Source of the DNA: Saprospiraceae bacterium | GTDB lineage: Bacteria > Bacteroidota > Bacteroidia > Chitinophagales > Saprospiraceae | NCBI GenBank assembly: GCA_026993525.1 | Contig: JALWSS010000168.1 | Coordinates: 1-43,975 of the forward strand | Length of the DNA stretch: 43,975 bases | Direction: 5' to 3' | Shown here: piece by piece, positions 1-43,975 of the stretch | Layout: each line of letters begins with the position of its first letter | Numbering within the stretch: the stretch's first letter is position 1 | Made by a program: the position numbers and the translations under genes | Notes under the pieces: model-generated | The model's input: only the letters and a program-made list of their open reading frames with translations | What the model was told of the DNA's origin: nothing | The model's database searches: none

Positions 1-264
1 TGCTTATTCTACGTTTACTAAACCTTGGAGGTTTAGTAAACGTAAAACGAAACCGACAACCGACAACCGACAACAACCTCCATAATCCCCATAATCCTCA
101 TAATCCTCATAATCCTCATAATCCTCATAATCCCTGCCTGCCTGCCCGCCTGCCCGGCGGCAGACGGGGCGGCAGACAGGGCGGCAGACAGGCTCCATAA
201 TCCCCCGCTGGCGCCCGGACTCCCGTCCGGCGCCTCACCTCCGGCGCCTCACCTCCGGCGCTCC
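1..264. repeat. Repeat-rich intergenic DNA, no credible gene
   Basis: This stretch holds a perfect 15-bp inverted repeat with a 3-base loop (arms 11-25 and 29-43), three copies of the 7-mer CCGACAA (about 53-73), about five copies of the 9-mer ATAATCCTC (about 80-133) and a GC-rich block of CCTGCC / GGCAGAC words (135-193) that can fold on itself. The open frame across it (4-198, minus) encodes only repetitive residues and is not a credible protein. The perfect hairpin could end transcription from a gene lying left of the window, but no long T-run follows it on either strand. Confidence 0.75.
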
Positions 265-960
265 TCATTTCCAGTTCATCTCATCGGTATTTTTCTGAAA
301 GTACAGTTCCTTGTTGGTCATGTCGAAAGCGCAGAGGTGGCCCAGGCCGGGCAGGTGTACGGCATAACATCCGGCGTCGATGTCCAGGATTTTGAAGTCA
401 TCCAGGGCCAGGAAGCGTTCGCAAATGTGTTCCCTTGGCTTTGGGGAATGGCCGTGGATAATTTTTCGATTGCCCAGCCATTCGTAGTTGGTGGTGTGGT
501 ACCAGTTGCGGAGGGTGAGCATATCGGGGTGGGGGAGGAGGGGGTCTTCGGTGTAAAAATTGAGGCCTGCATGCACCAGGATGTAATCATCTTCGCAATG
601 CACCCATTTCAGTTCTTCGAGGAAGTCGAGGTACTTAGCCGGAATGGCTTCAGGCCTGTCCACGCCGAAGCTTTCCAGGGTTTTGTTACCGCCCCAGCGT
701 TTCAGCCAGAATTCCCTCCTTTCGAGGTCGTCCAGGCTGATGAGGAGTTCCTGGTCGTGGTTGCCCATGAGGCAGGTGAGGTGGTAGCCGTTTTGCCGAA
801 GGGCCAGTAATTTGTCCAGAACGGCCTTGCTGTCGGGGCCCCGGTCGATGTAATCGCCGAGGAAAAAGAGGCGGTCGTTTTTGGTGGGTTTCACCTGGTC
901 CAGCAGGGCTTCGAAAGATTGGATGCAGCCGTGGATGTCGGTGAAAGCAATTTTGCGCAT
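265..960 (-). CDS. Metallophosphoesterase, PP2A-like serine/threonine phosphatase family
   Basis: The 231-residue protein has the full set of calcineurin-like phosphoesterase motifs: TDIHG (D8, H10), GDYIDRG (D36, R40) and GNHDQE (N67, H68), with a late HGHSP histidine motif near residue 168. These coordinate the two-metal centre of PPP-type enzymes. Size and motif order match the small bacterial PP2A-like phosphatases (PrpA/PrpE, ApaH-like), which remove phosphate from proteins or cleave dinucleotides; the substrate cannot be read from sequence. It is cytoplasmic, with no signal peptide or membrane segment. It is a single gene: the next minus-strand gene ends 217 bases upstream, with a strong hairpin between them. 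Family assignment is firm. Confidence 0.9.
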   Translation of the reverse strand: MRKIAFTDIHGCIQSFEALLDQVKPTKNDRLFFLGDYIDRGPDSKAVLDKLLALRQNGYHLTCLMGNHDQELLISLDDLERREFWLKRWGGNKTLESFGVDRPEAIPAKYLDFLEELKWVHCEDDYILVHAGLNFYTEDPLLPHPDMLTLRNWYHTTNYEWLGNRKIIHGHSPKPREHICERFLALDDFKILDIDAGCYAVHLPGLGHLCAFDMTNKELYFQKNTDEMNWK

Positions 961-1177
961 GAGTTGAACTATTTTTCCTGAGTGTACTGCAAAAGCCCGA
1001 ATTCATGTAAGAAACTTTTTTTTGATGGTTTATAATCCCGATCCCGATATCCCATCCGGATATCGGGATTGAGATGCATCGCTAATTGATCTTGGCATTT
1101 AAACCGTTTATTTACAATCAACGACGTATAGTAAAAACCTAAAAAAACCTTTTTTAAAAACCTTTTTAAAACAGGCG
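961..1177. other. Intergenic spacer with hairpin and A/T runs
   Basis: The spacer between two minus-strand genes contains a perfect 12-bp inverted repeat (1041-1052 / 1058-1069, loop CATCC) and, at 1135-1173, repeats of the form AAACCTTTTT. The hairpin is preceded on the plus strand by TATA and has no clean T-run on the minus strand, so calling it the terminator of the glycosyltransferase gene is only a guess. No convincing TAnnTTTG box was found for the phosphatase gene. Confidence 0.5.
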
Positions 1178-2842
1178 TTACCCGGAATTTGGCCTTTTTG
1201 CAGTGGACTCTTTCTTTCTTCGGAAAAATACGAAGCCGTTTTTGCTGCCCATTTCTTCCAGTTCCGGAAAAGCCCTGAGTTCATCGGCCCTGTGGATTTT
1301 CGTCAGCAACCAGGCATCCCGGTCTATGGGTCCGGTGAGCAGCCAGTTTTGATCGTGGCGTTTTGGGTTGCCGCCCGGGTCCGCTTTTCCGTAAAAGAAC
1401 GGCACATAGCTCTTGTAGCCAACGGCTTTGATGTAAACATCCTGTGTGGCCAGGGATTCGCAAAATTCCACGGCAGCCCGCTGGGAGTAGGCTTCAATTT
1501 TTCCGATGAAACAGTAGAGTCCTGTTTGGACGAAAAGCGCCGTGCCCACCAGCAGGCCCAGGATGGCAGGGCCCGTTTTTCCATTGCGCAGCGAGGAGAA
1601 AAAGGAAATGAGTGAAAGAAAAAGCAGGGTAGCCGGAAGGTAGTTGAGCGGGCTGCTCCAGTCAACTTCCGCTTGCAGGTTTGCGGCAGCGAAGGGGTCT
1701 TTCAGGTGTGGCAGGAGCAATTCCGGGTGTTGCCCAAGCCAGGGCAGCAGGGCTGTGGCCGAGGCGTAGATCAGTGCCATTGCAACTGTGCCGATGCGGA
1801 GCCAACCGGGCAGCGCTGCCTTTTGCCGAAGGAGAAAATGAACATAATAAGCTGCCAGGAAGGTGAGCGGAAAATAACAAAGAGAGGAGTAGTGAACGAT
1901 TTTGGTGCGCACCAGCGAGAACAGCACCAGCACCACCCAGAAAAGCACCAGCATCCATTTCCGGAAGTTTTCTGTGGCGGTGTTTTCTTTTTCCTTTCGT
2001 CGGAATGCCGGCAGGGCAAAGAGCGAAGCCGGGAAGCAACCCAGCAACAGCACCACCACGTGGAAGCCGGGAAAACCCCGGTGGCCGGCATCGGGTGTGA
2101 GCAGAAGGCGCACCTGGTAGCGGACGAATTCCACCACAAACTCAGGCCCGTCGAGCAGGACCACCATGCCGAACCAGAGCAGCGGCAGCAGCAAGGTTGC
2201 ACCGGCGAAGAGCAGCCAGGAACCGGGCCGCTTCAACGGAAGCCGGCCTTGCCAGAGGCTGTATGCGGCAATGCAAAGGCCCGCTATCAGCCAGGCCACA
2301 GGCCCTTTGGCCAGTACGGCGGCACCCAGCGATAGGCCGGCAATGAACAACTGCCGGCCGGGGCGCTGAGGCTCCCGGGCGGCTTCCCAAAACCGGTAAA
2401 TGCCCAGAAAAATGAACAGGTTGAACCAGGGGTCTATGATGCCGGAGCGGAAGTACAGGTGGGGCAGTATGGAGCCGGCGTAAAAGGCCACCCACAGCCA
2501 GCCCATCCGGCGCCCGCCCAGCTTGCTGCCTGTGCGGAAAAGCAGGAGCAGGGTGGCAATTCCGCAAAGTGCGTTGGGGAGCCTGGCGGCAAACTCGCCC
2601 ACGCCGAAAAGTTGCATGGCTGCTGCCTGCATCCAGATGAACAGGGGGGGCTTTTCGTAAAACGGCTGGAAGCCGATTTGAGGCCGCAGGTAGTCGCCGG
2701 AGGCGATCATCTCCCGGCTGATCTCAGCAAAGTTGATCTCGTCCCAGTCGAACAAGTGGACGCCGCCCAGAAAGGGAATGAAAAGCAGCGCTGCCAGTGC
2801 AGCGATAAAAAGTTTGGGGTTTCTCTGGATGAAATCCGACAT
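1178..2842 (-). CDS. Glycosyltransferase family 39 (ArnT/PMT-like) integral membrane protein
   Basis: The 554-residue protein begins with a membrane segment followed by the acidic loop DWDEINFAEISREM (D32, D34, E35). This is the signature of polyprenyl-phosphate-sugar-dependent GT-C enzymes such as ArnT, with the usual following YEKPPLFIW segment. Roughly ten further hydrophobic segments follow, then a soluble C-terminal domain of about 130 residues. Family members transfer a sugar from a lipid carrier to lipid A, protein or another glycolipid in the periplasm; the acceptor here is unknown. Its start lies 2 bases after the stop of the upstream isomerase gene, so the two are almost certainly co-transcribed. 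Confidence 0.88.
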   Translation of the reverse strand: MSDFIQRNPKLFIAALAALLFIPFLGGVHLFDWDEINFAEISREMIASGDYLRPQIGFQPFYEKPPLFIWMQAAAMQLFGVGEFAARLPNALCGIATLLLLFRTGSKLGGRRMGWLWVAFYAGSILPHLYFRSGIIDPWFNLFIFLGIYRFWEAAREPQRPGRQLFIAGLSLGAAVLAKGPVAWLIAGLCIAAYSLWQGRLPLKRPGSWLLFAGATLLLPLLWFGMVVLLDGPEFVVEFVRYQVRLLLTPDAGHRGFPGFHVVVLLLGCFPASLFALPAFRRKEKENTATENFRKWMLVLFWVVLVLFSLVRTKIVHYSSLCYFPLTFLAAYYVHFLLRQKAALPGWLRIGTVAMALIYASATALLPWLGQHPELLLPHLKDPFAAANLQAEVDWSSPLNYLPATLLFLSLISFFSSLRNGKTGPAILGLLVGTALFVQTGLYCFIGKIEAYSQRAAVEFCESLATQDVYIKAVGYKSYVPFFYGKADPGGNPKRHDQNWLLTGPIDRDAWLLTKIHRADELRAFPELEEMGSKNGFVFFRRKKESTAKRPNSG

Positions 2843-2844
2843 GC

Positions 2845-3825
2845 TTATTTGCCCGGTTTAGCACCCACTCTTTCCAGCAAGGCTTTGGTTTTGCGAATGC
2901 CCTCATCTTCTGAGAGTTTACTGCCCTCGTATTCGATGCCGATGTGGCCGGTGTAGCCGGCATCCTTGACGATTTGGAGCATGCGCTCGTAGTCGGTTTC
3001 GATGCAGTTGCCGTTTTCGTCAAAATCGTAGCTCTTGGCGCTGACGCCTTTGGCCCAGGGCATGAGTTCTTTGACGCCTTTGTAGCGGTCGTACTCCTCC
3101 ACACAGGGGCCGGCCCAGGGGTTGCCGTCTTTGTTTTCCCGGCGGATGCAGAAATTGCCGAAATCAGGAAGGGTGCCGACGTTGTCCATGGCGGTGAGCT
3201 CCATGACACCACTGAGCCATTCGCCGTTGGAGCTGAAGCCCCCGTGGTTTTCAACGATGACGTTGATGTTGGCTTTGGCGGCGTATTCTGCCAGCCGGCC
3301 GAGGCCGTCGGTGGCAGCGCCGGCAGCGGCCACGGGGTCGGGATTGCTGCTGTAGGCATTGACCCGTATGCTGTGGCAGCCCAGAAAGGCCGCGGCGTCC
3401 ACCCATTTGTAGTGGTTTTCGACGGACTGCTTGCGAACGGCATCGTCGGTTTCGGCCAGGCCGCCCTCGCCGTCCACCATGATGAGCAGGCTCCTGACGC
3501 CGTTGTCGTCGGCCCGTTTTTTCATTTCGGCCAGGTAGGCCTCGTCTTTTGCCTTGTCTTTGAAAAACTGGTTGACGTACTCGACGGCCTCGATGCCGTA
3601 GGTGTTTTTTGCCGTGGCGGCAAAATCGAGGTTGTCGAGCTTTTTGTCCCACAAGGCCCGGTGCAGGGACCATTGCGCCAGCGAAATGTTGAAAAACATT
3701 CCACCACCGGGGGCTTCCTCTCCGGTGTTTTTTGATTGGGCGCCTGAACTGCTGCAGGCCCAGGCTCCCAGCCCCAGCCCGGCCACTGCCAGTGAACTGT
3801 GCTTGATGAATTTGCGGCGTTTCAT
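2845..3825 (-). CDS. Sugar phosphate isomerase/epimerase-type TIM-barrel lipoprotein with Tat-like signal
   Basis: The 326-residue protein starts with an RRKFIK twin-arginine motif (R3-R4), a hydrophobic run and a lipobox ending at C24, so it is probably exported folded and lipid-anchored. The remainder fits the xylose-isomerase-like TIM barrel (AP endonuclease 2 family), with candidate metal ligands in VENHGG, LPDFGNF and IGIEYEG. Known members include hydroxypyruvate isomerases and sugar epimerases, but many exported Bacteroidota homologues have no assigned substrate. It directly precedes the GT39-like gene, so a role with a surface sugar is possible but unproven. Confidence 0.85.
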
Positions 3826-3881
3826 GACGGTGTTTTATTAGCTGATTTGGAAAGGCGGAAGATAGCAGTTTTTTGAATAGC

Positions 3882-3954
3882 GTATTTAACCCCGGCAGGG
3901 TTTCGAACCTGGTATTTAACCCCGGCAGGGTTCCGAACCCTGCCGGGGTTTTGC
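3882..3954. repeat. REP-like direct repeat and perfect hairpin
   Basis: A 28-base unit beginning GTATTTAACCCCGGCAGGG occurs at 3882-3909 and again at 3912-3939 with one difference. The second copy is completed by its inverted partner to give a perfect 15-bp stem (3918-3932 / 3936-3950, loop CCG), followed by TTTTG on the plus strand. It sits between two minus-strand genes. A related hairpin with the same core (GGTT..AACC flanked by CCTGCC) is found at 42563-42596, so this looks like a dispersed element that may also stop transcription. Confidence 0.7.
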
Positions 3955-3970
3955 TCGATTCCTCATCCCA

Positions 3971-4906
3971 TCACTTCAGCCATTTCTTCTGTTGCACATT
4001 CAGGTACATTTTCCCTTCGGGATTGAAAGCCCGGAAGTACTGCTCCACCGGTGGCAGCATGGAGCCTTCGAAGTCGAAAAACTCGTGCTGGCAGGTTTCG
4101 CAGGCCATACGGATGCCTTCGGCGATGAGCAAGCTGCCGGCTCCGGTGTTGCGCAGCGAAGGGGAAAGGGCATTGCCGAAGAAAATGAAATTGCGCACAT
4201 CGGGGATGAAGGCTGCTGCGGCGGCCGGTTCGTTTTCCGGGGTGTATGCTTCGAGGATGAAGGCCCGGCGGTGGCCGGCGATGGCTTTCCAGATGGCCCT
4301 GAAAGCCCCGGCTTCGTTTGCGTCGTAAACCGTTGCCCGAAGGGCGAGGGAAAGAAAACGCTCAGGGTCGTTGCTTTGGCGGATGCTCAGGCCTGCCTTT
4401 GCGGCTTTTTTGAGGTGGTTGCGGATGCTGCTGGAGAACTCGCCTTTCAGGTCTCCGTAACCGGCCTCCAGGGGCAGCCAGTAGGTGAAGCGCGGCTTTA
4501 CCTTGTAGCCGGCCCATTGGAAAGGCATGAAAAAGGAGAGCTCCGGGTGCAGGTTGATGTCCAGGGACACCAGTTTCGGAAGGGCTTTGATGGCCTCCTG
4601 CAGGGCTGATTTTATTTGGTGGTGTTGCCGGTGTCGGGGTTCGTTGAAGGGGCGGAAGACCGGGCCTCCGAACTGGGTGAGCCGGGGCTGCCAGGCATAG
4701 GGCAGGGGCCCTTTCTTTTTTACCGGCAGGGGCCATTGAAGCACCGGTTCACCGCCGTGCGAAACCTGCACGGCCTGCCAGTCAGGGCAAACGCCGTCGA
4801 GGTACCAGGTGTAATAGTACAGGTATCGCTGTGGCGACCGGTCCACAAAAGCGTTCCAGGCTTCGTCGTCAATTTCCGTTCGTTTGAGCAGTTGGCTTTG
4901 CCACAT
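3971..4906 (-). CDS. GNAT/FemAB-like acyltransferase
   Basis: The 311-residue soluble protein resembles the GNAT/BioF2-like (FemAB-type) acyltransferase family common in Bacteroidota: an N-terminal half beginning with a W-x-F/Y-rich segment, then SSSIRNHLKKAAKAG (about 158-172) and the acceptor-domain stretch FIFFGNALSP...NTGAGSLLIAEGI, which fits the pyrophosphate-binding turn of a GNAT fold. The family transfers amino-acyl or acetyl groups to peptidoglycan, lipids or small molecules. The acceptor is unknown. It begins 17 bases after the end of the DUF4174-like gene and is probably in the same operon. Confidence 0.75.
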   Translation of the reverse strand: MWQSQLLKRTEIDDEAWNAFVDRSPQRYLYYYTWYLDGVCPDWQAVQVSHGGEPVLQWPLPVKKKGPLPYAWQPRLTQFGGPVFRPFNEPRHRQHHQIKSALQEAIKALPKLVSLDINLHPELSFFMPFQWAGYKVKPRFTYWLPLEAGYGDLKGEFSSSIRNHLKKAAKAGLSIRQSNDPERFLSLALRATVYDANEAGAFRAIWKAIAGHRRAFILEAYTPENEPAAAAAFIPDVRNFIFFGNALSPSLRNTGAGSLLIAEGIRMACETCQHEFFDFEGSMLPPVEQYFRAFNPEGKMYLNVQQKKWLK

Positions 4907-4923
4907 GGGCTTTGGGTTGGGTG

Positions 4924-5313
4924 TCAGGGGCTGTGGCCTTTGGTCCTGGCGGATTCGGGGAACAGTTCTCCGGCGTCGGCTTTTTCGAGGATGCGGTAAA
5001 TTTCTTCGGGCTGCATCACCTGTTCGCTCCGGTAAAGTTCTACGCCGCCGAGGCCGGCCACGAGGAGCGTAAACCCGGCGCCGCCGATCTTGTAATACTC
5101 GAACATGCGCCGCATCTTGCGGGGCGAGGCGAACACCGCTATCCAGATGTTGTGTTCCACAATGCCGGCGGAGTCGCTGTGCAACAATTGGATTTGTTGC
5201 CTGAGCTGCGCATTGCTGGTGTCGTCGGCAAAGAGCAGCACACGCTTCATTTGCTGGGCTGACAGCAAAGTGCCGGAAAGCAGAAAGCAGGCAAAAAACA
5301 GTAGTTTCTTCAT
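4924..5313 (-). CDS. Secreted DUF4174-like protein
   Basis: The frame is open to 5532, but the start at 5313 is preferred: it gives a clean signal peptide (MKKLLFFACFLLSGTLLSAQ) and lies about 30 bases downstream of a TAACTTTG box. The mature protein of about 110 residues begins with KRVLLFADD and continues through a mixed alpha/beta sequence resembling DUF4174, a thioredoxin-like domain of unknown function found in periplasmic proteins. No CxxC pair is present. It is divergent from the phosphodiesterase gene at 5511 and upstream of the GNAT-like gene. The domain name rests on general resemblance only. Confidence 0.7.
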   Translation of the reverse strand: MKKLLFFACFLLSGTLLSAQQMKRVLLFADDTSNAQLRQQIQLLHSDSAGIVEHNIWIAVFASPRKMRRMFEYYKIGGAGFTLLVAGLGGVELYRSEQVMQPEEIYRILEKADAGELFPESARTKGHSP

Positions 5314-5348
5314 TGGCAGCAAGCTGTATCCGTTATCGGAAAGTCGGC

Positions 5349-5356
5349 CAAAGTTA
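5349..5356 (-). promoter_or_regulatory. -7 box (TAACTTTG) for the DUF4174-like gene
   Basis: On the minus strand this 8-mer fits the Bacteroidota -7 consensus TAnnTTTG. It would start transcription about 30 bases before the ATG at 5313. No TTG is seen at the proper -33 distance, so the call rests on the -7 box alone. Confidence 0.5.
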
Positions 5357-5510
5357 GGCAGCGAGCTGCCAATGCGTTGTCCGTGACCTTTTTTTCTTCG
5401 CAAATGCAGGACGAAAATCCGGCCATGCCAAAAAAGCCTGCTCAAAGTGTGGTTCCAGGGGTTGCATAGCTGGATGATTATCGCGTCCTTCACCCAAAAT
5501 TCCCGTCGCC

Positions 5511-6641
5511 ATGAGACTTGTACTGTTTGCACTCTTCCTGACCGCTTCTTTTTTCTCCTTCGGTCAAATACCGGGCCTGCACCAACATCCGGCAGAACGG
5601 GCCATCCGCTTCCCGGACCTGGACAGTTTGCTGACCCTGACTGCCGACCTGCACATGCACACCGTTTTTTCCGACGGCAGTGTCTGGCCCGACATCCGGG
5701 TGCAGGAAGCCGTGCGCGACAGCCTGGATGCCATCGCCATCACCGAGCACCTGGAATACCAGCCGCACCAGTCCGACATTCCGCACCCCGACCGCAACCG
5801 GGCCTGGCAGGTGGCGGAAAAAAGCGCCCGGCCTTACTCCCTGATCGTGATCCGTGGCTCAGAGATCACCCGCGACATGCCGCCCGGACACAGCAACGCC
5901 ATCTTTATCGAAGATGCCAACAAACTGCTGCGCGATGACCCGGTGGAGGTTTTCAAAGAGGCCCGGCGCCAGGGGGCTTTCACCTTCTGGAACCACCCCA
6001 ACTGGATTGCGCAGCGAAAAGACGGCGTGGCCACCATGACCGGGCTGCACCGCCAACTCATTGCCGACACCCTGCTCCAGGGCATCGAGGTGGTCAATGA
6101 CGTGACCTACTCTGACGAAGCGCTGCAAATAGCGCTGGACTACAACCTCACCCTTATCGGCACCTCCGACATCCACGGCCTGGTGGACTGGCAGTACAAG
6201 GTGCCGGAAGGCGGCCACCGGCCCGTGACCCTCGTTTTTGCCGAAGAGAAAACTCCGGACGCCATGAAGAAGGCCCTCTTTGAAAGGCGCACCGCCGTGT
6301 GGTTCGACAACACCCTCATCGCCCGGGAGCGGGAAATGCTGCCGCTGCTGAATGCCTGCATAACAGTTGAGAAAGCCTGGTACAACGGCGATTCACCGGT
6401 TGCCTATGTGACCCTGGCCAACCGCAGCGACGCCCATTTCGTGTTGGAAAACCTCAGTGGCTACACCCTGCACGAGCATCCGGACATCGTGCTGCTGCCC
6501 CCGCAATCATCCCTGACGTTGCAAGTGAAAACCCTGGAAATGAAGGAAGATTTTCTTCTGAAATTCAAAGTCTGGAACGCCGTCACAGCCCCTGCCACCC
6601 ATCCGGTGGTGGAGCTGCCGGTAGCGTTGGACCGGGGCTGA
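5511..6641 (+). CDS. PHP-domain phosphoesterase, Sb-PDE-type, secreted
   Basis: The 376-residue protein has a signal peptide (about 1-19). A PHP-type metal-binding domain follows: HMH at 48-50, D55, the TEH motif with H80, E118 and H127, then SDIHG further on, all as in polymerase-and-histidinol-phosphatase folds that cleave phosphoester bonds with a multi-metal centre. It matches the Sb-PDE family, named after a Sphingobium phosphodiesterase active on organophosphate diesters. The last 100 residues look like a beta-rich accessory domain. An extracytoplasmic phosphodiesterase 45 bases from the end of the convergent phosphate-uptake operon suggests phosphate scavenging, which is inference. Confidence 0.85.
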   Translation: MRLVLFALFLTASFFSFGQIPGLHQHPAERAIRFPDLDSLLTLTADLHMHTVFSDGSVWPDIRVQEAVRDSLDAIAITEHLEYQPHQSDIPHPDRNRAWQVAEKSARPYSLIVIRGSEITRDMPPGHSNAIFIEDANKLLRDDPVEVFKEARRQGAFTFWNHPNWIAQRKDGVATMTGLHRQLIADTLLQGIEVVNDVTYSDEALQIALDYNLTLIGTSDIHGLVDWQYKVPEGGHRPVTLVFAEEKTPDAMKKALFERRTAVWFDNTLIAREREMLPLLNACITVEKAWYNGDSPVAYVTLANRSDAHFVLENLSGYTLHEHPDIVLLPPQSSLTLQVKTLEMKEDFLLKFKVWNAVTAPATHPVVELPVALDRG

Positions 6642-6685
6642 CTGCTTGCGGGCTGGCAAATGAGAAAACACTGGTACGGGGGCTG

Positions 6686-7399
6686 TTACTTCTTTTTCTT
6701 TTTCTTTTTGTAGTGCTTCAGCACTTTGGCTTCCACGTAAAAAATGGTCTCTTCGGCAATGTTTTTGGCCAGGTCGCCCACCCTTTCCAGTTTGTTGACG
6801 ATGGAGAAGAGGTAGAGGATGGTCAAGAGGCTTTCCGACGTTCCGGGGTCGTCGCCTTCACCTGATTTCGCCAGTGTTTTGATGGCATTTACATGGAGTT
6901 TGTTGAGGTTCTGGTCTTTGACAAATACCAGCCGTGCCAGCCCGGTATCTTCATTGATGAATCCGTCTATGGCGTCGTTGACCATCTCCTGTGCCGTTTC
7001 AAAAATGGCGTCGAAACGGATGGCGTCCAGCAGCCTGGGATCAATGGGATCGGTGATCTGCTCTTTGCGAACGTAACGGGCGATTTTGTCGGCGTGGTCG
7101 CCGATGCGTTCCAGGTAGATGACGATTTTCAGCGCTGCCAGCACCAGTCGCAAGTCACTGGCCACCGGGTTGTAAAGGGCAATGATGTTTTCGCAGTCTT
7201 TGCTGATGCCCAGCTCCATGGCGTTCACCCTGTTTTCAACCTTGTGAATCTCCTTTGATAGCGGGATGGATTGTTGGGAAAAGGCCTTGCTCGATTTGGT
7301 GAGCTGGTTTTGCACCAGGTGCATCATACCGATGATGTCTTCCTTGAGCTGGTGAAGTTCCTTTTCTATGTTGGTCATTGCAGTCTGGTTGAAGTTCAT
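6686..7399 (-). CDS. phoU: Phosphate signalling complex protein PhoU
   Basis: The 237-residue protein has the two three-helix bundles of PhoU with the metal-binding signatures GDHADKIARY in the first and a related ERVGDLAKNIAEE in the second. PhoU links the Pst transporter to phosphate signalling and represses uptake when phosphate is plentiful. It is the last gene of the pst operon, 24 bases after pstB. The N-terminus could be M1 or M8; M1 at 7399 is kept. The extreme C-terminus is a run of seven lysines encoded by an A-rich, slippage-prone stretch just before the stop, which is unusual for the family. Confidence 0.95.
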   Translation of the reverse strand: MNFNQTAMTNIEKELHQLKEDIIGMMHLVQNQLTKSSKAFSQQSIPLSKEIHKVENRVNAMELGISKDCENIIALYNPVASDLRLVLAALKIVIYLERIGDHADKIARYVRKEQITDPIDPRLLDAIRFDAIFETAQEMVNDAIDGFINEDTGLARLVFVKDQNLNKLHVNAIKTLAKSGEGDDPGTSESLLTILYLFSIVNKLERVGDLAKNIAEETIFYVEAKVLKHYKKKKKKK

Positions 7400-7423
7400 G
7401 TTGGGGGCGTTGGCGGGATGGGG

Positions 7424-8263
7424 TCATCCAAAACGCCCGGTAATGTAGCGCTCCGTAAGTTCTTCCGAAGGGTTGGTAAAGAGTTTTTTGGTGTCGTCGT
7501 ACTCCACCAGTACCCCCATGTAAAAGAAGGCGGTATTGTCGCTCACCCGGCCGGCCTGCTGCATGTTGTGGGTCACAATGACGATGGTGTATTTTTCTTT
7601 GAGTTCCACCACCAATTCCTCGATCTTGCTGGTAGCGATGGGGTCCAGCGCCGAAGCGGGTTCATCCATCAGCACGACGGAAGGCTCCACAGCCAGGGCC
7701 CGGGCGATGCAGAGGCGCTGTTGTTGCCCACCCGACAGGGCCAGGGCCGATTTGTGGAGATCGTCTTTCACCTCCTCCCAGAGGGCGGCCTGTTTCAGCG
7801 ACCGCTCAACGGTTTCTTCCAAAACGCTTTTGTTCCTGATGCCCTGAATTTTAAGGCCATAAGCCACGTTGTCGAAGATGCTCTTCGGGAAAGGGTTGGG
7901 TTTTTGAAAGACCATGCCCACCTTACGGCGCAGTTCTTCCACCCTTACTTTTTTGTCGTAAATATCTTCTTCGTCAATGAGGATCTTCCCTTCCATCCGG
8001 AAAGTGTCTATGTAGTCGTTCATCCGGTTGAAAAGGCGCAGAAAAGTGGACTTGCCACAACCCGACGGGCCGATGAAGGCCGTAACGGTATTCGGCTCGA
8101 TGGCAATGTTCACGTTTTTGATAACGTGCTTGTTGCCATACCAGACATTGGCCTTTTCGCTTCGCAATTTGGCGATCTGCTCCCTTTTCTTCGATGTTTT
8201 AGAATCCATATCAGGGTTTGAATTCACCTGAAAATTCAGGTTTTTGTCAGCACTTTGAACCAT
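7424..8263 (-). CDS. pstB: Phosphate ABC transporter ATP-binding protein PstB
   Basis: The protein has Walker [10 protein letters not shown], the ABC signature LSGGQQQR and Walker [12 protein letters not shown], followed by the H-loop in IVTHNMQQ, all typical of PstB. It energises high-affinity phosphate import by PstC/PstA. The frame is open upstream to 8308, but that start would lie inside pstA; the ATG at 8263 is 5 bases after the pstA stop and gives 279 residues. A further in-frame Met at 8209 would also leave the ABC domain intact. The roughly 30-residue polar N-terminal extension before the ABC core is longer than usual. Confidence 0.95.
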
Positions 8264-8268
8264 AGCAT

Positions 8269-9126
8269 TTACCAGTTGACTTTTTTCTGCCAACGGTAGC
8301 GCAGCCACACCGCTATTCCATTCAGGAGGAAGGTGATGGCCAGGAGGATGATGATGCCCGCAGCGGCATTGATGACGAAGCCGGGGTCCGGTCTGGAAGT
8401 CCAGTTGAAAATCTGAATGGGCAGCACGGTAAAATCATCCATCGGGGTTTTTGGGGTAAAAGGCACATAGGCAAGGGCTCCCACCACGATCAGGGGAGCC
8501 GCCTCACCCACCGCCCTGGACAGTGCCAGGATGATGCCGGTGGCAATGCCCCCGCCGGCGGCCGGCAACACGGTGTGGCGCATGGTTTGCCAACGGGTGG
8601 CCCCCATGCCGTAGGAGGCCTCCCGGATGGAGTTGGGCACGGCCTTGATGGCCTCCCGTGTTGCGACGATGATAATGGGTAATATGAGCAATGAAAGTGT
8701 CAGGGCTCCGGTGAGCAAAGAGCCGCCCAGGCGGAAGGTGCGGGCAAACATTTCCAAACCCAGTATCCCGTAAATTACCGAAGGAACTCCGGCAAGATTG
8801 GTGATGTTGACCTCCAGGAGCTTGCCGAGGGGGCCTTTGCGGGCGTATTCTTCAAGGTAAATGCCCGCCGATACGCCCAGTGGAATGGAGATCAGGGCCG
8901 TGAGTGCTAATACCCAGAGGGTGCCTGCCCATGCAGTCAGGATGCCGGCTTTTTCAGGTTTTCGTGACGGCAGATTGGTCAGAAAATCCAGGTTGATCCG
9001 GTGGAGCCCCTCCTCCAGGATGCTGCCGATGAAAAATGCCAGCAACACCAGGCCGATCAGCGTGGAGGCAATCCCTACCACCCGAAAGGCTTTGTCCAGA
9101 AATCTGTTCCACCAAATGCTATTCAT
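8269..9126 (-). CDS. pstA: Phosphate ABC transporter permease PstA
   Basis: The 285-residue membrane protein has about six transmembrane segments and the binding-protein-dependent transport EAA loop ([19 protein letters not shown]), which docks onto PstB. The ATG at 9126 overlaps the end of pstC by 8 bases, giving translational coupling; upstream in-frame Mets lie inside pstC. It forms the inner-membrane channel for phosphate together with PstC. Confidence 0.94.
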
Positions 9127-9997
9127 ATTGCTGACGGTATTTTTCCCGAAGGAAATAACTGATGGTATTGAGCACAAAAGTGAAAACGAAAAGCGCCAGT
9201 CCTGCGGCGAAGATGGTCCGGTACTCCAGGGAGCCGTGTGGCACATCGCCCAGGCTCACCTGTACGATGTAAGCGGTTATCGTCTCAACGGTTTCGAGGG
9301 GGTTGATGGTCAGGTTGGGCATCTGCCCGGCGGCAATGGCCACGATCATGGTTTCGCCAATGGCCCTGGAAATGGCCAGAATTACAGACACGATAATACC
9401 TGATGACGCCGCCGGCACCAGCACCCGGAAGGAAGTCTGGTACCTGGTGGCACCGAGACCGTAAGAAGCCTCCCGCAATGATTTCGGAACGGCGTGCAGG
9501 GCATCTTCACTCAACGAGGATACCATCGGAATGATCATGATGCCCATCACCAACCCGGCAGACAGGGCGTTGAAGGAGGCTATTTCCGGAAAGCAGCTTT
9601 TGAGAAAGGGGGTTACCACCATCAGTGCAAAAAAGCCGTAAACCACCGTGGGTACGGCTGCCAATACTTCCAGCATGGGTTTGAAAACCTCCCGCACTTT
9701 GGGATGTGCATACTCACTGAGGTAAACGGCGATGTTGATGCCCAACGGAAGGGCCACCGCTATGGCGATAAAAGTGGTGAGCAAGGTGCCCAGCACCAAT
9801 GGCATGATGCCGAAGTGCTTGTCGGTGAACAACGGCGTCCATTGCTTGTCGGTCAGAAATTCAACCACCGACACATCCCGAAAGAAAAGCAGGGACTCGG
9901 AAAGGAGGACGTATATGATTCCGATGGTGGTCAGAATTGTCACAGCGGCGCTGAATTGCAGCCAGCCCTCTACCATTTTCTCATTCGTCCGATTCAT
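9119..9997 (-). CDS. pstC: Phosphate ABC transporter permease PstC
   Basis: This permease partner has six or so membrane segments and an EAA loop ([19 protein letters not shown]) closely parallel to that of PstA. The frame is open to 10099, which would run almost to the pstS stop; the ATG at 9997 (292 residues) puts a conserved first membrane helix near the N-terminus and is preferred. A third possible start is the Met at 9976. The gap to pstS is then 76 bases and contains no obvious promoter, in keeping with one operon. Confidence 0.93.
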
Positions 9998-10073
9998 CCG
10001 GGGTGGGTATTTGCGGAACACCGGATGACCGGCAACGATGCCGGCCAGAGTGGTGTTTGTTTTCCCAGGGGCC

Positions 10074-11042
10074 TTACTGGTTCCTGAACCTGGCCACAAA
10101 GTCTTTGAATTTCTTCAGTTGCTCGTCGTACTCACTTTGAGGAGCGGGGACGTATCCCACATCTTCGGCAATTTTCGCAGCGTTGTTGAGGTAGAATTCT
10201 ACGAACTTCACCACTTCGGGGCGCCTGGCGCCTTCGCTGCTGACGTAGATAAAAAGCGGTCTGGAAAGCGGTTGGTAGCTACCGTTCATCACGGTTTCAA
10301 GGCTTGGTTTTACCGGACCTTCACCTCCGTCCACGGCAATCAGTTTCAGCTTGTCGGCATTTTCTTCGAAATAAGCCAGGCCGAAGAATCCGAGGGCATT
10401 CTTGTCACCGGCCACACCCTGTACGAGTACATGATCGTCTTCGCTGGGCATGTAGTCTCCCCGGCTCCTGCCACTTTCACCGACGATGGCTTCAGTGAAG
10501 TAGTCGAACGTTCCACTGGCAGTGCCCGGGCCAAAGAGGTTGAGCGGTGCATCGGGAAAGCCATCCCGAACCTGATTCCAGTTCTTCACCGCATCCTGTG
10601 CTTCCGGCTCCCAGATTTTTTTGAGTTCCTCAACGGTGAGGTAGTCGCACCAGTCATTTTCCGGATTGGCCACCACGGCAAGGCCATCGTAAGCCACTTC
10701 CAGTTCAACGTACCCGATGCCGTTCTCCTGGCAGGCTTTGGCTTCCTCGTCTTTGATGGGGCGGCTGGCATCGCTGATTAGCGTTTCGCCCCGGGAGAAT
10801 TTCCTGAAACCTCCTCCGGTACCTGATACCCCAATGGTAACGTGCACATCCGGAGCTACTTCCCTGAACTCCTCTGCAATGGCTTCAGAAATGGGGTAAA
10901 CCGTGCTGGAACCGTCAATTTCAATTTTTCCGGAAAGGGCATTATCACCATTCCCGCCCCGGGAAGACGCATCGCCGCCACAGGCGGCAAAGAAAAAACC
11001 TCCAACCAGCAGGAAGATCATTGATTTTATGATTGCGTTCAT
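10074..11042 (-). CDS. pstS: Phosphate-binding lipoprotein PstS
   Basis: The 322-residue protein has a lipoprotein signal with lipobox FAAC (C21). Phosphate-binding motifs of the PstS/SphX family follow: [16 protein letters not shown] near 42-57, [12 protein letters not shown] near 74-85 and [15 protein letters not shown] near the middle, with the SGTF loop contacting phosphate. It captures phosphate in the periplasm and delivers it to PstCA. It lies between the porin gene, 269 bases upstream, and pstC. The leader upstream is A-rich on the sense strand and carries two copies of a palindromic repeat. Confidence 0.95.
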
Positions 11043-11311
11043 CTTTGAATGTTTTTTTTGAGGTTTTTGCCCCCCGTCAGGCGCTGACTTTCAGTCAGCT
11101 CCTGAATTCAACTTGCGTTTTTTTTTGCGGTTTTTGCGGTTTTTGTCCCGAGACAAGCTCGGGATTGCGGTTTTTGCCCCCCGTCAGGCGCTGACTTTCA
11201 GTCAGCTCCTGAATTCTACTTGCGGTTTTTTTGCAGTTTTTTTTGGGGTTGATTGGAAATACCACTTTTTGCGGTGGCCGCTTGTTATGATTGAGAAAAT
11301 CAGCTGCTGCA
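11043..11311. repeat. Porin-pstS spacer with duplicated 56-base palindromic element
   Basis: Two near-identical 56-base copies lie at 11062-11117 and 11169-11224 (one mismatch, 107 bases apart). Each contains an imperfect 11-bp stem (AGGCGCTGACT / AGTCAGCTCCT, loop TTC) followed by GAATTC and ACTTGCG plus a T-run on the plus strand. A CCCGAGACAAGCTCGGG palindrome lies between them. A third, inverted copy is found at 14176-14222. The copies interrupt the pst operon and are in antisense orientation to it. Confidence 0.8.
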
Positions 11312-12499
11312 TCAAAACGCCAGGTGGAAGCGGGTGACAACGGCACTTGCCTTGCCGAGGCCCTCCACATCGGCCAGCACGTAGTTGAGTTGAATGCGGC
11401 AGGCTGGGTTGAGGTACCAGTTCACACCGGCTGTCCATTCGGTCATTTTGCCACCGGGGATGACCCGGTCGTTGAGGTCTGTGGAGCTGAAGCGGAGTCC
11501 GATCTCCCAGGCACCTCCGCCATTTTCACCGAAATTTCTGTTGGGTTTAATACCGCCGAAACCCGCATAGGATCCCTTCCAGGGCCGGCTCTCTCCTGTC
11601 AGAAAATAGCTCACCTGGCCGTAGTAGGAGCTGAAATTCAATTCAGTGCCACCTATTACGTTGGCCATGAGGTATTCAGCTTGAATTGAAAGCGGGCCGG
11701 CATAGTAAGCCCCTTCGAGATTCACTAGTTGAACCTTGTCAACATTGGTCAGTGTGCCGGTGGAGAGGTACTTGGGTGCTAGGTGTACGGCCGGCCGGCC
11801 CGATATCTTGTATTCGTTGTCGGTGGTGTTTCGGTTCGAAAAACCCACAGCCAGGTGTACCATAGAATTTTTCTCTTCATTTTTTAAGATTTCCGCACTC
11901 ACCCTGGCGGTGAAGTTGTAGGCATCTCCGGCGTTTTTGTCGTTTCCGGTGCCATCGGCATTTCTGAAAACACCAGCCTGGTAGCCCAACGCTCCGTTCA
12001 GCACCTGGTTGTGCGCCATGATTCCCGAATTGCGTTCAGGGCCAAAACCGGTGTAGGGCGTTCTTTCGATGAAAGTCATGTCGTTGCTGCTGGCCAGCAC
12101 TTCCAGCCTGTAGGGCTCTTTCATTTGCCCTACCCGCAGGTTTCCGAAGACCGGCAGTTTTTTGAACTCAATGTAAACATCCTTGAAACCTACTTCGCCT
12201 CCGGCAAATTCCAATTGCAGTTTGTAGGAAATGTTGCTGTAAACAGTGCCGGAATTGTAAAAACGAACCCTGCGCAACTCAGTTCCGTTGGTGAAGTCTC
12301 CAAATTCATTTGCCAGGGCATCGTCCTGGTTCATCCAGTCAAGGTCGTATTGGATACGGCCTCCAAACTTGAGTTTGAAGTTCTTGTCGGCACTCTCCAG
12401 CTTGTAGGCATGACTCCAGGAGGGCTTGAATTCATTCTGTGAAAACAAAAGGGAAGGCAGCATAAGCGCTGCGGTGAGCAGATAGTTGATACGGGTCAT
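11312..12499 (-). CDS. Phosphate-selective porin O/P-like outer-membrane protein
   Basis: The 395-residue protein has a signal peptide (about 1-21), FKLKFGGRIQYDLDW at the start of the barrel and an aromatic C-terminal residue (F), as in OprO/OprP-type porins. Alternating hydrophobic strands continue throughout. The family forms outer-membrane channels, some selective for phosphate or polyphosphate. Being the first gene of the pst locus strongly suggests a phosphate role, since many Bacteroidota OprO/P-like porins are otherwise orphan. A TACATTTG box at 12529-12536 would give a leader of about 25 bases. Confidence 0.88.
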   Translation of the reverse strand: MTRINYLLTAALMLPSLLFSQNEFKPSWSHAYKLESADKNFKLKFGGRIQYDLDWMNQDDALANEFGDFTNGTELRRVRFYNSGTVYSNISYKLQLEFAGGEVGFKDVYIEFKKLPVFGNLRVGQMKEPYRLEVLASSNDMTFIERTPYTGFGPERNSGIMAHNQVLNGALGYQAGVFRNADGTGNDKNAGDAYNFTARVSAEILKNEEKNSMVHLAVGFSNRNTTDNEYKISGRPAVHLAPKYLSTGTLTNVDKVQLVNLEGAYYAGPLSIQAEYLMANVIGGTELNFSSYYGQVSYFLTGESRPWKGSYAGFGGIKPNRNFGENGGGAWEIGLRFSSTDLNDRVIPGGKMTEWTAGVNWYLNPACRIQLNYVLADVEGLGKASAVVTRFHLAF

Positions 12500-12528
12500 A
12501 AAACTTGTTATTGGTCAATAATCGGCGC

Positions 12529-12536
12529 AAATGTAT
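12529..12536 (-). promoter_or_regulatory. -7 box (TACATTTG) of the porin-pst-phoU operon
   Basis: An exact TAnnTTTG match on the minus strand lies 30 bases before the porin ATG. A TTG-like -33 element is not present at the normal distance (nearest is 27 bases away), which could mean dependence on an activator such as a phosphate-response regulator. That last point is inference. Confidence 0.55.
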
Positions 12537-12921
12537 CGGAGGGACTTTATGCCGGTATTTAGCCAATGTTAAGCTTGTGTAAACTGGAATTGCAAAGCAA
12601 GATGTGATTGTGGCGCGGGTCAGCCTGCCACAGGCGGATGCTGTAAAGTTGTACGGCCAACTGAACGCACATTGCCCTTTTTACACGACGGAACCTCCCA
12701 ACGGGGGCAATCTGGTTCAGGTGTTGCCCCGTGAACCCGGCATCGTGTTTACCCGAAGGGAATGAAGAGAAATGAGATGGAGCGAAGACACCCGGGGTGA
12801 CCAAAACACAATCGCCATTTATGCACGGAACCTTCGCAAGAAGACAGGAGCAGCGTTCTGCCAAACCACCAAAGGCCCGGGCTGCAAGTTTCAGTGATGG
12901 ATTGGACCCGGAAATGAGAAA
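12537..12921. other. Gene-free stretch with nested inverted repeats
   Basis: No credible coding frame was found; the long minus-strand frame through here runs across the tRNA gene and is not real. The segment 12683-12748 has an outer stem (ACACGA / TCGTGT) enclosing GGGGCAA / TTGCCCC (12704-12710 / 12724-12730), with an alternative GGTTCA / TGAACC pairing. This is compatible with a structured RNA on either strand, but no promoter box was recognised and it does not match the conserved cores of SRP RNA, RNase P RNA or tmRNA that I know. Confidence 0.4.
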
Positions 12922-12951
12922 GGCCGGCCTTCCACAAAGGGAAAACCGGCC
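12922..12951 (-). terminator. Terminator of the tRNA-Leu gene
   Basis: On the minus strand, 8 bases after the tRNA 3' end, GGCCGG pairs with CCGGCC and the inner TTTTCC with GGAAGG, a 12-bp stem if G-U pairs are allowed. It is followed by only three T residues, so it is a modest intrinsic terminator. Confidence 0.6.
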
Positions 12952-12958
12952 ATTTTTG

Positions 12959-13043
12959 TACCCACGACTGGACTCGAACCAGCACGGCCTAAGCGGCCAC
13001 CAGGCCCTCAACCTGGCGCGTCTACCAATTCCGCCACGTGGGT
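12959..13043 (-). tRNA. tRNA-Leu (anticodon GAG)
   Basis: The 85-base gene folds as a class II tRNA. The acceptor stem is ACCCACG / CGTGGGT (13043-13037 with 12966-12960). The D arm carries GGCGGAATTGGTAGACGC, typical of tRNA-Leu. The anticodon stem is CCAGG / CCTGG around the loop TTGAGGG, with anticodon GAG at 13009-13007. A long variable arm (GGCC / GGCC) and a TTCGAGT T-loop complete it. CCA is not encoded. It reads CUC and CUU codons. Confidence 0.96.
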
Positions 13044-13084
13044 AAATTGGGTATGTCAAAAAGGTGCTTTCTTCAAAAGCGGGG

Positions 13085-13114
13085 CAAAGATAAACCCTTT
13101 GAAATTCTTTCCAA
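13085..13114 (-). promoter_or_regulatory. Promoter of tRNA-Leu (TTG-N19-TATCTTTG)
   Basis: On the minus strand TTG (13114-13112) is followed after exactly 19 bases by TATCTTTG (13092-13085), a perfect Bacteroidota primary-sigma promoter. Transcription would start near 13078, about 35 bases before the mature tRNA. Because a tRNA gene is certain, this promoter calibrates the others called in the window. Confidence 0.85.
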
Positions 13115-13139
13115 CAAAAAAATAATTCATGTCAGATTA

Positions 13140-13168
13140 TTGATGAATATGAAAATAATCTATATTTG
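13140..13168 (+). promoter_or_regulatory. Promoter (TTG-N18-TATATTTG) of a micro-ORF
   Basis: TTG at 13140-13142 and TATATTTG at 13161-13168 with an 18-base spacer. Predicted start near 13175, about 60-90 bases before the candidate start codons of the micro-ORF. It is back to back with the tRNA promoter. Confidence 0.75.
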
Positions 13169-13234
13169 CAATTCCGAACGCAAAAAGTAGTTGAACCGGC
13201 ACCACCCTGTGAGCAGAGGCTGCAAGCCTCACCC

Positions 13235-13405
13235 ATGAAACATTGTATATCCAAAACGCACACCATGGAACAACTGCTACTCTGTTTTTCCGTCATCGCC
13301 ATCATTTCATTACTGTACAGCGTGGGGTCGGCCCGGCGCAATCACAGCGGACCGTATTCTCCACTCGGAAAAGGCAAATCGCCCACCAGTAAGAAAACCG
13401 CATGA
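13235..13405 (+). CDS. Small single-pass membrane peptide, unknown
   Basis: Two starts are possible: ATG 13235 (56 residues) and ATG 13265 (46 residues). Either gives one hydrophobic helix (LLLCFSVIAIISLLYSV) followed by a basic, Ser/Pro/Gly-rich tail ending KKTA, so it is probably anchored with a cytoplasmic tail. The frame also extends upstream to 13166, but that start lies at or before the predicted transcription start. It is not recognised as a known family. A strong promoter directly in front supports expression; the alternative is that the transcript is a regulatory RNA and the peptide is incidental. Confidence 0.5.
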   Translation: MKHCISKTHTMEQLLLCFSVIAIISLLYSVGSARRNHSGPYSPLGKGKSPTSKKTA

Positions 13406-13499
13406 TTTTGAGGGATTTCAGGTTTTGAGTTCAAATTAGCAGAATTGTTAATTTGTTTGGCATGGTTTTTACATTTTGTTTTTTACAATTTGTAAACCC

Positions 13500-13940
13500 A
13501 TGAACATCCTGAAACTATCCCTCATAAAGGTGGCACTCTTGTGCCTGTTTGCCTATTCTTCCAATGCGCAATCCGCCCAGGCTTTCCACGGCGGGATTGC
13601 TTTTGTGGCAGCACCCACACCAATGCCGAAAGGCAAATCCACTACCCGCAATACCAGCATTTACCGCGTGGCGAAAAAGCTGAGCTACATCTACAGTGGC
13701 TACGCCATCGAGATCGCTTCGTCAAATCTGCCACTGGACAAATACCATCCGGTTTTCAAACAATTCGGCAATGTGTTTTACCACAAGCTGAAGGCTGGCG
13801 GGTACTCCTACATGATCCTGGCGGAGTTCAGCAGTGATGAATCTGCCCTGGACTTCCTCCGCAACATCATCCAACCCAGGGTGTCCACAGCCAAACTTTA
13901 CCAATACAAAGACGGCAACCGGAAGCTCATCGGTCAATAG
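13500..13940 (+). CDS. Small secreted protein with SPOR-like C-terminus
   Basis: The ATG at 13500 gives a 146-residue protein with a signal peptide (MNILKLSLIKVALLCLFAYSSNA); an in-frame start at 13476 would add eight residues and spoil the signal. The C-terminal 90 residues (YAIEIASS...FGNVFYHKL...YMILAEFSSDESALDFLRNII...YKDGNRK) have the pattern of SPOR-like domains, which bind denuded peptidoglycan glycan strands, but the match is loose. It is followed by a good intrinsic terminator at 13996, so it is a single-gene unit or shares transcript with the micro-ORF upstream. Confidence 0.7.
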   Translation: MNILKLSLIKVALLCLFAYSSNAQSAQAFHGGIAFVAAPTPMPKGKSTTRNTSIYRVAKKLSYIYSGYAIEIASSNLPLDKYHPVFKQFGNVFYHKLKAGGYSYMILAEFSSDESALDFLRNIIQPRVSTAKLYQYKDGNRKLIGQ

Positions 13941-14249
13941 ACCGAAGCCTCCGCCCAAATAGTAGTTTTCTTTTCTTGAGACCAATGACGATGGAGCTCG
14001 TCCCGGAATGCCGGGGCGGGCTTTTTGGTTTAAACAGCTTCGCTGGGTTTAGCCGCCTTCGGCGGGGCTAGTCCGCCTTCGGCGGAGTTTAGGGTCTTCG
14101 GCCGTTTACCGCTGGCGCCTTCCCGATCCCGAAAGCTTTCGGGACTCGGGACGGCCGGCGCCCCCCTGTTCAAAAACCGCAAGAAGAATTCAGGAGCTGA
14201 CCGAAAGTCAGCGCCTGATGGGGTCTCAAAAACCTCACAAAAAACCCCA
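13941..14249. repeat. Repeat-rich intergenic DNA
   Basis: After the terminator at 13996-14026 come two copies of CCGCCTTCGGCGG-type palindromes (14051-14093), the palindrome CCCGAAAGCTTTCGGG (14146-14161, also found at 41062 and 41234) and at 14176-14222 an inverted copy of the palindromic element found twice between the porin and pstS. No gene is seen. Confidence 0.7.
13996..14026 (+). terminator. Intrinsic terminator of the SPOR-like gene
   Basis: An 11-bp GC-rich stem (GCTCGTCCCGG / CCGGGGCGGGC with two G-U pairs, loop AATG) is followed by CTTTTTGG on the plus strand. Classical rho-independent form, 56 bases after the stop codon. Confidence 0.85.
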
Positions 14250-14527
14250 CAAAAAAGGGTTGACCGGCTTGCCGGTCAACCCACATTGCTTACTATCCGG
14301 TTTGCCACATGAGGCAAAGGATAGCCCACACACTATGAGAACACCCAAAATTTTTGTTTCCAGGCAAATCAACCGGGGCACAGCAGGCATCTGAACACAG
14401 GGGGTGGCCGGGGGGTAATCCGGTTTTTGGGATGGCCGTGCTCAGCCTGCCGCTGCGCTGATCCGGTACTGATCTAAAGTGATTTTTCGTTCCGGCCCAC
14501 AGTATGTTTGTCTCCTGTTTTGAATTG
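14250..14527 (-). ncRNA. Candidate structured non-coding RNA with own promoter and terminator
   Basis: A perfect promoter (14563-14533) and a perfect intrinsic terminator (14282-14251) on the minus strand bound a unit of about 278 bases that lacks a credible reading frame; the 60-residue frame at 14442-14624 begins before the promoter. Inside, on the minus strand, there is a hairpin CTATCC-TTTGCC / GGCAAA-CC-GGATAG (14324-14293) just before the terminator, and a smaller TCAGC / GCTGA hairpin. It lacks the conserved cores of tmRNA, RNase P RNA and SRP RNA that I can recall. A 6S-type RNA cannot be excluded. Class unknown; existence as a transcript is the well-supported part. Confidence 0.65.
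14251..14282 (-). terminator. Intrinsic terminator of the candidate RNA
   Basis: GGGTTGACCGG and CCGGTCAACCC form a perfect 11-bp stem with loop CTTG/CAAG (14257-14282), followed on the minus strand by TTTTTT. On the plus strand there is no T-run, so the direction is clear. A second T-rich stretch lies just beyond. Confidence 0.88.
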
Positions 14528-14532
14528 TGCTA

Positions 14533-14563
14533 CAAAAGTAGTGGCGGCCTTTACCGGCATCAA
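14533..14563 (-). promoter_or_regulatory. Promoter (TTG-N20-TACTTTTG) of the candidate RNA
   Basis: On the minus strand TTG (14563-14561), a 20-base spacer, then TACTTTTG (14540-14533). This is the same architecture as the tRNA-Leu promoter. Predicted start near 14527. Confidence 0.82.
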
Positions 14564-14863
14564 TCCAGTTTTTGGCAAAGTTGAGGTTTCCAAGCAGGTA
14601 ATTTTGCATCTCACCTCGTGGCACGGTCCGGCCGGGATTATTTCATTCGTCGGAGTAAGAGGTTGTCATTCAGCAACTTGCATGGTGTTTTCATATATTA
14701 TATTTCTTCAATTATTCAGAAACAGCAGAAAGTGACTCTATGCTTCCGGAGATTTCAAAGGCATGAATTTTTTTTTTACTGCGTTGAAATTTCATCCGGC
14801 CGATCCGGAATCTGACGAGCCAGCCCAAAACCCGTCGGTCAACATCCATAAATTCTGACTACT

Positions 14864-16372
14864 TTGATGAAGAACAGAGATGCGTTGTTTCAGCTGATCA
14901 AATCCATGTCCAGAACCGAAAAGCGGTACTTTGTACTGGATGCGAGGAAAAGCGGTAAGATGAGTAGCAAGTACCTCAGGTTGTTTGAGCTGTTGAATGG
15001 CATGGAGATTTACGACGAGAAGAAACTCAGGAAGCACTTTCCGAAACACCTCTCCACCGACAAAGCCTACCTGTACGAGTCCATTTTGCGAAGCATGAGA
15101 GATTATATGAGTGCTTCGTCAAAAGCCATTCAGGCAAAGGAGCGTCTGATGGACGCCCGGTACCTGTATGAGAGAGGGCTATACGAACAGTCCAACCAGC
15201 GGCTACAGGCTGCCAAAGCCATTGCTTCTGAGTTGGAAGACCAGTTCACCCTTTTGGAAGTCAACAAAGAAATTTACTCCACCCTTTTTGACAGCAGGGC
15301 CGTGGTGGGACCTGAGCACCTGGAACAATTGCAGCAGGAAAAGGCGGAAATCGTTGAAGCCATTGGCGAAGAGCTCAAATACCTGGACTTGTACTACCGC
15401 CTGCTGCTGGAGGTGTTCCGGGATTTCAAACTGCAAGGGCCTGAGCGGCTTGCCGAGCTGGAAAGACGGCTTCCGATGCACCTGCTGCTTCCCGGCAATG
15501 AGCCCCGGTCGGCCCAGGCTCAAAGGCGTTTCCTGCTGTGCAATGCCGTGTACCATCACCTGAAGGGCGACATGGAAAAGGTGTATCACTTCTCGCTGAA
15601 AGCCGTGGAATGGTGGGATGAACACCCCATTCTCAAAACCGAAGAATTTCACCGCTACATCATCAACGTGTCCAACCTGGTGAATACCATGTACAAAACC
15701 CGCCATGCACCGGATGCTGCCAAATGGCTGGAGAAGCTAAAGTCTGAAAAAAGCAGCCAGAGCTACCACAACGAGCGGGTCATCTTCCTCAAACTTTCCA
15801 TCGGCAATTTGCTGTACCTGCTCAATGGCCACCAGTTTGAAGCTGCGCACAGGGCCTTGCCCGAGATCATCGGGAAGATGAACAAGTTCGGGTTGAAGCG
15901 CTCCATTGTGCTGGCCGGAAACATTGCCACCGTCAATTTCCTCGTGGGTGATTTCGGAGCCTGCATCGAATGGACCGGACACATCATGAAAAACATCAAA
16001 ACCGGCAGCCGCCAGGATATTCACCGCATCATCCGGATTTACCGGCTCATCGCATTGTATGAAATTGGAGAAATAGACCAGTTGGATGCGGGGGTGCGTA
16101 GTACGCAGCGCTTTTACGAAAACAATGGCTTGCCGGCCGATGCTTTTGAGTTTCGGCTACTGAAACTGCTGAAACGGGCTTTCCGGGCCCCTGTTTACGA
16201 AGTGAAAGAAAAACGCAGGGAGTTGTATTCCTTCCTCCAAAACGAGCTGGAGCGAAACCCGGCCACCCTCGGTGCGGAAGAGCTGTTGCTTTGGGCTTCG
16301 GGCCACCTGGGCCAGTCAGGCCGGCAGGTAGTAAAACCGGATAAACCACTCAGCGCCAACGGAGCCTTCTAA
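14864..16372 (+). CDS. Helical-repeat protein of unknown function, Bacteroidota type
   Basis: The 502-residue soluble protein is almost entirely alpha-helical and has the spacing of degenerate tetratricopeptide-like repeats. The N-terminal segment (LFQLIKSMSRTEKRYFVLDA) recurs in a family of about 500-residue Bacteroidota proteins of unknown function that I recall only as hypothetical. No catalytic motif, signal peptide or membrane segment is visible. The start has two adjacent Mets (MMKN). Its 3' end overlaps the convergent gene at 16316 by 57 bases. A scaffold or protein-interaction role is likely from the fold but unproven. Confidence 0.8.
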   Translation: MMKNRDALFQLIKSMSRTEKRYFVLDARKSGKMSSKYLRLFELLNGMEIYDEKKLRKHFPKHLSTDKAYLYESILRSMRDYMSASSKAIQAKERLMDARYLYERGLYEQSNQRLQAAKAIASELEDQFTLLEVNKEIYSTLFDSRAVVGPEHLEQLQQEKAEIVEAIGEELKYLDLYYRLLLEVFRDFKLQGPERLAELERRLPMHLLLPGNEPRSAQAQRRFLLCNAVYHHLKGDMEKVYHFSLKAVEWWDEHPILKTEEFHRYIINVSNLVNTMYKTRHAPDAAKWLEKLKSEKSSQSYHNERVIFLKLSIGNLLYLLNGHQFEAAHRALPEIIGKMNKFGLKRSIVLAGNIATVNFLVGDFGACIEWTGHIMKNIKTGSRQDIHRIIRIYRLIALYEIGEIDQLDAGVRSTQRFYENNGLPADAFEFRLLKLLKRAFRAPVYEVKEKRRELYSFLQNELERNPATLGAEELLLWASGHLGQSGRQVVKPDKPLSANGAF

Positions 16373-16780
16373 CCTGGCCAGAATGACCTGGCTGCCTGCC
16401 AGTGAACCACCCGGCTTTTCTTTCAGGCGGGCACCAAAAACCGTGGTGCTGGCCTCGGGTACCTTCACCGGCCCTGCAAATCCCACATCAATATCCGTGA
16501 TGCCGATGACGAAAACGGTGTTGCTGGCTTCGTTGTAGGACAGGCAAAGCTGGTTGCGCCCGGGCTGGTCAGTTGAAAAGCTGTAAAATGCTTTGGTCTT
16601 TTTCAGCAATTCGGCAATGTGGTCTTCCAGTTCGGCAGGTACATTCGCTGCGCAAACATCGCTGCCAAGCACGGAGATCAGCACCCCCCGGCGGCTGATG
16701 GGCAGGGGTTGCGAAGCGAGGGAAGTATCAAAAACGGCGATGGATTTCCGGTCGGTGGTAATGGCGAGGGAGTTTCTCAT
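16316..16780 (-). CDS. Hypothetical protein
   Basis: The 154-residue frame encodes a soluble alpha/beta protein with no recognised family, signal or membrane segment. Residue composition is normal for a real protein and the ATG is preceded by an A/T-rich leader. It ends inside the 3' end of the convergent helical protein gene. A 7-bp inverted repeat (16804-16810 / 16819-16825) lies just upstream of its start. Function unknown; moderate confidence that it is expressed. Confidence 0.6.
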   Translation of the reverse strand: MRNSLAITTDRKSIAVFDTSLASQPLPISRRGVLISVLGSDVCAANVPAELEDHIAELLKKTKAFYSFSTDQPGRNQLCLSYNEASNTVFVIGITDIDVGFAGPVKVPEASTTVFGARLKEKPGGSLAGSQVILARLEGSVGAEWFIRFYYLPA

Positions 16781-16803
16781 AGTTTTATTGCTTTTTGAAC
16801 GAA

Positions 16804-16825
16804 TCGCACCAATGTGCCGGTGCGA
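16804..16825. promoter_or_regulatory. Inverted repeat in a divergent intergenic region
   Basis: TCGCACC and GGTGCGA flank an 8-base centre between two divergently read genes. It could be an operator or an RNA hairpin in the leader of the minus-strand gene. It is perfect but short. Confidence 0.35.
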
Positions 16826-16892
16826 TCACCGGCCCCAAAATAATCTGATTCGGCCATCCGGCCAACAATACATCTGAAAACTCTGCGGCATG

Positions 16893-16900
16893 TATCTTGC
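16893..16900 (+). promoter_or_regulatory. Possible -7-like box (TATCTTGC) of the PorE-like gene
   Basis: TATCTTGC is one T short of TAnnTTTG and stands 65 bases before the ATG at 16965. The same octamer stands 30 bases before the amidohydrolase ATG at 22970. No -33 TTG is evident. This may be a variant used in this genome or chance. Confidence 0.3.
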
Positions 16901-16964
16901 ACCGGCAACAAAGCAGGCCCGCAACCGTTGTTTCCACTGTTGACAGGCACACCAAAATCCAGAT

Positions 16965-18938
16965 ATGAGATATTTTTCCGCTGCCCTTCTTTCGCTCGTT
17001 TTATTCGCAACAGCTTGCACCTATACCCAAAAGGTCAAAGACGGTCGTTTCGCCTATGAGCGCAAACAATACGCTGTGGCCGTTGACCTGCTCGGGAAAG
17101 AATACCAAAAGGAGAAAAGCCGGGTTGAGAAAGGGAAAATCGCCTTTTTGATTGGTGAGTCGCTCCGCAACATGAACCGCCCGCTGAGCGCTTCTGACTG
17201 GTACAAAACCGCCTGGGACAACGGCTATGGCGTGGATGCCCTCCGGGAGTACGCCTACTCCCTGAAGGCTGCCGAACAGTACGAAGAAGCCATGAAAACC
17301 TTTAAGGAGCTCGGCATCGAAATAGGCAGTCCCTACGAGTACCGCCGGGAAATTGCGGCCTGCAAAATAGCACAGGGCTGGCTGAACGAAAAGCGCAGGG
17401 CGTTCACAGCAACAGAGGCGGATTTCAACACCCGCTGGTCAGAATACGCTGCGGTGCCGTTCCGCAACGATGAGTTGGTGTTCTCCTCTGACCGCCCGGC
17501 TGCCACCGGAGAGGAAACCTACAACTGGACCGGCACCGACTTCTCCGACCTCTTCGTGCTTTCTCTTCCTTCGGGCAATGCCGAGCCGATGCCAGCCCCC
17601 ATCTCTTCGGCTGCCAACGAAGGTGCTGCCAGTTTCGACGCCGCATTCAGAATAATGGTCTTCACCCGTTGCAGTGGCGAAAAAGGCCAGGACCAATACT
17701 GCCGGCTGATGTATTGTGAGTTCAACCAGGATCACTGGACCATTCCCGAAGCGCTCCCCTTCCAGCAAGAAGGGGTGAACTACGGCCACCCGGCCCTCAG
17801 CGCCGACGGCAAAACGCTCTACTTTTCCTGCAACTCAAAAGACGGCTGGGGAGGCTACGACATCTGGGTTTCAAACTACGAAAACAACACCTGGAGCGAG
17901 CCCAAACTCATGGGCCGAACCATCAACTCCATCGGCAACGAAAAGTTCCCCTGGCTCGACGGCGACACCCTCTACTTCGCCTCCGACTGGCACCCGGGAA
18001 TGGGCGGCCTCGACATCTTCAAAACCTGGCGCATGGCCAACGGTGCCTGGGTTCCCGTTCAAAACCTGAAGCCCCCCATCAACTCCGGCAGCGATGATTT
18101 CGCACTGACCATTGACCGAAGGACCTCATTGCCCGAAGGAACATTGTACAGGGGCTACTTCAGCTCAAACCGGCCGGGTGGCTCCGGCAGCGACGACATC
18201 TATCAATTCGAGCGCGTGAAATTGCCGCCGGCCCCCGCAGAACCCGAACCGGTGGCAGTGGAATACAAGATGATCCTCAACGGCTATGTGCTGGAGAAGA
18301 TTTTTTCAGAAGAAGACAACCCCGACAGCAAAGTGCTCGGCAGAAGACCACTGGCAGGCGCCGAAGTGAAAGTTTATTTCGGAAAGAAAACCAAATCCTT
18401 TACCGTCGGTGATGACGGTTTCTTCAGCTTCGAACTGGAGGAAAACCAGGAGTACGTCATCCAGGCCTCAAAAGAAGGCTACCTCAAAGGTGAAACCCTG
18501 TTCAGCACCGTCGGCATTGGCAAAGACCCGAACAATCCGGTCCAGACTTTTGAGGTGGAACTGGTGCTCGACAAAATCTTCCTCAACCGGGAAATCATCC
18601 TCGAAGACATTTATTACGACTTCGACAAATGGGACATCCGCCCCGATGCCCGGCCCACCCTCGACAAACTGGCCCGAAACCTGGAACTCAACCCCGACAT
18701 CCGCATCATGCTGGCCAGCCACACCGACTGCCGGGGCACAGACCGCTACAACCTGGAACTCAGCCAGAAAAGGGCCCAGGCCGCCGTGGATTACCTCATC
18801 AGCAAAGGCATTGACCCCAACCGCCTCATCGCCCGAGGCTTCGGTGAGTCGCTACCCAAAGCGGATTGTGTCTGCTCCCGCTGCACCGAAGAGGAACACC
18901 AACTGAACCGGAGGACAACGTTTACGATTTTGGAGTAG
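16965..18938 (+). CDS. PorE-like periplasmic lipoprotein of type IX secretion (OmpA family)
   Basis: The 657-residue protein has a lipobox (FATAC, C18), then TPR-like helices (about 20-130) and a PD40/WD40-type beta-propeller with repeated NDELVFSSDR / GKTLYFSCN / GDTLYFASDW blades (about 160-415). A carboxypeptidase-regulatory-like beta domain follows (about 440-520) and a C-terminal OmpA peptidoglycan-binding domain (about 545-657) with YYDFDKWDIRPDA and SHTDCRGTDRYN. This order and length match Porphyromonas PorE, which links the T9SS to peptidoglycan. Related OmpA/PD40 proteins of other roles exist in the phylum, so orthology is likely rather than certain. The T9SS cargo at 26702 shows the pathway is present. 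Confidence 0.82.
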   Translation: MRYFSAALLSLVLFATACTYTQKVKDGRFAYERKQYAVAVDLLGKEYQKEKSRVEKGKIAFLIGESLRNMNRPLSASDWYKTAWDNGYGVDALREYAYSLKAAEQYEEAMKTFKELGIEIGSPYEYRREIAACKIAQGWLNEKRRAFTATEADFNTRWSEYAAVPFRNDELVFSSDRPAATGEETYNWTGTDFSDLFVLSLPSGNAEPMPAPISSAANEGAASFDAAFRIMVFTRCSGEKGQDQYCRLMYCEFNQDHWTIPEALPFQQEGVNYGHPALSADGKTLYFSCNSKDGWGGYDIWVSNYENNTWSEPKLMGRTINSIGNEKFPWLDGDTLYFASDWHPGMGGLDIFKTWRMANGAWVPVQNLKPPINSGSDDFALTIDRRTSLPEGTLYRGYFSSNRPGGSGSDDIYQFERVKLPPAPAEPEPVAVEYKMILNGYVLEKIFSEEDNPDSKVLGRRPLAGAEVKVYFGKKTKSFTVGDDGFFSFELEENQEYVIQASKEGYLKGETLFSTVGIGKDPNNPVQTFEVELVLDKIFLNREIILEDIYYDFDKWDIRPDARPTLDKLARNLELNPDIRIMLASHTDCRGTDRYNLELSQKRAQAAVDYLISKGIDPNRLIARGFGESLPKADCVCSRCTEEEHQLNRRTTFTILE

Positions 18939-19246
18939 GGAGTAGGGAGTAGGGAGTAGAGTTTAGGGTGTAGGGTTTAGGGTTTAGGGAGAGCTAGCTC
19001 TTTCATCCCTCATCCCTCATTCCTCATCCCTCATTCCTCATCCCTCATCCCTCATCCCTAAATAGGGAGTAGCCTATCCAGCGGCCAGACGGGCCGGACA
19101 GAGACAAGACAGCCTAAACGCACCATAGGTGCCTAAACTCCGCCGCCAGGCGGACTAAACGCCCAAAGGGCCTAAACTCCGCCCCCAGGCGGCCCAAACG
19201 CCCTAAAAACTTACCTTTGCCAGAAGGCTAAAAAAAATCAAAGACT
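18939..19246. repeat. Intergenic DNA with two heptamer arrays
   Basis: At 18932-18960 TAGGGAG-type heptamers repeat about four times, running into TAGGGTT-type units. At 19004-19059 eight copies of CATCCCT/CATTCCT stand in tandem. From 19077 a GGCCAGACGGGCCGGACAG element and a series of short AAACGCC/TAAACTCC words follow. A TACCTTTG box at 19212-19219 belongs to the next gene. Confidence 0.75.
19212..19219 (+). promoter_or_regulatory. -7 box (TACCTTTG) of the UPF0173 gene
   Basis: Exact TAnnTTTG followed by C, 27 bases before the ATG at 19247. No TTG at the -33 position. Confidence 0.6.
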
Positions 19247-19930
19247 ATGAAGATCACTTATTACGGACACGCCTGTTTTCAAATCGAAATGAACGGCAAA
19301 CAACTGCTTTTCGATCCGTTCATCACTCCCAATCCGAAAGCTTCAGCGATTGATGTCAACAGCATTCCGGCGGATTACCTGATGCTTTCCCACGGCCATG
19401 TTGACCACGTTGCCGATGCGGAGGCCATTGGCAAGAGAACCGGTGCAATGGTCATCTCCAATTACGAAATCGTCACCTGGTTTGGTGACAAGGGGTTGAA
19501 AGGACACCCGATGAATCACGGTGGCAAGGTGGAAATGGATTTCGGAACGGCCAAATACGTGAATGCCGTACACAGCAGCGTCTTGCCCGATGGCACTTAT
19601 GGAGGCAATCCCGGCGGTTTTGTGGTCTGGAACGACGATGTGTGTTTCTATTTTGCCGGAGACACTGCCCTGACACTGGACATGAAGCTGATTCCCATAA
19701 CCTGTCCGAAGCTGGATTTTGCCATCCTTCCGGTAGGTGATAACTTCACCATGGGCTATGAAGATGCCGCCATCGCTGCGGAATACATCGAGTGCGACAA
19801 CATCGTCGGCTGCCATTTCGACACCTTTGATGTGATCAGCATTGATCACGAGGCTGCCAAAAAGGCCTTCGACAAGCGGGCTAAAAACCTAATTTTGCCG
19901 GCTATTGGCGAGACGGTGCAATTGGTTTAA
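19247..19930 (+). CDS. UPF0173 metal-dependent hydrolase (beta-lactamase fold)
   Basis: The 227-residue cytoplasmic protein has the metallo-beta-lactamase motif SHGHVDHVAD, a later aspartate in YFAGDTALT and a terminal histidine in GCHFDTFD, the metal ligands of the UPF0173 (YtkL/TM1162-like) family. Length and the opening MKITYYGHACF are typical. The family is widespread; its physiological substrate is not established. It is a single-gene unit with its own -7 box; parA starts 177 bases downstream, after a large inverted repeat. Confidence 0.92.
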   Translation: MKITYYGHACFQIEMNGKQLLFDPFITPNPKASAIDVNSIPADYLMLSHGHVDHVADAEAIGKRTGAMVISNYEIVTWFGDKGLKGHPMNHGGKVEMDFGTAKYVNAVHSSVLPDGTYGGNPGGFVVWNDDVCFYFAGDTALTLDMKLIPITCPKLDFAILPVGDNFTMGYEDAAIAAEYIECDNIVGCHFDTFDVISIDHEAAKKAFDKRAKNLILPAIGETVQLV

Positions 19931-19992
19931 TTTACAGCCAATTCTGCCAGGGAACCAATCATTGAGTACACTGGAAGGAACTCAAGGGTTTA

Positions 19993-20061
19993 GAGGGGTT
20001 TATCCCGACCCCGAAAGCCGATAGCTATCGGCTTCGGGATTCGGGATCGGGATAAACCTCT
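19993..20061. repeat. Large interrupted inverted repeat upstream of parA
   Basis: The centre is the 18-base palindrome AGCCGATAGCTATCGGCT (20016-20033). Outward, CCCGAA pairs with TTCGGG and GGTTTATCCCGA with TCGGGATAAACC, giving a nearly continuous hairpin of about 30 bp per arm with small unpaired bulges. It lies 47 bases before the parA start. It may be a terminator for the preceding gene, a folded leader, or a dispersed repeat; it does not look like the classical parS consensus. Confidence 0.7.
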
Positions 20062-20107
20062 CTCAACAAAAGCTATTAGTTCCCTCGCCATCATACAAAC
20101 ACTGACC

Positions 20108-20899
20108 ATGGGAAAAGTAATTGCAATTGCCAATCAGAAAGGAGGGGTGGGAAAAACCACCACCGCCATCAACCTGGCAGCTTGTGTCGCCATTCTGGAA
20201 AAAAAGGTGCTGCTCATTGATGCTGATCCTCAGGCCAACTCCTCTTCCGGTGTTGGCATTTTTGAAGATGCCATAGATGCCAGCCTCTACGATTGCCTCA
20301 TCAACGAGACACCGGTTCACGATGCCATTTACGAAACGGAAACGCCCAACCTCTACCTGCTGCCATCCAACATTGACCTGGTGGGGGCTGAGCTGGAACT
20401 CCCCAACCGCGACAAGCGAGAGTATGTTTTGAAGGAAGTGCTCAAACAGGTAAAAGATGATTACGATTTCATTTTCATTGACTGCCTGCCTTCCCTGGGC
20501 CTCATCACCATCAACGCCCTGGTGGCCGCCGATTCCGTGATCGTTCCGGTGCAATGCGAGTACTTTTCACTGGAAGGACTTGGCAAATTGCAGAGTACCC
20601 TTAACCTGGTCAAAAAGAACTACAACCCAAACCTTGACATCGAGGGCATCCTGCTGTCCATGTATGACCAGCGGCTTCGCCTGGCAAACATCGTCGTAAA
20701 CGAGGTGCGTGATTTTTACGGCTCAAAGGTTTTCAACACCATCATTCACCGGAACAGCAAAGTGAGCGAGGCACCGAACATGCACCTGCCCGTCATCATG
20801 TACGATGCCGGCAGCCGGGGCACGGTCAACTTCCTCAACCTGGCAAAAGAATTTCTGGAACGAAACGGTTACAAAGTCAGCCTGGGCACTGAAGAATGA
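20108..20899 (+). CDS. parA: Chromosome partitioning ATPase ParA (Soj)
   Basis: The 263-residue protein has the deviant Walker A KGGVGKTT (residues 11-18), a DADPQANSS switch (about 42-50) and IDCLPSLGL as Walker B, all typical of ParA/Soj ATPases. These bind DNA non-specifically as ATP dimers and are released by ParB to move the origin region. It is followed by parB 77 bases downstream, the classical chromosomal par operon order. No HTH N-terminal extension is present, so it is of the chromosomal (type Ib) size. Confidence 0.95.
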   Translation: MGKVIAIANQKGGVGKTTTAINLAACVAILEKKVLLIDADPQANSSSGVGIFEDAIDASLYDCLINETPVHDAIYETETPNLYLLPSNIDLVGAELELPNRDKREYVLKEVLKQVKDDYDFIFIDCLPSLGLITINALVAADSVIVPVQCEYFSLEGLGKLQSTLNLVKKNYNPNLDIEGILLSMYDQRLRLANIVVNEVRDFYGSKVFNTIIHRNSKVSEAPNMHLPVIMYDAGSRGTVNFLNLAKEFLERNGYKVSLGTEE

Positions 20900-20976
20900 A
20901 TCCAGGCCATTGGCCTTTTTCAACTCCTCCCCTCTAAACTCCTCTAAACCTCATAAACCTCTCTAAACAGATAAAA

Positions 20977-21876
20977 ATGGCCAAACAAGTCAAAAAGAAA
21001 GAACTGGGAAAAGGGATCAGGGCCCTGTTGGCAAATGTGGAAGTTGAGAGCCCTGAGCAGCAGATGGAGACGGTCAAAGAACTGACCCACACCGTGGCAG
21101 CGATACCCCTGGAACAGGTAGAGGTAAACCCCTTCCAGCCCCGCAAGGAGTTTGATCCGGACGCACTGGAAGAACTGGCACGCAGCCTGCGCACGCACGG
21201 GCTCATCCAGCCCATCACCGTTCGGCGCATGGCGGAAAACCAATACCAGCTCATCTCCGGTGAACGCCGGTTGCGGGCGGCGAGAATTGCCGGTCTGACC
21301 GAAGTGCCGGCTTATATCCGACTGGCCAACGACCAGGAAATGATCGAAATGGCGCTGGTCGAAAACATCCAGCGCCAGGACCTCAACGCCATCGAGGTGG
21401 CCATCACTTATCAGCGGCTCATTGACGAGTGCGACCTGACCCACGAGGCCCTCAGCGAGCGCGTCGGCAAGCAGCGCTCCACCGTCACCAACTTCCTGCG
21501 CTTGCTGAAACTGCCGCCGGACATCCAAAAGGCACTCAAGGAAAACACCATCACCATGGGGCACGCCCGTGCCCTCATCAACATCGAAGACGTAAGCCTG
21601 CAACTCACCCTTTTCAAAGAGGTGGTAAAAAAAGGCCTGTCGGTAAGGGCAACAGAGGCACTGGTGAGACGCTATAAAAATCCGCAGGCCAAAAGCTCCG
21701 ATAACACAACCGAACTGCCATCTGACTACAAAAAAGTTCGCGACAACCTGCGCAGCTACCTCGGCACCAGGGTGGACCTCAAACGCAACGCCAACGGCAG
21801 CGGCCAGATACGCATCCCATTCTCCAACGACGACGAGCTCAACCGCATCCTCGACCTCATCGAGAAAGGTACCTGA
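20977..21876 (+). CDS. parB: Chromosome partitioning protein ParB (Spo0J)
   Basis: The 299-residue protein contains the CTPase/ParB box GERRLRAARIAGL (about 89-101) preceded by NPFQPRK, the ENIQRQDLNAIE segment, a helix-turn-helix (LTHEALSERVGKQRSTVTNF, about 153-172) and a C-terminal dimerisation region. Together with ParA it segregates the chromosome from parS sites. No parS of the usual TGTTTCACGTGAAACA type was noticed in the window, so those sites probably lie elsewhere. A strong intrinsic terminator follows. Confidence 0.95.
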   Translation: MAKQVKKKELGKGIRALLANVEVESPEQQMETVKELTHTVAAIPLEQVEVNPFQPRKEFDPDALEELARSLRTHGLIQPITVRRMAENQYQLISGERRLRAARIAGLTEVPAYIRLANDQEMIEMALVENIQRQDLNAIEVAITYQRLIDECDLTHEALSERVGKQRSTVTNFLRLLKLPPDIQKALKENTITMGHARALINIEDVSLQLTLFKEVVKKGLSVRATEALVRRYKNPQAKSSDNTTELPSDYKKVRDNLRSYLGTRVDLKRNANGSGQIRIPFSNDDELNRILDLIEKGT

Positions 21877-21887
21877 TACACAAGTTA

Positions 21888-21922
21888 AAAGAAGGCAAAG
21901 GGCGGGTTCCTTTGCCTTCTTT
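21888..21922 (+). terminator. Intrinsic terminator after parB
   Basis: AAAGAAGGCAAAGG and CCTTTGCCTTCTTT form a perfect 14-bp stem with a 7-base loop, starting 12 bases after the parB stop. The arms end in A-run/T-run so it could act in both directions. Confidence 0.85.
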
Positions 21923-21966
21923 CATGCGTTTCCTTCGGTAAACTCCGACCCCAGCACTGCTGCTTC

Positions 21967-22623
21967 ATGAAGCCCAACGCCTTAACCATATTGGTTAGTT
22001 TTTTTCTCTTCTTCGCCTCCGGCAACTTTGCCACTGCCCAGGTGACGGATACCCTGCCTCCGCCGCCCCACGATTCAACGGCTGTGCCTGCGCTCATACC
22101 CCTTGACACTTTGCACATTGACAGTACCGCCATTGCGAAGAAAAAAAAGGAGGGCTTTATCAAACGCTACTTTGCCGACTATCCAAACCCCAACAAAGCG
22201 CTGTACATGGCCCTGGCCATTCCTGCCGGCGGCCAGCTCTACAACAAGCGGTGGTGGAAGGTGCCCATTGCCTATGGCGCTTATGCCATGTTCATCGTCG
22301 CAATAGACCGCAACACCAGCCGCTACCGGCTCTACCGCGATGCCTACATCGCCGAGCTGAAAGGCGAACTGCACCCCTTCTCCGGCACCTCCCTGGATGC
22401 CAACGACCTGCGCACCATCCGCGACGGCTACGACAAAAACAAACAGCTATCCTACATCGGTCTGGTGGCCACCCACCTCGTTGTAACCGCCGAGGCCTTC
22501 GTGGATGCCCACCTGCGCACCTTCGACGTCAGCGACGACATCAGCTTCCACCTCAAACCCGCCGCCACCCTCCTGCCATCTGGCGAGGCTTTTACCGGAG
22601 TGGGGCTGGTGGTGAGGTTTTAG
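21967..22623 (+). CDS. DUF5683 membrane protein linked to parAB
   Basis: The 218-residue protein has a signal peptide (about 1-24) and a Pro/Thr/Ser-rich linker. The DUF5683 core follows: FADYPNPNKALYMALAIPAGGQLYNKRWWKVPIAYGA split over two hydrophobic segments, an arginine-rich RYRLYRDAY and a RDGYDKNKQLSYIGL stretch before a third hydrophobic helix. DUF5683 genes commonly follow parAB in Bacteroidota, usually with dapB and lepB next. Here the next gene is an amidohydrolase instead. The function is unknown; the linkage suggests a cell-cycle or envelope role. Confidence 0.88.
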   Translation: MKPNALTILVSFFLFFASGNFATAQVTDTLPPPPHDSTAVPALIPLDTLHIDSTAIAKKKKEGFIKRYFADYPNPNKALYMALAIPAGGQLYNKRWWKVPIAYGAYAMFIVAIDRNTSRYRLYRDAYIAELKGELHPFSGTSLDANDLRTIRDGYDKNKQLSYIGLVATHLVVTAEAFVDAHLRTFDVSDDISFHLKPAATLLPSGEAFTGVGLVVRF

Positions 22624-22969
22624 GTTGTTGTTCCCGGGGCTGCACCCGGGATCGGTTGTCGGTTATCAGTTGTCGGTTGTCCCCGATAGCCATCGGGGTC
22701 GGTTGTCGGTTTGCAGGATTACTCTGTGCAACTCTGATTTATACTCACATAACTCTGTGGTTAATTGAGCCTACCCTGTCCGGCAGACAGACGGGCCGGC
22801 GGTCAAACGGGTTTTTTGCAATTTAGCAGCACTGAGCACCAGTCACGAGTCACGCGTCACCCGTCACCCGTCACGCGTCACGCGTCACGTGTCACGCGTC
22901 ACGAGTCACGCGTCACGCGTCACGCAATTCACTATCTTGCGGCATTTCAGCACCAACCTCAGACGAACT
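22624..22969. repeat. Intergenic DNA with heptamer arrays
   Basis: 22655-22712 holds GGTTGTC-type heptamers, the reverse complement of the CCGACAA array at 53-73, interrupted by a CCCCGAT / ATCGGGG hairpin (22681-22698). 22779-22805 carries the GACGGGCCGG element. 22842-22925 is a tandem array of exactly 12 heptamers of consensus GTCACGC (variants GTCACGA, GTCACCC, GTCACGT). The next gene starts 45 bases after the array. Confidence 0.85.
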
Positions 22970-24691
22970 ATGAAATGGCACATTTTACCTCTGGCAATTT
23001 TTTCACTTTTCTTCGCCTGTCAGCAAGCACCGGAACATGCTGACAAGATTTTCATCAACGGCAATGTGTACACGGTTGACACTTTGTTGCCCAGGGCACA
23101 GGCCATAGCAGTGAAAGGCGGTAAAATCCTCAAAGTGGGCAGCAACGAAGACGTGGCGTCATTGCGCAGCGAGGCCACAGAAGTCATAGACCTTGAAGGG
23201 GCATTCGTGATGCCCGGTTTCATTGAAGGGCACGGCCATTTTTCAGGACTGGGAAGCAGTCTGCTGCACCTCAATTTTCTCAAATCACGCACCTGGGATG
23301 AAATTGTGGAACAGGTCCGCCAGGCCGCTGAAAAAGCCAAACCCGGTGAGTGGATATACGGCCGTGGCTGGCACCAGGAGAAGTGGCTGGAGAAACCTGA
23401 GCGAACTTTTAATGGCTATCCCCGGCACCACAAGTTGAGCGACGTGGCACCCGACAATCCGGTGCTTCTGCGACACGCCAGTGGCCACGCACTGATAGCC
23501 AACGAGGCCGCTATGAAAGCCGCCGGCATCAACCTGGAAACGCCCGACCCCAAAGGCGGCCGCATCGTGCGGGATGCCAGTGGGGAAGCCATCGGCGTTT
23601 TCGAAGAACGGGCCATGTCCATGATCAACCAGGCATACCGGACTTACCTGGACAGCCTGCCCGAGGAGGAACTCATCGGTCGCTGGTACCGGGGCATCGA
23701 GCTGGCCCAGCAGGAGTGCCTCGCCAATGGCATCACTTCGTTTCAGGATGCGGGCTCTTCGTTCGAGGAGTTGGAACGCTACCGCAAACTTGCCGAAGAA
23801 GGAAAGTTCGACATACGGCTGTGGGCCATGGTGCGGCATTCTTCCGATCGCTTGCGCAACAACCTGGATGGCTTTCCAATCCTGAATGCCGGCGACCACT
23901 TTTTCACCTGCCGCGCCATCAAAACCGAGCTGGACGGGGCACTGGGTTCTTACGGTGCCTGGCTGCTGGAGCCCTACAACGACAATCCCGGGTTTGCCGG
24001 TCAAAACACCACGCCGGTAGAAGAAGTGGAGGCCATTGCCGCCATCGCCCTGGCACACGACATGCAACTTTGTGTGCACACCATCGGCGACCGTGCCAAC
24101 CGGGAATTGCTGAACATCATGGAGCGCCTCACCAAACAGCAAGGCAAAAACCTGTACGAGCTGCGCTGGCGCAGTGAACACGCCCAACACATTGATCCGG
24201 CTGATATTCCTCGCTTCGCAAAACTGGGGGTCATCGCCAGCATGCAGGGCATCCACTGCACTTCCGACGCCCCTTTCGTCGTCAAACGACTGGGCGAAGA
24301 GCGGGCCCGTAACGGTGCCTATCCCTGGCGCAGCCTGTTGGATGCCGGTGCGGTGGTCACCAATGGCACCGATGTGCCCGTGGAGGATGTCAACCCCCTG
24401 GAATGCTTTTACGCCAGTGTTACCCGCCGGCGCCACCAGGAACCGAACAAAGGCCTCGAGCTGTTTCCCGAACAAAGAATGACCAGAGAAGAAGCCATCA
24501 AGAGCTATACGCTTTCCAACGCTTACGCCGCTTTTGAAGAAGACTGGAAAGGCTCCATCACCCCCGGCAAAGTGGCCGACCTGGTGGTCTTGTCCAACGA
24601 CCTGACCAACTGCCCCGATGAGGATATCCTGACCACAAAAGTGCTGATGACCATCGTGAATGGGGAAGTGAAGTTTAGGGATGAGGGATGA
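22970..24691 (+). CDS. YtcJ-like amidohydrolase lipoprotein
   Basis: The ATG at 22970 gives a 573-residue protein with a lipobox (FFAC, C17); the frame extends back to 22889 but that start lies in the heptamer array and would bury the signal peptide. The mature part is an amidohydrolase family 3 TIM barrel: GHGHF metal ligands (about 81-85), a later CVHTIGD, EHAQHI and NGTDVPVED carrying the distal aspartate, and a terminal composite beta-sandwich ending in VLMTIVNGEV. The family hydrolyses amides or related bonds; the substrate is unknown. The gene runs straight into a GATGAGG heptamer array, which supplies its last codons. Confidence 0.9.
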   Translation: MKWHILPLAIFSLFFACQQAPEHADKIFINGNVYTVDTLLPRAQAIAVKGGKILKVGSNEDVASLRSEATEVIDLEGAFVMPGFIEGHGHFSGLGSSLLHLNFLKSRTWDEIVEQVRQAAEKAKPGEWIYGRGWHQEKWLEKPERTFNGYPRHHKLSDVAPDNPVLLRHASGHALIANEAAMKAAGINLETPDPKGGRIVRDASGEAIGVFEERAMSMINQAYRTYLDSLPEEELIGRWYRGIELAQQECLANGITSFQDAGSSFEELERYRKLAEEGKFDIRLWAMVRHSSDRLRNNLDGFPILNAGDHFFTCRAIKTELDGALGSYGAWLLEPYNDNPGFAGQNTTPVEEVEAIAAIALAHDMQLCVHTIGDRANRELLNIMERLTKQQGKNLYELRWRSEHAQHIDPADIPRFAKLGVIASMQGIHCTSDAPFVVKRLGEERARNGAYPWRSLLDAGAVVTNGTDVPVEDVNPLECFYASVTRRRHQEPNKGLELFPEQRMTREEAIKSYTLSNAYAAFEEDWKGSITPGKVADLVVLSNDLTNCPDEDILTTKVLMTIVNGEVKFRDEG

Positions 24692-25020
24692 GGGATGAGG
24701 GATGCCCCGTGCCGATACCGAATCCCGAAGAATTTCGGGACGGTACCGGCATCGGGGGAGGGGTGAGGGGTGCCCCGTGCCGATAATTATCGGCATCGGG
24801 GGAGGAATGAGGGGAATCAAGCCCGTCGGTACGAGTCTATGCCAGCCGGGGAAATATAAGCTTTGTCCTCATTGCGCTTTTGATCCCTGCAGGCACGTCA
24901 CGAGCTCTGCTCGTTGACGCTTATAGTAGCGGCCTTCCGGCCGCAATGATTTTTGCCTTTTGCAGGTGCCAGGCGGGCCTCCAACGACAGGATGACTTCC
25001 ATCCGGAAAGCTTCAAACTT
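24692..25020. repeat. Repeat-rich spacer between convergent genes
   Basis: Copies of GATGAGG (24678-24702) lead into two copies of a GCCCCGTGCCGATA...CGGCATCGGGGGAGG unit (24703-24764 and 24770-24804). A GCGGCC-TTCC-GGCCGC hairpin at 24929-24944 is followed by AATGATTTTT on the plus strand and may terminate the amidohydrolase transcript. No gene is seen. Confidence 0.7.
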
Positions 25021-26529
25021 TTATTTTCCGAAGTAAGATCTAAAGCGTTGTACAGCATTCTCTACCAGGCTGTTGATGTCCGGGGATAGGCGTAAATACA
25101 GAACAGCCCCACCGTACAATGCAAGGTAGGCCCCGGATTTTAAAGCCATGTCTATCAGGACCCAGCCGGTAGGGCCATCCAGCAATGATATTGGTATGCC
25201 GAATAATGCGGCAAAAAGAACCGAATAAAATGTAGCCGGTGTAAAAGGGTTCATTTTCAACTTCCAATAGAGGAGCAGGCATTTGGCCGCATTGAACAAC
25301 ACCAGCGACAATAAAACAGCCAGTGCCGCACCCAGTATCTCAAATTTTGGAATCAATATGAAATTTCCGGCGATATTCACAATGGCGGTAAACAGTATGA
25401 AATAAAAATTCCATCTGAAATATTTTGAAAAACTGATAATGCCGGAATTTACACCTGTCACCATGTCCACTACCCGGCCAATGCCCAGAATCAATATCAC
25501 CATTTTTCCGGCCTCGTAAAGTTCGCCATTGGGCATGATGTGAAACAACTCATCTATTGAAACCCATACAGCCAACAGCAGTCCCATACCTATGATCAAC
25601 TGGTTGAGAGAGGTTTTTTGATAAATATCCTGCACCTCTTCCCAATTTCCTTCTTTGATTTTTTCGGCAAGAAGGGGCGCTGCAATTTTGGCTATGGCTT
25701 TTCTCGGAACATCAATCACATTGCTGATCAGATAAGCAATGTAGAACACTCCGCTGTTGGTCAATGTGGACATCGTTCCGACCATGAAAATGCTGATGAA
25801 TTCTGAGGAAAGGCGGCTCCCCATGCTTCCGAGAAAACCATAGAGACTGAAGCTGGCCATCTCTTTGAGCAAAGGTCTTTTCAGAAATGAAAAATCGGGT
25901 TTGAAGTGAAGTTGCCCCAAATGACGCACGTACAGCATGTTGCTGAGCGTGATCAAGGCATGCACCAGCAACATGCCCCAAAAAACCTGCTCAAAGCTGA
26001 TAAGGCCAAAATAATAGGCCAGCGCCAGAACAGGCAGACCTACCTTCGGATAAAATTCATTGAATATGGAAGGCACCACGATCCTGTGAAAATTATAGGA
26101 ATACATGGTAAACAAGTTGCCGTAGGCGATTAAAAAAGTAAATGGGAGAATATAGGGTACATATTGCAGGTATAATTCCGCCTCCTCTTTTTTTGAGAAG
26201 AAATGAAGTATTTCATCCCGGAAAAACAACCACCCAATGGACAACAAGGTGAAGCCGGCCGCCACAATCATCATGATCAGAGCCAGGTAACCGTTGTGCT
26301 TTCGCTTTTCGTCTTTGAAATGCGGAAAAAACCTGATAATACCTTCTGAACTTCCCAGAAAAACGAACACGCCGAGCATGGCTGCCGTTTCCCTGATCCA
26401 GGACAGCACACCAATTTCGCTCCGTTCCAGAAAGGCCGGGTAAATAAACAGCACATTGAGCATCCCGATGACCACTCCGGCATAGGTGACGATGCTCTGT
26501 TTGATTCCCTGGCGTTTGATGATGCCCAT
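25021..26529 (-). CDS. Polysaccharide flippase (Wzx/MviN-like, MOP superfamily)
   Basis: The ATG at 26529 gives a 502-residue protein beginning MGIIKRQGIKQSIVTY, the standard entry into the first helix of Bacteroidota oligosaccharide flippases; an upstream in-frame Met at 26595 adds only polar residues. About 12-14 hydrophobic segments span the rest, with the Asp/Arg placed as in MOP superfamily transporters. It would flip lipid-linked oligosaccharide to the periplasm. It is divergent from the T9SS cargo gene and near sulfotransferase and glycosyltransferase genes, consistent with a surface glycan locus. No polymerase (Wzy) gene is seen in the window. Confidence 0.9.
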   Translation of the reverse strand: MGIIKRQGIKQSIVTYAGVVIGMLNVLFIYPAFLERSEIGVLSWIRETAAMLGVFVFLGSSEGIIRFFPHFKDEKRKHNGYLALIMMIVAAGFTLLSIGWLFFRDEILHFFSKKEEAELYLQYVPYILPFTFLIAYGNLFTMYSYNFHRIVVPSIFNEFYPKVGLPVLALAYYFGLISFEQVFWGMLLVHALITLSNMLYVRHLGQLHFKPDFSFLKRPLLKEMASFSLYGFLGSMGSRLSSEFISIFMVGTMSTLTNSGVFYIAYLISNVIDVPRKAIAKIAAPLLAEKIKEGNWEEVQDIYQKTSLNQLIIGMGLLLAVWVSIDELFHIMPNGELYEAGKMVILILGIGRVVDMVTGVNSGIISFSKYFRWNFYFILFTAIVNIAGNFILIPKFEILGAALAVLLSLVLFNAAKCLLLYWKLKMNPFTPATFYSVLFAALFGIPISLLDGPTGWVLIDMALKSGAYLALYGGAVLYLRLSPDINSLVENAVQRFRSYFGK

Positions 26530-26637
26530 GTTCTGGCAGTTGTGTTGGCTGTGCTTAACGTGAGAAACCGGATGAGGTTCCCTGAGGGTTTTCATTGGGA
26601 CCGGCAGGTGTAAAAACGCGACAAAAGTGAAGAATCA

Positions 26638-26670
26638 TTGTGAGAGTATAAAAAACATGAATTATCTTTG
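26638..26670 (+). promoter_or_regulatory. Promoter (TTG-N22-TATCTTTG) of the T9SS cargo gene
   Basis: TTG at 26638-26640 and TATCTTTG at 26663-26670 with a 22-base spacer, slightly long. Predicted start near 26677, about 25 bases before the ATG. Confidence 0.7.
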
Positions 26671-26701
26671 GTTCATTCATTCAACGCTCAACCTCTGCTA
26701 A

Positions 26702-29700
26702 ATGAAACCCAAAGTACTCCCCCTCGCCCTTTTGTGCCTGGTCTTTTTTCTCGTCAATGGCCTTTCTGCCCAGGTGATCCAAAATCCAGCCGGTGGTTCC
26801 CGGAACCCGGAGTGTGGCACTGACCTGCTCAGGAATTACCTGACTTATGCAGAGCCACAACTTCTACATCGGCAACGGCAACTGGACCAGTCGGCCAGTG
26901 AATTTTTCCGTTCCGGTGGCAGCCAGCGGTCTTTTTCGGCAACCATAACACTGCCCGTGGTGGTTCATATCATCCACCAGGGGCCGGTCGGCAACATTTC
27001 TGATGCCGAGGTTCTTCAAGGCATACAAAACCTCAACGACGCCTTCGCCAACATTGGGTTCTACGATCAGAACACTGGTGTTAACACGCAAATCCAGTTT
27101 TGCCTCGCCAGAAGAAGACCTGAAGGGAGCCCCACCACGGGAATCAATCGTGTAGAGTCTCCATTGACAAACCTCGTTGATTTCTCACAAGATCTTCAAT
27201 TGAAGGACCTGATCCGGTGGGATCCGCTTCATTACATCAACATCTGGCTCGTCAACAGCATAATGGGCGGGGTCATCGCCGGTTACGCCACCCTGCCTTC
27301 CTCACACGGACAAGCAGAAGACGGCATCGTAATGCTGGGCCCCATCGTGTCCGACCTTGGGGGTGGCCACAGCACCATGGTACACGAAATGGGGCACTAC
27401 CTTGGCTTGTATCACACCTTCCAGAATGGCTGTCAAAACAACGATTGTCTGCTCGATGGAGACCAGGTTTGCGACACACCCCCTGACAATTCCACCGTTC
27501 CCCCCGGCGACTGTTCGGCCATTGTCAACTCCTGTACAACGGATGCCCAGTCAGGCTTCAGCACCGATCAAAACGATCTCAACTGGAACTACCTCGATTA
27601 CGGCAACCACTCCTGCCGAAGCGGCTTCACCCAGGGCCAGAGCGACCGGATGAATTATTTCATCGAAAATGTGCGCCAGAGTTTATTGGAGTCGCAAGCC
27701 TGCCAGGACCCTTGCCTGTCCGCAATCAATGCGGGATTGAACACAGGGGCCACAACGGTCCTTGCCGGCACTAACGTCTCCTTTTCCAATCAAACCACAG
27801 GGGCAACGAGCTACCAGTGGTTCGTCAACGGAACCCTGATTTCTACCTCGTTCAGCACAAGCTACTTTTTTGACACACCCGGCATTTATACGGTCTTGTT
27901 ACAGGCCTTCAACAATGACCCCAACTGCAGCGACGAAGACTCTCTGATAATCACTGTCAACTGCAACACCCAGGCACTTTTCAATTCCGGCAACTTGTAC
28001 CCCAAACCCGGGGAAACCGTTGCGTTTACCAATGCCAGTTCCAACGCCACTTCCTTCCAATGGTCAGTAAACGACACCCCGATTTCCAACGACCAGGATT
28101 TCTCTTATACCTTCAACCAACCCGGCGACTATACCATCTGCCTCGAAGCTGAAGGAGAGTACTGCCCGGACCAGTTTTGCCAGTTGGTGTTTGTGAGTGA
28201 GGGGGTAGTAAATGATAGCTGCGAAAGTGGTTTTGTGATGATTATCGGAGAGGAGCAAACTAGTGAAGAAATATTGACCTTAATTCCAACACCTGAAGGC
28301 AACCTTTTATTAGGTGGGTCTACAGGTTCTAATGCCTTATTAAGTTATGTTACAGTGGATGGGGATCTAATTTGGGAAAAGAAATTCAAAATGACAAGTG
28401 GATATGATTTTATTGCACTTTTGAAAATTGATTCAGACGGGAACCTGATTATTAACGGAAGAAATGCCTTTAACTCGTCAGGCGCGAACTTTTTTATAAA
28501 GTATGACTACATTAATCAGGCATCAATTTGGTCAAACAAATACACTATTCCTTCATATTCCCGATTTCAACAAATCATAGAAAACCCATCATCTGGCAAC
28601 TATATATTCCTTGGAATGGCCGACCATGGGCTTTCATCATTAAACAATGCTATTGCTGAATATGATAAAAATAATGGTAACCTTAACTGGATCAAGACCT
28701 ATGACTCAGGTGGGATAACTGATGTTTGGAATTATGGCCAAATTGTCCAAAACACCTTGTATGCTGTAGGTGTAGAAAGGTATGGAGGCCTCGATAGGCT
28801 AAAGGCCTCTTATTCAAAGCTTGATTTAAATGGAAATCTGATAAGCACTAAAATACATTTAAAATCACCTACTGAAGATAGTAGATTATACGGTACGAGA
28901 ATTTTCATTAGAAATGACACTTCGTATGTATTAGCGAGAGGTAGCTTGACCAGTAGTAACCTCCAGTATTCAACTGCACAATTTTATGCATCTGATCTAA
29001 ACGGCAACATTTTTTACGCTTATAATTACGACATTCCGATTGGATCGAGTGAACATACAACAAGGATGATAGAATTGCCAGATGGTTTTGCAATAATGGG
29101 CAGGTTTTACAACGACAACACCTCGGACTATGACTGCTATATCTCCAGGATTAACAAATCCGGAGAGATAATTTGGGCTAAGAGAATATCTACTCCTAAT
29201 GATGACCTTCATAAAAATCTGGTCTATTACGATGGCTTTATTTATTTTGTTGCCATGACCCGACAAACAGCTTCATCCAATTATGATGTCCTTTTTGGAA
29301 AAATAGACCTTGATGGCAATATTGGATATGAAAACTGCCCTTATGTTTCGGATTTAACAATATATAGGAGTGAACTAATTAATCCATATTCTGCTTTTCA
29401 TAATTTGAGTGAGGTACAGATAACTACAAATACTAATAATTCAACGACTACGTTTCAGGAATCAGCTCTTTACAGAGAAATGATTCCTGATTGCTCTTGC
29501 GATATTGATCAATATTGCCCCAATGGAGCCCCTCTCCACAAGGTGCCGGATGCCGTAATCTCTCAGGCCAACTATTCATGCGCTGTTGACAGCCTGGAGT
29601 TGTCATTTCAGCTATGCAACATGGACAGTTTCCCCATTCCGGCAGGTACACCTGTCAGCATTTATAACGGCAACCCAACGCTTACTCCTGCAGGAATAAT

Positions 29701-31483
29701 CGGCCAGATTCAGACGGCAACACCTGTGCTGCCCAACGAATGCATTTACCTTCAGGTAACCATTCCATCTTTCGGGGCAGGAGTTGTTTACATTGTCGCA
29801 AACGACGATGGCAGCATCACTCCTCCATTCAACCTGGATGGAGACTTCCCTTCCACTGACTTGCTTGAGTGCGATTATACCAACAACATGGGCAGTGTGA
29901 GCATTGATTATACCCCCCCGACGCTGAATTTGCAGGATCAAATTGCGACCTGTGATTTTCAGCCGGCAACATTTGATGCAGGAGGAGGATTCGCAGAATA
30001 TACCTGGCAGGATGGCAGCCACGAACAGGCCTACACCGCCTGGCAACCCGGCACTTATTGGGTCACCGTCAGGGATTCCTGCGGCGGTATCCAATCCGAT
30101 ACGGTTCAATTCATTTTTGCTCCGGCCACCCAACTGGAAATTGGGATTGATTCCATTGAAATCTGCCTGGGAGATTCCGTGGACATCAGCCTTTCGGGCT
30201 TTGACGCTTACCAGTGGACGCCGGGGATTTTTCTTTCCTGCGACACTTGTTCGACGGTGACCCTCTTTCCTGACAGCAGCATGTGTTACTATGTGGTTGC
30301 CAACACGGAAGACGGCTGCTATAGCATTGACACCCTGTGTGTGGTAATTAAATCAGACACTGCAGAAAACGAACAATACCAATTGCTGTGCCCCGGAGAT
30401 TCGGTTTCCTTTAACGGGGAGTGGATAACTGAAGCCGGAACCTATGAATTTGTAACCTCCAACGGAAATTGCTTCATCTTAAACAGGTTGGTCGTTGAAC
30501 TCAGCGAAGTTCCTGAGCTGAGTTTTACCACGTCAAGTCCATGCCCCGACGAACAAAACGGCATGATCACAGCCGTGGCCAGTGGAGGTGTGGCGCCCTA
30601 CATTTATCAGTGGCCCGGCATGCAGGGCCCGGTCATCGGCAACATTGGAAGTGGCTATTATTCAGTCACTGTAACGGATGCCCAGGGATGCATTGCTGTG
30701 GACAGCGTGTTGCTGGAGAACTTGCCAGAACCCCAGATTGAATTTTCCGTATCTGCTCCGTTGTGTCAAAACGACTCAAATGGTATTCTTGAAATTCTCG
30801 ACCCCGTTACAGGGTTCCTCTTCGGGCTAACGCCCCAAACGCTTGGAAACAACCATGTTTTTGGAAACCTGCCTGCCGGTACAAGGACCCTCTTTTTCCG
30901 GGACACTGCTGGCTGTACCTGGGACACCGCATTCCTGGTACCTGAAGCTGTACCGTTTTGGATAGAATTGCCTCCGGACACCACCATCTTTTGCGGTGAT
31001 TCCATCACTCTTCAGGCAAATTCATCTTCACCGGTATCCATTTACACCTGGGCGCCGGCAACCGGCCTTAGTTGCAGCAATTGTCCGGAACCTGTTGCCG
31101 GCAATTCACAATCGCAAACCTATACCTTGACAGCAATAAGTGCCGACGGATGTGTGGCTATTGACAGCATGCGCCTTGAAATTGACGATGAGGGTAGAAT
31201 TTACATCCCCAATGCTTTCACGCCAAATGGTGACGGGATCAACGACATCTTTTACATCTTTGGCGACAACATAGACAAGGTGCTGGTTTTCAGGGTGTTT
31301 GACAGGTGGGGAGGCATGGTTCACGAGAAAGAAAACTTTCCCGCAAATGACCCCGCATTCGGCTGGGATGGCAAACACAAGGGAAAAGCTGCCAACATAG
31401 ATGTGTACGCCTGGTACGCCAGATTGCAACTATGCAACGGTTCTGTCGTTTTCAAAAAAGGTGATGTTACTTTGCTCCGGTAG
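26702..31483 (+). CDS. T9SS type-B exported metalloprotease-like multidomain protein
   Basis: The 1593-residue protein has a signal peptide (1-24) and a pappalysin (M43)-like protease domain (about 75-335) with HEMGHYLGLYH at 228-238 supplying three zinc histidines. Two PKD-like domains (about 338-498) follow, then a 420-residue beta-rich segment (about 505-925) with repeated D-x-D/N-G-N motifs as in propeller repeats, Ig/SprB-like repeats (about 930-1490) and a type-B C-terminal sorting domain from about 1500 (IPNAFTPNGDGINDIF). The Met-turn expected in metzincins reads NYLDYG (L298). The central segment is much more AT-rich than its flanks. It is probably exported and attached to the surface; activity unproven. 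Confidence 0.9.
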   Translation: MKPKVLPLALLCLVFFLVNGLSAQVIQNPAGGSRNPECGTDLLRNYLTYAEPQLLHRQRQLDQSASEFFRSGGSQRSFSATITLPVVVHIIHQGPVGNISDAEVLQGIQNLNDAFANIGFYDQNTGVNTQIQFCLARRRPEGSPTTGINRVESPLTNLVDFSQDLQLKDLIRWDPLHYINIWLVNSIMGGVIAGYATLPSSHGQAEDGIVMLGPIVSDLGGGHSTMVHEMGHYLGLYHTFQNGCQNNDCLLDGDQVCDTPPDNSTVPPGDCSAIVNSCTTDAQSGFSTDQNDLNWNYLDYGNHSCRSGFTQGQSDRMNYFIENVRQSLLESQACQDPCLSAINAGLNTGATTVLAGTNVSFSNQTTGATSYQWFVNGTLISTSFSTSYFFDTPGIYTVLLQAFNNDPNCSDEDSLIITVNCNTQALFNSGNLYPKPGETVAFTNASSNATSFQWSVNDTPISNDQDFSYTFNQPGDYTICLEAEGEYCPDQFCQLVFVSEGVVNDSCESGFVMIIGEEQTSEEILTLIPTPEGNLLLGGSTGSNALLSYVTVDGDLIWEKKFKMTSGYDFIALLKIDSDGNLIINGRNAFNSSGANFFIKYDYINQASIWSNKYTIPSYSRFQQIIENPSSGNYIFLGMADHGLSSLNNAIAEYDKNNGNLNWIKTYDSGGITDVWNYGQIVQNTLYAVGVERYGGLDRLKASYSKLDLNGNLISTKIHLKSPTEDSRLYGTRIFIRNDTSYVLARGSLTSSNLQYSTAQFYASDLNGNIFYAYNYDIPIGSSEHTTRMIELPDGFAIMGRFYNDNTSDYDCYISRINKSGEIIWAKRISTPNDDLHKNLVYYDGFIYFVAMTRQTASSNYDVLFGKIDLDGNIGYENCPYVSDLTIYRSELINPYSAFHNLSEVQITTNTNNSTTTFQESALYREMIPDCSCDIDQYCPNGAPLHKVPDAVISQANYSCAVDSLELSFQLCNMDSFPIPAGTPVSIYNGNPTLTPAGIIGQIQTATPVLPNECIYLQVTIPSFGAGVVYIVANDDGSITPPFNLDGDFPSTDLLECDYTNNMGSVSIDYTPPTLNLQDQIATCDFQPATFDAGGGFAEYTWQDGSHEQAYTAWQPGTYWVTVRDSCGGIQSDTVQFIFAPATQLEIGIDSIEICLGDSVDISLSGFDAYQWTPGIFLSCDTCSTVTLFPDSSMCYYVVANTEDGCYSIDTLCVVIKSDTAENEQYQLLCPGDSVSFNGEWITEAGTYEFVTSNGNCFILNRLVVELSEVPELSFTTSSPCPDEQNGMITAVASGGVAPYIYQWPGMQGPVIGNIGSGYYSVTVTDAQGCIAVDSVLLENLPEPQIEFSVSAPLCQNDSNGILEILDPVTGFLFGLTPQTLGNNHVFGNLPAGTRTLFFRDTAGCTWDTAFLVPEAVPFWIELPPDTTIFCGDSITLQANSSSPVSIYTWAPATGLSCSNCPEPVAGNSQSQTYTLTAISADGCVAIDSMRLEIDDEGRIYIPNAFTPNGDGINDIFYIFGDNIDKVLVFRVFDRWGGMVHEKENFPANDPAFGWDGKHKGKAANIDVYAWYARLQLCNGSVVFKKGDVTLLR

Positions 31484-31539
31484 GGACATTCCGACTTCTG
31501 TTTCCATAACTGGCAATTGTAAGTGCATATACAGAAACC

Positions 31540-32379
31540 ATGGATGAAACACAAACAAGCACAACTCCAGGCTATAGAATAAAATTATTTCTGAAAAAGG
31601 CAGGAGTATTTCTGATTGTAAAGGCACTGTATAGCTTTCCGGGAACGCTGTCAGGATTCATAAAATACCACTTCTACAAAAAGAAGCAATTCATCCTGAT
31701 TTTATCTACAATGAGGAGTGGAAGTACTTTGCTTAAGGCTTTACTTTCAAACGCTCCTGATATTGAGCAAATCCCTGAAGCTTTTTTTCAGATAGATAAT
31801 AACAAGTATTTTACATATAACAAGTTCTATAAACTCAGTAGTTCAGACGTTATTGTCTTAAAAGAACCTTCACATTACCCGTCATTCAGAAATTATCCTC
31901 AATTTCCTAATGTTGAATTTAAAACAATCACTCTGGTTAGAAACCCTCTTGACACTATTATTTCCCTTCGAAAAATGAACAAGGAATTAAATACTTTTTT
32001 ATCTGACGAAGAATTATTGAATTATTGGCTTATCACAACTGAAAATTTAATTAACAAAAAGAATAGGGTAAACAACATAACCGTTATTTATGAGAATTTG
32101 ATCGAACGCCCAGTTGAAATAACCAAGGAGTTGTTCAAATTTATTGGTTCTGTCAAAAAGGAAGGCGTTGATACTTACAGTCGACCTGAAAAGTATAAAT
32201 GGGAATGGAAAAAAGATGATGGAGGGGACGTAATCAAATCTCTTAGAGTGCAAAAAGTGGAAAAGGATTATTCTAATGAAAAAAGTCTGATAAATCTCAT
32301 TTGTCAGAATCAAAGAGTATTGAACGTTATGAAAGAATTTGGTATTCCACAAGTTTGGAATAAAAGCAAAAATAAATGA
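31540..32379 (+). CDS. Sulfotransferase
   Basis: The 279-residue protein carries the 5'-phosphosulfate loop STMRSGST (56-63) and the 3'-phosphate motif LVRNPLDTIISL (from about 132), the two PAPS-binding motifs of the sulfotransferase superfamily. An N-terminal hydrophobic stretch (about 20-45) may tether it to the membrane. It would transfer sulfate to a carbohydrate or other acceptor. It overlaps the next gene by 4 bases (ATGA). Base composition is very AT-rich (one 60-base line is 25% G+C) against about 52% for most of the window, which suggests recent acquisition. Confidence 0.88.
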   Translation: MDETQTSTTPGYRIKLFLKKAGVFLIVKALYSFPGTLSGFIKYHFYKKKQFILILSTMRSGSTLLKALLSNAPDIEQIPEAFFQIDNNKYFTYNKFYKLSSSDVIVLKEPSHYPSFRNYPQFPNVEFKTITLVRNPLDTIISLRKMNKELNTFLSDEELLNYWLITTENLINKKNRVNNITVIYENLIERPVEITKELFKFIGSVKKEGVDTYSRPEKYKWEWKKDDGGDVIKSLRVQKVEKDYSNEKSLINLICQNQRVLNVMKEFGIPQVWNKSKNK

Positions 32380-33257
32380 AACCACTTTGTTCCGTACTCA
32401 TCAATAATTTTAATAATGGACCTTATATAAAGGATTGCGTTGAGTCTGCCCTCAACCAAACCTATCCAAATGTCGAGGTCATTGTTTACGATGATGGATC
32501 AACGGATGAATCTTTGAGGCATCTTGAGAAGTTCGGCAACAGGATCATCCTTTTGGCTGCTAAAGAGAATTACGGAAAATCGAGCAACTTCAATCAGATG
32601 AATGCCATTAACAAGGCTTTTGAAGTATCCAAAGGTGAATATATTTTCTTGTTGGATGGCGATGATAAGTTTGCAGAATCCAAAGTTGAAAGAGTGATAG
32701 ATGAATTCGTCAAGCGTTCTGATTGCTGTATGGTTCAGCACAATTTAGGCGAAATAGACACAGATGACAATGCAACTAACAAAATCCAACCAGATCACCT
32801 TTGCATTCGCCCCCTGATGTATGGTTTGAGCTACCGGGAGTACATACTCAAATACCATAATCAAATGGTTTTTGCTGCGACAAGCGGTTTGTGCTTTAGG
32901 CGAGATTTTCTCGAGGCAGTGTTACCTTTGAAGGAGGATAGTTATGATATGATTTGGCCAGACGTAAGGTTAACAAGAAAAGCTATTTTCTTTGGGGAAG
33001 TCTATCACATTGATATTGTTTTGGGATATTACAGAAATCATAATCTGAGCTGGAGAAATACAGAAAGGAATCAGCAAAAAGTTGTAAAACAGATGTATGA
33101 CTTCTTCAACAAACTTCCAGAAATGAAAAACCGGAAAGGAATATCTTACAAAAAATATAAGTTAAAGAAATGGATGACCTGGTTTTATTTGACCAGGAGG
33201 CTTGAAATCCTAAGAAACAAACTCATTGGGACAGTGAAAAGCCTCAAAAACCTTTAA
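32376..33257 (+). CDS. Glycosyltransferase family 2
   Basis: The 293-residue protein starts with the GT-A fold typical of family 2: VLINNFNNGPYIKDCVESAL, YDDGSTDES (acidic nucleotide-sugar site at 39-44) and FLLDGDDK (DxD-type metal site near 95). The C-terminal 100 residues are basic and may sit on the membrane. It adds one sugar to a growing glycan; donor and acceptor unknown. It is translationally coupled to the sulfotransferase (ATGA overlap) and shares its AT-rich composition, so the pair probably moved together. Confidence 0.9.
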   Translation: MKPLCSVLINNFNNGPYIKDCVESALNQTYPNVEVIVYDDGSTDESLRHLEKFGNRIILLAAKENYGKSSNFNQMNAINKAFEVSKGEYIFLLDGDDKFAESKVERVIDEFVKRSDCCMVQHNLGEIDTDDNATNKIQPDHLCIRPLMYGLSYREYILKYHNQMVFAATSGLCFRRDFLEAVLPLKEDSYDMIWPDVRLTRKAIFFGEVYHIDIVLGYYRNHNLSWRNTERNQQKVVKQMYDFFNKLPEMKNRKGISYKKYKLKKWMTWFYLTRRLEILRNKLIGTVKSLKNL

Positions 33258-33275
33258 CTGACTAACCACTCCACC

Positions 33276-34076
33276 ATGAAGACCCTTCTCAAAAAATACC
33301 TTCCATTTACCTGGCGAAAATCTATGGAGCGGATGTTTAAGGGCAGCCGGATGGATGAGGTTGAGCTTGCCTATTATTTGTTGAGAAATGATGCCTGCAA
33401 GACCATGCTGGATGTGGGTGCTCATCACGGTCATTCATTGGAGCCATTTGCAAGGGATGGTTGGCGGGTATTGGCTTTTGAGCCGGATCCGGTCAACAGG
33501 GCTGTCCTGCAAAAATCCTGGGGAAGGAAGGACAATGTCGAAATTCTCCCATTTGCCGTAGGCGAAGAAGACCGGGAAGAGGTGAGCTTTTTTACGAGCG
33601 AAGTTTCTGCAGGCATCAGCAGTGTGTTGTCTTTTCATGAAAGCCATCGGGAAGCCTATAAAGTAAGAATGGTGGCATTGAGGACCGTTTTGAGTGAGCG
33701 GGGCTTGACAGGAGTGGGTTTCCTAAAGACCGATGTAGAAGGTTACGACCTTTTTGCTTTGAAAGGCATGGACTGGCAGGCTTGCCGGCCGGACTGTGTG
33801 GTCAGCGAATTTGATGATTTCAAAACCACAAAGCTGGGATACGGCTTATCCGATATGGTATCGTTCATGGAAGACAGGGGATACGAGGTATTGATTTCGG
33901 AATGGTACCCCATTGAGGAGTATGGCAAAAGTCACAAATGGCGCCGCTTTGTGACGGATCCGGAATTTGTTACAGAGGAACGAACCTGGGGCAACATCAT
34001 TTGCGTACAACCAGGGCTTTGGAACAAGCTGCAAAAGTTGCTGGTTTCAAGAGGCTTCCAGATAGAAACAAATTGA
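33276..34076 (+). CDS. FkbM family methyltransferase
   Basis: The 266-residue protein has the SAM-binding motif MLDVGAHHGHS (about 44-54), an acidic second-strand residue in AFEPDP, and the KTDVEGYDLFALKG motif that defines FkbM-type enzymes, which O-methylate sugars and polyketides. It sits 18 bases after the GT2 gene, so it may methylate a sugar in the same glycan. Base composition is close to the genome norm, unlike the two genes before it. Confidence 0.9.
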   Translation: MKTLLKKYLPFTWRKSMERMFKGSRMDEVELAYYLLRNDACKTMLDVGAHHGHSLEPFARDGWRVLAFEPDPVNRAVLQKSWGRKDNVEILPFAVGEEDREEVSFFTSEVSAGISSVLSFHESHREAYKVRMVALRTVLSERGLTGVGFLKTDVEGYDLFALKGMDWQACRPDCVVSEFDDFKTTKLGYGLSDMVSFMEDRGYEVLISEWYPIEEYGKSHKWRRFVTDPEFVTEERTWGNIICVQPGLWNKLQKLLVSRGFQIETN

Positions 34077-34128
34077 ATATTTGCCGTCAGAAGATCATCT
34101 GATAGCTTTGCCCTAAAGCATTTTCAAA

Positions 34129-35094
34129 ATGACCCTCTCCGTCGTCATACGCTGTTTTAACGAAGAGAAGCACATTGGCAGGCTGCTCAAAGGGATTGCC
34201 GGGCAGACGGTCAGGGACGTGGAGGTCATCGTGGTGGACAGTGGGAGTACCGACAGGACCGTTGAAATTGCGAAGCAATACAACGCAAAGATCATCAGCA
34301 TACGCCCGGAGGATTTCAGCTTCGGCTATGCCCTGAATGTTGGATGCGAAGCTGCAAAAGGTGACATCCTGGTTTTTGCCAGTGCCCATGTGTATCCGCT
34401 GTACAACGATTGGCTGGAACTGCTCAGAAAGCCTTTTGAGGAAGATGAAAAGATCGCCGTGGTGTATGGCAAGCAGCGGGGCGATCACCGCAACAAATAC
34501 AGCGAGCACCAGATCTTTGCCAAGTGGTTTCCGGAGGAGAGCACCATGAATCAGCCCCACCCTTTCTGCAACAATGCCAACTGCGCCATCCGCAAGCGCC
34601 TTTGGCAGGAACAACCCTACGACGAGTCATTGACCGGGCTGGAGGACCTGGATTGGGCCAAAAAGATCATGGCCAAAGGTTACCGGATTGCCTATCAGGC
34701 AGAGGCCACCATCATCCATGTTCACGAAGAAAAATGGGCAAACGTTTTCAACAGGTACCGGCGGGAAGCCATCGCCTTGCGCCTGATCCAGAAAAATGAA
34801 ACCTTCAGCTTTCCGACCTTCCTGCAGTTGTTCTGGAAAAACGCCGTGCACGACTGGAGGCAGGCCCTGCACGATGGCGTCTTCCTGAAGGAATTTATGG
34901 GTATCCTGCTTTTTCGCTTCAACCAGTTTTGGGGAACTTACCGGGGCTACAAAGAATCGTACCTGCTGGACAACCACGTCCGTGAGCGCTTCTATTATCC
35001 GAAGGGATTCATCAAAAAAAGCCTTCCTCCGGAACAAAGCGCTGAAAGCAAACGACTGATCAGGTACGACGACCTGCCCGCATCAACAGATTGA
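34129..35094 (+). CDS. Glycosyltransferase family 2 (rhamnosyltransferase-like)
   Basis: The 321-residue protein has LSVVIRCFNEEKHIGRLL at the start, VDSGSTDRT (DSGSTD at 37-42), an acceptor-side region with NCAIRKRLW and the GLEDLDWAKK motif carrying the ED-type catalytic base. This arrangement is common in rhamnosyl- and related transferases. It has no membrane segment. It follows the FkbM gene after 52 bases and precedes the cyclase, whose ATG comes 11 bases after its stop. Confidence 0.9.
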   Translation: MTLSVVIRCFNEEKHIGRLLKGIAGQTVRDVEVIVVDSGSTDRTVEIAKQYNAKIISIRPEDFSFGYALNVGCEAAKGDILVFASAHVYPLYNDWLELLRKPFEEDEKIAVVYGKQRGDHRNKYSEHQIFAKWFPEESTMNQPHPFCNNANCAIRKRLWQEQPYDESLTGLEDLDWAKKIMAKGYRIAYQAEATIIHVHEEKWANVFNRYRREAIALRLIQKNETFSFPTFLQLFWKNAVHDWRQALHDGVFLKEFMGILLFRFNQFWGTYRGYKESYLLDNHVRERFYYPKGFIKKSLPPEQSAESKRLIRYDDLPASTD

Positions 35095-35105
35095 ATTTCT
35101 TTCCG

Positions 35106-35744
35106 ATGAAAATTATTGACATCTCTGTTCCATTGTCAGCCGGTTTGCCCGTATGGCCCGGTGAGGCCGCTCCGAAAATCCACCGGACCGCCAGTATGAA
35201 AAAGGGCGACCCCTGCAATGTCAGCTTCCTGGAAATTGGCAGCCACACCGGCACCCACATTGACGCACCGCTGCACTTTGTGGACGACGCCGGCACCACC
35301 GGTGAAATTCCGATCGACAAACTGATCGGACCATGTACGGTAGTTGACATGACTGGGAAAACCCGCATTTCGGCCGCCGATCTGGAAGCACTCTCATTGC
35401 CGGAGGCGACGGAAAAAATCCTCTTCAAAACGGACAATTCAAAGCACTGGGACGATCCACAGCATTCCTTCCGGGAGGATTTCTGCGCACTCACAGCCGA
35501 TGCCGCCCAATGGGTGGTTGACCACGGCATACACCTCGTTGGCATTGATTACCTCTCCATCCAACTCTACCACGACAGCTTTGACACCCACGTCATTCTG
35601 CTGTCCAACGAGGTGGTTATCGTGGAGGGCCTGGATCTTCGTCAGGCTGAACCGGATGACTACCGCCTTGTATGCCTGCCGCTGAAGATTGAAGGGGTGG
35701 AGGGAACGTTGGCGAGAGCGATATTGGAAAGGGATGAGGGATGA
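35106..35744 (+). CDS. Cyclase family protein (kynurenine formamidase-like)
   Basis: The ATG at 35106 gives 212 residues; a TTG start at 35091 is possible but less likely. The motif HTGTHIDAPLHF (H47, H51, D53, H57) is the metal-binding signature of the putative cyclase family (PF04199) that includes kynurenine formamidase. A second metal-site region follows at DYLSIQLY. It probably hydrolyses an amide or lactone in the cytoplasm; the substrate is unknown. No tryptophan-degradation gene is adjacent, so kynurenine formamidase is not asserted. Confidence 0.88.
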   Translation: MKIIDISVPLSAGLPVWPGEAAPKIHRTASMKKGDPCNVSFLEIGSHTGTHIDAPLHFVDDAGTTGEIPIDKLIGPCTVVDMTGKTRISAADLEALSLPEATEKILFKTDNSKHWDDPQHSFREDFCALTADAAQWVVDHGIHLVGIDYLSIQLYHDSFDTHVILLSNEVVIVEGLDLRQAEPDDYRLVCLPLKIEGVEGTLARAILERDEG

Positions 35745-35789
35745 TCCCGACATTCGTCGGGAGAGGGATGAGATCAGCGGGCAAAGAGG

Positions 35790-36374
35790 TTACTCCCAGT
35801 CCTCAGGGTGGTCAATGTCGTGTTTTCCTTCGGGGAATGGCACTTCGAGAACTTTTTCTCTGTATTTCTTCAGAACGGATCGGGCGCCTTCCTCTCCTTT
35901 TAATTGTGACAGTTCATTGGCCAGGGTGGCGCTGAATAACACCGGCGGGCCGGAAGATGCTCCGTAATTGCACCTGATTGCCACAGGCGAGTGCCTTTCA
36001 AACAGGTTCATCATTTCCCGAAGGAGATTGGGATGAATACCGGGCTGGTCTGCCAGGAGGATGAAGAAGGCCTCCGGTAGCTTGGGCTGCCGCATCATGT
36101 GGAGCACCCCGCAGGCAATGCTGGTGCCCATTCCTTCCTCCCAGTTTTGGTTGTGTACCAAATGAACATCGCGCCCGGTCAGCGCCTTTGAAATATCCTG
36201 TTCATAGGCCCCTGTCACCACGACCACCGGCTTGCAGGCTGCCCCAAGGGCTGTTTCCACCGCATGTGCAACCAGGCTTTTGCCGTCTGGCAAAAGTTGG
36301 ACGAGCTTGTTGCGGCCATAGCGTTTCGACTGGCCGGCGGCAAGGACGATGGCGGCTATGTTGCTGGGAGTCAT
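35790..36374 (-). CDS. MobA-like nucleotidyltransferase
   Basis: The ATG at 36374 gives 194 residues opening IAAIVLAAGQSKRYGRNKL (about 6-24), the nucleotide-binding loop of MobA/MocA-type NTP transferases, with LADQPG (about 109-114) supplying the metal site. Such enzymes attach CTP or GTP to the molybdenum cofactor, or make other nucleotide-linked products. No molybdenum genes are adjacent, so the cofactor role is not certain. The frame extends to 36440, but that start would overlap the small membrane peptide gene that ends one base upstream; the two are presumably one operon. Confidence 0.85.
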   Translation of the reverse strand: MTPSNIAAIVLAAGQSKRYGRNKLVQLLPDGKSLVAHAVETALGAACKPVVVVTGAYEQDISKALTGRDVHLVHNQNWEEGMGTSIACGVLHMMRQPKLPEAFFILLADQPGIHPNLLREMMNLFERHSPVAIRCNYGASSGPPVLFSATLANELSQLKGEEGARSVLKKYREKVLEVPFPEGKHDIDHPEDWE

Positions 36375-36375
36375 G

Positions 36376-36549
36376 CTAATCCATGAAATAAGTCTGCAAC
36401 CAACTGATAATGTCTCTCCTTCGGAAAAAGGCCATGGCAATGAGCCCTACCAGCGCAAATGTGCCCACGATGCGTATAAAGCGATTGGCGCGCTGCACCC
36501 GCTCTTTGCGGCTGGTGTATTTTCTTTTTCTGGTCTGGTAAACGGGCAT
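36376..36549 (-). CDS. 57-residue single-pass membrane peptide, unknown
   Basis: A short frame from the ATG at 36549 to the TAG at 36376 encodes a basic N-terminal half (MPVYQTRKRKYTSRKERVQR), one hydrophobic helix (about 24-42, IVGTFALVGLIAMAFF) and a short tail ending YFMD. The stop is followed after a single base by the ATG of the MobA-like gene, an arrangement typical of coupled genes, which supports it being translated. Family not recognised. Confidence 0.6.
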   Translation of the reverse strand: MPVYQTRKRKYTSRKERVQRANRFIRIVGTFALVGLIAMAFFRRRDIISWLQTYFMD

Positions 36550-36831
36550 TGGTGTTGAAATGTTTAGGCACCTGCGGTGCGTTTAGGCACCTGCGGTGCG
36601 TTTAGTCCGCCTGGCGGCGGAGTTTAGGCTCTTTTGGAGCGTTTAATCGCTCCTGGTCAGGCTGAAGGTTTATTTCATGCTTGTGATTCCTGCTTGTCAG
36701 TTCCCCGTCTGGCCGGACAGGCTCAGTTCTTCAGTTCCTCAGTTCCTCAGTTCTTCAGTTCCTCAGTTCCTCAGTTCTTCAGTTCTTCAGTTCCTCAGTT
36801 CCTCTCCCGACGAATGTCGGGACTCAATTCC
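36550..36831. repeat. Intergenic DNA with tandem octamer array
   Basis: GTTTAGGCACCTGCGGTGC is present twice in tandem (about 36562-36600), followed by a GCCTGGCGGCGGAG word. A CCCCGTCTGGCCGGACAG element lies at 36701-36719. From 36724 to 36803 ten tandem octamers of CAGTTCCT/CAGTTCTT follow, and then a TCCCGAC-GAAT-GTCGGGA hairpin (36806-36823). The array runs into the 3' end of the amidohydrolase gene. Confidence 0.8.
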
Positions 36832-38448
36832 TCAATTCTTCGATTCCTCCTTCTTCTCCCGAACTTGATTCGGGATTCCCGGTTGTGTCAGTTCCCAATC
36901 CTCTTCTTCTCGGGCTTTTCGTACGATTTCCCGGACATCGGCCAGCAGTTTTTTTGCGTCGTACACGATGCCGTCTTTCACGGTGTACTTTACGCCGCCG
37001 ATGCGCTCCACCTCGTTGTTTTCATTGAGGTGGATGGCTCCGGTGCCGTACAATACCTGCAGGTTGGCCAGCGGGTTGGCTTCAACGATCACGAAATCGG
37101 CCAGTTTGCCCACTTGCACGGTTCCGATCTGGTCTGCTACGCCGAGGGCTTCGGCACCATTCAGGGTGGCGGACTTGATGACTTCTAACGGGTGAAAGCC
37201 TGCCTCCCGCAACAGCTCCAATTCCCGGATGTAGGCAAAGCCGTACAACTGGTAAATGAACCCGCTGTCGGAGCCGGCTGTGACACGGCCGCCCCGGTTT
37301 TTGTACTCATTCACGAAGGTCATCCAAAGCTGGTAGTTCTTTTTCCAGGCCACCTCCTGTTCGGTGCCCCAGTCGAACCAGTAGCTGCCGTGGCTGATGC
37401 GGCTGGGTGCGTAAAATCGCCACAGTGATGGCAGGGTGTAATCCTCGTGCCACTCGGCGCGGCGGGCGCGGTGCAGGTCCCGGTTTGCTTCGTAAATGTT
37501 GAAGGTGGGGTCGATGGTAAAATCCAGGTCGAGCAGTTCCTGCATCACCTTGTTCCAGTGTTCGCTGAAGGGCGGGGCGGCTTGCTCCCAGAGTTTGCCC
37601 GCCTCTTCAAAGCGGTTCATTTCATTGCGGTAGTTGTAATCCACCGGATAGTGCTGCACGATGCGGTCGTTGAAAAGTGCTTCGGGCAGGCCGTACCAGT
37701 GTTCCATGCTGGTGAGGCCGGCGCGGGCGGAATTGAGCACGTTCCAGCGGGCCACATCCATCTGGGCGTGGTGGCAGGCTGAGCGGAGGCCGAGCTTTTT
37801 GTTTTCATCCAGGGCAGCGGCCATTATTTCCGGAGGTGCACCGAAAAACTTGATGCCATCGGCACCGGCATCGGCGTTTTTGCGAACCCAGTCGCGGGCT
37901 TCTTCGGGTGTTGTGATGGGTTTGCCGTAATTCTGGCCGAACACCGTGTAGGCAAAGATGCGGGGTGCCACGATTTCATTTTTGGCGCTCTTTTCTTTCT
38001 GGTCCAGCACCCAGTCGAGGCCATTGCCGCAACTCGGATCCCGGATGGTGGTGATGCCGTGCCCCATCCACAGTTTGAACACATATTCGGCATCGGCGCC
38101 CTGTGCCCGGCCTCCGATGTGGCCGTGCATGTCCACAAAGCCGGGCAGCAGGTACATGCCTTCGCAATCCAGCTCGTGGCCTCCCTTTTTCAGTTTGGGG
38201 CGCCGGGTGCTGTCAATGGGAACGCCCGGATAGCCCACATTTCGGATGGCGGTGATGCGGTTGCCTTCCACTACGATGTCAACGGGGCCGGTGGGCGGGG
38301 CGCAATTGCCGTTGATGAGGGTGACGCCCCGGATGATCAGTTGGTCGAAGGGTCCGAGGCCTTCGGTGCGGGGAGGTGCCTTTTCCACCTGGGCGAAAGA
38401 TTGCGCAGCGAAGAAAAAAAAGGCGAGGAGGGTGAAGATGCGTGTCAT
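36832..38448 (-). CDS. Secreted amidohydrolase family protein
   Basis: The ATG at 38448 gives 538 residues with a signal peptide (MTRIFTLLAFFFFAAQSFAQ); 24 further in-frame residues upstream are ignored because a TACATTTG box lies between. Metal ligands of an amidohydrolase TIM barrel are visible: VDMHGHIGG near 120, CHHAQM, SMEHWYG and the distal aspartate in TAGSDSG. The C-terminus re-forms the beta-sandwich (LADFVIVEANPL) typical of imidazolonepropionase/dipeptidase-like enzymes. The substrate is unknown; a periplasmic location is predicted. The gene's last codons lie in a low-complexity TTCCTCA-rich stretch. Confidence 0.88.
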   Translation of the reverse strand: MTRIFTLLAFFFFAAQSFAQVEKAPPRTEGLGPFDQLIIRGVTLINGNCAPPTGPVDIVVEGNRITAIRNVGYPGVPIDSTRRPKLKKGGHELDCEGMYLLPGFVDMHGHIGGRAQGADAEYVFKLWMGHGITTIRDPSCGNGLDWVLDQKEKSAKNEIVAPRIFAYTVFGQNYGKPITTPEEARDWVRKNADAGADGIKFFGAPPEIMAAALDENKKLGLRSACHHAQMDVARWNVLNSARAGLTSMEHWYGLPEALFNDRIVQHYPVDYNYRNEMNRFEEAGKLWEQAAPPFSEHWNKVMQELLDLDFTIDPTFNIYEANRDLHRARRAEWHEDYTLPSLWRFYAPSRISHGSYWFDWGTEQEVAWKKNYQLWMTFVNEYKNRGGRVTAGSDSGFIYQLYGFAYIRELELLREAGFHPLEVIKSATLNGAEALGVADQIGTVQVGKLADFVIVEANPLANLQVLYGTGAIHLNENNEVERIGGVKYTVKDGIVYDAKKLLADVREIVRKAREEEDWELTQPGIPNQVREKKEESKN

Positions 38449-38495
38449 GGATGGATTTTCTGTTTTCGGCCTGCGGCCAAATTTTGACGAAGCGC

Positions 38496-38503
38496 CAAAT
38501 GTA
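38496..38503 (-). promoter_or_regulatory. -7 box (TACATTTG) of the secreted amidohydrolase
   Basis: Exact TAnnTTTG on the minus strand, 48 bases before the ATG at 38448. It supports that start over the longer frame. No -33 TTG at the right distance. Confidence 0.5.
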
Positions 38504-38576
38504 AGGAATGACACAGGCAAGTGAAGTCAGATAGCCTGGATTATTGCATCCTCTTCGGTTCCCCTGACGGTACTTC

Positions 38577-38600
38577 AGCGATCCGGAGATCGCTGTTACA
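38577..38600. repeat. AGCGATC palindrome, copy 1
   Basis: AGCGATC-CG-GAGATCGCT-GTTAC lies just beyond the stop of hemF. A second copy with one difference is found at 43525-43545, again just beyond the stop of a minus-strand gene. Both probably form a terminator-like stem of about 8 bp. Confidence 0.6.
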
Positions 38601-39506
38601 TTACAGCCACTCCACTCCCTTGCGCAGCATCGCCAGCGTTTCGGCTTCTTGGCTGCCAGCTTCGGGGCTGTAATTGTACCTCCATTTTGCCATTGGCGGC
38701 ATGCTCATCAGGATGCTTTCGGTTCGGCCGCCGGTGTCGAGGCCGAAGCGGGTGCCTTTGTCCCACAGCAGGTTGAACTCTGCGTAGCGGCTGCGCCGCA
38801 ATGCCTGCCACTCGAGCTCACGGGGGCCGAATGGTCTTTGCAAGCCTGCATTTACCTGTTCTGACCATGCGGGCACGAAGGCCTCACCTACGTCTTTTGC
38901 GAAGTCAAAGATTTCGGATTTGCTTTTTCCCTCGCTTTCATTCATCCGGTCGAAGAAAATGCCGCCGACGCCCCGGGTCTCGTTGCGGTGTTTGAGGAAG
39001 AAATAGTCGTCTGCCCATTTTTTGAACCGGGGGTACCACGCCGGGTGGTGTTTGTCGCAGACAGCTTTGAGGCGCTGGTGAAAGCGCCGGGCATCTTCCA
39101 CAACGATGTAATGGGGTGTGAGGTCTATGCCGCCACCGAACCACCAGGTGCTTTCCGTTCCGGAACGGGATTGCGTTTCAAAATAGCGAACGTTCATGTG
39201 GATGATGGGCACCATGGGGCTTTTCGGGTGCAACACGATGCTGACCCCTGTGGCGAAAAAGTCGGACGGCGGCAAGCCCAGTGCCTTTTGGATGCGCTCC
39301 GGCATGGGGCCGTGCACGGCACTGTAGTTGACGCCGCCTTTTTCGATGACGGAGCCCTCGATGACCCTGCTCCGGCCGCCGCCGCCCGCAGGTCGCTGCC
39401 AGAGGTCTTCGTGGAATTGGCCCGTTCCGTCCAGTTCTTCCAGTCCCCGGCAGATGCGGTCTTGCAGGCCCCTGAACCAATTGGCGATGTCTTCTTTGCT
39501 CATCAT
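38601..39506 (-). CDS. hemF: Oxygen-dependent coproporphyrinogen III oxidase
   Basis: The 301-residue protein closely matches HemF: RSRVIEGSVIEKGGVN, the STWWFGGGIDLTPHY signature around residues 118-132, RGVGGIFFDRM, and the C-terminal FNLLWDKGTRFGLDTGGR. It oxidatively decarboxylates coproporphyrinogen III to protoporphyrinogen IX in haem synthesis and requires oxygen, so the host respires aerobically at least some of the time. It overlaps the upstream ArsC-like gene by 4 bases (ATGA), so the two are coupled. Confidence 0.96.
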   Translation of the reverse strand: MMSKEDIANWFRGLQDRICRGLEELDGTGQFHEDLWQRPAGGGGRSRVIEGSVIEKGGVNYSAVHGPMPERIQKALGLPPSDFFATGVSIVLHPKSPMVPIIHMNVRYFETQSRSGTESTWWFGGGIDLTPHYIVVEDARRFHQRLKAVCDKHHPAWYPRFKKWADDYFFLKHRNETRGVGGIFFDRMNESEGKSKSEIFDFAKDVGEAFVPAWSEQVNAGLQRPFGPRELEWQALRRSRYAEFNLLWDKGTRFGLDTGGRTESILMSMPPMAKWRYNYSPEAGSQEAETLAMLRKGVEWL

Positions 39507-39856
39507 TTGCCCAACTTCACTTTGGCGGCGGCCACGGTTTTGGCAGCATTGCCGACGAAAACATCCTCACCAATGACGATGACCGGCCTTTTCAGAAAGG
39601 AGTAGTGGGAGAGGATGAGCTTGCGGTAATCGTCTTCAGAAAGGTTTTTGTTTTTCAGGCCCATTTCCCGGTACTTTACCGAGCGGCGGTTGAAAAGGCT
39701 TTCGTAAGAGCCGGTTTTCGACCTCAGCCAGTCGAGGTCTTCGGGGCTGATGTGTTGTTCGCGCACGTTTTGCTGTTCGAAGTCCGGCAGGCCGCCGAGT
39801 TCTTCCATGAAGCGGCGGCAGGTTTTACAGGTTGAGAGATACCACACTTTCTTCAT
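39503..39856 (-). CDS. ArsC/Spx-family protein
   Basis: The 117-residue protein has a thioredoxin-like fold with C10-x-x-C13 (STCKTCRR), the LFNRRSVKYRE region and the RPVIVIGEDVFVG segment of the ArsC/Spx/YffB family. Classical arsenate reductase carries a single catalytic Cys followed by an arginine triad; the CxxC here is more like Spx or YffB, which act as regulators or disulfide enzymes. No arsenic-resistance gene is near. Coupling with hemF is unexplained. Confidence 0.85.
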   Translation of the reverse strand: MKKVWYLSTCKTCRRFMEELGGLPDFEQQNVREQHISPEDLDWLRSKTGSYESLFNRRSVKYREMGLKNKNLSEDDYRKLILSHYSFLKRPVIVIGEDVFVGNAAKTVAAAKVKLGK

Positions 39857-40067
39857 AAATCTTTGAATTTAGCGCCCGATTCGAGGTGATTTGGAGAAAT
39901 CCACCCTTCCGGGACCACCAGGAATCGGGAGTTTGGGGCCCGGAGCAAGCCGGTGGGCGCCGGGATGGCCGCCCAAACCACTGTGTTTTGAGTATCGCGC
40001 TGCAATTTTACGACAATGCCACCGGGAAGGCCAGTTGGCCCAACCGCTCGGGAACAAATTCAAACGA

Positions 40068-40952
40068 ATGAAACCAATACCCGCTTCCGAACTCGTCATC
40101 AATGCCGATGGCAGCATCTACCACCTGAACCTCCGCCCGGAGCAAATTGCCCCGACCGTTTTTCTGGTTGGCGACCCCGGTCGGGTGCCACGGGTGTCCC
40201 GCCATTTCGACCGCATCGAACACCAGGTGCAGCGCCGGGAGTTTGTGACGCATACCGGTACGCTGGCCGGCAAGCGCTTCACCGTGTTGTCCACCGGTAT
40301 CGGCACCGACAACATCGACATCGTCCTCAACGAGCTGGATGCACTGGCCAACATTGACTTCGAAACCCGCACGGTAAAAGACCGACTCACGTCGCTCAAC
40401 ATCATTCGCCTGGGCACCTCCGGCGGGCTGGCAGCTGATATTCCCGTGGGCAGTATCGTGGTTTCTGCTTATGGCATCGGGCTCGACAACCTGGCCAGTT
40501 ATTACCACCGCCCCGTTTCCGAAGATGAAAAAAACATGGAAAGGGAGTTTGAGGATTTTGCCCGCTCCATCGGTGTTGATCTGCGGGTTTACGCCGCCAG
40601 GGGCAGTGAGCAGTTGCTCCGGATTTTCAGTGCGCACCGGGCCGGCATCACCCTGACCTGCCCCGGGTTTTACGGGCCCCAGGGCCGCAACCTGCGCCTG
40701 AAAAGCATCTACAACCCCCGCTTTTTTGACGAGGTGGGCAGTTTCATCCACAGTGGCTTTGGCATCACCAATTTTGAGATGGAGACTTCGGCCATCTTTG
40801 CCCTGTCGGGCATGCTGGGCCACCGGTCCCTCAGTTGCAACGCCATCCTGGCCAACAGGCTCCGAAAAGAGTTCGCCGAAGACCCCGCTGCCGTTGTCAA
40901 CAACCTGATTGAAAGAATTCTGGAAACCGTGGCCGCTTCTGACCAGCTCTGA
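40068..40952 (+). CDS. Nucleoside phosphorylase (uridine phosphorylase-like)
   Basis: The ATG at 40068 gives 294 residues; the frame is open back to 39891 but that part is low-quality Pro/Gly/Trp-rich sequence. VGDPGRVPR (phosphate binding), STGIGTDNIDIVLNEL, LGTSGG and NFEMETSAIFAL (nucleoside site with the conserved Glu-Met-Glu) define the PNP/UDP family. It cleaves a nucleoside with phosphate to free base plus ribose-1-phosphate for salvage. It is longer than typical Udp (about 250), which suggests the hexameric uridine phosphorylase-like group. Confidence 0.9.
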   Translation: MKPIPASELVINADGSIYHLNLRPEQIAPTVFLVGDPGRVPRVSRHFDRIEHQVQRREFVTHTGTLAGKRFTVLSTGIGTDNIDIVLNELDALANIDFETRTVKDRLTSLNIIRLGTSGGLAADIPVGSIVVSAYGIGLDNLASYYHRPVSEDEKNMEREFEDFARSIGVDLRVYAARGSEQLLRIFSAHRAGITLTCPGFYGPQGRNLRLKSIYNPRFFDEVGSFIHSGFGITNFEMETSAIFALSGMLGHRSLSCNAILANRLRKEFAEDPAAVVNNLIERILETVAASDQL

Positions 40953-40954
40953 GC

Positions 40955-40984
40955 TTGATTTTGTCCAGGCCAACTGTACTTTTG
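40955..40984 (+). promoter_or_regulatory. Promoter (TTG-N19-TACTTTTG) upstream of the aminotransferase
   Basis: TTG at 40955-40957 and TACTTTTG at 40977-40984 with a 19-base spacer, as in the tRNA-Leu promoter. Predicted start near 40991, giving a leader of about 320 bases before the aminotransferase ATG at 41311. Confidence 0.75.
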
Positions 40985-41310
40985 CGGCTATTCATTTGAG
41001 AACCGTGTCCATTGAACGGAAGCCGTTTTGCCGAAGGGAAGAGGCGGTTGGATTGTTGATCCCGAAAGCTTTCGGGAGTTGAATTGTTGAATTGTTGAAG
41101 TGTTGAAAGTCGTGAGCTTGCTCACGATCCCGGACTTGATCCGGGATTGAGATTGTTGAATTGTTGAGAGACTGTTGAAGCGAAACCCTTCTCAACTTCT
41201 CTCAACCCCTCTAAACTTCTCTCAACCTCCCGGTCCCGAAAGCTTTCGGGAGTCTCGGGATCGGGATCAACCTCCCCAATGGACACCTTACTGTAAAAAC
41301 CCATTTCGCA
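40985..41310. repeat. Repeat-filled leader of the aminotransferase gene
   Basis: Two copies of a CCCGAAAGCTTTCGGG palindrome (41062-41077, 41234-41249), TTGAATTGTTGAA words, TCTCAACTTC words and a CGTGAGCTTGCTCACG hairpin (41112-41127) fill the region. A 10-base inverted pair GTGTCCATTG / CAATGGACAC (41005-41014 / 41277-41286) brackets it. No credible gene was seen. The block looks inserted between promoter and coding sequence. Confidence 0.65.
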
Positions 41311-42519
41311 ATGTCCAGCATCACTGCTTTTCGCTTGTCGCAATTGGTTCAAAACATGCAGGAATCGTCCACCTTGCGCATGTCACAGCTCAGCCGTGAT
41401 CTTTCTGCGCAGGGGCATCACGTCATCAACCTCAGCATTGGGGAGCCGGATTTCACCACTCCGGCGCACATTTGCGAAGCAGCCAAAAAAGCACTGGACG
41501 AGGGCTACACCAAATACACCCCCGTGCCCGGTTTGCCCGAATTGCGGCAGGCCATTGTGGAGAAATTCAAAAGGGACAACGGCCTGGACTTCGACCTCAA
41601 CCAGATCGTGGTTTCAAACGGGGCCAAGCAGACCATTGCCAACCTGTCGCTGGCCCTGCTGGACCCCGGCGACGAGGCCATTCTTTTTTCGCCGTACTGG
41701 GTCAGCTATTTTGAAATCGTCAGAATGTCGGGGGCCACTCCCGTGGCCGTTTATGCCGGTGTGGAGCAAGATTACAAGGTGCAGCCCGAACAGCTCGAAG
41801 CCGCCATTACGGACAAAACCCGTTTCGTGCTTTTTTCTTCGCCCTGCAATCCCACGGGCTCCGTTTACACCCGGGCGGAACTGGAAGCCCTGGCTGCCGT
41901 GGTGGCCCGCCACGAGGGTGTTTACATCATTTCCGACGAAATCTATGAATACATCAATTTCACCGATCGCCATGTGAGCATCGGCAGCTTTCCTTCGGTA
42001 AAAGACCGCACCATCACCGTCAACGGCTTTGCAAAGGGCTTTGCCATGACCGGCTGGCGGCTCGGATACATGGGTGCGCCGGCGGCTATTGCCAAAGCCT
42101 GCACCAAAATTCAGGGTCAATTCACTTCAGGTGCTTCGGCCTTCGGCCAAAGGGCTGCCGCTCATGCCCTGCAATCTGACCTGGGGCCCACCCGCAAAAT
42201 GTGCGACGCTTTTCGCCACCGGCGAGAAGTCTGTTACAAACTGTTGTCGGAGATACAGGGCATGAAAGTCAACTACCCGCAGGGGGCGTTTTACTTCTTC
42301 CCGGACATCAGCGCTTTCTTCGGAAAATCGGACGGGGAAACGCTCGTCGAAAATTCCGACGACTTCTGTGAATACCTGCTTCACAAAGCCCATGTGGGCA
42401 CCGTGGCAGGCTCGGGCTTCGGTGCACCCGATTGTTTCCGCCTGTCTTATGCAGCCTCTGAGGAAGAGTTGCGGGAGGCCATTGAGCGGATTGGAAATGC
42501 ACTGGCCAGGCTGAGGTGA
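41311..42519 (+). CDS. PLP-dependent aspartate-type aminotransferase (class I/II)
   Basis: The 402-residue protein has NLSIGEPDFTTP, KYTPVPGLPELRQAI, PCNPTGSVYT (substrate carboxylate and PLP ring contacts), the ISDEIYEY aspartate/tyrosine pair and GFAKGFAMTGWRLGY with Schiff-base K242. These are features of the fold-type I, subgroup I-gamma aspartate/prephenate aminotransferases. It transfers an amino group between aspartate or a similar amino acid and 2-oxoglutarate in the cytoplasm. It may be the general AspC of this organism; substrate range cannot be read from sequence. Confidence 0.94.
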   Translation: MSSITAFRLSQLVQNMQESSTLRMSQLSRDLSAQGHHVINLSIGEPDFTTPAHICEAAKKALDEGYTKYTPVPGLPELRQAIVEKFKRDNGLDFDLNQIVVSNGAKQTIANLSLALLDPGDEAILFSPYWVSYFEIVRMSGATPVAVYAGVEQDYKVQPEQLEAAITDKTRFVLFSSPCNPTGSVYTRAELEALAAVVARHEGVYIISDEIYEYINFTDRHVSIGSFPSVKDRTITVNGFAKGFAMTGWRLGYMGAPAAIAKACTKIQGQFTSGASAFGQRAAAHALQSDLGPTRKMCDAFRHRREVCYKLLSEIQGMKVNYPQGAFYFFPDISAFFGKSDGETLVENSDDFCEYLLHKAHVGTVAGSGFGAPDCFRLSYAASEEELREAIERIGNALARLR

Positions 42520-42562
42520 GCCTACCATTCTTACCTCGCTTCGCAATACTTTGGCGTGATCG

Positions 42563-42596
42563 AACGCTGGCAGTGGTTCCAAACCCTGCCAGCGTT
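42563..42596. terminator. Bidirectional hairpin between convergent genes
   Basis: AACGCTGGCAG and CTGCCAGCGTT form an 11-bp stem extended by GGTT/AACC across a single bulge. It lies between the aminotransferase (ends 42519) and the B3/B4 gene (ends 42608). Only two T residues close each end, so its termination strength is uncertain. It shares the CAGGGTT..AACCCTGCC-like core of the hairpin at 3918. Confidence 0.6.
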
Positions 42597-42607
42597 TGAA
42601 TATCTGA

Positions 42608-43285
42608 TCAAATCATTTTTACCATTTCCTTCGCTTCGCAATGGCCGTTGGTGTGGGTTTCCAGCAGGGATTGGAGGTCATCCATGGCGGCCTGCAACAG
42701 CGGTGGTTGTCCGGAAAAATCGAAAAACACTGCCAGGAAATACTCCGTTGCATCCGTGACCATCGTTCGCCGGCTGTCGCTGGTAGGGCTTCCGAAGGTG
42801 CCCGTTTCATCCGTCAGCACCGGCAGGCCCCCGATGTTCAGGGCTCCCCGGCCAATGGCTTCATAAGGCACTCCTGCCCGGCCTCTTTCCAATGTGATGG
42901 TCCCGTTGATCTTTTCCGCATCATACCCCCCGATGGAATACCCGCTGGTGACGGACACCAGGTTCAGTGCATCCACCACGTTGTTGACCCGGTAAAGGCC
43001 CTTGCCCTGTACCACCCTCCGCAGCAGCGCCTCGGCCGACGGCCGGTAACGGCTGGGGTCTTTGCCCAGAGCCTTGTAAGCCTTTCGGGTAGCGGCAATG
43101 GCCGGAAGGTCGTGGATCTTCTCCAGGGTCAGTTTCTGCTGAATGGCACCAATTCGCCTTCCTATGTCCATGATTTCCGCCTCAGTGCTGGCAGCAACAT
43201 CCACCTCAAACAGTGCCACACCCAGTGCCACGGTCAGGTCCAGCTTTTTTATTTCTTCGGAAAAGGAGAATACGGGTAAATCCAT
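42608..43285 (-). CDS. B3/B4 (tRNA-editing-like) domain protein
   Basis: The ATG at 43285 gives 225 residues; ten more in-frame residues upstream are ignored. The sequence fits the B3/B4 domain family (as in the PheT editing module and free-standing homologues): AYKALGKDPSRYRPSAEALLRRVV (split at about 89-112), NNVVDALNLVSVTSGYSIGGYD and the GSPTSDSRRTMVTDATEYF segment. Free-standing members are thought to be trans-editing factors that clear mischarged tRNA, but many are uncharacterised. It is a single-gene unit. Confidence 0.88.
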   Translation of the reverse strand: MDLPVFSFSEEIKKLDLTVALGVALFEVDVAASTEAEIMDIGRRIGAIQQKLTLEKIHDLPAIAATRKAYKALGKDPSRYRPSAEALLRRVVQGKGLYRVNNVVDALNLVSVTSGYSIGGYDAEKINGTITLERGRAGVPYEAIGRGALNIGGLPVLTDETGTFGSPTSDSRRTMVTDATEYFLAVFFDFSGQPPLLQAAMDDLQSLLETHTNGHCEAKEMVKMI

Positions 43286-43553
43286 TGTTTCTGAATTCTT
43301 TGATTCAGGGCGCAAAATCGGATAATTGTTCGTACCGGTGATCTCCGATCTCCGGTCGTCAGTACCTGCAACCTCTGATCGCCGATCACCTTCCTGGGTG
43401 CCGGCGAGATGCTTTAGTGGTGAAAAGGAGTGTTTTTGGTTTTACGACCTGAAGGTCGTTTAACCAACACAGCCTGCCTGTCCGTTGGCCAGACGGGAAG
43501 GCTGTGCTACCGGAAGGGCAGCGATCTGGAGATCGCTGTTACGGCCACGGCCG
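43286..43553. repeat. Spacer with hairpins and dispersed repeats
   Basis: It holds ACGACCT / AGGTCGT (43444-43459), a CACAGCCT / AGGCTGTG stem that contains the TTGGCCAGACGGG element (43468-43506), and the AGCGATCTGGAGATCGCTGT copy at 43525-43544. No gene is seen and no TAnnTTTG box was found for the B3/B4 gene. Confidence 0.65.
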
Positions 43554-43975
43554 TTAAATCCTGAACTCCATTTCTTCTTCGATTTGCTTTTTGATGTCGG
43601 GTGGGGTAGGGGCGTCCTTTTCTGTTGCCGGTTTGGGGCGGGCGATTTCCCGCTCCTCCTCTTCCCACTCGACGGGTTGCGTTGGCGCATCGAAGATGCC
43701 TTTGATCTTTTCTTCCTTTCGGAACAAGGGCCGGTCTTCGTCAAACCATCGGATGAGGTCATCTATGCCGAGGTCGTTGTCGCCGCGGTTGAATTCCGAA
43801 ACGGGTTTCGGAGGGTGCAGCACATCGGCGGCGATGGACTGTCCAAGCTGGTAGTACGACTCCCATTGAACGGGGTCGAAAAACTGGTCGGCGGTGCTTT
43901 CGTGGGGGAATTCCGGGTGGTAGATTTTGTATTTGAAGGTGTCGAATTGCAGGTTTTTATTGCCCTGGCTGTCGT
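43554..43975 (-). CDS. C-terminal part of an unidentified protein (cut by window edge)
   Basis: The frame is open from the right edge of the window to the stop at 43554, about 140 codons. A GTG at 43823 could be mistaken for a start, but the reading continues upstream without interruption (KYKIYHPEFPHESTADQFF, then FDPVQWESYYQLGQS), so it is the end of a longer gene. The last 90 residues are acidic and Pro/Glu/Lys-rich, hence likely unstructured. The HPEFPHESTADQFFD segment vaguely recalls the tail of patatin-like phospholipases of Bacteroidota, but that is not secure. Confidence 0.7.
   Translation of the reverse strand, partial: DSQGNKNLQFDTFKYKIYHPEFPHESTADQFFDPVQWESYYQLGQSIAADVLHPPKPVSEFNRGDNDLGIDDLIRWFDEDRPLFRKEEKIKGIFDAPTQPVEWEEEEREIARPKPATEKDAPTPPDIKKQIEEEMEFRI

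Follow-up and report, generated by a model that had tools for sequence, protein, structure and literature searches.

A conserved structured RNA locus of a Saprospiraceae genome as a probable member of a multicopy small RNA family of Saprospirales

The LhrC-type sRNAs of Listeria are present in multiple copies. In Bacteroides thetaiotaomicron, the FopS family is described as 14 paralogous sRNAs, which form two clusters, one of ~65 nt and one of ~70 nt, and have a 5' region in common, nine of the 14 being intergenic, and the RRM protein RbpB and these 14 sRNAs are reported to control polysaccharide loci (PMC11697453). BTnc201, also named MasB (RF04177), is a Bacteroides sRNA of ~100 nt described as having a GU-rich stretch before a hairpin and called narrowly conserved (PMC10994844). 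In Flavobacterium, Rfp18 is described as a conserved small RNA that affects the mRNA levels of proteases, with a predicted pairing in its third stem-loop (PMC9723704).

The locus studied here lies in a Saprospiraceae DNA stretch of 43,975 nucleotides (the window). We read it, with a probability of about 0.6, as a non-coding RNA gene that belongs, by its 3' part, to a multicopy family of trans-acting sRNAs of Saprospirales, with a conserved block as the base-pairing part. Like FopS, the family consists of multicopy paralogous small RNAs in a Bacteroidota host with an RRM protein (PMC11697453), and the FopS/GibS trait of several paralogs per genome is also found, with four copies in the genome of the window and six in the related genome G006. 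Unlike FopS, the Saprospirales family is mainly sited beside dnaG and its promoter strings differ by clade; FopS was compared by description, and no covariance-model link to it was found in the Rfam scans. The family shares with BTnc201 a GU-rich stretch before a hairpin. The BTnc201 model gave weak matches to copies in three loci (L016, L019 and L014, with 28.7, 26.7 and 23.9 bits against a gathering score of 105) and the window was not among its matches even at E<=10. Rfp18 comes from the same phylum and is likened by description, not by sequence; the LhrC-type sRNAs, which also show several similar copies per genome, belong to an unrelated lineage and are likewise compared by description.

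At gathering thresholds, Rfam 15 found only a tRNA-Leu in the whole window. E-value scans of the locus, eight copy-bearing stretches and 10 ortholog stretches gave only tRNA above a gathering score, and nothing convincing was found for the locus at E<=10. Covariance models gave no match to tmRNA, RNase P RNA or SRP RNA, nor did ARAGORN to tmRNA, tRNA-Leu being the sole housekeeping RNA found, in agreement with the first-pass annotation, which had matched the locus to none of these three RNAs. The literature search, limited to open-licence PMC, found no paper with the letters guguucucauagugug and nothing on the RNA family. Going by Rfam 15 and the literature searched, the family appears to be new.

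The features of the window locus are the following.

14533..14563, minus strand: promoter string of the Bacteroidota sigma-A type, with TTG at 14563-14561, 20 nt, and TACTTTTG at 14540-14533.
14250..14528, minus strand: predicted transcript of ~280 nt, placed from the promoter (start ~5 nt past its box) and the terminator (end at the T-run).
14496..14507, minus strand: leader "anti-seed" ACATACTGTGGG; its 12 nt are predicted to pair with CTCATAGTGTGT in the conserved block, to which they are complementary when G-U pairs are counted.
14351..14495, minus strand: structured leader, common to G004 only, among the matches listed.
14329..14346, minus strand: near-invariant 18-nt block GGGTGTTCTCATAGTGTG, a putative seed or protein site.
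14293..14324, minus strand: hairpin 1, CTATCC-TTTGCC / GGCAAA-CC-GGATAG; a helix here covaries in the family alignment.
14257..14282, minus strand: terminator hairpin of 11 bp, with arms 14282-14272 and 14267-14257 and loop 14271-14268.
14251..14256, minus strand: T6 run of the terminator, read from the sequence.

The promoter, the hairpin with six T residues and the internal hairpin had all been named in the first-pass annotation, and each is present. The window has seven TTG-N17..22-TAnnTTTG strings, compared to a mean of 2.7 and a maximum of six in 40 shuffles, so this string is weak evidence when taken alone; the promoter is supported because exactly one such string is found upstream of the motif in all 11 ortholog loci, where up to 1200 nt were scanned and the spacing is 19-20 nt. 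The same form had been claimed for the promoter of the nearby tRNA-Leu (GAG), and a TTG-N19..22-TATCTTTG string is indeed found upstream of this gene at 13085-13117. Besides the terminator, the 44-kb window has no perfect hairpin with 10 bp or more and T5 behind it, and 40 shuffles gave none. The fold predicted for the 281-nt minus strand has an energy of -108.6 kcal/mol (z -4.44), with none of 200 shuffles equally good. The description of the locus as a structured, apparently non-coding unit is supported. Short palindromic repeats, such as CCGCCGAAGGCGG and CCCGAAAGCTTTCGGG, were seen by eye downstream of the terminator, at 14035-14175 of the window.

As to the claim that the locus lacks a credible reading frame, open reading frames of 46-60 aa do exist on the minus strand, and one of them (14235-14390, 51 aa) has a signal-peptide-like stretch followed by SFASCG, as a small lipoprotein gene would; however, G004 has CGT at the cysteine codon in the same frame, the orthologs differ by 1-nt gaps within the frame, and the frame runs through the terminator. 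This reading frame was rejected, and a lipoprotein gene is hardly credible as an explanation of the locus.

BLAST of the locus was run against 60 genomes, including its own. Among the matches listed, the nearest relative, G004, is the only other genome with all 341 nt (85% identity), and the short block is found in many of the 60. The neighbouring gene, which encodes a 502-aa protein without Pfam match (14864-16372), has a match in the 14 genomes of the genus, own genome included, two of these matches being partial. The ortholog set comprises 12 stretches, those beside the 502-aa gene from 11 relatives plus the window, with the genus genomes G002 and G011 left out. The block is found at the syntenic site in 11 of the 12, window included, and in G005 the contig ends before the site. 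The window and G004 have 217 nt between promoter string and block; for the nine other orthologs this distance ranges from 585 to 1046 nt. Furthermore, both hairpin 1, behind the block, and the terminator hairpin are formed in all 11 orthologs. Both partners of two outer terminator pairs differ (U-A to G-C; G-C to A-U) when the nine other orthologs are compared with the window and G004. Hairpins, promoter and terminator, whose loss in close relatives would have told against an RNA gene, are thus kept in the 11 orthologs. Across the whole unit, the window and G004 differ by substitutions in 2% of the paired and 25% of the unpaired columns of the consensus structure, and three of 72 pairs are changed on one side, none on both sides and none broken; the consensus structure was chosen from these two sequences themselves, which favours a low change in paired columns. 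On this comparative evidence, the window locus is very probably a real, conserved RNA gene, and what is conserved is mainly the last ~100 nt of the unit; its transcription and the transcript size of ~280 nt are deduced from the signals at both ends.

The transcription unit of the relatives shows a second RNA-like element, in which GAGCGGTTATAAGTAGTTATTTTCTGT, unchanged in the nine aligned sequences, is followed by a GGGTTT.. hairpin and a T-run. It is located at L150:2305-2324 (plus strand) and L154:2140-2159 (minus strand), and is also present in L147-L149, L151-L153, L155 and L156. Its 20-mer core is found in 10 of the 14 genus genomes, G002, G004, G011 and the own genome being those without it, and with two mismatches in G034. 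This element, which is absent from the window, is probably another small RNA.

An RNA of the 6S type, mimicking an open promoter, had been considered for the locus, and the window leader does contain a long hairpin. No 6S match was obtained in the Rfam scans of the window and the orthologs, the leader is common to G004 only among the matches listed, and the conserved feature is a short block followed by hairpin and terminator, so the 6S-like identification is not supported and its likelihood is close to negligible. A 6S-Flavo search of the own genome also gave no match; its control was found nowhere either.

The first-pass annotation had called the transcription unit an orphan; it is instead one copy of a multicopy family. 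Three more copies are found in the own genome, on contig C28, in an array divergent from dnaG (four matches in all). In this array (L011), 547 nt separate the block from the primase zinc-finger motif, and BLAST links it to the window through 30 nt at 97% identity, independently of the covariance model. Common to the members is [AT]TGGGTGTTCTCATAGTGTG, followed by a G+C-rich hairpin and a T-run. In the window and its orthologs, a second hairpin precedes the T-run. The arrays of the genus contain two to five copies each in the stretches examined, and the copies are of several types, told apart by the hairpin.

A pattern scan of 84,980 species genomes gave at least 116 stretches, with ~30 chance matches expected (an estimate for 17 fixed bases). 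Among the best 80 of the 116, the titles of 61 are of Saprospira-, Lewinella-, Phaeodactylibacter-, Aureispira- or Flavilitoribacter-type and 19 are other. The family was named for Saprospirales because the NCBI taxonomy places Phaeodactylibacter, Neolewinella and Aureispira in three families of this order. Five loci, L033, L034, L047, L103 and L133, look like chance matches (8.6 to 23.8 bits with the covariance model R1), and L081 (41 bits) is probably a true copy; these six were removed before the member filter and the promoter-string counts, and kept in the dnaG counts. Filters for length, N and T-run were passed by 164 of 183 rows, and 46 of the 164 were aligned. A 7-pair helix is formed in 87% of the cells of this alignment and shows 48 double-change cells, compared to 11.9 in shuffles, with none of 500 shuffles as high. 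The model R1 was built from the 46-row alignment, in which the window and eight orthologs of its locus make up nine rows, so the score of the window with R1 (58.7 bits) is not independent.

R1 matched 86 of 160 sampled genomes of the taxonomic family of the window at E<=0.01, some near the threshold, and 63 of 112 genera, so about half of the sampled genomes show no match at this threshold. The matches are at most six per genome, and many of the 86 genomes have one only. In the order sample, 14 of 149 genomes matched at E<=0.001, and the two outside the taxonomic family reach only 22.5 bits. In the phylum sample, 15 of 296 matched at E<=0.01, and only three genomes, all of the same taxonomic family, exceed 25 bits. 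Sixteen of 20 weaker matches are at most one mismatch from the 18-mer, two have four mismatches (an indel, by eye) and two lack the block; conservation of the block is over-estimated, because it underlies both the pattern scan and R1. A variant locus type was seen in L039, L130, L218 and L221, in which the 3' side of the hairpin continues with CACCAC or CACACCAC, followed by a stretch like AATTATAATCCCATGAA; judged by eye, GTGTGTG may pair with this 3' sequence.

In the 116 listed stretches of the pattern scan, dnaG is divergent from the block in 68, in the same direction in one and absent from the stretch in 47. The dnaG calls used Pfam for two flanking proteins of other loci and the motif G[LNR]CPFH..KTPSF elsewhere. 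The tandem arrays contain 56 neighbouring pairs of copies, of which four have less than 45 nt between the T-run and the next block and three were not measurable; with so little room left in these few pairs, some copies probably depend on read-through.

Copies were also found in phage-like DNA, where five stretches of a viral contig collection matched R1, three at 44-58 bits and two at 21.5 bits. The copies with block and hairpin are located as follows.

L262:5716-5790: phage-like copy.
L265:11928-12002: phage-like copy.
L263:2118-2184: phage-like copy.

L262 and L265 are identical around the motif, which lies directly 3' of a gene that has tail-fibre assembly matches and is preceded by genes for tail fibre and baseplate (named from searches with the proteins of L262). 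L263 contains a DNA methyltransferase gene, and its two searched proteins have no PHROG match, so it is taken as phage from its place in the viral collection. Furthermore, in L081, a contig with a cellular title, the motif is found near an endolysin gene. Such copies would be expected of a mobile or phage-derived repeat without host function, which is nevertheless very improbable given the synteny with dnaG and the 502-aa gene, the covarying helix and the conserved promoters. The position directly behind the tail-fibre assembly gene in L262 and L265, and the hairpin and T-run that follow the block in nearly all members seen, would also suit a termination or processing signal at 3' ends, with no regulator involved. 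This we regard as improbable, since 68 of the 116 listed loci are intergenic and divergent from dnaG rather than behind many different genes, and genomes in the sample have at most six matches.

Promoter strings were scanned in the 181 of 184 copies with 120 nt upstream. Strings of the sigma-A type were found in 12 copies (one in the reversed-sequence control), the sigma-54 type TGGCA[CT]-N5-TTG in nine (none in the control) and CGTCT[AT]T[AT] in 18 (two in the control); the -7 box alone was found in 24, against 19 in the control, which is no excess. None of the four strings was found within 120 nt upstream in 133 of the 181 copies. Upstream of 12 of 13 genus arrays, TGTG, A and TTT are invariant in the alignment, followed ~24 nt on by TC within CGTCTTA. 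In Flavobacterium, a CGT box is described as marking an ECF-type motif (PMC9723704). These strings suggest that the clades have come to differ in their transcription signals, whereas the block has stayed the same.

The nine copies with the sigma-54 type string belong to L044, L060, L088, L139, L143 (two copies), L209, L217 and L223; the titles of three of these are a Saprospiraceae MAG, Aureispira and Saprospira grandis. The string lies 45-60 nt upstream of the block in eight of the nine and 109 nt upstream in L223.

The possible targets of the block were studied through its complement, CACTATGAGAACA, which contains ATG. In 14 genomes, of which 10 belong to the genus, its only perfect matches lie within the RNA copies. 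Of 20 one-mismatch sites, no more than five might serve as the start codon of a long frame, and one site, before the gene of a phosphoribosyltransferase-domain protein, is common to the own genome (G000) and G004. In a test on 598 start regions of the window and the pattern-scan loci, the block was no more complementary than shuffled seeds, 39 of 60 being as good or better on the mean, and the pairing at translation starts known for FopS/GibS (susC and others) finds no enrichment in these starts. With no perfect 13-mer outside the RNA copies of the 14 genomes and this negative test, pairing at start codons is not supported as the mode of action. The trans-acting regulator proposed in the first-pass annotation stays the best reading, and the test on 598 starts gave it no target.

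The predicted folds did not show an openly exposed block that could serve as seed: the mean unpaired fraction of the block is 45% over 158 short forms, and for the full unit of the window it is 11%. In this full unit, nine leader bases (14506 to 14498) are predicted to pair with the block with a probability of ~1. The longest complementary run between leader and block is 12 nt in the window (14507-14496) and 11 nt in G004, and 6-9 nt, mostly at other places, in the nine longer orthologs. Leader duplex energies were no better than in shuffles (0.117 to 0.967 of the shuffles as good). The predicted pairing is read as possible sequestration of the block by the window leader.

The own genome encodes two RRM_1 proteins, in open frames of 112 and 119 aa, and has no Hfq match, the Hfq control being found in five of the 14 genomes; it is apparently Hfq-less. 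CsrB-type RNAs titrate CsrA, and in the main rival explanation the block would similarly bind an RNA-binding protein, such as an RRM protein, which the tandem copies titrate. The near-invariance of the whole 18-nt block, the 56 neighbouring pairs, the two RRM_1 proteins and the failure to detect an mRNA complement to the block (14 genomes; 598 start regions) fit such a protein-binding decoy; however, most array copies come with a hairpin and T-run of their own, as one long multi-site RNA would not, and many of the 86 matching genomes have one match only. We consider a decoy possible, though unlikely.

The preferred reading, a family of trans-acting base-pairing sRNAs, is drawn by analogy from the RRM proteins and the missing Hfq match, which make up an RbpB/FopS-like setting. 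The sigma-A type promoter would produce a transcript of ~280 nt. The 3' part of this unit is, from the sequence comparison, the family member: the near-invariant 18-nt block and one or two hairpins, the last being the intrinsic terminator. The block would be the acting part and, by analogy with FopS, would pair in trans with mRNAs, a pairing that RRM-domain RNA-binding proteins probably help or oppose. Copies at several places under different sigma-factor promoters might feed one regulon, and in the window copy the block may stay hidden by the leader, to be freed when the transcript is processed or the leader displaced. A bolder version is speculative and rather unlikely to hold in full: the family would be a core RNA regulator of Saprospirales with an invariant seed, its many copies rewired to sigma-A, sigma-54 and ECF-like promoters and carried by phages, and the window copy would be an antagonist pair, in which the leader holds the complement of the seed and the transcript acts as off-switch or sponge until it is cut.

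As a multicopy RNA with a near-invariant block, often sited beside dnaG, also present in phage contigs and with sigma-factor promoter strings that vary between clades, the family offers an entry to RNA regulation in Saprospirales, since one oligonucleotide should hybridise to most members. Furthermore, it provides a second test case for RRM-centred sRNA networks.
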